Source: Verrucomicrobiota bacterium (GTDB lineage: Bacteria; Verrucomicrobiota; Verrucomicrobiia; Limisphaerales; UBA9464). Taken from it: DNA of 38,506 nt. The translations under genes and the position numbers were made by a program. The stretch is taken from contig JARXAF010000075.1 of assembly GCA_029865985.1 (NCBI GenBank), positions 1 through 38,506 of the forward strand. The letters run 5' to 3'. The notes under the pieces were generated by a model, which saw nothing but the letters and a program-made list of their open reading frames with translations, was not told the origin of the DNA and made no database searches. Positions 1 to 38,506 of this stretch are shown here, one piece after another. Each line of letters starts with the position of its first letter. Within the stretch, counting starts at the first letter, position 1.

Positions 1-2
1 CG

Positions 3-1787
3 GCCGGAAGCCAGACGGGCCTGGTCGTTCAACTGCTCGGCCACCAAGCCGGCCAGCGCCGCATCGTTCTGACGCAACTGGTTGAGCTTCACGATGACCG
101 GGTGCCTGGGGTTGATTTCCAAGTCCGGCGCCGCGTCTTCACCGGCCATGGCGTCGCGTCCCATGGACTTGAGCGTGCGACGCATGCTGGCGGTCATGTA
201 CTTGTCGCTGTCGAGGGCCACCACCGGGCTATCGACCAGACGCTTGGATGAGCGCACTTCGTGGACCGCCTCACCCAAGGTGAGTTTGAGCCAACCCGCC
301 AGCGACGTGGCCTCGTCGTCAGACAAGGCGCCCTCCTTGGAGGCGTCTTCCACATCGAGTTCGGCCTTCTCGGCGGCTGTGATGCTCTTGGAATCGAACT
401 CGCGCAGACGATCCATCACGAACTCGTCGATCGGATCATCCACGAACAGCACCTCAAACTTGCGGGCCCGAAACACCTCGAAGTACGGACTCGCCTCGGC
501 GGCGGCCCGGTCCTTGGCCAAGAGGTAATAGATGTCCTTCTGACCTTCGGGCATGCGCTTCACATAGTCGGCCATCGACGTCTTCTTGCCGGCCTCCGTT
601 GCTGAGGACTCGTAGCGCACGAGCTTGGCCAAGGCGGCCTGGTTCTCCCAGTCGCTGAGCACACCCTCTTTGAGGAACCGGTGGTACTCGGAGTAGAACC
701 CGTCGTAAGCCGCGGCATCCTTGTCGGCCTCTTCGGCCAAATGCTTGAGGAAGCGATTGGTCAACGCCTTGCTGAGCTTGCGCATGAGGTCGGAGTCTTG
801 CATCCGCTCGCGAGAGACATTGAGCGGCAAGTCTTCGCTGTCCACCACACCTCGCACGAACCGCAACCACTCCGGCAAGAGTCCCTTGGGCTTGGACTCG
901 ATGAGCACCTTGCGGCAATACAGGTGAACCTCGGACTCCTGCCGCACCATGCCGGGCATTTCCAGACTGCGCGAAGGCACAAAGAGCAGCGCCTGGATGG
1001 CGATGGGCGCATCGGCCGTGAAATGCAGGCGGTACTTGGGAGCCTCGTTGTCGTGGGCCAGGTACTCGTAGAACTCCTTGTATTCTTCCTCCTTCACCTC
1101 GTTCTTCGAGCGGGCCCAGATGGCCTGCACCGTGTTGACCCGCTTGCCGTCCAACTCGAGCGGGAAGGCCACGAAATTGGAGTAGCGCTTGACGATGCGT
1201 TCCAGATTGCCGGCCTGCGCGAACTCCTTGGCTTCGTCCTTGAGGCTGAGGGTGATTTGAGTGCCCGGGGCGGCATCCGGAGCCGACTCGAGCGTGTAGC
1301 CATTGCCACCCTCACTGGTCCATTTCCAACCCTCGGAGCCGGCCGCCTGAGAGCGGGTCACGACCGTCACCTGCTTGGCCACCATGAAGGCGGAATAGAA
1401 TCCGACGCCAAATTGGCCGATGAGCCGGGTGTCCGGCTTCTGCTGCTCGGCCAATGCCTTCAGAAAGGCCTTGGTGCCCGAGTGAGCGATGGTGCCCAGG
1501 TTCTGGACGAGCTCATCCCGGTTCATGCCAATGCCCGTGTCGGCGATGGTCAGCGTCGATTCCGCCTCGTTGGCAGTAATGGTGATGGAGGGGCCACTAT
1601 CACCCGTAGGCGACTGCCCGCTGGCCTGAAGAAAACGGAGTTTCTCGCAGGCGTCGGCAGCATTGGAGACCAACTCCCGCACGAAGACCTCACGATCGGT
1701 GTACAGGGAGTGGATGACGATGCTCAGCAGTTGCTGGATCTCGGCTTGGAACGAATGCTGTTCTGGCTGACTGATGGGTTGACTCAT
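3..1787 (-). CDS. htpG: Molecular chaperone HtpG (Hsp90), C-terminus cut by window edge
   Basis: Hsp90-family ATP-dependent chaperone of the cytosol. The frame is open from the ATG at 1787 to the left edge, giving about 595 residues, so only the last few dozen residues of a usual 620-640 residue HtpG are missing. The N-terminal GHKL ATPase domain is clear: [10 protein letters not shown] at about residues 37-46 holds the catalytic Glu (E38) and the nucleotide-contacting Asn, followed by DTGIGM and [13 protein letters not shown] (ATP-lid glycines). The middle domain shows [21 protein letters not shown], which is diagnostic of Hsp90. No Shine-Dalgarno is visible before the ATG, but the start fits the family's N-terminus. 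A sigma70-like promoter lies about 75 bp upstream. Family assignment is very secure. Confidence 0.97.
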   Translation of the reverse strand, partial: [595 protein letters not shown]

Positions 1788-1861
1788 GGTGTGTTTAAAA
1801 AACGAAGATCCAGACCGCCATTGGCCCGGGCCACGCTGCGGCGAACCGCAAGCGGGCGATG

Positions 1862-1892
1862 ATTTTACTCGCTCAATCCGAGGCCCTGTCAA
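1862..1892 (-). promoter_or_regulatory. Possible sigma70-type promoter of htpG
   Basis: On the minus strand a perfect TTGACA (1892 to 1887) is followed after 19 bp by TAAAAT (1867 to 1862), about 75 bp before the htpG ATG. The -35 match is perfect but the spacer is longer than the preferred 17 bp, so this is a candidate only. The rest of the 207-bp gap between htpG and the methyltransferase gene shows nothing recognisable; no CIRCE-type inverted repeat was seen. Confidence 0.4.
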
Positions 1893-1994
1893 GGGAGGGA
1901 CCGTCTGGGCAGCACCGCTTCCAGATCGAAGTTCGGCGGGCGGGCGGTCCCGAAACCGATCCGACCCCTACGCCACAATCGGCCCCTTAAAGAC

Positions 1995-3296
1995 TCACCA
2001 GACCCGGGCCCAGATCACCTTCAGATAGCGGCTTTCCGGGCAATTGGACATCACCGGGTGGTCTTCGCCAGGTCCCGTGCGGTCGAGGATCTGAAGGCGA
2101 CGGCGAGTCCGCACCGACATCCGGATGACGATGTCCTCGAACTCCTCGGCCGAGATCATACCTGAGCAAGAGCAGGTCACGAGCAGACCTCCCGGACGGG
2201 TGATCACCATACCCAGTCCATTGAGGTCTTCGTAGCGCTGGCGACCCTCGGCGGCGTCTTCATCGTCCCGGCTGTGGACGAGCTTGGGCGGATCCAAGAT
2301 CACCACATCCCACTGTTCGCCATTGTCCCGCATCTGACGGGCGTAGCTGAACGCATCGCAGTCCACCCAGCTGACGCGGACCTGATTGAGATTGGCATTG
2401 CGCTTGGACATGGCGATGGCGGCCTCGTCCAGATCCACCCCGGTCGCCTCGTTGGCCTGCCCCAGCAGCATCGCCGAAATGGAGAACCCACCGGAATAGC
2501 AGCACAAATCCAACACCCGCTTGCCACGGGTATAACGAGAGAGCTTGAGACGATTGTCGCGCTGGTCGCAGAAAAACCCGGTCTTGTGCCCCTCCTTGAA
2601 GTCCACCTCATAGCGGATGCCGTGCTCCCGAATCTTCACAGCCCGGACGGGATCGGACTTCACCGTCGTGGGAGAGATCCCCTCATTGCGTGCCACCGTG
2701 TCATCCACTTCGAAGACCACCCGCTGAGTGCCCAGACGCGCATGCATCCGGGGAATCCAAGAGGCCAACCGCTGGGCGATGCCCAAGCTGTGAACTTGGA
2801 TGCTCAGCACATCAGCAAACTTATCGACCACCAGCCCACTGAGGCCGTCGGCATCGGAGTGCACCACCCGGAACGCATCGGTCACCTCCGGCAGGCGCAG
2901 GAAATCGATCCGATGGTCCATGGCCCGATCGAGCAACTCGACCAGCAGCGATTCCTCGACAAAGGATTCCCCCCAGTGGAACAGCCGCAGAGGCACCTTC
3001 GCGCGCGGATGCCAGAGACCATTGCCACAAGGCGAACCCGACTTGTCGTACACATGCACCCAATCACCCGCCTTCGCCCCAGCGGAGGCATCGCGGATCA
3101 TGGCCGGGTACACCGTCGGTTGCTGACTGTGGTACTTCAACCAGACCCACGGCGTCTGCCAATGCGTCGTATCAGCCTGCGGCAGCGCCGGAGGACCCGG
3201 GCGCGGCCCAGAACGCGGGCCAAAGCTCGGGCCAGAAGGAGAAGAACCCTCGTAAGGTCTCCGGGGCCGGAACGGGGGACGATCAAAAGACGCCAT
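1995..3296 (-). CDS. RlmI-family class I SAM-dependent rRNA (cytosine-C5) methyltransferase
   Basis: Predicted 23S rRNA m5C methyltransferase of the RlmI/RlmK-like family (433 residues). The SAM-binding motif I is DLCCYSGGFSISA, followed by an acidic loop (TGVDLDEAA), the DPPKLV motif of the family, and TCSCSG near the C-terminus, which carries the likely catalytic cysteine. The region before the Rossmann fold fits the PUA and linker domains of RlmI. I chose the ATG at 3296 (MASFDRPPF) because the 19 residues upstream in frame look non-coding. The first 40 or so residues are rich in Pro, Arg and Gly and probably disordered, which is longer than in the E. coli enzyme and might add RNA affinity (inference). 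The exact target base cannot be read from sequence. Confidence 0.92.
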   Translation of the reverse strand: MASFDRPPFRPRRPYEGSSPSGPSFGPRSGPRPGPPALPQADTTHWQTPWVWLKYHSQQPTVYPAMIRDASAGAKAGDWVHVYDKSGSPCGNGLWHPRAKVPLRLFHWGESFVEESLLVELLDRAMDHRIDFLRLPEVTDAFRVVHSDADGLSGLVVDKFADVLSIQVHSLGIAQRLASWIPRMHARLGTQRVVFEVDDTVARNEGISPTTVKSDPVRAVKIREHGIRYEVDFKEGHKTGFFCDQRDNRLKLSRYTRGKRVLDLCCYSGGFSISAMLLGQANEATGVDLDEAAIAMSKRNANLNQVRVSWVDCDAFSYARQMRDNGEQWDVVILDPPKLVHSRDDEDAAEGRQRYEDLNGLGMVITRPGGLLVTCSCSGMISAEEFEDIVIRMSVRTRRRLQILDRTGPGEDHPVMSNCPESRYLKVIWARVW

Positions 3297-3444
3297 GTGG
3301 CACAGTTGATACGGCCAAAACGCCTCCGAGCCAAGCACCGTCCCCAACAACACCCCCCCGAGGCCCCCCTCTCAGGGTCGGAGCGTCTGCTTCCCAGAAG
3401 ACCCAGCCCGCCCCCAGCGACAACAAAACCGAGCTGAAGGCAGC

Positions 3445-3543
3445 CTTGGAGGCGAACAACAGAATCCCTCGCGCACAGCGCGAAAGCCACTCCTCCCCCG
3501 AGCCTTCCTGCGAACGTAGGACCGATCCCGCGGAGCGACCCAT
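3445..3543 (+). repeat. Structured intergenic repeat, copy A1 (left arm missing)
   Basis: First of six copies of one repeat family. The inner hairpin TCGCGC-ACA-GCGCGA (3469-3483) and the middle helix GGAGGC (3448-3453) with GCCTTC (3502-3507) are present. The right outer arm (GGACCGATCCCGC) is intact, but the matching left outer arm is absent, so the copy is truncated. The 409-bp gap between the methyltransferase and mnmA is otherwise without a gene. Confidence 0.85.
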
Positions 3544-3551
3544 ACGCCCAA

Positions 3552-3676
3552 GCGGAGCGGGATCGGTCCGCAGCGAGCATAGGAACGTCCTCACCCTATT
3601 TCCCCTCGCGCGTCAGCGCGAAAACCCAGCCTGTCCCCACGTTCCCTGCGAGCGCAGGACCGGTCCCGCGGAGCGA
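3552..3676 (+). repeat. Structured intergenic repeat, copy A2 (complete)
   Basis: Complete copy. Outer helix: 3557-3569 pairs with 3657-3669 over 13 bp with one G-T pair. Middle helix: GGAACG (3582-3587) with CGTTCC (3640-3645). Inner hairpin: TCGCGC-GTCA-GCGCGA around 3605-3620. It ends about 30 bp before the mnmA start and lies in the same orientation as mnmA. Confidence 0.9.
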
Positions 3677-3705
3677 CCAGAGTCGCCTTCGGCGCGCCGC
3701 CCGGT

Positions 3706-4821
3706 ATGCTCATCGCCGTGACCGACACGGTTCAGCGAAAACAACGAATACTGGTGGGCATGAGCGGCGGCGTAGATTCGTCGGCTGCCGCCGCCCTCCT
3801 TCAGGAACAAGGATTCGACGTCGTCGGCGTCACCCTCAAACTGTGGCCGCAGGACTGCGTCAACCGCGCCGAGGACAAATGCTGCGGACCCCAGGCCGTC
3901 ATGGATGCCCGCAGCGTCAGCGCCAGCCTCGGCATCCCCTACTACCTCATCGACGAATCGGCTGAATTTCAAAAACGTGTCATCGGCTACTTCGCCGAAG
4001 AATATCGGGCCGGACGCACACCCAACCCCTGCGTCATGTGCAACCAGCACCTGAAATTCGGAACCCTCTTGGACCGCGCCCGACAACTCGGCTGCGACTG
4101 GGTCGCCACCGGGCACTTCGCCCGCGTCGAACGCACGGCCGAAGGGCGTTCCCTCCTGCTCCGCGGCCGCGACCCCCGCAAAGACCAAAGCTACTTCCTC
4201 TTCTCACTCCGCCAGCACCAACTGGCCCGAGTGCTCTTCCCACTCGGCGAGAAAACCAAGTCGGACACCCGCGACGTGGCTCGCGAGTGCGGACTGCGCA
4301 CCGCCGACAAAGAAGAGTCGATGGAGATTTGTTTCGTACCCGACAACAACTACGGACGATTCCTCGAACAGTCGAAACTTGTGGAGCGGCACTCCGGCGA
4401 AATCATGGACACTCAGGGCCGGGTGCTCGGACACCACGACGGCATCGAATTCTACACCATCGGCCAGCGCAAAGGCCTTGGGATTTCCTCCGCCCATCCG
4501 CTGTACGTCATCGAATTGGACCCGGCCAACAACCGAGTCATCGTCGGCGACGAATCGCAGCTCAACCGCTCCGAATTCACCGTCGACCACTGCAACTGGA
4601 TTCCGTGGGACCAACCGCCCGAATCCTTCGAGTGCGTTGCGAAGATCCGATACAATCACCCCGGCGCGGCCGCCACGGTCCGACCCGGACCGCAAGAGAC
4701 CGCCACAGTCCGCCTCCATGCACCCGCTCGGGCCGTGACCCCCGGACAAGCCTGCGTCTTCTATGACGGAGACCAAGTGATTGGCGGCGGATGGATCCGG
4801 CGCGAGCGATCCCATTCCTAA
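3706..4821 (+). CDS. mnmA: tRNA-specific 2-thiouridylase MnmA
   Basis: ATP-dependent enzyme that thiolates C2 of the wobble uridine (U34) of Lys, Glu and Gln tRNAs using sulfur relayed to a catalytic cysteine. The P-loop SGGVDSS is at about residues 20-26. The two cysteines that form the catalytic pair in the E. coli enzyme (C102 and C199) correspond to C112 (in NPCVMCN) and C209 (in MEICFVPD). GHFARVE, KDQSYFLF and the FYTIGQRKGLGI motif confirm the family. Length (371) is normal. There is a CC pair at residues 59-60, common in the longer MnmA forms. The start at 3706 is used; no Shine-Dalgarno is visible and repeat A2 ends just before it, so a slightly later start (GTG 3718) is possible. 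Confidence 0.97.
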   Translation: MLIAVTDTVQRKQRILVGMSGGVDSSAAAALLQEQGFDVVGVTLKLWPQDCVNRAEDKCCGPQAVMDARSVSASLGIPYYLIDESAEFQKRVIGYFAEEYRAGRTPNPCVMCNQHLKFGTLLDRARQLGCDWVATGHFARVERTAEGRSLLLRGRDPRKDQSYFLFSLRQHQLARVLFPLGEKTKSDTRDVARECGLRTADKEESMEICFVPDNNYGRFLEQSKLVERHSGEIMDTQGRVLGHHDGIEFYTIGQRKGLGISSAHPLYVIELDPANNRVIVGDESQLNRSEFTVDHCNWIPWDQPPESFECVAKIRYNHPGAAATVRPGPQETATVRLHAPARAVTPGQACVFYDGDQVIGGGWIRRERSHS

Positions 4822-4835
4822 GCCAAAACAATCCA

Positions 4836-4946
4836 ATTGGATCGGTCGTGCTGGCTGCGTCTTCTTCCGCTAGAGCTTCGTTGTTCGCTCGATCCGGGTC
4901 TCAACCATGGGCCTTCCATCGGCCCGCGCCTCGCTCTCGGCTCAGC
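4836..4946 (+). repeat. Second intergenic repeat family, copy 1
   Basis: About 110 bp directly after mnmA, matching 19401-19511 in inverted orientation without a gap. A hand count gives about 80 identical positions of 108. The best-conserved blocks are GGATCGGTCGTGCTGGC at the start and CCTCGCTCTCG near the end. It ends just before the stop of the C39-like gene. An open frame runs through both copies but its substitutions are not clearly synonymous, so I call this a DNA repeat, not a gene. Confidence 0.75.
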
Positions 4947-4957
4947 TTCACCCGATT

Positions 4958-6178
4958 TCACTGCGCCGTCACCGAACGGACCCGATAAAACACATTGCCA
5001 CCAATCGGAGCCGGCCGACGCAATTCCCGAACCTCCAGCGGATCGGAAACCGCAGTCCAAGCAGGGGCATCCAAGGCATCCGCCTGCTCGACCACAAAGC
5101 GCTGGGCCTGTCGACGTTCGCCGCTCACCCCATCACGAACCTTGGCCACGGAACCATCCCAAGCGATGACCACATCAACCCCGTCCCGGCGGATGGATCG
5201 GATCTTCGGCTTAGGCTGGTAGGCGATCACACCCCGCAGCGGGAACCCCAAAGTGCCCGGCAACCAAGGGTCGGCCGACCAAGGCGAGAGCATCTGGTCA
5301 CCGCTGGCCCAACTCGTGCGATACCGCACATACTCGGTGCCGTCATTGTCGATCCAGAATCCATAAGCCAGCATGCCGTGGATCTCCGGATTCACCCCGG
5401 CCACACCGGCCACGTTCCGTGAAAGCTCTCCCGAAGGCTGCATGAAGAGCAGCACCGGGCGACCCGCGCGGATCTCCGCCTTCAGGTCCGCATAAGTGAA
5501 CCCGTGCCCCCCGGAGACCGTCGGATTAAAAGCAGTGAGTTGGCAAAAACTGACCGCATCGCTGCCCCGATAGCGTGTCCAAGCCACCAACCCGGAAGGG
5601 ATGTCCGAACCCAATGGAATCGCAGGTTCCTGCCCCAACTGAACCCATCGCCGATCCCCGCTCTTGTTCCAGTGGACGTAAGAAAACCCATCGATATTGC
5701 CCCGGCACTCGGCCCCGAGATCCGCCCACTTGTTCTGGCTGAGCCCGATGAAATCCCCGATGCAGTCCGGCGTGTGTTCCTTGCGACCTGCAGTGATGTA
5801 GGGATCGGTGAACACACTCTCATAGGCAAAGTAATAGTCGTCTTCATGTCCCGGCTGGTTGGACGGCCGTCCATCGCGGCCCGACTTCGAAGCCCACAGC
5901 GAGAAAATACCCTGATTGCCCTGGCTCAATCGGCTATTGAGCGGAGCAACGCCATTACCGGTCGGCCCCGTGTAGAAATCCGGAAAACCATTGCGATCCC
6001 AAAACCCCATCAAATTGCCCGTTGCCGTCCCGAAACAACCCATATGCCACTCGTAGTCCGGAACGTCTTCGACCCGAACGTCCTCCAATTGAGCATGGGC
6101 TCGAGGCATGGCCAAAATTCCTGCCAGGGCAGCCACACATCCAACGAACCCTTCAAGACGCCGAGACTCACCATGCAT
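4958..6178 (-). CDS. Secreted C39-like (papain-fold) putative peptidase
   Basis: 406-residue exported protein. A signal peptide covers residues 1-29, ending in MPRAHA before Q30. The segment HMGCFGTATGNLMGFWDRNG (C48) resembles the catalytic-cysteine helix of C39-like cysteine peptidases. IHGMLAYGFWID (H267), followed by a hydrophobic strand, fits the catalytic histidine region. Between them lies a long variable part rich in Trp, Asp and Gly. The C-terminal part ends in FYRVRSV, a terminal motif similar to FYRLLGTIQ of the giant protein at the other end of the window. Function is unproven: it may cleave peptides or be an inactive binding domain. It is alone on the minus strand between plus-strand genes, and its downstream gap carries a repeat. 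Confidence 0.75.
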   Translation of the reverse strand: MHGESRRLEGFVGCVAALAGILAMPRAHAQLEDVRVEDVPDYEWHMGCFGTATGNLMGFWDRNGFPDFYTGPTGNGVAPLNSRLSQGNQGIFSLWASKSGRDGRPSNQPGHEDDYYFAYESVFTDPYITAGRKEHTPDCIGDFIGLSQNKWADLGAECRGNIDGFSYVHWNKSGDRRWVQLGQEPAIPLGSDIPSGLVAWTRYRGSDAVSFCQLTAFNPTVSGGHGFTYADLKAEIRAGRPVLLFMQPSGELSRNVAGVAGVNPEIHGMLAYGFWIDNDGTEYVRYRTSWASGDQMLSPWSADPWLPGTLGFPLRGVIAYQPKPKIRSIRRDGVDVVIAWDGSVAKVRDGVSGERRQAQRFVVEQADALDAPAWTAVSDPLEVRELRRPAPIGGNVFYRVRSVTAQ

Positions 6179-6270
6179 GCAATGACCTTCGCTCCCCGGC
6201 CCCCGCTGTCCAGACTATCCCGTCCATCGCACCCCGAAGGCCCAGTCCGTGATAACTCAATGCCACCCTG

Positions 6271-6376
6271 CGAGCGGGATCGGTCCGCAGCGAGCCTTGG
6301 AAGCGAACACCAAAATCCCTCGCGCACAGCGCGAAAGCCCCTACTCCCAGAGCTTCCTCAGCGAGCGTAGGACCGC
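6271..6376 (+). repeat. Structured intergenic repeat, copy B1 (right arm degraded)
   Basis: Left outer arm GCGGGATCGGTCC-like sequence is intact; middle helix GGAAGC (6299-6304) pairs with GCTTCC (6352-6357); the inner hairpin TCGCGC-ACA-GCGCGA is intact. The right outer arm is broken after GGACCG, so the outer helix cannot fully form. It is the mirror case of A1, where the left arm is lost. Confidence 0.85.
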
Positions 6377-6393
6377 ACTCCAAAAAGTACCCC

Positions 6394-6515
6394 AGCGGAG
6401 CGGGATCGGTCCGCAGCGAGCTTTGGAGGCGATCAACCTTTCCCTTGGCGCCTCAGCGCCATAGCTTCTCCTACCCCGAGCCTCCCTGCGAGTGGAGGAC
6501 CGATCCCGCGGAGCG
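6394..6515 (+). repeat. Structured intergenic repeat, copy B2 (complete)
   Basis: Outer helix 6400-6412 pairs perfectly with 6497-6509 (13 bp). Middle helix GGAGG (6425-6429) pairs with CCTCC (6481-6485). Inner hairpin TGGCGC-CTCA-GCGCCA (6446-6461) differs from the TCGCGC/GCGCGA of other copies on both sides, a compensatory change. The in-frame ATG of the following transporter frame at 6445 lies inside this repeat, which argues against using it as a start. Confidence 0.9.
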
Positions 6516-6588
6516 CCATCAGCATGCTTGCACCCAAACACCGCCGACCGTTGACTCCCCGCGCGCCTCATCGGATCGGCGCGTTACC

Positions 6589-7788
6589 GTGAAGTCCAAC
6601 CCGCCTGGAAAAACAGGCTACTTTGTGCTCGAAGGCACCAATGCCTTCGCCGCCTCCTATTATTTCAACTACCTCATGTTCTTGCTGCAGCAGGATCATG
6701 GGTTTTCCAACCTCAACAACCTAACCCTCGGAGCTGTCCATGGATTCCTCTACGTAGGTGCCTCCTGGTTTGCTGGACGCTTCGGCCAACGCCACGGGTA
6801 TTTCACCAGCCTGCGCATTGGATTTGGTGGCATGGGTGCCGGCGTCGCCTTGGGCTGGCTCTTCCCGGGAACCATCGGACAAATCGGGGCCCTCCTCCTC
6901 TGGACACTGGCCATGTGCTTCACTTGGCCCATGCTCGAAGCCCTCGCTTCCGAGCGCGAACCCAAGGATCGCCTCCCCAACCGCATCGGTCTCTACAACG
7001 TGATCTGGGCCTCCACGGCCGGTCTGGCCTACTTCGTCGGAGGTTCGCTCTTCCAGCGCCTCGGAAAAGAAAGCCTGTATTGGCTACCCCTGATCATCCA
7101 CGCCCTTCAGTGGATGAGCCTCGGCTGGTTGGAACGTCGCCACGCCCAGAATGCGGCGATGGAAACCCATCCTTCGACAGCAGCGCAAATCACCGCCGAG
7201 ACCGCGAAACGGGATCCCAGAATCACCCAAGTCTTCCAGAAATTGGCTTGGATCGGGAACCCCTTCGCCTACATGGGCATGAACACCATCATCGCGGTTG
7301 TCCCCAGCATCGCTGAGCACGCCGGTCTGGGCATCGAGGCGGGCGGGCGACTGATGTCCGCTTGGTTCATCGTTCGGACCCTGACCTTCGCCGTCCTCTG
7401 GGCCTGGCACGGATGGCACTACCGGGTAGGCTGGTTTCTCGGATCATTCCTCCTGCTCATCGTCGGATTCATCACCGTCATGACCTCCCATCAAATCTGG
7501 ATACTGATCTTGGCCCAGATCGCCTTCGGCTGGGGCACTGGCCTGATTTACTATTCGTCACTCTTCTATGCCATGGACGGCAGTGACACCCACGGCGAGC
7601 ACGGCGGAATCCATGAAGCCTTCATCGGGATTGGCATCGGCTCCGGACCGGCGATCAGTTCGCTGGCTCTCTGGCTCTCCGGAGCAACCATGGCACCCGC
7701 CATCGCCGTCGGAGCGACTTTGGTTGGCGGCTGGACCTGGTGCTGGAAAGTGGCCCGAAGGACCCAAGCCGACCCAGGCACCCGTTGA
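6589..7788 (+). CDS. Major facilitator superfamily (MFS) transporter
   Basis: Polytopic inner-membrane transporter of about 399 residues with roughly 12 hydrophobic segments. The first is YFVLEGTNAFAASYYFNYLM, typical of the first helix of a group of MFS proteins. A loop with basic residues (RFGQRHG) lies between helices 2 and 3, as in the MFS motif A position. A soluble loop rich in Ala, Thr and Glu around residues 190-215 separates the two six-helix halves. The open frame extends back to 6445, but that part lies within repeat B2 and has no hydrophobic or conserved character. I therefore use the GTG at 6589, which gives VKSNPPGKTGYF directly before helix 1. The substrate cannot be predicted. 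The prepilin gene follows about 100 bp downstream on the same strand. Confidence 0.85.
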   Translation: MKSNPPGKTGYFVLEGTNAFAASYYFNYLMFLLQQDHGFSNLNNLTLGAVHGFLYVGASWFAGRFGQRHGYFTSLRIGFGGMGAGVALGWLFPGTIGQIGALLLWTLAMCFTWPMLEALASEREPKDRLPNRIGLYNVIWASTAGLAYFVGGSLFQRLGKESLYWLPLIIHALQWMSLGWLERRHAQNAAMETHPSTAAQITAETAKRDPRITQVFQKLAWIGNPFAYMGMNTIIAVVPSIAEHAGLGIEAGGRLMSAWFIVRTLTFAVLWAWHGWHYRVGWFLGSFLLLIVGFITVMTSHQIWILILAQIAFGWGTGLIYYSSLFYAMDGSDTHGEHGGIHEAFIGIGIGSGPAISSLALWLSGATMAPAIAVGATLVGGWTWCWKVARRTQADPGTR

Positions 7789-7894
7789 CCCGGAGCCGGA
7801 ATCGGCGATGGTGACGGACACCATGGCGACACCCACACCGATCGTTGTTTTTGGTAACGACCCATCGGCCCGTCCGGTCTCGCCATCCAAGTTC

Positions 7895-8632
7895 ATGATC
7901 CTCCAGCCACCCTCGAAGCAACAAGGCTTCACCCTCATCGAACTCCTGGTGGTGGTCGCCATCATCGGAATCCTCACCAGTATGCTGCTTCCCTCCTTGG
8001 CCGCAGCCAAAGGATCCGCCCAGCGGATCGCCTGCCTCAACCACGAGAAGCAACTCGGACTGGCCCTGCACCTCTATGCCGGAGATCACGCAGGCCGATT
8101 CCCGCCGCGGCTCCTGACCAATCGCTGGTGCACCACGTTGCGTCCCTACTACGTGGACCTCAAAATCCTCAAATGCCCCGTCGATTCCAGCGCCAAAGGC
8201 ACCACCAACATCCCGGGTGCTGGAGACCGTGTGGCCGAGTACGCCCCTCGCACCTACATCATCAACGGCTTCAACGACTTCTACCGGCGACGGGTCGGAT
8301 CCGGCCAAATGCCGGAGTTTCGGTCTCAGGGCAACGGCGAGGTTGTCATCGGCGAAAACGACATCCCCGAACCCTCGCAAACCATTAGCTTCGGCGAACG
8401 CGATTCCAGCCGCGTCGTCCATTTCCACATGGATTTTGATGCCCTCGACGACCTGAGCGCCCTGCACCAGAACCGTCATGGCACCTCCATCAAGACCGGA
8501 CGCGGTGGCGGTTCCAACTACGCCATGGTCGATGGCCACGTAGAATTCCTCCGGTACGGCCGGTCCTTCAATCCCATCAACCTCTGGGCTGTCACCCCCG
8601 AAGACCGCAACATCGGCGTCAGCCTGCAATGA
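7895..8632 (+). CDS. Type IV/II-like prepilin, DUF1559-type (orphan)
   Basis: 245-residue prepilin-like protein. A short basic leader (MILQPPSKQQG) is followed by FTLIELLVVVAIIGIL, the class III signal cut by prepilin peptidase after the Gly, with Glu at position +5. The C-terminal half has the GSNYAMVDGHVEFL segment found near the end of the large planctomycete/verrucomicrobial prepilin family. The start at 7895 puts the leader at normal length; the open frame extends upstream but would give an implausibly long leader. No secretion or pilus assembly genes lie nearby, so the protein probably uses a machine encoded elsewhere. The next small gene starts 13 bp downstream and is probably co-transcribed. 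Confidence 0.9.
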   Translation: MILQPPSKQQGFTLIELLVVVAIIGILTSMLLPSLAAAKGSAQRIACLNHEKQLGLALHLYAGDHAGRFPPRLLTNRWCTTLRPYYVDLKILKCPVDSSAKGTTNIPGAGDRVAEYAPRTYIINGFNDFYRRRVGSGQMPEFRSQGNGEVVIGENDIPEPSQTISFGERDSSRVVHFHMDFDALDDLSALHQNRHGTSIKTGRGGGSNYAMVDGHVEFLRYGRSFNPINLWAVTPEDRNIGVSLQ

Positions 8633-8645
8633 ACCCCGACCACCG

Positions 8646-9155
8646 ATGAACCCGAACCGCCGCACTTGGAGCCTCCTCGCCCTGGCCCTGTTTCTGGTCG
8701 GGGCTTACGTCACTGCCTTCACCGACTGGCTGTCCCCACAACCCATCGAGATCGCCTCCCAAATACGACCGGTCATCCAGCCTCCCCGCTTCGGTCGACG
8801 GGGGCCCAAAGCCGCCACAGACAACGCCAACAAGCCGGCTGAAGCGGAGCCCGGATCCAGCGTCGCCCGCGTCACCTTCAGCCTCGACGGTCGCTACCGA
8901 ATCACCTCCCTGCGCGTCCTCGCCCTCAATGCCCAAGGCGAGCCTGCCAAGAAAGTCTGGGACCTCACCGGAAAGAGCCGCGAACTCAACTCCCTGATGT
9001 ACGGCATGAATCCCGCCGGATTGTCGCCCACCGAAGGCTCAGAAGCCGCCGCACCGCTCGAAGCAGGCCTGACCTACCAACTGGAGATCCATGCCGGCCG
9101 CCGCACCGGCTCCCACCGTTTCAAAACCGCAGCCGTGGCCCCGGCAGAGAACTGA
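8646..9155 (+). CDS. Small membrane-anchored protein of unknown function
   Basis: 169 residues, not recognised. It has a basic start (MNPNRRTW), one hydrophobic segment at about residues 8-26 (signal anchor or signal peptide), then a proline-rich and basic linker (about 30-65). A compact C-terminal part follows with alternating beta-like stretches (VARVTFSLDGRYRITSLRVL and LTYQLEIHAGRRTGSHRF). It begins 13 bp after the prepilin stop, so the two are probably co-transcribed. It may be a minor pseudopilin partner or an unrelated periplasmic protein; nothing decides this. Repeat C begins 18 bp after its stop. Confidence 0.6.
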   Translation: MNPNRRTWSLLALALFLVGAYVTAFTDWLSPQPIEIASQIRPVIQPPRFGRRGPKAATDNANKPAEAEPGSSVARVTFSLDGRYRITSLRVLALNAQGEPAKKVWDLTGKSRELNSLMYGMNPAGLSPTEGSEAAAPLEAGLTYQLEIHAGRRTGSHRFKTAAVAPAEN

Positions 9156-9172
9156 AGGAAACCGCTCATCGA

Positions 9173-9294
9173 AGCGGAGCGGGATCGGCCCGGAGCCCGC
9201 TTTGGAAGCAATCACCCTCACCCCTCGGGCGCAAAGCGCCAAACCTCCAACTCCCTGGAGCTTCCTCGCGGGCGAAGGGCCGATCCCGCGGAGC
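9173..9294 (+). repeat. Structured intergenic repeat, copy C (complete, covarying)
   Basis: Outer helix GCGGGATCGGCCC (9179-9191) pairs perfectly with GGGCCGATCCCGC (9277-9289). Other copies have TCC/GGA where this copy has CCC/GGG, a double change that keeps pairing. Middle helix GGAAGC (9204-9209) pairs with GCTTCC (9260-9265). The inner hairpin is GGCGC-AAA-GCGCC. It lies between the small membrane protein and the oxidoreductase gene. Confidence 0.9.
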
Positions 9295-9374
9295 CAGCCT
9301 CCTCCCGGCTTGTCCTCGAATGCCGAGTGGGTAAGATTCGTCACATCGCCCGTCACACTCAACACACTGGAATT

Positions 9375-10796
9375 ATGTCCACTCCTCAACCCTCCTCCCC
9401 ATCGAATACCGGCTCCTCCCGCCGCGAATTCCTGAAGCGCACGGCAGCAGCCGGTGGCATTGCAGGCATCCTGGCCAACCAACCTGCCGCCGCGGCTGAA
9501 ACCCTCACCAAGCTCGCCGCCCCCTACGCCGGTCGAGTCATTGGCGCCAACGACAAGATCGTCCTTGGATTTGTCGGCGTCGGCGGTCAAGGCGGCGGAG
9601 CCCACGTCGGCCTCAACCTCGAACACTATCAAGAGAACAACGTTGCCTTGGCTGCCGTCTGCGATGTCTCCAAGCACCGTGTCGACGACCACGTCGCCAA
9701 AATCCAGAAGAAGACCAACGTCAAGCCCGACGGCTACGAAGACTTCCGCCGTGTCCTTGAGCGCAAGGACATCGACGTCATCTTCTGCGCCACGGTCGAC
9801 CACTGGCACACCAAGGTCAGCTGCGAAGCCATGGAGTCCGGCAAGCATGTCTATGTCGAGAAGCCCATGACCCGCTACCTCGGCGAGGCATTCCAGATCT
9901 ACGACACCTGCAAGCGCACAGGCAAACTGCTGCAAGTCGGTTCTCAAGGCTGCTCCGATCGCAAGTGGCACAAGGCCGCCGAATGGATCCGCGCCGGCAA
10001 GATCGGCCCCATCGTCATGAGCCAGGGCAGCTACATGCGCAACAACCCGCACGGCGAGTGGAACTACACCATTGCCCCGTGGGCCAAGCCCGACGACATC
10101 AACTGGAAGATGTGGCTCGGCGAGCAGATCAAGACCGGCCGCAACTTCGACCCCGACCACTACTTTCGTTGGCGCAAGTACTACCCGTACTGCTCCGGCC
10201 TGCTGGGCGACCTCTTCCCCCACAAGCTGCACCCGTACATGCTGGCTACCGGCAACCCCGAGTTCCCTGTGCGCGTGGCGGCCGTCGGCAGCAAGGCGTT
10301 CAAGACCGATCTGAACCAAGTCGGCCGCAAACCTGAGCAGGCCACCCAATACGTCCGCGACGTCGAAGAGATCATCCAGCTCGTCGCTGAATTCCCCAGC
10401 GGCTACGTGATGCACATCACCTCCAGCAGCGTCAACGAAGTCGGTTCCTCCGAGATGATCCGCGGCCACAAAGCCACGCTAACCATGGGCGGCAACAAGG
10501 TTCAATTGAACCCCGAGCGTCCCTTCGCTGAAGACATCGAACCGGAGACCAGCGAATCGTTCGCCGGTGAGAGCGTCGCCGCCCACCACAAGAACTTCTA
10601 CGAGTCCATCCGCGCCAACAAGCAGCCCAACGCCGGCATCGACCTCGCCACCAAGGTTCAGACCGTCATTTCACTGGCCGAGATGTCCGACCGTTTGGGC
10701 GTCATGTGCTACTTCGACGCCAAGACCCGCAAGGTCACCGACAAGTCCGGCAAGGAGATCTCCCAGCTGACCTACGGCTGGGACAAGAACTCCTGA
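9375..10796 (+). CDS. Tat-exported Gfo/Idh/MocA-family oxidoreductase
   Basis: 473-residue NAD(P)-dependent oxidoreductase-family protein. A twin-arginine signal (SSRREFLKRTAAAGG, RR at 16-17) precedes the mature protein and indicates folded export to the periplasm. The Rossmann motif GFVGVGGQGGGAHVGL lies at about 65-80. The EKP motif of the family is in VYVEKPMTRYLGEA, followed by a long C-terminal domain with FRWRKYYPYCSGLLGDLFPHK. Such exported members are very common in Planctomycetes and Verrucomicrobia and act on sugars or sugar derivatives; the substrate here is unknown. The ATG at 9375 is used because it gives a normal Tat signal. The gene is followed by a good terminator, so it is probably transcribed alone. 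Confidence 0.93.
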   Translation: MSTPQPSSPSNTGSSRREFLKRTAAAGGIAGILANQPAAAAETLTKLAAPYAGRVIGANDKIVLGFVGVGGQGGGAHVGLNLEHYQENNVALAAVCDVSKHRVDDHVAKIQKKTNVKPDGYEDFRRVLERKDIDVIFCATVDHWHTKVSCEAMESGKHVYVEKPMTRYLGEAFQIYDTCKRTGKLLQVGSQGCSDRKWHKAAEWIRAGKIGPIVMSQGSYMRNNPHGEWNYTIAPWAKPDDINWKMWLGEQIKTGRNFDPDHYFRWRKYYPYCSGLLGDLFPHKLHPYMLATGNPEFPVRVAAVGSKAFKTDLNQVGRKPEQATQYVRDVEEIIQLVAEFPSGYVMHITSSSVNEVGSSEMIRGHKATLTMGGNKVQLNPERPFAEDIEPETSESFAGESVAAHHKNFYESIRANKQPNAGIDLATKVQTVISLAEMSDRLGVMCYFDAKTRKVTDKSGKEISQLTYGWDKNS

Positions 10797-10827
10797 ACGG
10801 TTTCGAGTCCCGTTTGAGTCCTTCATC

Positions 10828-10866
10828 ACGGCGGCCCTGCCCTCCAAGGCGGGACCGCCGTTTTTG
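10828..10866 (+). terminator. Rho-independent terminator of the oxidoreductase gene
   Basis: Stem of 14 pairs (with G-T pairs) between 10828-10841 (ACGGCGGCCCTGCC) and 10848-10861, a 6-nt loop, then a run of T starting at 10861. It lies 31 bp after the stop at 10796 and points in the gene's direction. Confidence 0.85.
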
Positions 10867-10890
10867 TTTACCAGACACCAGACACCAGGC

Positions 10891-11009
10891 GGCAGCGGGA
10901 CCGGGCCGAAGCGAGCATTGAAGACGATCACCCCAGCCCTCGCGCGTAGCGCGAAAGCGACTCCTCTCCCAGAGTCTTCCTGCGAGTGCAGGACCGGTCC
11001 CGCGGAGCC
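10891..11009 (+). repeat. Structured intergenic repeat, copy D
   Basis: Outer helix 10895-10907 pairs with 10991-11003 with one mismatch. Middle helix GAAGAC (10920-10925) pairs with GTCTTC (10974-10979), different bases from the other copies but still paired. Inner hairpin TCGCGC-GTA-GCGCGA. It sits 25 bp after the terminator and 112 bp before the NagB-like gene. The stretch 11010-11121 holds no recognisable gene or clear promoter. Confidence 0.9.
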
Positions 11010-11121
11010 AGTACGAGAACGCCAATTTAGTATGATGTGGCCCCTTTTGTGTAAATAGGTGGGACCGACCCCATGGAAGTTGGGATTGCCGGGAGTAGTC
11101 TAAACGGCTTGGCTTGGAGCG

Positions 11122-12072
11122 ATGAGTTCCCGCTCCGCCTCTGCCCGTCCGATTTCTTGCGTTGCCCCGGATTGGTGGGATTATACCACGCTTGACCCGG
11201 AATTGGTGGCCGACGCCGCGGCCCTCACCCCGGAGAAAATGCAGCGCCTCTCGCGCCCCGGTTTCAAAGTCACCTTCTACGACACCCTCGAAGATTTCTA
11301 TCTGGCCGAAGCCCTCGAATACGTCGCCGCCTGGAAACAAAGCACCGACGACAACCCCGTCGGCATTTGCGGCCCCATCGGTCCCACCGAGCAACTGCCA
11401 CTGGTGGCCCGCATCGTCAACGCCCTCGGCCTCGACATCCGCTCCGGCCACTTCTGGGGCATGGACGAATGGGTCATCGACGGCAAGGAGGCGCCCGCCA
11501 CCCATCCCCTGTCCTTCGAAAAGGCCGACCGAGAGCTGTGCTTCAACCGCATCGCCCGCAAACAGGTCATGCCCGACGCCCACCTGCATTTCCCCAAGGC
11601 CGACACCCGAGCCTATCGAGCGTCTTGGGATTCCGGAGTCCGCTGCGCCGTCATGCAAGGCGGCCAGGGTGACGTAAAACACTGGGCCTTCAACGACCCC
11701 GTCCGTCGGGCCGGCAAATACCGCAACGCCCCACCGACTCCGGAAGAGTATCTCAAGCTGGGAACCCGCGTCGTGGACTTGCACCCGCTCACCATCGCCC
11801 AGAACGCCCGCACCAGCGGCGGCGGCAATGTGTCACTTGTTCCCACTCAGGCCATCACCGTCGGCCCAGTCGAAACATGGAAGGCCGAGGCCGTCTCCAT
11901 CTGGCATGCCGGCCAGCACGATAATCCCTTCGGACAGCGACTCACCTGCCTCATGATCGCCAAGGGCATCGCCGACACCGCCGTGCCCATGTCCCTCCTG
12001 GCCCTGCATCCCAACGTCCGGTTCAACTACTTCCGCGGAGGCATCGGGCGCTGCGCGATAGAAATGCATTGA
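11122..12072 (+). CDS. NagB-family (glucosamine-6-phosphate isomerase/deaminase-like) protein with altered active-site motif
   Basis: 316-residue protein of the NagB/RpiA/SOL fold. [20 protein letters not shown] fits the phosphate-binding region, and FWGMDEW (D115) matches the FNMDEY motif holding the catalytic Asp72 of E. coli NagB. The second motif, normally G-x-x-DGHIAFNEP (D141, H143, E148), reads [14 protein letters not shown] here at 180-193. His187 is kept, but the D141 position is Val185, with an Asp one place earlier, and E148 is Asp192. The family's typical C-terminal region is present but modified. It may act on a different sugar phosphate or have lost deaminase activity (inference). 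The start at 11122 has a GGAG about 5 bp upstream. It is convergent with hpnJ, the hopanoid glucosamine-modifying enzyme; whether that is meaningful is unknown. Confidence 0.8.
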
Positions 12073-12130
12073 GCCCACAGTGTCGGTGTCATGGGTACTG
12101 TTTCAGCGGCATTCGCTAAACCCACCGACC

Positions 12131-12168
12131 AAAAAACGACCAAGGCCGATGGGCAACCCCATCGGCCT
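12131..12168 (-). terminator. Terminator downstream of hpnJ
   Basis: Perfect 11-bp stem (12143-12153 with 12158-12168, AGGCCGATGGG) and a 4-nt loop. On the minus strand the stem is followed after a few bases by six T (complement of 12131-12136). It lies between the convergent NagB-like gene and hpnJ; the T run favours use by hpnJ, though it may act in both directions. Confidence 0.7.
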
Positions 12169-12201
12169 CGGCGCTTTGGATCGTGATTCGACGGAACCGA
12201 A

Positions 12202-13653
12202 TCAGTGGGCCGCCAGACTTTGCGCCGCGGCCAAATCCACCTTGCGCTGGTTGAGGCTGCGGAAGAACTCGTAGCCCTCGCGGCATCGACGGACCATGAC
12301 ACTCTTGTCCTCCAACATGGTCTTGATGATCCGCAAGATCGGACCCGGGCGCAGGTAGTACTGCCGATAAAAGCGATCCACCGACTCGAAGATCTCGTCC
12401 TTCGACAAACCCGGATACTCCAACGTGGATTGCTGGAAGCCGTCGCCGTGGACGATGTCGGTCTTGTCCTTCTTGGAAAACCACCCGTTCTGACGGGCCA
12501 TCTCGTAGAGTTCGGTGCCGGGATACGGTGCGGCCAGTGATACCTGCATGGAGAACACGTCGAGATCCTGAGCAAAGCGCATGGTCTGCTCGATGGTCTC
12601 CTGAGTCTCCACGGGCAACCCAAGGATGAAGGTTCCATGGATCACCACGCCCACACGATGGCAGGCCTTGGTGAAGCGGCGCATTTCATCGGTGGTCACA
12701 CCCTTCTTGATGCGCTTGAGGATGTCGTCATTGCCCGACTCGTAACCCACGAGGAAGAGCCGCAGACCGCAATCCTTGAAGAACCGGATGGTGTCTTCAT
12801 CGAGGTTGGCCCGGCTATTGCAGCTCCAAGTCAGACCCAGCGGGGCGAGCTTCTTGGCGATTTCGCGGGCGCGCGGCAGGTTGGCCGTGAAGGTGTCATC
12901 ATCAAAGAAGAACTCCCGAACCTGCGGGAAGAGCTTCTTCATATAGGACATCTCAGCGGCGACATTCTCGGCCGAACGCACCCGGTACTTGTGGCCGCCA
13001 ATGGTCTGAGGCCACAGACAGAACGTGCACTGAGCCGGGCAGCCACGACCCGTGTACATCGAGATGTACGGGTGCATCAGGTAGCCAATGAAGTACTTCT
13101 CGATCTCCAGATCGCGCTTGTAGACGTCGGCTACCCACGGCAGCGCATCCATGTTGTGGATGAGCTCACGCTCGGGGTTGTGGATGATCTTGCCCTCCTT
13201 GCGGAAACTCAGCCCCGAAATGGATTCCATCGGGCGGTCTTCGCAAACCTCCTTGCAGGTGAAGTCGAACTCCTTGCGACCCACCCAATCGATTGCCGGG
13301 GACGCCTTGAGCGTCTCGGTCGGCAAGACAGCCGTGTGGGCCCCAATGAATCCGATCTTCGTGTCCGGGCTCTGAGCCTTGATGGCCTCGGCCACCTTGC
13401 AGTCGTTCTTCAGCGACGGCGTGGACGTGTTGATGATGACGTGCCCGTAGTCTTTGGCGATGCGCAAGGTCTCCTGCATGCCGATGTCATGGGGAGGACA
13501 GTCGAGCAGTCGGGAATTCGGCACCAAGGCGGCCGGCTGGGCCAACCAAGTTGGGTACCAGAAGGAAGTCACCTCACGGCGTGCTTGATAGCGGGCACCG
13601 GCGCCGCCATCGAAGCCATCAAACGAGGGAGGGGATAAGAACAGGGCGGACAT
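12202..13653 (-). CDS. hpnJ: Hopanoid biosynthesis radical SAM protein HpnJ (BHT cyclitol ether synthase)
   Basis: B12-binding-domain radical SAM enzyme (483 residues). In the known pathway HpnJ contracts the glucosamine ring on bacteriohopanetetrol to form the cyclitol ether head group. The N-terminus FLSPPSFDGFDGGAGARYQA followed by SFWYPTWLAQPAALVP is highly typical of HpnJ. The radical SAM cluster is C205-x3-C209-x2-C212 (GRGCPAQCTFC), and HGTFILGLPVET and VSLAAPYPGTELYE lie in the core. The length fits the family. It lies 58 bp downstream of hpnH and probably shares its transcript; a terminator follows. The genes for HpnI and HpnK, which would supply the glucosaminyl substrate, and for squalene-hopene cyclase are not in this window. 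Confidence 0.93.
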   Translation of the reverse strand: MSALFLSPPSFDGFDGGAGARYQARREVTSFWYPTWLAQPAALVPNSRLLDCPPHDIGMQETLRIAKDYGHVIINTSTPSLKNDCKVAEAIKAQSPDTKIGFIGAHTAVLPTETLKASPAIDWVGRKEFDFTCKEVCEDRPMESISGLSFRKEGKIIHNPERELIHNMDALPWVADVYKRDLEIEKYFIGYLMHPYISMYTGRGCPAQCTFCLWPQTIGGHKYRVRSAENVAAEMSYMKKLFPQVREFFFDDDTFTANLPRAREIAKKLAPLGLTWSCNSRANLDEDTIRFFKDCGLRLFLVGYESGNDDILKRIKKGVTTDEMRRFTKACHRVGVVIHGTFILGLPVETQETIEQTMRFAQDLDVFSMQVSLAAPYPGTELYEMARQNGWFSKKDKTDIVHGDGFQQSTLEYPGLSKDEIFESVDRFYRQYYLRPGPILRIIKTMLEDKSVMVRRCREGYEFFRSLNQRKVDLAAAQSLAAH

Positions 13654-13711
13654 GGAAATCAGGATTTGTTGAAGGAAATTGAGGGAATTCGGAGATCGAC
13701 CAGCTCCTGTG

Positions 13712-15181
13712 TCACTCCGACTTCACTTCGATCTTCTTTGCAGCGGCCATCTTGGCCTTGAGATCGGCCAATTGATCGACAGCGGCCCCGGAGGCTCCAC
13801 TGGAGCAACCCCCTGAACCACCGGAATGACCAGAATCTCCGTGGGCATGGTCGTGGGGCAAATCATTGCCACCCCGGGCGAAGGCCGACTTCACGCCGGC
13901 GAACTCGCGGTTCACGGCTTCCTTGGCTTCGGCGAGGTGACCCTTGCCGATGGTGGCTCCATTGTACGCCGCACGGGTCAACTCCGGGCTGGACGGATAC
14001 GGAGCCGGCCGGGAACCGAAGTTGTACTTGAAGTTGATCCACGAATCCCGCGGGCTGCTGCTCAAGGCACCCGACGGCTCGAAGCCGGAGTGCATCATGC
14101 AGTTTTCACAGCGGGCATCCCGACCGCATCCATGGTCATCCACACCGAAACGGTCCCACTTCACCTCGGCCAACATCTGGGCGTAGGTGGGGTAATGACC
14201 CTCGGTCATCACATAGCAGGGGGCCTTCCATCCGCGGATGTTGTAGGTCGGCACCGCCCAGGCGCTGCAGGCCAACTCGCGCTTGCCCGCGAGGAACTCC
14301 AGATAACCCGGGGTCCCGAAAATGGTGAACATCTGACCCCAACGCTCGATGTCCTTGAACTTCTGGCGGGTCATCTCACGGGTCAGGAAGAATTGAGCCG
14401 GATCCTTGCCCAGGCGCTTGACCATGTCTTTCTTGGCCGCGTCGTAGTCGTAACCCGGGGAAATGGTGTGACCGTCGACCCCCAGAGAGCTGAGGAACTT
14501 GAACATTTCCTCAAGTTCGGCCGTTTCAGTCTCCTTGTAGACGGTGGTGTTGGTGGCGACCTGATAGCCCAGGATCTTGGCCATTTGGATGGCCGCCACG
14601 CACTCCTTGAAGACGCCTTCGCGCTCGACGATGAGGTCATGGGTGAATTCCAACCCATCGACGTGGACGTTCCAGTAGTGCCACTTGCTCGGTCGGATCA
14701 CGACCTTGGATTTGGCGGCCGCGTCGGCCTTGCGGATGGATTCGGCCTCCTTTTCGGTCACCAATTTCTCGGTCAACAACTGAGCCAACTGGGGTTCGAA
14801 AGCCGGCGTGTAGGCACTGGCCAAATACTCCCGCATCTTCTTCCGCATGAAGACACCGTTGGTGCAAATGTACACCATTCGGCCCTGTTCATGGAGCCCA
14901 GCCACCAACTCCTCGATCTTCGGATAAATCAGGGGCTCGCCACCGCAAATGGAGATCATGGGCGCATCGCACTCGGCCGCGGCGGCCAGACACTGCTCCA
15001 GCGGGACCATGTCCTTCAGCGACGTGGAATACTCGCGGATGCGGCCGCAACCCGTGCACGTCAGATTGCACGTATGCAGCGGTTCCAACTGCAGCACCAT
15101 CGCGAACTTCGGCGTGCCTTTGAGCTTATGTTTGACGATGTGCCGGGCGATCTTAGCCGTCGGCGCGAGAGGAAAACGCAT
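13712..15181 (-). CDS. hpnH: Adenosyl-hopene transferase HpnH (radical SAM), extended form
   Basis: Radical SAM enzyme that joins a 5'-deoxyadenosyl group to diploptene, the first step in building the hopanoid side chain. The cluster motif is C38-x3-C42-x2-C45 (CNLTCTGC), followed by ICGGEPLIY. HVDGLEFTHD and SPGYDYDAA are HpnH hallmarks, and CYVMTEGHY plus cysteines at about 352, 358 and 361 suggest a SPASM-like second cluster. At 489 residues it is longer than the usual 330-390. There is an added stretch at about 122-165, rich in Ala, Lys and Glu, and a C-terminal tail (about 380-489) with a His/Gly/Ser-rich segment (LPHDHAHGDSGHSGGSGG). The tail may bind metal or be a flexible linker (inference). 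It starts 9 bp after a small lipoprotein gene. Confidence 0.92.
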   Translation of the reverse strand: MRFPLAPTAKIARHIVKHKLKGTPKFAMVLQLEPLHTCNLTCTGCGRIREYSTSLKDMVPLEQCLAAAAECDAPMISICGGEPLIYPKIEELVAGLHEQGRMVYICTNGVFMRKKMREYLASAYTPAFEPQLAQLLTEKLVTEKEAESIRKADAAAKSKVVIRPSKWHYWNVHVDGLEFTHDLIVEREGVFKECVAAIQMAKILGYQVATNTTVYKETETAELEEMFKFLSSLGVDGHTISPGYDYDAAKKDMVKRLGKDPAQFFLTREMTRQKFKDIERWGQMFTIFGTPGYLEFLAGKRELACSAWAVPTYNIRGWKAPCYVMTEGHYPTYAQMLAEVKWDRFGVDDHGCGRDARCENCMMHSGFEPSGALSSSPRDSWINFKYNFGSRPAPYPSSPELTRAAYNGATIGKGHLAEAKEAVNREFAGVKSAFARGGNDLPHDHAHGDSGHSGGSGGCSSGASGAAVDQLADLKAKMAAAKKIEVKSE

Positions 15182-15190
15182 GTTTGAAAA

Positions 15191-15415
15191 TCAATTGGCA
15201 GGCACCCGGTCCTTGGCGGCCATAGCGACCGAGCGGGTCGCCGTGGCTGTCGATACGACCCAATTGGTCGAAGTGCCAGGAGCCAGAAGAGGAGCGGGCT
15301 CCACTTTGAGCAGACCCGGAAGGAGGATCGAGGCCGGGGAAACGCTATGGGACCCACTGAAGCCCCCGCAACCCGAGAACAAAGCGGCGGCGGCCATAAC
15401 AAACCACACTGCCAT
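15191..15415 (-). CDS. Small predicted lipoprotein
   Basis: 74 residues: a hydrophobic signal (MAVWFVMAAAALFSG) ends in a lipobox-like LFSGC with the acylated Cys at about 16. A short Gly/Ser/Pro-rich mature part (GGFSGSHSVSPAS) follows. The open frame extends upstream to 15535, but the added residues have no signal character, so I use the ATG at 15415. It ends 9 bp before hpnH and is probably on the same transcript. Function unknown; the placement suggests an envelope role linked to hopanoid lipids, which is inference only. Confidence 0.65.
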   Translation of the reverse strand: MAVWFVMAAAALFSGCGGFSGSHSVSPASILLPGLLKVEPAPLLAPGTSTNWVVSTATATRSVAMAAKDRVPAN

Positions 15416-15552
15416 TGCTTGAAATCGGTAAGATCCCTTCACGGCCGACAGAATAGGCCGGGCGGGTTCAGGGGCAACCCTGATTTTGGCAGCAATCCGG
15501 AGGAAGGGCTTGTCGGTCCGGGCCGCTGAGACCACCGTGGTCCCTAGCGACC

Positions 15553-16794
15553 ATGAAATTCATTAGCCTCTTGGGAATCGTCGCCATCATCGGCGTGGCC
15601 TGGCTGCTCTCCGAGCACAAACGACGCTTCCCGTTCCGGGCGGTACTCTGGGGGTTGGTCCTGCAGTTCTTCTTCGGATGGTTCATCCTCAAAACAGGCC
15701 CAGGAGAGGGCATTTTCAACGCCTGCCAGCAGTTGATTTCCCGCTTCATCAGCTTTGCCAACGAGGGCAACAAACTGATGTTCGGACCGCTGGCCAATGA
15801 AGCGGTGATGACCAAGGCCTTCGGCCCAGAAAATGCGCTGTTCTTCGCCCTGGTGATCACCGGCATCATCATCTTGATCAGCACCGTTTCATCGGTGCTC
15901 TACCACTACGGATTCCTACAACTCGTGGTCCGGGCCGCCGCCTGGGTCATGCGACGGGCCATGGGGACGAGTGGCAGCGAAACCTTGAGCGCCGCGGCCA
16001 ACATTTTCATGGGGCAAACCGAGGCCCCGTTGGTCATCAAGCCCTATCTGGCCGGAATGACCCGAAGCGAGCTGCACTGCATGATGGTCGGGGGTTTCGC
16101 CACCATCGCGGGCAGCGTGATGGGGGTTTATTCTGGTTTGCTCAAGGTTCCAGCCGGTCACCTGCTCACGGCCAGCGTGATGAGCGCACCGGCCGCACTG
16201 CTCATCTCCAAGATCATCATACCGGAGACCGAGACCAGCGAAACCGCCGCCGGTTCGACCGCCAAGATCGAACGCGAGACCGTCAACGGCATTGACGCCG
16301 CCTGCTCCGGCGCGAGCGAAGGCATGAAACTGGCCATCAATGTCATTGCCATGCTGCTGGCCTTCACTTCTCTGGTCGCGGCCGTGAACTGGATTCTCGG
16401 TCAGGGCTTCAGCCAACTGGGCTGGGTGACCCAAAAACCTCTGCAAACACTGCTCGGCTATGCCAACGCCCCCTTTGCCTGGCTCATGGGCATCCCTTCC
16501 AAGGATTGCCTGGCCGTGGGCCAGATCCTCGGAGAACGCATCGTGCTCACCGAATTCGTCGGATACATCTCACTCGCTCAGCAACAGTCGTCGCTGGACC
16601 CGCGCAGCTACGTGATCGCCGCCTATGCGCTGTGCGGGTTCGCCAACTTCGGGAGCGTGGCCATCCAAATTGGTGGCATCGGCGCCCTGGTTCCCAGCCG
16701 CCGCAAGGACCTCGCACAGGTGGGCATCAAGGCCATGGTCGGCGGGCTTTTTGCATCCTACATGACAGCCTGCGTGGTGGGATTCCTGATTTGA
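15553..16794 (+). CDS. Concentrative nucleoside transporter (NupC/CNT family)
   Basis: 413-residue inner-membrane symporter that takes up nucleosides with H+ or Na+. Around eight hydrophobic segments are present. Diagnostic CNT motifs are NIFMGQTEAPLVIKPYL, the gate region GGFATIAGSVMGVY, SAPAALLISKIIIPETE, and CGFANFGSVAIQIGGIGAL near the end. Length matches bacterial CNTs. It starts divergently from the lipoprotein-hpnH-hpnJ set, with 137 bp between the starts; that gap must hold both promoters, but none is clear. Its TGA overlaps the ATG of lpxA by one base, so the two are translationally coupled. Confidence 0.93.
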   Translation: MKFISLLGIVAIIGVAWLLSEHKRRFPFRAVLWGLVLQFFFGWFILKTGPGEGIFNACQQLISRFISFANEGNKLMFGPLANEAVMTKAFGPENALFFALVITGIIILISTVSSVLYHYGFLQLVVRAAAWVMRRAMGTSGSETLSAAANIFMGQTEAPLVIKPYLAGMTRSELHCMMVGGFATIAGSVMGVYSGLLKVPAGHLLTASVMSAPAALLISKIIIPETETSETAAGSTAKIERETVNGIDAACSGASEGMKLAINVIAMLLAFTSLVAAVNWILGQGFSQLGWVTQKPLQTLLGYANAPFAWLMGIPSKDCLAVGQILGERIVLTEFVGYISLAQQQSSLDPRSYVIAAYALCGFANFGSVAIQIGGIGALVPSRRKDLAQVGIKAMVGGLFASYMTACVVGFLI

Positions 16795-17624
16795 TGCCTC
16801 CGATGCCCACCCAAATCCATCCGACTGCGGTCATCCACCCGTCGGCTCAACTCGGGGAAGGCTGCCAGGTCGGTCCCCACGCCGTCATCGACGGAAACGT
16901 CATCGTGGGGCCCCACTGTCAGGTGGGTCCTGGCGCCTATCTCACCGGCCATACCCAATTGGGCTCCGGAAACCGCATCCATGCCGGAGTTGTGCTGGGA
17001 GATGCGCCGCAGGACTTCAAATACGCCGGACAACCGACCCGTTTGCGCATCGGCAACGACAATGTCTTCCGGGAGCACGTGACCGTGCACCGTTCGAACC
17101 GACTCGATGAAGACACCGTCTTGGGCGACGGGAACTTCCTGATGGCCGGGTCCCACGTCGGACACAACTGCGTCATCGGAAACCACAATGTCCTGGCCAA
17201 TGGATCCCTGCTGGGCGGGCATGTGGTGTTGCAAGATCGGGCCTTCATTTCGGGCAATTGCTTGGTCCACCAGTTTTGCCGGATCGGTCGCTTGGCCTTG
17301 ATGCAAGGGGGATCGGGCATCTCTCTGGACCTGCCGCCCTTCACGCTCGCCCGCGACAACAACACCCTCTGCGGCCTGAATCGGGTGGGTCTGCGTCGCG
17401 CGGGCATCAGCGCCGAAGACCGTCGGGCCCTGCAGCGCCTCTACCACCTGCTCTTCCGCTCGGTGCTCCCCCGCGCCGAACGGTTACGCCAGGCCGCTGA
17501 CCAGTTTCCGCAAGCCGTGTGCCAGGAGATGATCACCTTCGCGGCCGCCTCCACCCGGGGTCTTTGTGCCGATCCGGGGCGTTGGAGCGGATCCGGTTCC
17601 GATGAGGAAGCCTCGTCCGACTGA
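16794..17624 (+). CDS. lpxA: Acyl-ACP--UDP-N-acetylglucosamine O-acyltransferase LpxA
   Basis: First enzyme of lipid A synthesis, a left-handed beta-helix trimer in the cytosol. Hexapeptide repeats (IHPTAVIHPSAQLGEG and on) run through the first 170 residues. The catalytic His corresponds to H124 in HVGHNCVIGN; VHQFCRIG and GGSGISLDLPPF match the acyl-chain-measuring region, and NRVGLRRAGIS begins the helical C-terminal domain. Length is 276 with a short disordered Ser/Asp/Glu tail. The ATG at 16794 overlaps the nupC stop (TGATG); a second ATG at 16803 is also possible. Other lipid A genes are not adjacent, which is unusual since lpxA often lies with lpxD, fabZ or lpxB. Confidence 0.95.
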   Translation: MPPMPTQIHPTAVIHPSAQLGEGCQVGPHAVIDGNVIVGPHCQVGPGAYLTGHTQLGSGNRIHAGVVLGDAPQDFKYAGQPTRLRIGNDNVFREHVTVHRSNRLDEDTVLGDGNFLMAGSHVGHNCVIGNHNVLANGSLLGGHVVLQDRAFISGNCLVHQFCRIGRLALMQGGSGISLDLPPFTLARDNNTLCGLNRVGLRRAGISAEDRRALQRLYHLLFRSVLPRAERLRQAADQFPQAVCQEMITFAAASTRGLCADPGRWSGSGSDEEASSD

Positions 17625-17686
17625 CCTTGCAACCCCAGACGCCCCTCAGGCCCGACGACGTCCGACCCCCGAGCCTCCCGACATCG

Positions 17687-18556
17687 ATGGAATTCGCTTA
17701 CTCTTTGGTCCAACTGGCCAACGGCACCACCAGCATCCGCTCCCTGGCCGAAGGGGAGACTTTTCACCCCGTCATCGGCCCCGTCGCCGAGGCCGAGGCC
17801 TTGTATGTCCGGCAACTCCGGCTTCCGGAACGCCTCCAGGCATCAACCGATGACGAGTGGGTGCTTTGGGATGTCGGTCTGGGCAGCGCCGCCAATGTCA
17901 CCACTGCGATTCGGCATCTGGCCGAGATTCCCCAGCGGATTCGCATTGTCAGCTTTGACCACACCCTCGAGCCGCTGCGTTTCGCGAGAGATCACGCCCA
18001 GGAGCTGGGCTATCCCGTTGGATTCGAAACGGCCTTCGGTGCGCTACTCGAACGGCAACATTGCGAGTTCACCCACGGTCGGCTTTCAGTTCATTGGCAA
18101 GCGGAGGTGGCTGATTTTCCGAGCCGCATCCAATCCACGGAACCCTTGCCTGCGCCGCACGCCATCTTCTACGACGCGTATTCGCCTGCGCGGAATCCGG
18201 CGATGTGGACCCTGCCGTTGTTCCGACGCCTCTTTGAGCGCTTGAATCCCCAGCGACATTGCGCCGTGGCCACTTATTCGCGGGCCACGCTCCTGAGGAC
18301 CACCCTGCTGCAAGCCGGCTTCTTCGTCGGTGCCGGCGAAGCCACCGGCGAAAAGGAGGAGACCACCTTGGCCAGCAACATCCCCTCGCTCATCCCCAGG
18401 CCTCTGGGGTCCGACTGGCTGGGCCGGGCCATGCGCTCCACCAGTGCCGAGCCTCTGGAAACGGCCGTCTACCGACAGGCCCCCCTGACCGAAGCCACCC
18501 GGGCGGCTTTGATGGATCACCCACAGTTCCGACAAGCCTCATTCAGGCAGCCCTGA
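17687..18556 (+). CDS. MnmD-like SAM-dependent methyltransferase (DUF752, MnmC C-methyltransferase type)
   Basis: 289-residue class I methyltransferase of the stand-alone MnmC2/MnmD type, which methylates the 5-aminomethyl group on tRNA wobble uridine. The N-terminal TFHPVIGPVAEAEALYV fits the family, SAM motif I is DVGLGSAANVTTA (the usual form is GFGTGLNF), and FYDAYSPARNPAMWT matches the DxFSPxxNPxxW hallmark. ATYSRATLLRTTLLQAGF matches ATYS-x-VR-x-L-x-AGF. The frame could begin at the TTG at 17627, 2 bp after lpxA, but the ATG at 17687 places the start just before the conserved part. It may work on the same tRNA base as MnmA, encoded 13 kb away. The SAM motif differs enough that another substrate is possible. 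Confidence 0.78.
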   Translation: MEFAYSLVQLANGTTSIRSLAEGETFHPVIGPVAEAEALYVRQLRLPERLQASTDDEWVLWDVGLGSAANVTTAIRHLAEIPQRIRIVSFDHTLEPLRFARDHAQELGYPVGFETAFGALLERQHCEFTHGRLSVHWQAEVADFPSRIQSTEPLPAPHAIFYDAYSPARNPAMWTLPLFRRLFERLNPQRHCAVATYSRATLLRTTLLQAGFFVGAGEATGEKEETTLASNIPSLIPRPLGSDWLGRAMRSTSAEPLETAVYRQAPLTEATRAALMDHPQFRQASFRQP

Positions 18557-18567
18557 ATGGGTCTGGG

Positions 18568-19215
18568 TTAAAAATAGCCGGGAAACCGATCTTGTTCGAA
18601 GAGTCCGATGAAACCCAGACCACTCAATCGGGGTTGGTTCATGGATTCAACGTGGCCGTCGAAAAACCAGCCATTGGCGCGGTTGGAATGACGACCATGG
18701 ATTTCATAATCCTCATCGATTCGGAAGACATGAAACTGTCGGGCTGTAACGCCTAAGCGACCTCGGCTGGTCGTGTCAGCCACGTGCAGATACGCGGTGG
18801 GTTGTTCTATCCGATCACTTTGGAGGATTTCCTGAAGTGGCCCAGTCCGCAGCGCTTCGGGAGGGTCCACCCACACACCGTACGTCATCAGCCAATTGGT
18901 CCAAGAACGAGGCGGGTATGTCGGACAGAGAAAGACAGAAACCGGTAGATTCTGGTGAGCTGCCAGCGACTGAGCCCACGTATTGGTGATGGCCAACGGA
19001 GACTGCAGACGAATCGCACCACGATGATCTTGTGCATAGAGCAGGGTGGCCAGTCCCACTTGTCGCAAATTGCCCTGACAGTGTGCCGAACCCGCCTTGG
19101 CTTTGGCTGTAGCCAAGGCCGGCAACAGCATCGCCGCCAAGATGGCAATCACGGCGATCACCACCAGCAACTCCACTAGGGTGAACGCCATCGACCGGGC
19201 GGTCTGCGACCTCAT
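18568..19215 (-). CDS. Type IV/II-like prepilin with H-X9-DG motif (orphan)
   Basis: 215-residue prepilin-like protein. The leader [10 protein letters not shown] is followed by [20 protein letters not shown], the class III signal with Glu at +5. The cleavage residue is Ala in place of the usual Gly, which is unusual but tolerated in some prepilins. Near the C-terminus an H-x9-DG motif is exact ([12 protein letters not shown]), followed by HVESMNQ. It is convergent with the mnmD-like gene, 11 bp from its stop, and stands alone on this strand. No assembly genes are nearby. The upstream region is the AT-rich gap described separately. Confidence 0.88.
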
Positions 19216-19400
19216 GACGGCCAGTTTACAAACATTTTGGCCGGTGCGCCATCCTCTTCACCCGGAACTCTCAAAGCACGAACTCGGTGAGAGACAAACC
19301 GTGCTGATCCAGAACGATAAAAAACAGCGGTCAAAAACCCAGGCCTGAGCCAGAAGGCTCGGTTGAGAGGAAAGGGGTGGCGTGGCGGATTCCCTCGCAG

Positions 19401-19511
19401 GATGAGGCGAGAGCGAGGAATGGGCCCTGCTCAGGCTCGTGCTTGAAGCCCGTAACAAGCAAACACCGTCGCCCTTCCGGAAGAAGGCGCCGCCAGCACG
19501 ACCGATCCCAT
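19401..19511 (-). repeat. Second intergenic repeat family, copy 2
   Basis: Read on the minus strand this matches 4836-4946 without gaps (about 80 of 108 positions identical by hand count). The first 30 bases and the CCTCGCTCTCG block are the best conserved. The two copies are inverted relative to each other and about 14.5 kb apart. Confidence 0.75.
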
Positions 19512-19744
19512 TGAATGGTTCCGGCTGATCCGTAACGACGCTGACGGCGCAATGGGGTTGAAAAATCGCTGTTGTCTGATGGGTTTAGAAACATTCGATT
19601 CCGATTGGAAATGACCCTGTATTGATCATGGATGTCTCCGTTTAATTGGAGTCTTAACGGCAAAATCGCTGACCCTTTTGATCAATGTTATTAACACGTT
19701 GTTAACACCAAAAACCTCGGTTTTACCATCGGTCCAATCCACAC

Positions 19745-19765
19745 AGTCTCATAAAGATTGAGACT
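19745..19765. promoter_or_regulatory. Inverted repeat, possible operator or hairpin
   Basis: AGTCTCA, 7-nt spacer, TGAGACT: perfect 7-bp arms. It lies in the AT-rich gap about 250 bp upstream of the winged-helix gene. Regulatory role is inferred only from location and symmetry. Confidence 0.35.
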
Positions 19766-20010
19766 CACAAACACTCATATTTTTGGGGCTTTTGGAATGG
19801 TTTCACCTTTGTCTGACAAGCTCAAAACCAGAGCATTCATCCAAATCCAGATCGATTCATGATCTAGTATTTCTGGCCCACTGTGGGTTCATCCATTTAG
19901 ATTTATTCTTGCGTTGTTTATTCTGATGTTTAACGTTCGAAAACAACGCGTTACTTCCAGTCGAGAAACGGCTTGGGGTATTCGCTTCCGAAACCAGAAA
20001 ATACACGAAT

Positions 20011-20415
20011 ATGGATATCTCCCAGCAGATTGCACGTCAGGCCGAAGAACTCCAGAAGAAGCTGGACCTGTTGCGCGACAACAACCTGACAGAACTGATC
20101 AGCAAGAAGGCCTCGCTCGAAAGCCAATTGGCAGATGTCGAAGCGGAAATTGCCTCTACCTGCAAGCGCTTGGGTATCACTGCTGCTGGTGCCTCTGCTC
20201 CGGCCCGTTCTGAAAAGCGGACTCGCATGAACGGCGAGGTCATCCGCACCAAGATCAATGAAGTGCTGAAGGCCAACCCTCAGGGCATTTCCCAGATCAA
20301 GATCGCCGAGCAGACCGGTGTCTCCTACGCCAGCGTGATCAACTTCCTGAAGGACAATCAGGACACCATCCGCACAGAGGGCGACCGCAAGAGCAAGCTC
20401 GTCTTCCTGAAGTAA
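20011..20415 (+). CDS. Small coiled-coil plus winged-helix putative DNA-binding protein
   Basis: 134 residues, family not named. Residues 1-50 (DISQQIARQAEELQKKLDLL and on) form a strongly predicted coiled coil with heptad Leu/Ile. A short Ala/Ser/Pro and basic linker follows at about 55-72 (ASAPARSEKRTR). The C-terminal 60 residues (IRTKINEVLKANPQGISQIK, then IAEQTGVSYASVINFLKDN) read as a winged helix or helix-turn-helix, ending in a beta-wing-like KSKLVFLK. It is probably a dimeric DNA-binding protein, either a transcription regulator or a nucleoid-associated protein. Codons are strongly biased to C or G endings, and a very strong terminator follows, which suggests good expression. The long AT-rich upstream region could be its control region. 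Confidence 0.8.
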   Translation: MDISQQIARQAEELQKKLDLLRDNNLTELISKKASLESQLADVEAEIASTCKRLGITAAGASAPARSEKRTRMNGEVIRTKINEVLKANPQGISQIKIAEQTGVSYASVINFLKDNQDTIRTEGDRKSKLVFLK

Positions 20416-20491
20416 GGGTTCCCTTCACTCAACCGGCCCGGGCGCTGTTCAACAACAGCTTCAACAACACCCGCTCGGTTCGGTCGAAAAC

Positions 20492-20528
20492 AAGGCCGGT
20501 GTTCACAACCAGTGAACACCGGCCTTTT
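20492..20528. terminator. Strong terminator hairpin, probably bidirectional
   Basis: Perfect 15-bp stem (20492-20506 with 20512-20526, AAGGCCGGTGTTCAC), 5-nt loop, then TT. It lies between the convergent winged-helix gene (stop 20415) and the phosphatase gene (stop 20577), so it can serve both. Confidence 0.88.
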
Positions 20529-20576
20529 ACGTTAAAGCCTTTTAATTGAGGGCTCTCAAAGCCCAGCCCATCTCCT

Positions 20577-21347
20577 TCAGGGATTGAGCAACCGAATGAC
20601 CTCGTCGTGGAGTTCTGGAATACACGCCACTGCTGAAGTGGCCCCGGCGTGATTGGCTGGGGCTCCCTGCCAATCCGAGATCCGGACTCCGGCCCCCTCC
20701 AAAACCGGCACCAGTGGCAAGAGATCCCATGGGTTCATGATGGGATCCACCATCACATCCACCCATCCGGAACACAAAAGCAAGTAGCCATAACAATCTC
20801 CGAAACCCCGATAGAGTCGAACCGAACGGGTCAGAGCATCGAAACCCGCCCCATTCTGATACTTGGCTGGAAAAAGAGGGTCTGTGGTCAGCAGTGATGC
20901 CTCAGAAAGACGGGCACAAGACCGCGCCCGGACCGGCTGACCATTGAGAGTGGTGGTAGTTCCATCGCCGATCATCAACTGCTGGAGCACCGGTTGATGA
21001 ATACAACCCAGAATAGGCCGATCGCGATGCAGCAAACCAATGAGGGTTCCAAACAGGGGGACTCCCAGAATGAAGCTCTTGGTACCATCCACCGGGTCGA
21101 GCACCCAAACGTACTCGGCATCGCCCCGTTCGGTTCCAAATTCCTCACCCACAATGCCATGCTCAGGAAATCGCTGGGCAATCATCTCCCGCATCACCTT
21201 CTCGGCACCGCGGTCGGCCAGCGTTACAGGCGAAGCATCGCTCTTCAGTTCCATGCCCATGTCTCGAGATCCGTAATAGGGCAGGATCACCCGGGCACTG
21301 GCCTCGGCAAGTTCCCGAATGAAGGCGACAAAGGGCTCGTGATTCAT
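20577..21347 (-). CDS. Inositol monophosphatase-family phosphatase, HisN-like
   Basis: Mg2+-dependent phosphatase of about 256 residues. The metal-binding motifs are in order: GIVGEEFG (Glu), WVLDPVDGTKSFI (DPxDGT), and NPWDLLPLVPVLEGAG (the WD motif). GDCYGYLLLCSGWVDVMVD before the WD motif resembles HisN-type histidinol-phosphate phosphatases more than classical SuhB, so histidine synthesis is a possible role, but the substrate cannot be settled from sequence. The frame also offers an ATG at 21368; neither start has a Shine-Dalgarno, and 21347 (MNHEPFVAF) puts the start nearer the usual N-terminus. It follows hemC on the same strand after about 175 bp, so co-transcription is uncertain. Confidence 0.87.
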   Translation of the reverse strand: MNHEPFVAFIRELAEASARVILPYYGSRDMGMELKSDASPVTLADRGAEKVMREMIAQRFPEHGIVGEEFGTERGDAEYVWVLDPVDGTKSFILGVPLFGTLIGLLHRDRPILGCIHQPVLQQLMIGDGTTTTLNGQPVRARSCARLSEASLLTTDPLFPAKYQNGAGFDALTRSVRLYRGFGDCYGYLLLCSGWVDVMVDPIMNPWDLLPLVPVLEGAGVRISDWQGAPANHAGATSAVACIPELHDEVIRLLNP

Positions 21348-21524
21348 GACGACGGCCCATTGAAACAAGAACGCCCGTGTTTGGAAACCGAAGACCCAAG
21401 ACGCACTCGGTTTGAGTCCATGGCATCCGACCGACTCCGCCGGAAATGCTGACCCGCCGATGGAGCGTGAAACACTCCGATGCTCAAAAAGCGACGGCCC
21501 ACTCAGCCGGAACGAACGACAGCG

Positions 21525-22592
21525 TCAGGGCCGGACGAAAGACGCCAAGAGCCGTTCGGCCAACTGGCTGCCCAAGCGATCGGCCTCTCGGACCGCTGCC
21601 TTGGCCTCATCCCAGCGGCCCACGCCGTCACGGAAAACGGCCACCCGCAGGTGCAACTGATGCCCGACGACTCGGGCGTAGCCAGCGATGGGGCTCTGAC
21701 AACCACCACCCATTCCTCGAAGAAACGCCCGCTCGGCCAGTACAGCCTGATGGGTATTGAAGTGGTTCAAGACCGAAACCAAGGAACCGATCTCCGCATC
21801 GCCAGCCCGGATTTCAAGCGCGACGGCCCCCTGCCCCACCGCCGGCAGGAATTCTTCCGGCTCCAAGATCGTCCCGAGAATGCCCTCGGGAGGCGGATCG
21901 AAGACCGATCGTTGCGCCGGGGTCAGCCGATAGTCGGGACGCAACACGGCTTTGGGGCTGAGGTCGAAACCCAGACGAGACAACCCAGCCGCTGCCAACA
22001 GGGTGGCATCGATGCCATCGTCTTGAAGCAGCTTGGCCAACCGAGTGCCGACATTACCCCGGATCGGAACCACCGAGATATCCGGCCTCATCGCTTTCAC
22101 CAGCGCCGACCGTCGAGTGCTGCTGGTGGCCACCACCGCACCCTCCGGCAAGTCTTCCAGCATCAGGCCCGGACCAAAGCCCGAGCGCTCCTTGCTTCCC
22201 GGCACCCAGTCCGCCACGGGATTCTTCTCAGCAGCGACCCGAACCCCGTCCCGATACAGCAGAACCTCACGGACATCGGCACGCGGACACACCGCTCCCA
22301 GTGCGAGTCCATCCGGCAGTTCCGTGGGCAAATCCTTGAGGCTGTGGACGGCCAGGTCGGCACGGCCTTCCAGGAGGGCCACCTCCAGCTCCTTGGTGAA
22401 CAATCCCTTGGGCAAGGTCTCCGAAGCCAACGGCGCCGAGGTCTGGAGCGCATCACCCGTGGTTCGGATCACTTCCAATTCGAAGCGTTCACCCGGAAAG
22501 GCCGCCTGAAGGTGGGATTGAACCTGACGGGACTGGGCCAATGCCAGGGCGCTGCCCCGGGTGGCGATGAGGATGGGTCGATTCAGGGACAT
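21525..22592 (-). CDS. hemC: Porphobilinogen deaminase (hydroxymethylbilane synthase)
   Basis: Joins four porphobilinogens into hydroxymethylbilane in tetrapyrrole synthesis; cytosolic. ATRGSALALAQ starts domain 1, HSLKDLPT carries the catalytic Asp (D87), TSSTRRSA and IRGNVGTRL bind the cofactor carboxylates, and GMGGGCQSPIAGYA holds the Cys (C298) to which the dipyrromethane cofactor is attached. Relative to the E. coli enzyme there is an insert of about 25 residues at 118-145 (ADWVPGSKERSGFGPG region). Length is 355. The start lies 5 bp after the hemA stop, consistent with one operon. Confidence 0.96.
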   Translation of the reverse strand: MSLNRPILIATRGSALALAQSRQVQSHLQAAFPGERFELEVIRTTGDALQTSAPLASETLPKGLFTKELEVALLEGRADLAVHSLKDLPTELPDGLALGAVCPRADVREVLLYRDGVRVAAEKNPVADWVPGSKERSGFGPGLMLEDLPEGAVVATSSTRRSALVKAMRPDISVVPIRGNVGTRLAKLLQDDGIDATLLAAAGLSRLGFDLSPKAVLRPDYRLTPAQRSVFDPPPEGILGTILEPEEFLPAVGQGAVALEIRAGDAEIGSLVSVLNHFNTHQAVLAERAFLRGMGGGCQSPIAGYARVVGHQLHLRVAVFRDGVGRWDEAKAAVREADRLGSQLAERLLASFVRP

Positions 22593-22597
22593 GGAAA

Positions 22598-23647
22598 TCA
22601 GGCGGCCGGTGAGCGGAGGGCGAAGGATCCGAAACGGCGAGCGACCTCAAACTCGGCGGCCGCTTCGCGGATCATGATCTCGCACCGGGCCACTTCTTCC
22701 CGACGTTGGCGGGTGGCGGTGTCAGCCACCGACTGAAGGTCATCGACATTGGCCAAGAAGACCTCGGGAAGCAGGGTGACCGCGGGATCAATGTCGCGCG
22801 GCACGGCTAGATCAATGAGCAAGATCGGTCGGGGCCTGCGCCCGGCCATGAGCCGTTCGAGCCGGTGGCGATCGAGGATCGGATGCGGAGATCCGGTGGC
22901 GCTGACCACAATATCCACGGTAGCAAATTCACGCTCCCAATCCTGGAAGCCGATGGCCCTGCCTTCCAATTCCTCCGCCAAGGCCGCAGCGCGATCAAAC
23001 GAACGGTTGGAAACCAAAATGCCCTGGGCTCCGCGGCCCCGAAGCGCCCGAGCGGTTTTTTCACTGGTGTCACCGGCACCGATCACCAGCACCTGGCGGC
23101 GATCCAAGTCATCAAAGATCCTTTCGGCCAACTCGACGGCGACCGCGGCCACCGAGGTATTACCTCGCTGGATCTGGGTCTCGGTGCGGATGCGCTTGGC
23201 CATGGCAAACGCCCTTTGGAACGAGCGGTTCAAAATGCCACCCGTGTGCCCCGACGACAGGGCCAGCGAGTAGAAGCGCTTGATCTGACCCAGAATCTCA
23301 GTCTCACCCAGCACCAGCGAATCCAGACCGGAAACCACTCGAAACAAATGCTCCAATGCCGCGGTTCCCAAGTGGGTGTAGACGGTTCCCGAGGCGTCGC
23401 CCGTGTAACCCCGATCCCGCAGCAAAAATCCGCGCAGTTGCTGGGCCAGCGCCGCCGGATCGCCCGCTGGACTGGCTGCATAGAGTTCAACGCGGTTGCA
23501 GGTGGAGACCACCAAGGCTTCGGTGGCCAGGCCCAACGCTCGGATCCGACCGGCCGCCGCCGCAAGATCCGCCTCGGCAAAAGCCATCTGCTCACGGATT
23601 TCCACCGGCGCCGTCTTGTGACTGAGACCCACTGCGACGAAAGGCAT
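22598..23647 (-). CDS. hemA: Glutamyl-tRNA reductase
   Basis: NADPH-dependent enzyme reducing glutamyl-tRNA(Glu) to glutamate-1-semialdehyde, the first committed and usually rate-setting step of C5-pathway tetrapyrrole synthesis. GLSHKTAPVEIRE at the N-terminus, the catalytic cysteine C50 in VSTCNRVELY (same number as in E. coli), LDSLVLGETEILGQIK, and the NADPH motif VLVIGAGDTSEKTARAL are all present. The 349-residue length is somewhat shorter than E. coli (418), with a short C-terminal dimerisation region. The ATG overlaps the stop of the HemX-like gene (TGATG), so translation is coupled. Confidence 0.96.
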   Translation of the reverse strand: MPFVAVGLSHKTAPVEIREQMAFAEADLAAAAGRIRALGLATEALVVSTCNRVELYAASPAGDPAALAQQLRGFLLRDRGYTGDASGTVYTHLGTAALEHLFRVVSGLDSLVLGETEILGQIKRFYSLALSSGHTGGILNRSFQRAFAMAKRIRTETQIQRGNTSVAAVAVELAERIFDDLDRRQVLVIGAGDTSEKTARALRGRGAQGILVSNRSFDRAAALAEELEGRAIGFQDWEREFATVDIVVSATGSPHPILDRHRLERLMAGRRPRPILLIDLAVPRDIDPAVTLLPEVFLANVDDLQSVADTATRQRREEVARCEIMIREAAAEFEVARRFGSFALRSPAA

Positions 23648-24507
23648 CAGGCGGTGGGGCGTGGAACCCGGTTGTGCATTTCAGAAAGCAGGTACATGCC
23701 CCAGAAAGTGAGCATGAGCACGGCAAAGCCCAGAACGGAACCCCAGGCCAACCGACGCCCCCGCTGACGGAACTGCCAGGCTCCGAGGATGAGGCCACCG
23801 TAGAGGAGCCACGTGACGCAGGAGTAAATCACGAAGGGATCCGCGACGAACCAAGCACCGCGCGCCTGACGCAAATAGAGCGAGCCTGACGCCAGGCCCG
23901 CCGACAAGAGACCCCAACCGGCCCAGAGCAAACCCGTGGTCGCCGATTCCAGCCGGGTGATGGGTGGCAAGAGCGCCCGCAAGGCCCGGGCCTTGTCAAA
24001 GCGCAGGCTGTGTTCCTGGCGCAGGTACATGCCTGAGGCCAAAGAACCCAAACCGAAGGATCCGTAAGCCAAAAGCACCAGCGCCGCATGAATGGGTCCC
24101 CAGCCACTGGAGAAATCCGGACGAACCGCCATCGACCGATCCAGAACGGGAGGATCCAAGGCAGGCATGAGAGCGAAAACACCCAGGAGAGTGAGGACCG
24201 GCGCCGCAAAAACGCCCAGAAACCGCATGCGGCTGAAACCCCCGATCACCAAGTAAGCCGCGGAAATGGTCCAAGCCACAAACATGGTGGCCTCGAACAA
24301 GTTGTGGATGGGGCAACGTTCGAGGGAAAATCCGCGCCGGAACATGGCCCCGGTATGCAGCACCCAGCCCGCTGCCATGAGTCCGTAAAGAGCACCGCTG
24401 TCTCGCTGGAACTGCCGACGCCAAATGATCACGGCAAAGCCCGCTGCCAGCGCATACAGCGCCACGGCAGCGGCAAACCATCCACGATCAGAAAACGGCA
24501 ACAGCAC
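23647..24507 (-). CDS. HemX/CcsA-type cytochrome c assembly-like membrane protein
   Basis: 286-residue polytopic membrane protein of the CcmC/CcsA/HemX superfamily, about eight helices. CPIHNLFEATMFVAWTISAA resembles the family's conserved second region, and DPFVIYSCVTWLLYG its C-terminal DPKE-W-like region. The tryptophan-rich heme-handling motif of true CcsA/CcmC lyases (WGxxWxWD) is not present, so it is closer to HemX, which lies beside hemA in Bacillus and controls HemA level. The start is a GTG at 24507. It heads the hemX-like, hemA, hemC operon. Whether it handles heme or regulates HemA is not shown by sequence. Confidence 0.82.
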   Translation of the reverse strand: MLLPFSDRGWFAAAVALYALAAGFAVIIWRRQFQRDSGALYGLMAAGWVLHTGAMFRRGFSLERCPIHNLFEATMFVAWTISAAYLVIGGFSRMRFLGVFAAPVLTLLGVFALMPALDPPVLDRSMAVRPDFSSGWGPIHAALVLLAYGSFGLGSLASGMYLRQEHSLRFDKARALRALLPPITRLESATTGLLWAGWGLLSAGLASGSLYLRQARGAWFVADPFVIYSCVTWLLYGGLILGAWQFRQRGRRLAWGSVLGFAVLMLTFWGMYLLSEMHNRVPRPTA

Positions 24508-24544
24508 GAGGAGGCCAAGTTAAACGCCAACCGGGGCCGAGCAA

Positions 24545-24600
24545 GCCGCGGTTCGGTCACACCATGGGGAGCATACCTTTTGGTCGACCGAACCTGCGGC
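24545..24600. promoter_or_regulatory. Large inverted repeat upstream of the tetrapyrrole operon
   Basis: GCCGC GGTTCGGTC (24545-24558) pairs with GACCGAACC (24586-24594), one bulged T, then GCGGC (24596-24600): 14 pairs around a 27-nt loop. It lies 38 bp before the GTG of the HemX-like gene and about 50 bp after the stop of the DUF1080 gene, both on the minus strand. No T run follows on that strand, so a plain intrinsic terminator is less likely than an operator or 5'-UTR element. Confidence 0.5.
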
Positions 24601-24650
24601 CCCTGCCGGTTCATTCATCGGCCCGTCCATGGACAGGCCTCAGAAGAGGA

Positions 24651-25331
24651 TCAGTTCTTCTTCACCCGCACGTTGCGGTACTGAACGATCGACTTCGGAT
24701 CGTGGGCCTGGAAAGCGATGGTGCCCTCGCTGAGCTTGCGCTCGAAATCCTTGCCAGCCTTGCGACCCGCCTCTTCGGTGAAGTCGTTCACCAACTTGCC
24801 ATTCAAGAAGATCTGGACGCGGTTGCCCTTCACAATGACGTGGTGGGTGTACCACTCATTGTCACGAACCACGCCCTCGAGCTTGTCGGCCTTCACGTCC
24901 TGCACCGAATAAATGCTGCCGGACTTGCGCCAGTCGCCCTGGGTTTGGTTGACCTGGGTCTCGTAACCGCCCCAAGGCCATCCGGAATCCTGATACTTGG
25001 TGTGGATGTAAATGCCGCCGTTGGAATTCGGAGCGGTCTTCACGTCGACCTTCAACTCAAAGTCCTTAAATGGAGCCAACGGACCGGTGTAGAAATTGTG
25101 GGAACGCTCGCCCTGGGCCTTGAAGCCGCCATCGGCCAAGCTCCAGGAAGCCTGGTTCTCGTTGACCTTCCAACCGGTCCAGGACCCGTCGGAGATCAGG
25201 GTGAAGCCCTGGGAATCCACGTGACCGATCTGGCCCGGCTTGGGCTTGGAGGAGGCGGAATCAGCGGCATTGGAGGCACAACCAGCGAGGATCGCGGCGG
25301 CCACGACGATGGGAAAGCACAGGGTCTTCAT
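24651..25331 (-). CDS. DUF1080 (3-keto-disaccharide hydrolase-like) lipoprotein
   Basis: 226-residue lipoprotein: signal with lipobox ILAGC (Cys at 18), a short Ala/Ser/Lys linker, then a concanavalin-like DUF1080 domain. Typical segments are FTLISDGSWTGWKV, GGIYIHTKYQDSGWPWGGYE, WYTHHVIVKGNRVQIFLNGK, and the final IAFQAHDPKSIVQYRNVRVK. The family includes 3-keto-glycoside hydrolases and is expanded in Planctomycetes and Verrucomicrobia, often with Gfo/Idh/MocA oxidoreductases; one such oxidoreductase is encoded at 9.4 kb but not beside this gene. It stands upstream of the heme genes with a 143-bp gap and is probably a separate unit. Substrate unknown. Confidence 0.9.
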   Translation of the reverse strand: MKTLCFPIVVAAAILAGCASNAADSASSKPKPGQIGHVDSQGFTLISDGSWTGWKVNENQASWSLADGGFKAQGERSHNFYTGPLAPFKDFELKVDVKTAPNSNGGIYIHTKYQDSGWPWGGYETQVNQTQGDWRKSGSIYSVQDVKADKLEGVVRDNEWYTHHVIVKGNRVQIFLNGKLVNDFTEEAGRKAGKDFERKLSEGTIAFQAHDPKSIVQYRNVRVKKN

Positions 25332-25444
25332 GAGCTCAGTCTAGGAACAGGTTGTACATTGCCCCCGGTCCGGTCCGGTCGGCAAACGGGAATTCATCGA
25401 CGGGATGGATTGCGAGCGAGCCAGCTTCCCGGTGAAGTGATGCC

Positions 25445-26335
25445 GTGTCCGACGCGACAACCATCCAAGCCTGCGCCGCACCGACGTCCCCGCGTCGGTC
25501 GCGTCGGGCATGGCAACCGTTCACCGGCAACGGGCTGTCCCGCTTTGCCGATGCGAGTGCCAGCCGCGCCCTCGGATTCCTCGGAGCTTTTGCCCTGACC
25601 ACAGCGCTGGTGCTCGGCTGGTCCCTGCACACCATCGGTTGGCCGGTAATCGACAATGCCGTGCGGGAATTTCCCGAGCAGGGACCAGGTCTGATCCGGG
25701 GTCGATTCCATTGGCCCGAGACGGCACCTCGAGTCTTGGCCGATTCACCGCATCTGGCCGTCGCAGTCCGTCCCGGTGATTCAGAAACCTTGGGCCGAAC
25801 GGCCGATCTTCAATTGGAACTGCTCCCGGGAAACCTTCGTCTGGCCGGAATCGCCGGATTCGTCGAAATTCCCTGGCCGGCGACCGCCGACCTTCCGCTC
25901 GGACGGCTACAAGCCCGAGCTGCCTGGGAAGCATGGCGACGCCCGGTCCTCGCTGCGCTGATCATCACCGCAGCGGCGGCCATGACCTTGGTGTGGAGCG
26001 GACTGGCCTTTACCCTCACTCTACCGCTTCGGTTCATCGCCTTTGTCTTGCAACGGCACATCACCTTGGGCGGGTGCTGGCGACTGAGCGTGGCTGCCTG
26101 CATGAGCGCGTCGCTGGTGCTGAACCTAGGGCTCGGTGGTTACGTCATGCGGTGGTTGCCTTGGCCGGCGCTGGCCGCAGTGGTGGTGATCCACCTGCTG
26201 GTCGGAGGCCTTTTCCTGATTTGGGGTCTGCTGAGTCGGCCTAGGAAATCCCGCTCGGCATCAGCCCCCAATCCCTTTCAACCGGGGGCCGCGAAGGACC
26301 GCCCCAAGAAGACCGGGAGCAATCCCTTCGGATGA
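25445..26335 (+). CDS. Predicted membrane protein of unknown function
   Basis: 296 residues, not recognised. The start is a GTG. After a basic N-terminal region (about 1-40) there is a first hydrophobic helix (about 42-65). A mostly soluble region of about 100 residues follows, probably outside the membrane, then about three to four helices between 165 and 260 and a basic tail with two Asn-Pro-Phe motifs (APNPFQPG and SNPFG). The layout of helix, outer domain, helices resembles DUF1189-like membrane proteins, but I would not name it as such. It stands alone on the plus strand between minus-strand operons. Confidence 0.7.
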   Translation: MSDATTIQACAAPTSPRRSRRAWQPFTGNGLSRFADASASRALGFLGAFALTTALVLGWSLHTIGWPVIDNAVREFPEQGPGLIRGRFHWPETAPRVLADSPHLAVAVRPGDSETLGRTADLQLELLPGNLRLAGIAGFVEIPWPATADLPLGRLQARAAWEAWRRPVLAALIITAAAAMTLVWSGLAFTLTLPLRFIAFVLQRHITLGGCWRLSVAACMSASLVLNLGLGGYVMRWLPWPALAAVVVIHLLVGGLFLIWGLLSRPRKSRSASAPNPFQPGAAKDRPKKTGSNPFG

Positions 26336-26359
26336 CCAGCGCAAGCTGATCTCTGGCCA

Positions 26360-26384
26360 TGGGGTTGAAACCATTCAAACCCCA
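26360..26384. terminator. Possible bidirectional terminator hairpin
   Basis: TGGGGTTGAA pairs with TTCAAACCCCA with one bulged base and a 4-nt loop, between convergent genes ending at 26335 and 26413. There is no T run on either side, so it is a weak candidate. Confidence 0.4.
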
Positions 26385-26412
26385 GAAACCCTTCCGTACG
26401 ACCCGGAGCCCG

Positions 26413-27303
26413 TCAGCGGGCGGGCGGATTGATCCGAGCCCCCTTGGCCTTCAGTTCCTCAACCTGAACCTTGGACTGCTTCGAGAGCGGATTGCCATCA
26501 AGATAAACCCGCACGAACGGGGCGAAGTTCCGGGTCTTCTCCAGATCGGGAGTCATCCAACGGCTCAAGGGAGCCAGGTCTCGGATGCGATTGTGGGACA
26601 ACTGCAGGAAAGACGGCGCACGGATGCCCGACAACGGGGCCAAATCGCTGATGCCATTGTGGGAGGCCGAGAGCAGGGTCAAATTCCGGAAGGCTCCGAA
26701 ACCTTGGATGGAGCTGATTTTGTTGTGATCGATGTAGAGAGTCGCAACCCGCGGCAAATTGGTCAGTGACGCCACCGAACTGAGCCGATTGGCCGAAAGA
26801 TAAATCGAAGCAAGATTGGTAAGACCCGACAACGGCTTCACATCCTTCACCTGATTGTGCGAGAGCTCGATGTACTGCAAGGCAGGCACCGAGGCCAACG
26901 GAGCGATGACCGAGACCAAGTTGGACGCCAGGTTGACGTACTGGAGCTGCTTCAAACCGGACAGGGGCGCGAGGTCGGCGATCTTGTTGCCCGGAATCTC
27001 GAGAGAGGCCAAGGCGACACAATGTTCCAGACCCGACAAACTGGTGATGCCTGAGAAGGGCGCGGACACGGTGGACACCGTCGCCACATCGGATGCCGTC
27101 AGCGGATCCTGAGATTCGCGCTTGGCGAAAACCTGACGACGCACAGCCGCCTCCAGCTTCTTGTCCTTGAAGACCGAGACCGGTGCGTTGGTCACCGCGG
27201 GCTTTTCAGCCGGCTTGGCCGCAGGTTCCGCTGCAGAGAGAGGCACCGAAGCCAACAGCAACACTGACGCACACAGGGAAGAAAGGATCGCTCGCTTGCT
27301 CAT
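26413..27303 (-). CDS. Secreted leucine-rich-repeat protein (internalin-like repeats)
   Basis: 296 residues: signal peptide (about 1-24, ending SAAEPA), an Ala/Pro/Lys linker, then a helical cap (KKLEAAVRRQVF and on). About seven leucine-rich repeats of 20-23 residues follow the SDS22-like pattern (for example YVNLASNLVSVIAPLASVPAL and YIELSHNQVKDVKPLSGLTN, about 90-270). Such proteins bind other proteins or carbohydrates at the surface or in the periplasm. No membrane anchor or sorting signal is seen. It lies 85 bp downstream of mlaD and may be on the same transcript. Confidence 0.9.
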   Translation of the reverse strand: MSKRAILSSLCASVLLLASVPLSAAEPAAKPAEKPAVTNAPVSVFKDKKLEAAVRRQVFAKRESQDPLTASDVATVSTVSAPFSGITSLSGLEHCVALASLEIPGNKIADLAPLSGLKQLQYVNLASNLVSVIAPLASVPALQYIELSHNQVKDVKPLSGLTNLASIYLSANRLSSVASLTNLPRVATLYIDHNKISSIQGFGAFRNLTLLSASHNGISDLAPLSGIRAPSFLQLSHNRIRDLAPLSRWMTPDLEKTRNFAPFVRVYLDGNPLSKQSKVQVEELKAKGARINPPAR

Positions 27304-27388
27304 GGAATTCGAAGCACATCATGCCGAGCCGTGGAATCAACGGAAGTGATTTTCCGATCGAAGTCTCCACCCATTTTCAAACAGGCTC

Positions 27389-28540
27389 TCAGCGCTGTTT
27401 GGACGGCGCATTGGTCTTGAAGGCACCTCGGAAGAGCCAATGCCGCTTGAGACCTCCCACGAAATCGGAGGAATTGGTCAAAACCCCGTCGACCGCCGGT
27501 AGGGTGTTCGAGCGAACCGTTCCCAAGGTCCGTTCCACCTCGACCAATGTGCCCGGAAGCGTCGTGTTGAGATTGGAGACCAACGGGCCCACCCCTTGGA
27601 TTTGCTGGTTCACCTGAGTCACCAGGGGCGGGACCGTGCGGCCCAGGTCGGTGAGCAGCGGAGGCAGCGTGGTGTTCAAGTTGGTCAGGAGCGGAGGCAC
27701 GGTGGAGTCGAGGTTCGAGACGAGCGAACCAATGCCGCCAATTTGCGCGTTCAAGTTGGTGAGCGTCACCGTCAGCGCGGCGCTCAAGTCGCTGGGGATG
27801 ATGATCTCCCCCAGTCCGCCGGGTCGGTCGAAGCGTGCCGACAAGTTGGTGGGGAAGAGCAAGTCGCCCAAGCCACCGGGCTTGGTGAAGGCCTCGCGAA
27901 TCTTCGGCACCAGCAGGGTGAGTTCGCCGATGAGATCCCCCGTGACCTCGGTGCGTATGAAGTAACCCTTGTCATTCGGGGTAAACGGATCGTAGCGGAT
28001 GAAATTCGTGACCTCCGGGCGACCCAAACTGTAGGCGTATTTGTCCCACAAGATGCCCAGAGCCGCACCGGCCGAAGCATTGGTGGACGGGGCCGTCGTG
28101 GGAATGCCCAGACCCTGACTGCGGGTCACCTCCAGGAAGTTCCCACCGGCGATGTCAATGGGCATGCCACTGACCTTGAGCTTGGAATCGGTGAAGATGT
28201 ACCCCTGATAGGGGTCCCGCACCAGGAACCGGACAAACACATTGAACCCTTCGCTGCGGTGCCAGGAATCATCCGGGGCCGTGTCGATCTGAACCACCTC
28301 ACCGATGGTGAATCCCAACATCTTCACCGGAGTGCCTACATTCACCGAACTGCCGTCCCGAAGGTAAGTGTAGTAAGGCACCCGTTTGACCCACCAACCC
28401 CGCTTGTCACCCGTGGTCTTGATGAAAAAGCCCAGACCGATAAGGCCCACGATGACCGCCCCCAACAGAAAGATCACAACGACCCATTCCACCCTGCGAA
28501 GGCGGGTCCGGAGTTGGGGAGTTAAATCCTGCAAGGCCAT
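27389..28540 (-). CDS. MlaD-family MCE-domain lipid transport protein with long helical C-terminus
   Basis: 383-residue inner-membrane-anchored protein. A basic N-terminus and one transmembrane helix (about 19-40) lead into a single MCE domain (about 50-150) with VNVGTPVKMLGFTIGEVVQI, the typical MCE strand pair. The C-terminal half carries repeated Leu/Pro/Thr segments such as STVPPLLTNLNTTLPPLLTD (about 255-345), like the helical repeats that extend tubes in long MCE proteins. It should form a hexameric ring or tube carrying lipids across the periplasm. The ATG at 28540 lies 2 bp after the ATPase stop; the frame upstream of it overlaps the ATPase gene and is not used. Confidence 0.9.
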   Translation of the reverse strand: MALQDLTPQLRTRLRRVEWVVVIFLLGAVIVGLIGLGFFIKTTGDKRGWWVKRVPYYTYLRDGSSVNVGTPVKMLGFTIGEVVQIDTAPDDSWHRSEGFNVFVRFLVRDPYQGYIFTDSKLKVSGMPIDIAGGNFLEVTRSQGLGIPTTAPSTNASAGAALGILWDKYAYSLGRPEVTNFIRYDPFTPNDKGYFIRTEVTGDLIGELTLLVPKIREAFTKPGGLGDLLFPTNLSARFDRPGGLGEIIIPSDLSAALTVTLTNLNAQIGGIGSLVSNLDSTVPPLLTNLNTTLPPLLTDLGRTVPPLVTQVNQQIQGVGPLVSNLNTTLPGTLVEVERTLGTVRSNTLPAVDGVLTNSSDFVGGLKRHWLFRGAFKTNAPSKQR

Positions 28541-28542
28541 GG

Positions 28543-29325
28543 TCAGGGACGGATATCCGTGGGGTTGTGGTAACCATCCTCGCCGGTACTGGCCAGAACA
28601 GTCTCCATGTCGGGAAGGATGCGCCATTGCCCATCCGCGACCAGCGCGAAGCGCGAGTCCAAGCCCGAGTAAGGGCGCACCGCATCGGCCGTAGCAATGA
28701 CCGCCAGGGGTTCACCGCCGAGCATGGGATGACCGGCCATGGCCTCCGTCAGGAAGCCGCGCCACCAACGGAGATGGACCGCATCCAAACCGGCCAATGG
28801 ATTGTCGAGCAGGAGAAGCCGCGGCTTCAGCACCAGGCAGCGGGCCAGAGCGACCCGACGGGACCACGACCGGCTCAAAGAACCGGGAGTCCGCAACAGG
28901 AGCGATTCCAACTGAAGGTGGCGAATCAAGGGTTCCAGTTCTGCAAGGGCCTCGGCCGGAGTGCGGTTCTGGTGATAACACCACGGCAAGAAGATATTCT
29001 CCTGAACGCTCAACGCCGGGAAGAGTCGACCGCTCCCGTCAAACACCAACCCCATGCGGCGGCGGGTTTCCCACAACCCCGCATCATCGTCATCAGCTCC
29101 GCCAACCGGGCGACCAAACACACGCACCTGGCCCGCGGCGGCCGGAATCAATCCAGCCAGCGTGTCCAGCAGCGCGGTCTTCCCGGATCCTTGGACACCC
29201 GCCACCACCCAGAGCTCACCGGAAGCCACCTTCCAATCCATCGCCTGAAGAACGACTCCTTCGGTCAAGGACGGGCGAGCGATCTCAAGAGACTCCGTCT
29301 CCAAGGCGGTGATGGTGGAGTGCAT
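28543..29325 (-). CDS. MlaF-like ABC transporter ATP-binding protein with degenerate motifs
   Basis: 260-residue ABC ATPase between the permease and MCE genes, so the likely partner of both. Walker A is intact (GVQGSGKT, 43-50). The other motifs deviate: the Q-loop Gln is Asp (VFDGSGRLF), the LSGGQ signature reads LSRSW (150-154), Walker B LLLLD is followed by Asn175 where the catalytic Glu is expected, and the H-loop His is missing (AVIATADAV). Such changes usually mean slow or absent ATP hydrolysis, or action as a regulatory half beside another ATPase. The start at 29325 lies 2 bp after the permease stop. The rest of the family fold is recognisable, so it is not a broken gene. Confidence 0.85.
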   Translation of the reverse strand: MHSTITALETESLEIARPSLTEGVVLQAMDWKVASGELWVVAGVQGSGKTALLDTLAGLIPAAAGQVRVFGRPVGGADDDDAGLWETRRRMGLVFDGSGRLFPALSVQENIFLPWCYHQNRTPAEALAELEPLIRHLQLESLLLRTPGSLSRSWSRRVALARCLVLKPRLLLLDNPLAGLDAVHLRWWRGFLTEAMAGHPMLGGEPLAVIATADAVRPYSGLDSRFALVADGQWRILPDMETVLASTGEDGYHNPTDIRP

Positions 29326-29327
29326 CG

Positions 29328-30167
29328 TCACAGGAGCAGGTACACCGTGATGAAGAGCGCATCGAGCATCAGACAACCCACCACGCAGACGGCCACTGTC
29401 CGCGTCGTCGCTGGCCCCACCTCTTCCAAGGTCATCGGCCGAGCCAGTCCCTGATAACAAATCACCCAACCAGTCAGCGCTCCGAACAAGAGGGTCTTGA
29501 GAACCAAAAGCGGAAAATCCATCGCAGTCATGGCTCCAGCGATCGCGGTGAAAAACTCCATCGGAGAGGCCTTCAATCCACGGGCATAGGCAAACACATA
29601 GCCTGAACCCAGCGAGATGAGGATGAGGTAAGCCGTCAGCGACACCACAGCCGCCGCAAAGCCCACAACCCGAGGCACCACGAGATAATGAATGGGATCA
29701 ATGCCCAGGACTTCCAGAGCCTCCACCTCGCCCAGGGCGCGGGCGGTCCCCAGTTCCACCACGGAAGCCGTCCCGACCCGGGCCAGCACCAGGAGCCCGG
29801 CAATCATCGGCGCCATCTCGCGGAGGAAGACGGTGACCATGAGTGTGCCCATGAAATTGCTGGCACCCACCTGCTCCATGAGTGAAACGGTCTGACCCAC
29901 GAAGACGATTCCCAGAACGACACCGAGAAATCCCACGATCGGCAGGAGGCGGACTCCGCATCGGTGGATTTCCCCAAGAACCTGCGGTCGAATCACCCGG
30001 GAATTGTCGCGGTAGCGCCGGACGGCCGTCGCCAGGGTGATGAGAATGAAGGCACCCAGACGAGTCAGGCTTCGCCACTCTCCGACGAACGCCGCCAACC
30101 ATCCGGACCCGCCGACAGAACCCTCGGTCGTGCCGGTTGTTCTGGAAGGGGGTGAGATCGCCGCCAT
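29328..30167 (-). CDS. MlaE-family ABC permease
   Basis: 279-residue inner-membrane permease of the MlaE/TGD1 family, which moves phospholipids with an MCE protein. GFLGVVLGIVFVGQTVSLM and FLREMAPMIAGLLVLARVGT followed by ELGTARALGEVEALEVLGID are strongly diagnostic; five helices follow the usual pattern. The frame extends back to 30410 but the ATG at 30167 (MAAISPPSR) gives normal length and starts 13 bp after the EpsI-like stop. With mlaF and mlaD it forms an mlaEFD unit; mlaA, mlaB and mlaC are not visible. Confidence 0.95.
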   Translation of the reverse strand: MAAISPPSRTTGTTEGSVGGSGWLAAFVGEWRSLTRLGAFILITLATAVRRYRDNSRVIRPQVLGEIHRCGVRLLPIVGFLGVVLGIVFVGQTVSLMEQVGASNFMGTLMVTVFLREMAPMIAGLLVLARVGTASVVELGTARALGEVEALEVLGIDPIHYLVVPRVVGFAAAVVSLTAYLILISLGSGYVFAYARGLKASPMEFFTAIAGAMTAMDFPLLVLKTLLFGALTGWVICYQGLARPMTLEEVGPATTRTVAVCVVGCLMLDALFITVYLLL

Positions 30168-30180
30168 GGGCTTTGGAGGG

Positions 30181-30924
30181 TCAGTGGCCAGTCGTCTGCG
30201 GTTCGCGCTCAATCGACGGCACGGCCGCCCCGATGAGCCGCGACATGCGCTCGAAGGTGACATCCTCAGCCCCCGGCTCGCTGAGCGAGAAAAAGGAGAT
30301 GTAGGCCCAACGCGGGCTACGCCCCTTGGAAAGAATGTCCCGAACCATTTGCCATTGGCGAGTCGAGTGGCTGGCCGTACGAATCCCGTCGGCCACGAAC
30401 CAGAACACATAAACCCCGTTGATGGTCACCCTGCGACCATCATCGCGCTCCACCGAACGAGTCATGTCAAAGCGCTGCACCTCAAGACTTCCGGGAGCCC
30501 ATCCAGGGACCTCAATGCTTCGGACGGTCTGCGAGAGGATCTGCCAACCGATGCCCGTCATGCAGTACTCGGGACGATGGATGCTGGTTCGATCAGCTCC
30601 CATGAGCACCACGCTCGCCATGACCGGAGGTAAAGATTCCCCGCCATGATAAGACCGGCGTCCGAAGGTCGTATCCGGAGGCAGGAAGCTCAGCTCGAGT
30701 TCGGGAATGGCATCCAACTGCGAACGATAACCGGGCAGGTTCGCCGGCAGGGACACCGAATTGGAAGTGGCCAGACGACCGCCTTCGGTCAACAGCGGAA
30801 GACCCACAATTCGCACCCCGGGTTCACCCATGCGGACCCGTTCCTTGAGCCAACGCAGAGAACCGGCCGCGGCGGCCACCAAGACCAACGCCACGATCGT
30901 GGGAATGGCAATCCGTGGATTCAT
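30181..30924 (-). CDS. Exosortase-associated EpsI-family protein (DUF3485)
   Basis: 247 residues: an N-terminal hydrophobic helix (about 6-25), then a periplasmic domain. GADRTSIHRPEYCMTGIGW is the hallmark motif of EpsI/DUF3485 proteins (His-Arg-Pro-Glu-x-Cys). NGVYVFWFVADGIRTASH follows. EpsI family members accompany exosortases in polysaccharide or sorting loci, and some exosortases carry this domain fused at the C-terminus. The ATG at 30924 overlaps the exosortase stop by three bases (ATGA), so the two are translationally coupled. Its biochemical role is not known. Confidence 0.9.
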   Translation of the reverse strand: MNPRIAIPTIVALVLVAAAAGSLRWLKERVRMGEPGVRIVGLPLLTEGGRLATSNSVSLPANLPGYRSQLDAIPELELSFLPPDTTFGRRSYHGGESLPPVMASVVLMGADRTSIHRPEYCMTGIGWQILSQTVRSIEVPGWAPGSLEVQRFDMTRSVERDDGRRVTINGVYVFWFVADGIRTASHSTRQWQMVRDILSKGRSPRWAYISFFSLSEPGAEDVTFERMSRLIGAAVPSIEREPQTTGH

Positions 30925-31895
30925 GACGTAGTGGGTCCACTGCTGGCAACTTCCGCAGCGGTTGTGCCCGATGATACATTCACGGAATCGGGTTCCTGCA
31001 GCCATCGGGCGACCAGGAACACACAACCCAAGGCGATGAGGAAGGTGGCAAAACCAAACTTCGTCTCGACGGCCTCACCCGCGGCCTGCCCGGCCGCTTC
31101 GGCCACGGCGAAGACCACGATCAGTCGGATCACATTGGCCAACACCGCAAAGGCCGGACTGAGCAGGATCAGGAAAATCCGTCGCCACGGTGTCCTGAAA
31201 TTGAGGAAGGCGAAGGTGACCGTCAGGAGAAGCACCACCGTGGCGCTGCGAATGCCGCTGCAGGCCGGAGCGACATCAAACCGAAAACCCTGGGCGGTCG
31301 CTGAAGCCTTTTGGAAGACGATCGTACCGGCTCGCTCCAAATTCATGTTCAGGACCCACTCGCAGAAGGTGGCCGAAAGCAACGTGCTCAGGAGGCGCAA
31401 TCCGTGGGTCAGAGTGTCGAGAAAGACGGAGATCGGGACGCAAAAGAAAAACAACAGGTAGGGAAAGGCAAAGCCCCGCATCCACGCCCGACCCCAGTAC
31501 ATGCCCATGATCCCGAAAAGCCCGACCAGGAAACCCACCACCCCGAGGCGCGTCTGCTGGACCACATATCCCGAAAGGTGCAGGAGCAAGCCCATGGGGA
31601 CCAACGCCAGCGCCGGAGTCCAAGGTTCCTTGGCAATGGCGGTCAATTCGGAACGCCGCATCACAATGATGGCGCCCACCAACCACGGGATCATCAAACC
31701 CAATTCATCATCGCGTCCCTGCTGGGCACCGCCTTCATAAACCGCCTGCAGCCAACCAAACATCGAATCGGTCTGGATGTAGCCGAGAGTGGAGTTGCCC
31801 AAGAAGTGGAAGAGAGCGAACCACGCCGCAACGACCAGCCCAAAGGCCGCCTTGTGGGGAAGGCTATCCCACAGCGATCGCAATTCTTGAAGCAT
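30921..31895 (-). CDS. Exosortase (PEP-CTERM sorting transpeptidase), catalytic His not found
   Basis: 324-residue membrane protein with about eight helices. VAPACSGIRSATVVLLL carries the catalytic Cys (C212) and a conserved Arg, and ANVIRLIVVFAVAEAAG the second Arg (R257), as in the exosortase/archaeosortase family. After this the family usually shows a His just before a Gly near the last helices. The matching region reads EAVETKFGFATFLI, with no His. Exosortases recognise PEP-CTERM tails and are thought to cut and transfer them; a substrate candidate is encoded just upstream. The ATG at 31895 is preferred to the TTG at 31907. Confidence 0.88.
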   Translation of the reverse strand: MLQELRSLWDSLPHKAAFGLVVAAWFALFHFLGNSTLGYIQTDSMFGWLQAVYEGGAQQGRDDELGLMIPWLVGAIIVMRRSELTAIAKEPWTPALALVPMGLLLHLSGYVVQQTRLGVVGFLVGLFGIMGMYWGRAWMRGFAFPYLLFFFCVPISVFLDTLTHGLRLLSTLLSATFCEWVLNMNLERAGTIVFQKASATAQGFRFDVAPACSGIRSATVVLLLTVTFAFLNFRTPWRRIFLILLSPAFAVLANVIRLIVVFAVAEAAGQAAGEAVETKFGFATFLIALGCVFLVARWLQEPDSVNVSSGTTAAEVASSGPTTS

Positions 31896-32028
31896 CGACG
31901 GTTGCAAGTGGGTTAAAAGTGACCCGTCCCGACGCCACCACGCAAGGGCAACGTCAATCCATCACCGTGACGAACTGGGGTTGCGGACCTCCCAGGCTCC
32001 TGTCTGATCGCCGTTTGCTGGGTTTGGT

Positions 32029-32736
32029 TCACCGGCGGCGGCACGCCACCATGGCCAGCAATCCCAATCCGAGCAGGAGCACGCCCGCCGGTTCGGGCAC
32101 TGAAGCCACCGCCTTCACTTCCCAGGCCTTCAGCAGGCCAGTGCCACCGCCCTCCATATCTGCAACGAACAAGGTCCATTGACCGTTCGGATCCATCTGG
32201 CCCAACGGGGTCAACAGAGCCGATCTGGGCGAGGTATCCATCGACACCATCGGGTCCACACGCCGCCCGTCGGGTTGCCAGATCCCCGTCACCGCACCGG
32301 CCGGCTCACCACCCAAAGAAACTCGATATTGGTGAATGTCGTACTGGGCTGAATCCGTGAAGGTGAGTTGAAAACCCGAATCGCTATACCCATTGGGTGA
32401 ACCGGTCGACGAACCCACCCGATTCATCAACACCGCCAGACGAAACTCCGAACCGGACGGGGTTTCGTGAAGCAAATAAGCATAGTAGTCGCCGTTGAAG
32501 GCTCCAAACTCGCTCCCCTCAACGGAGAGTTGAACGGTCAGATCATAGGGAATCCCAACCGTGAGCCCGCTCGTCTTGAACGATCGAGCGATCCCCGATG
32601 GATCATTGTCGGGAATCGCCAGGCTGATCCCTGACTCACCATAGGTGAAACCCAGATCCTGTTGGGCCTGCAACGAGTGACAGGTGACCCCAACAGCGAA
32701 AATCAGAACCCGGAGCGGGATACGAGGCGTGTTCAT
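32029..32736 (-). CDS. PEP-CTERM sorting-domain protein with P-domain-like fold
   Basis: 235 residues: an N-terminal signal (RIPLRVLIFAVGVTCHSLQA), an extracellular beta-rich domain, and a C-terminal tripartite sorting signal: VPEP, a hydrophobic stretch AGVLLLGLGLLAMVA, and CRRR. DPNGQWTLFVADMEGGGTGLLKAWEV just before the tail resembles proprotein-convertase P-domains common in such proteins. It is the likely substrate of the exosortase encoded 134 bp downstream. The ATG at 32736 is used; a GTG at 32763 would overlap the stop of the preceding giant gene. The 133-bp gap to the exosortase gene holds nothing recognisable. Confidence 0.92.
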   Translation of the reverse strand: MNTPRIPLRVLIFAVGVTCHSLQAQQDLGFTYGESGISLAIPDNDPSGIARSFKTSGLTVGIPYDLTVQLSVEGSEFGAFNGDYYAYLLHETPSGSEFRLAVLMNRVGSSTGSPNGYSDSGFQLTFTDSAQYDIHQYRVSLGGEPAGAVTGIWQPDGRRVDPMVSMDTSPRSALLTPLGQMDPNGQWTLFVADMEGGGTGLLKAWEVKAVASVPEPAGVLLLGLGLLAMVACRRR

Positions 32737-32759
32737 GAAATGATTATCTGATCGGTTGT

Positions 32760-35700
32760 TCACTGGATGGTCCCGAGCAGGCGATAGAATCGAACTTGAG
32801 AATTCGTCTCTGGATCGAGCAAATCCAAACGTCCAGCCTCATCGGCCGTCGCCTCACCCAGGTCGGTCCAAGGCACGCTGGAATCCAATGAGGATCGACC
32901 CATGATCCGATAGGTTCTACCGGGAACTGCGGCAAACCTCAGTTGAACACCACGGGCCAAGGGCAGAACCCTCACCAGGTTTTGAGCCACTCCGGTCGTC
33001 CACTCTCGAGCCACCAGGTTGACACGGCCGCGGGACGTTTCCTTGCCATTGCCCATTTCATAACCGAAGGAATCGACCATCGAATCGGCCAAGCCCAAGG
33101 GCGGGGTGTAGATGATCCACCCGCCATCGAGTCGGACGCTTCCTCCCTGCGTCGTGAGGGGATCAACTCGAACGAGCGCTGCAGATCCCTCGACGACGAA
33201 GTCATTGGCCAGGATTTGTTGCACCTTCCACTTGAGCGGTTGTCGGGGGATACGAACCAAGAAATCGGCATTGGCGATCACCCGATTCTGGATCACCAGA
33301 TTCACCCCATTGCTCGGGAGACTTGAGACGCCGGAACTGTTCGAGGCCACCGCCGTGAACACATGTTCGCTCACGGACAACGGCGCGGGCGGCGTGAAGG
33401 TCCAGACACCTTGATCATTCGCCTGAGTCGTTCCCAGAAGGTTCAATCCGTCATACACGTTCACCGTGGTTCCGGCCACCGCCGTGCCCGAAATCTGCGG
33501 TTGGAGCTCGGCTGTGGGGCTTTGCAAGGCGTTGACCTCTGGCGCCGCAATCGTCGCATCCCGGGTCACATAGGCCAGGATGCCCGGGTCGAAGATCGAT
33601 CCCACCTTGGGGTCTTCATCGCCCCGTTCATTGTCGACGAAGTAGACCACCACCTCGTCGAACTCCGAATCCGCATCGGTGTTCACGAATTCGGCCCCCG
33701 TGTAGAGCACGTTGCCGGCGGCATCCCGACGAGGGACCCCGAGCGAGGTCGTCAAGGCTGTCTTCAGAAACTCATACCGAGTTCCATCCGAGGCCGATTT
33801 GACGAAGGTATTCACTCGGCTTCCCACTGGCAGGAGGAATCTCACGACGTTCTGCTTTGCGGCAAATTCCGCACGCACCGCTGATTCGAAGGTGGCCTGC
33901 TCCGAGGCGGATACAGAACCCTTCACCTCGACGGTGGGTTCCAAAGAAAACCCGAGCAGGCCCAAATCGGTCCGCAGATCATTCACTTCCGATCCTCCGA
34001 GGACCGCCTTCACGGCTTGCCGGTCATCGGCAGAAACAGCACCCACCTCGACGCTGCTGATCTTGACCGTCGCACTCAATTGCCCGCCGTCGGAAGCGGT
34101 CTTATCCAGCGCTGCCGCATAAGGATTGTCCTGACCCGTAGCCGTGATCGAGAGGTAGGTTTCTGGATCTCCCGGATCGGAGTTGAGCACGGGCAATGAA
34201 GCAACCGCGTTCTGCTGGGCGTCATTGATGCCATCCCTGTTGCGGTCGCCGGCGAAGGCCTCGGTGAAGTTGTCCACGCCATCGCTGTCAAAATCCACGG
34301 TGATTCGGACGAACATCTCCCGAACCAATCCATTGGCCTGAAGCAGCAACTTCATGTCCACGGCGGAAACAAATCCTGGAGGCACATTCACCTGCACCGA
34401 GTCACCTTGGACCCCGGCTACAATGCCTTTGGCCGACAGCTCATCAGGGTTGCCGATCGAGGCAGAAACGGATCCCCCCTCGGGGTTGACGAAATACTCA
34501 TTGATTGAGAACCCACCGGAACCGCCCCGCTCGTCGGCGGTGATCGTCCAATTGAGATCCCTACCAAGCCGCAACTCCGCAGGCTCGACCACATTGGAGA
34601 CCAAGACATTCACCGGTTGGATGGCCTCACCGCCGCGACCGTCCACCACCACCACCGCCAATTGGTAGCGGCCAGCGAGGGCGGCATCGGTGGGATTTTC
34701 AAAGTCAAAAGCCTTGCGGGCGCTCACCCGCCCCGAGCTGGTCATTGCAAACAAGGCTGCATCGCGACCCACCAGACGATACGACATCGGATCTGAGTCG
34801 GGGTCCGATCCACGGGCCGCAAACGCGACGGTGCGATTCTCAGGAAGGACGATCGAAACCGTTCCATCGACTACCTCTGCGGGCAGCGATCCATCCGGGT
34901 TGGATTCGTCGGCCGCCCAAATCACAAGCGTGGGCGTGCCATTCGGTTGCACGAGTGAACCTCTCAACTGCACCGGGAGTGTCGTCTGCACCTGAGCACC
35001 CTGCGGATCAGTGGCGGTCACCTGGATCTCTGCCGTCGATGCCACCGCCGACAGGGCGGTGATCCGAAGCTCCCTGTCCACGGTGCTGGCATTCAAACCA
35101 ACGCCCACGGAGTCCACCGAATAGGACAATCGAGCCACGTCATCCGGATCCCGATCAGCGAAAAGCCCCACTAAGCTCAACGTCATGCTCTGGTTTTGAG
35201 CCAATGAAATCACCGGGACCGTCAGGGACTCAGGCGTGTCGTTCACATTACGAACGGCGATGTAGATGAATCCCGACGCCGTATGAACGACCGTGTTGCC
35301 ATCGGTGCTCAACAAGTCCACGCGGTAGGGCAAGGTCGCGTATCGGAATGCGTACTCATCGGCCGCCGGAACAAACAGAACTTGTCCGGACACGAAATCT
35401 TGCAGCGATACCGTGACCGGATTGTTGAGGCTCGGTGATACCACCGTCCGCACACCTTGGTTCTGGATGGAAAGGGTTCCCTTGGAATTGCCCTGGGAAT
35501 CCACGGCTGGACCCGTCAGCACCATCCGTCCAATGAGGTTTTGATTTCCCAACTGATCGACAGGAAGCGTCGTGCCGTCTCCAAAAACGAGCGACACCGG
35601 TTGGCTGGCACTCGTCGCCAAAGCCCCTCCCACGTCCTCATTCAAAATCAGGAAGTAGGTCGCATTCAGGCTCAACTGAAGGGACTGGCGAACCACGGCC

Positions 35701-38506
35701 ACTTCAAAGGTCGAGATCGCCGACAAGGGCGACACACCAGAGTCCGTGGCGGTGACTTGAACCGTGTAAGTACCCAGGGTCGACGGGGTTCCGCTGAAGG
35801 TCAGCGTCTGCGGTTGGAACACGACACCCGGAGGCAGGCCGCTGGCGGCATAGGTCAACGACTGGCCAGCATCGACATCGGTGAACGTTCCTGCGGCCAG
35901 CGACCAACTCGCCGCTTGTTGCAGCGACAGCGTCTTGCCCGGGACCGAGGCCGCCAGCACCGGGGCGTCATTCTGATCCAAGACGGTCACCACCACCTCG
36001 CGAACCGTGACCAAACCACCGTCACTCACTTCAATGCTCAACCGGTGGGTTTGTTTGCTTTCAAAATCGAGGCTCTGGCTGGCGCGCAGGGCACTGCCGT
36101 TGACATTGAATGAAGCATTGTCTGCAACACCCGGAACCAAGCGGTACTGGAAGACCGTGTTCCGATCCGGATCGGAACCTTGGAGTGTTCCAACGACTGC
36201 ATTCGGCCCTGCATTCTCTGCCACCGAAGACCCCGTCAACACGAGCCCATCGGGCGATTCATTCACATTGATCACCGTCACAGCCAATGACTGCTGGGAG
36301 ACGTTGGCCGATCCATCGGTCGCTCCGATGACGACTTCGTAGACATTGTCGCGATTGTCATCGATTGGCGTCTCAAAATCCGGAGCGTTGATGAAGCTCA
36401 GGATGCCCAGATTGCTGAGGGTGAATTTCGCCGCATCCCGCCCGCCGACCAAACTCCAGGTGACGGCTTCATTGGCGGTGAACGCATGGACCGAGGTGTT
36501 GTTTTCACTGACGGTTTGAACCGAGGACAATCCGGTCAAGCCTCCCGGACCCGCAATCAGAGGAGCTGTGACATCATTGAAAGTCAGTGCTACCTCAGTC
36601 TGGCTGGTTCCACCATTCTTGACGTCAGCCCCTCCGAGGGTTGCCACCACGATGCCCACACCCGCGCTAGACGGAGCGGTCAAGAGGGCAGTGTAAGTAC
36701 CATCTCCACGGTCGGTGACGGGTCCGATTTGGCCCACACCCGACTTGAGACGAATGACAACCGTCGATCCGCCGATACCCAGATTGTTTCCAAGAGCATC
36801 CTTCGCCGTAACCGTCAGCAGCTGGGTACTTTGACCATCGCCGGGGAGCAGAACCATCGCGGGGGTCAGGGTCGAAATCCGGGCATCGGCCGCGCCCACG
36901 GTGACACTGAAGGCGCTAGAAGTACCGCCGGTCAGCGTCCCGCTAACCGCAACCAAGGTGTAACCGGTACCGGCCTTGTTGATCGACAATCCCGCGAAGG
37001 TTGCGACACCGGCCACCGCATTCACCGACGAACCACCGGTCAACGCCCCACCGCTAGTGTTGTTGTCCAGCACCAGCGCTACGGAATCCGTCGCAGTGGT
37101 CACGCGGTTTCCGAATTGGTCGCGCACCTCCACCGTGACCGAGGGATTCATGGTCACTCCAGCGACAACGGACGACGGCTGAGTCACAAAGGCCAACTGC
37201 GTCGTAGCGCCGGCCGTCCCCGTCGCAGAGATCGTCAGCGGAGAACCAGCCAATCCGGCCGATGTCACTCGCAGCGTGTTCGCACCCGCGATGGTTCCCA
37301 AGGTCCAGGTCGGGCTCGTTGCGACGCCGGTGCTATCGGTGGTGACCACTCCAGTCGAAGCCAGCGAGCCGCTGCCGCTCGCCACCGCGAAGGTCACCGA
37401 CACACCACTCACCGCGTTGCCTTGGGCATCCGTCACCTTCACTGACGGCGCGATCGCTACCGCGGTTGCGACCGTCGCGCTCTGGTTGTTGCCGCCGTTC
37501 ACCGCGATCTGCGTCGCCGCACCGGCGCTCACCGTCACGTTGGACGAATCCGCCACCGTCAGCGTCGGTGTCGAGCTGAACCGCAACACGTAGTTCTGAC
37601 CCACCGTGCCGGCCAAGGTCACCCCACTGAAGGTCGCCACGCCGCCCGTCGCCGTCGCGGTCAGCGTTCCACCCAAGGTGCCACCCGTTCCACTGGTGAT
37701 CGCAACTGCAAACTGGGTCGTACCGTCGGTCGTCACCGTGTTGCCGTACTGATCTCGCACCGTCACCACAGGCTGCACCGTCAACACCGTGCCACTCGCC
37801 CCGCCCACAGGCTGCGTCGTAATGGCCAACTGCGTCGCAGCGCCGGCCGTCCCCGTCGCCGAGATTGTCAGCGGAGAGCCAGCCAATCCGGCCGAAGTCG
37901 CAGTCAGCGTGTTCGCACCCGCGATGGTTCCCAACGTCCAAGCCGGGCTGGTTGCGATGCCCGTGCTGTCCGTGGTGACTGCTCCAGTCGAAGCCAGCGT
38001 TCCACTGCCGCTCGCCACCGCGAACGTCACCGACACACCACTCACCGGGTTGCCTTGGGCATCGGTCACCTTCACCGACGGGGCCGTCGTCACTGCGGTC
38101 GCCACCGTCGCGCTCTGGTTGTTGCCGCCGTTCACCGCGATCTGCGTCGCCGCTCCGGCGCTCACCGTCACGTTGGACGAATCAGCCACCGCTAGCGTCG
38201 GTGTCGAGCTGAACCGCAGCACGTAGTTCTGACCCACCATGCCCGCCAAGGTCACCCCACTGAAGGTGGCCACGCCGCCCGTTGCCGTCGCTGTCTGGAC
38301 ACCACCCAAGGTGCCGCCCGTTCCACTCGTGATCGCCACTGCAACCTGGGTCGCGTTGTCGGTGATCACCGTGTTGCCGTATTGATCACGCACCGTCACC
38401 ACCGGCTGCACCGTCAACACCGTGCCACTCGCCCCGCCCACAGGCTGCGTCGTGATGGCCAACTGCGTCGCAGCGCTAGCGCTCACTCCGATAGAATCCG
38501 TCGCCG
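32760..38506 (-). CDS. Giant repeat adhesin-like surface protein, N-terminus cut by window edge
   Basis: Open from the right edge to the stop at 32760, over 1,910 residues with no start in the window. The visible N-terminal part is an A-B-A-B-A' array of Ig-like domains (QLAITTQPVGGASGTVLTVQ-type and QIAVNGGNNQSATV-type). These are followed by an invasin-like domain (near 36.7 kb), several cadherin-like domains with DFExP and NVNESP motifs (near 36.5, 36.2 and 34.7 kb), and an Ig-like domain ending in FSGTPSTLGTYTV. A Ca-binding-like DSDGVDNFTEAFAGDRNRDG lies near 34.25 kb, then a region near 33.6 kb with DEDPKVGSIFDPG, another Ig-like domain and a Big_9-like domain. The protein ends RTYRIMGRSSLDSSVPWTDL...FYRLLGTIQ, a tail common in this phylum. 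No PEP-CTERM tail or anchor is seen. It is 23 bp upstream of the PEP-CTERM gene. Confidence 0.9.
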   Translation of the reverse strand, partial: ATDSIGVSASAATQLAITTQPVGGASGTVLTVQPVVTVRDQYGNTVITDNATQVAVAITSGTGGTLGGVQTATATGGVATFSGVTLAGMVGQNYVLRFSSTPTLAVADSSNVTVSAGAATQIAVNGGNNQSATVATAVTTAPSVKVTDAQGNPVSGVSVTFAVASGSGTLASTGAVTTDSTGIATSPAWTLGTIAGANTLTATSAGLAGSPLTISATGTAGAATQLAITTQPVGGASGTVLTVQPVVTVRDQYGNTVTTDGTTQFAVAITSGTGGTLGGTLTATATGGVATFSGVTLAGTVGQNYVLRFSSTPTLTVADSSNVTVSAGAATQIAVNGGNNQSATVATAVAIAPSVKVTDAQGNAVSGVSVTFAVASGSGSLASTGVVTTDSTGVATSPTWTLGTIAGANTLRVTSAGLAGSPLTISATGTAGATTQLAFVTQPSSVVAGVTMNPSVTVEVRDQFGNRVTTATDSVALVLDNNTSGGALTGGSSVNAVAGVATFAGLSINKAGTGYTLVAVSGTLTGGTSSAFSVTVGAADARISTLTPAMVLLPGDGQSTQLLTVTAKDALGNNLGIGGSTVVIRLKSGVGQIGPVTDRGDGTYTALLTAPSSAGVGIVVATLGGADVKNGGTSQTEVALTFNDVTAPLIAGPGGLTGLSSVQTVSENNTSVHAFTANEAVTWSLVGGRDAAKFTLSNLGILSFINAPDFETPIDDNRDNVYEVVIGATDGSANVSQQSLAVTVINVNESPDGLVLTGSSVAENAGPNAVVGTLQGSDPDRNTVFQYRLVPGVADNASFNVNGSALRASQSLDFESKQTHRLSIEVSDGGLVTVREVVVTVLDQNDAPVLAASVPGKTLSLQQAASWSLAAGTFTDVDAGQSLTYAASGLPPGVVFQPQTLTFSGTPSTLGTYTVQVTATDSGVSPLSAISTFEVAVVRQSLQLSLNATYFLILNEDVGGALATSASQPVSLVFGDGTTLPVDQLGNQNLIGRMVLTGPAVDSQGNSKGTLSIQNQGVRTVVSPSLNNPVTVSLQDFVSGQVLFVPAADEYAFRYATLPYRVDLLSTDGNTVVHTASGFIYIAVRNVNDTPESLTVPVISLAQNQSMTLSLVGLFADRDPDDVARLSYSVDSVGVGLNASTVDRELRITALSAVASTAEIQVTATDPQGAQVQTTLPVQLRGSLVQPNGTPTLVIWAADESNPDGSLPAEVVDGTVSIVLPENRTVAFAARGSDPDSDPMSYRLVGRDAALFAMTSSGRVSARKAFDFENPTDAALAGRYQLAVVVVDGRGGEAIQPVNVLVSNVVEPAELRLGRDLNWTITADERGGSGGFSINEYFVNPEGGSVSASIGNPDELSAKGIVAGVQGDSVQVNVPPGFVSAVDMKLLLQANGLVREMFVRITVDFDSDGVDNFTEAFAGDRNRDGINDAQQNAVASLPVLNSDPGDPETYLSITATGQDNPYAAALDKTASDGGQLSATVKISSVEVGAVSADDRQAVKAVLGGSEVNDLRTDLGLLGFSLEPTVEVKGSVSASEQATFESAVRAEFAAKQNVVRFLLPVGSRVNTFVKSASDGTRYEFLKTALTTSLGVPRRDAAGNVLYTGAEFVNTDADSEFDEVVVYFVDNERGDEDPKVGSIFDPGILAYVTRDATIAAPEVNALQSPTAELQPQISGTAVAGTTVNVYDGLNLLGTTQANDQGVWTFTPPAPLSVSEHVFTAVASNSSGVSSLPSNGVNLVIQNRVIANADFLVRIPRQPLKWKVQQILANDFVVEGSAALVRVDPLTTQGGSVRLDGGWIIYTPPLGLADSMVDSFGYEMGNGKETSRGRVNLVAREWTTGVAQNLVRVLPLARGVQLRFAAVPGRTYRIMGRSSLDSSVPWTDLGEATADEAGRLDLLDPETNSQVRFYRLLGTIQ
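37207..38472 (-). repeat. Two near-identical 633-bp tandem coding repeats in the giant gene
   Basis: Units 37207-37839 and 37840-38472 match at an offset of exactly 633 bp (211 codons) with few substitutions over long blocks. Each unit codes for two Ig-like domains, A then B. The segment below 37207 is a diverged A-type domain, and the array probably continues past the right edge. Confidence 0.9.

Follow-up and report, generated by a model that had tools for sequence, protein, structure and literature searches.

A probable docked pseudo-ATPase in a minimal MlaEFD-type operon of Verrucomicrobiota, and related loci without an mlaF gene

In canonical transporters the nucleotide-binding domain (NBD) contacts the permease via a coupling helix, and in the actinobacterial Mce operons, which encode MlaE-like permeases and MCE proteins and carry no ATPase gene, MceG acts as the active ATPase in trans. 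The MlaFEDB transporter of Escherichia coli and other proteobacteria (PDB 6xbd, 7ch0) combines an MlaE permease (PF02405), the MCE protein MlaD and an ABC-fold MlaF encoded next to them, in which all ATPase motifs are present and needed: E170Q or the Walker A mutant K47A alone does not complement (PMC7367683), and ATPase activity of the E170Q variant is down by about 80% (PMC7784689). A minimal MlaEFD system, consisting of a three-gene mlaE-mlaF-mlaD operon with a long MlaD, is described for Veillonella parvula (PMC10665443); its MlaF is closely similar to those of model diderms, and a beta-barrel is part of its MlaD. According to the same survey, the MlaDs of PVC bacteria are barrel-less, and MlaF was left out of the phylogeny because of its uncertain annotation; no description of a degenerate or missing MlaF in PVC was found in the parts consulted (PMC10665443). 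Other MCE lipid systems, PqiAB and LetAB, have inner-membrane partners, PqiA and LetA, that work without an ATPase (PMC12436622). Minimal MlaEFD operons with a long MlaD and barrel-less PVC MlaDs are already known; a search of open-access papers gave no account of operons of this sort with an MlaF that is degenerate, Walker-A-less or absent. The field is still asking whether MCE/Mla transporters require ATP for lipid movement, and in which direction the lipids move.

The window analysed here, a stretch of 38,506 nucleotides from a Verrucomicrobiota bacterium, carries on its minus strand an mlaE-mlaF-mlaD operon with gaps of 2 bp between the genes, the mlaE stop lying at 29328 and the mlaD ATG at 28540 (Table 1). 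The mlaF frame contains no internal stop and is, as an earlier note on this DNA had put it, open and tightly coupled to both neighbours. The same note had spoken of an intact mla operon, which holds insofar as mlaE, mlaF and mlaD are all there; these three are the only mla genes at the locus, which is of the minimal MlaEFD type. In Pfam comparisons the MlaF-like product reaches 82.8 bits against ABC_tran (cut-off 25) and MlaD 31.5 bits against its MCE family (cut-off 25.1), while the permease, of about 279 residues from an inferred start codon and with the coupling region GTARALGEVEALEVLGIDPIHYLVVPR, matches the MlaE family above the cut-off and no PqiA-type inner-membrane protein. The locus resembles MlaFEDB in its MlaE, its MCE protein and its adjacent ABC-fold MlaF, but has no mlaB between the genes and an MlaD about twice as long. 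In gene order and long MlaD it agrees with the Veillonella operon; unlike there, no C-terminal beta-barrel domain was recognised on inspection of the MlaD translation by eye, the C-terminus carrying repeats of the NLNTTLPPL kind. PqiA and LetA, in turn, are not MlaE-type ABC permeases, whereas the permease of the window is a true MlaE with what would be a docked pseudo-NBD. An MlaE-type permease and an MCE protein of the same operon are in place; an MlaF recognisable as ATP-hydrolysing is not.

Table 1. Coordinates of the three genes and of the MlaF motif positions in the window
Feature	Position	Strand	Remarks
mlaF, MlaF-like pseudo-ATPase (predicted)	28543..29325	-	260 aa; PF00005 4.5e-23; orthologues
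mlaE, MlaE-type permease, type A of the clade with degenerate MlaF	29328..30167	-	PF02405 8.3e-48
mlaD, long single-MCE protein	27389..28540	-	383 aa; PF02470 2.1e-7
Walker A, GVQGSGKT, MlaF residues 43-50	29176..29199	-	intact; Lys in 101/107 orthologues
Q-loop position, Asp96 replaces Gln (LVFD96)	29038..29040	-	Asp/Glu in 81/107
Signature position, residues 150-154, LSRSW replaces LSGGM	28864..28878	-	first Gly to Arg in 70/107
Walker B end, LLLLD174-N175	28801..28806	-	Asp174 kept, Asp in 107/107; catalytic Glu replaced by Asn175, Asn in 75/107
H-loop position, Asp214 (ATAD) replaces His	28684..28686	-	Asp/Glu in 76/107

Alignment of the window protein with E. coli MlaF (reference sequence verified against PDB 6xbd), where Asp214 falls in the column of the H-loop His, confirms in every part the earlier description of an intact Walker A beside four degenerate ABC motifs. 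The comparison with Verrucomicrobiota orthologues that had been proposed was run on four catalytic features (Q-loop Gln, S-G of the signature, catalytic Glu and H-loop His): 96 of 107 non-redundant orthologues keep none of them and 11 keep one, and the canonical MlaFs of the same phylum keep all four in 49/49 cases. A 97%-identical MAG likewise lacks all four, and of these motifs only its signature differs (LGRSW vs LSRSW). Sequencing error, which had been named as a possible refutation, is ruled out by this MAG together with the pattern in the 107 orthologues, and chance or error as the origin of the motif loss is excluded. In-frame TGAs in the locus L015 were an artefact of a match overrunning the natural stop.

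The search with the single protein returned close relatives and distant ABC proteins only; the relatives that bear names are Verrucomicrobiota MAGs, and all that was seen of the lineage comes from MAGs. Matches were obtained in 59/59 relatives searched, many to other ABC proteins, with clear orthologues in most. Among the compared genomes, which are mostly MAGs, orthologues of the degenerate MlaF occur in 189/243 genomes and 82/103 genera of the order, Limisphaerales in GTDB terms, and also in the families f139 and f140 of the same class. Degenerate and canonical MlaFs separate in an IQ-TREE phylogeny, the degenerate ones forming a single clade (support 100/100). The motif replacements are old and conserved across the order and two further families of the class. 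Where a genome has no degenerate MlaF, the MlaE that goes with it is mostly missing as well.

We consider it likely, from these sequence comparisons, that the product of the locus is a minimal, MlaEFD-type MCE lipid transporter in which MlaF is a docked pseudo-ATPase, and that this transporter works without ATP hydrolysis. The first of the three possibilities raised in the earlier note, a protein that binds but hardly hydrolyses ATP, is supported by the motif pattern: the Mg-ATP-binding elements, Walker A and the Walker B Asp, are present, and hydrolysis is very unlikely because four catalytic sites are changed. The degenerate MlaF would keep the ABC nucleotide-binding domain fold (an AlphaFold model, computed for this protein together with ten close orthologues and reaching a pLDDT of 51.5, is too poor to use for the fold), would probably still bind nucleotide, and would sit on the MlaE coupling helix as a structural or gating subunit, an ATP-hydrolysis cycle presumably being beyond it. 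Lipids, the presumed substrate, would pass from the inner membrane via the MlaE cavity into the tunnel of the MlaD hexamer with no ATP being hydrolysed, in the simplest case following their own gradient. The role of docked pseudo-ATPase is well supported by comparison; that the transporter would most simply be a passive lipid conduit is a reading helped by the mlaF-less relatives described below. Passive lipid flow, also among the earlier suggestions, would fit best.

The gene is maintained, as the note had stated. Within the genus, dN/dS is 0.12-0.23 for the degenerate mlaF, 0.02-0.06 for its canonical counterpart in these genomes, mostly 0.04-0.12 for mlaE and 0.05-0.10 for mlaD. Purifying selection on the degenerate gene is real, though 3-5 times weaker than on the working ATPase, and the role of the protein, which evolves 3-5 times faster than canonical MlaF, may be minor. 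Its full-length frame and operon order are kept across dozens of families, mlaE directly preceding it at all 63 loci and mlaD following it at 57 of them, with two of the remainder stopping at contig edges. In two loci (L038, L040) a gene for a XerC-like tyrosine recombinase lies downstream of mlaF at the place expected for mlaD.

The earlier interpretation, in part supported, had missed a clade that spans the phylum and includes members without Walker A or without mlaF; we found it by searching with the partner MlaE, the wider search covering the phylum. Besides type A, to which the window belongs, this clade comprises a type B, a separate MlaE paralogue present in 26/243 genomes of the order (27 loci, L251-L277), and a type C, likewise a separate paralogue, found in 44/357 genomes of the phylum, all outside the class of the window (L278-L324). 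At 10/27 type B loci a Walker-A-less MlaF remnant lies between mlaE and mlaD, and at 15/27 mlaE is followed directly by mlaD, the MCE domain starting 35-177 bp past the mlaE stop; the other two stop at contig edges. Type C has mlaE and then a Walker-A-less MlaF in all 30 loci read, with an MCE domain behind in 28. In total, Walker A is gone in 40/40 type B and C loci that have an mlaF, and these remnants match the ABC family past the Walker A region, partly under the Pfam cut-off. Type A itself includes a genus, g310, in whose two genomes (L232/G650 and L234/G658) mlaF has been lost, mlaE being followed directly by mlaD; the MlaE coupling helix is here deleted, shortened or rewritten. In one genome of another family (L233, G640) the MlaF keeps the Q-loop Gln and the Glu (DEP), but its signature, its H-loop His and part of its Walker A are gone; this may represent such decay at an early stage.

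In a midpoint-rooted MlaE tree, a branch with support 100/99 separates types A, B and C and the mlaF-less loci from all canonical MlaEs; types B and C form a joint group (100/100), and the mlaF-less type B loci are nested among those bearing remnants. The clade thus presents a graded series, from loss of the hydrolysis motifs (A) over loss of Walker A (B and C) to deletion of mlaF with mlaE and mlaD still adjacent. On balance, ancient and phylum-wide ABC-type MCE transporters of the Verrucomicrobiota appear to have shed their ATPase stepwise, giving up catalysis, nucleotide binding and finally the whole subunit, with permease and MCE tunnel still working; MlaE and MlaD alone would then be an ATP-independent intermembrane lipid conduit. 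Such a natural series, with permease and MCE protein linked throughout, offers a direct way to ask what MlaE and MlaD can do alone. It would clearly exemplify the loss of the motor from an ABC transporter, and suggests that transporters of an ATP-driven kind can go on working once the motor is gone. Note also that annotation as MlaF ATPase from operon position alone overstates the function of these systems.

A histidine within YH (residues 117-118; RHHT in types B and C), after the Q-loop region, is common to all three types, and E. coli MlaF has a His in the same column. This region, with other residues that types A-C have in common, may face MlaE.

The coupling helix bears on whether an NBD still docks. 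The divergence of this 13-residue segment relative to the rest of MlaE, a measure that compares sequences sharing common descent and falls short of a formal rate model, is 0.18x where type A carries the degenerate MlaF, 0.37x where type B has a Walker-A-less MlaF and 1.40x where type B lacks the gene, and this segment shows the largest relaxation upon mlaF absence among 75 windows along MlaE. The simplest reading is that the dead MlaF would still dock on MlaE and that after its loss no replacement does. Canonical MlaFs encoded elsewhere in the genome could in principle act in trans, and the actinobacterial Mce operons with MceG resemble the mlaF-less relatives in combining a permease and MCE proteins with no ATPase gene in the operon; they differ in that the coupling helix of the mlaF-less relatives has lost its constraint, which argues against a canonical MlaF in trans.

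Among the other explanations, an energy source different from ATP, for instance an ion gradient acting on MlaE, with the degenerate MlaF as a leftover scaffold, is unlikely. It has precedents in the ATPase-free partners PqiA and LetA of other MCE systems (PMC12436622) and is compatible with the persistence of MlaE without MlaF in relatives, but no positive support for it was found.

It is quite unlikely that the degenerate MlaF is an active ATPase in which carboxylates at the Q-loop (Asp/Glu96) and the H-loop (Asp/Glu214) replace the Walker B Glu. The replacements are non-random, Gln and His each giving way to Asp/Glu, Glu to Asn and Gly to Arg at the frequencies of Table 1, and the Walker A Lys and the Walker B Asp are retained; slow or unusual hydrolysis via the new acidic residues may, as a counterpoint, be conceivable in type A, which has kept these two. 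The acidic Q-loop, however, shows no clear covariation with the Walker B substitution or with Arg152, the ATP sandwich should be hampered by the bulky Arg and Trp of the signature, and sister lineages have kept the operon with Walker A wholly gone. Two pairings of charges were tried as candidates and rejected: a salt bridge of Arg152 with Asp96/Asp214 across the dimer (no covariation; acid in 38/44 with Arg and 15/19 with non-Arg) and an exchange of charge between the Q-loop and the Walker B position (no clear covariation; Q-loop acid in 45/51 with Asn and 8/12 without).

In heterodimeric ABC proteins each ATP site is formed by Walker A/B and the His of one subunit and by the signature of the other, and the known degenerate-site heterodimers keep one full ATP site. 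The second earlier suggestion, pairing with another ATPase, would have the degenerate MlaF form such a heterodimer with a canonical, hydrolysing MlaF from another mla locus. Partners exist: the search for a second MlaF gene, which had been proposed, found two more mlaE loci in the genome (contigs 129 and 135), each with a fully canonical MlaF neighbour, and MlaE copies number about three in most genomes of the order. Degenerate-site heterodimers are moreover well known (PMC12038006, PMC5216877), and the exporters TM287/288, BmrCD and Rv1273c/72c are like the degenerate MlaF in having an ABC NBD with substituted catalytic residues. They are, however, heterodimers with one full site, whereas the degenerate MlaF has lost its contributions to both: because it lacks the Glu and His plus the signature, both composite sites with a canonical partner would be broken. 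The MlaE coupling helix is also unconserved in mlaF-deleted relatives, which is what the absence of a docking canonical NBD would predict. Pairing is thus disfavoured and, in our judgement, very unlikely. That mlaF in the species of the window is a decaying gene with no present function is most improbable, since, fast as the protein evolves compared with its partners and with canonical MlaF, and lost as the gene is in genus g310, dN/dS lies well under 1, frames and gene order persist across families, and residues of the clade such as W31, W39, N110, P114, Y117, H118 and W187 are (near-)invariant.

A docked MlaF pseudo-ATPase remains the reading we prefer. As to the surroundings of the operon, translations inspected by eye show an exosortase-like gene (30181-31907) and an EpsI-like gene (32029-32763), both on the minus strand and directly upstream of mlaE. 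Beyond them, still upstream, a protein ends in a tail of PEP-CTERM type, VPEPAGVLLLGLGLLAMVACRRR, again judged by eye. An open frame of 1908 aa occupies 32760-38486 on the minus strand. Directly downstream of mlaD, on the same strand, lies a gene for a leucine-rich-repeat protein with a signal-peptide-like start (26413-27303).
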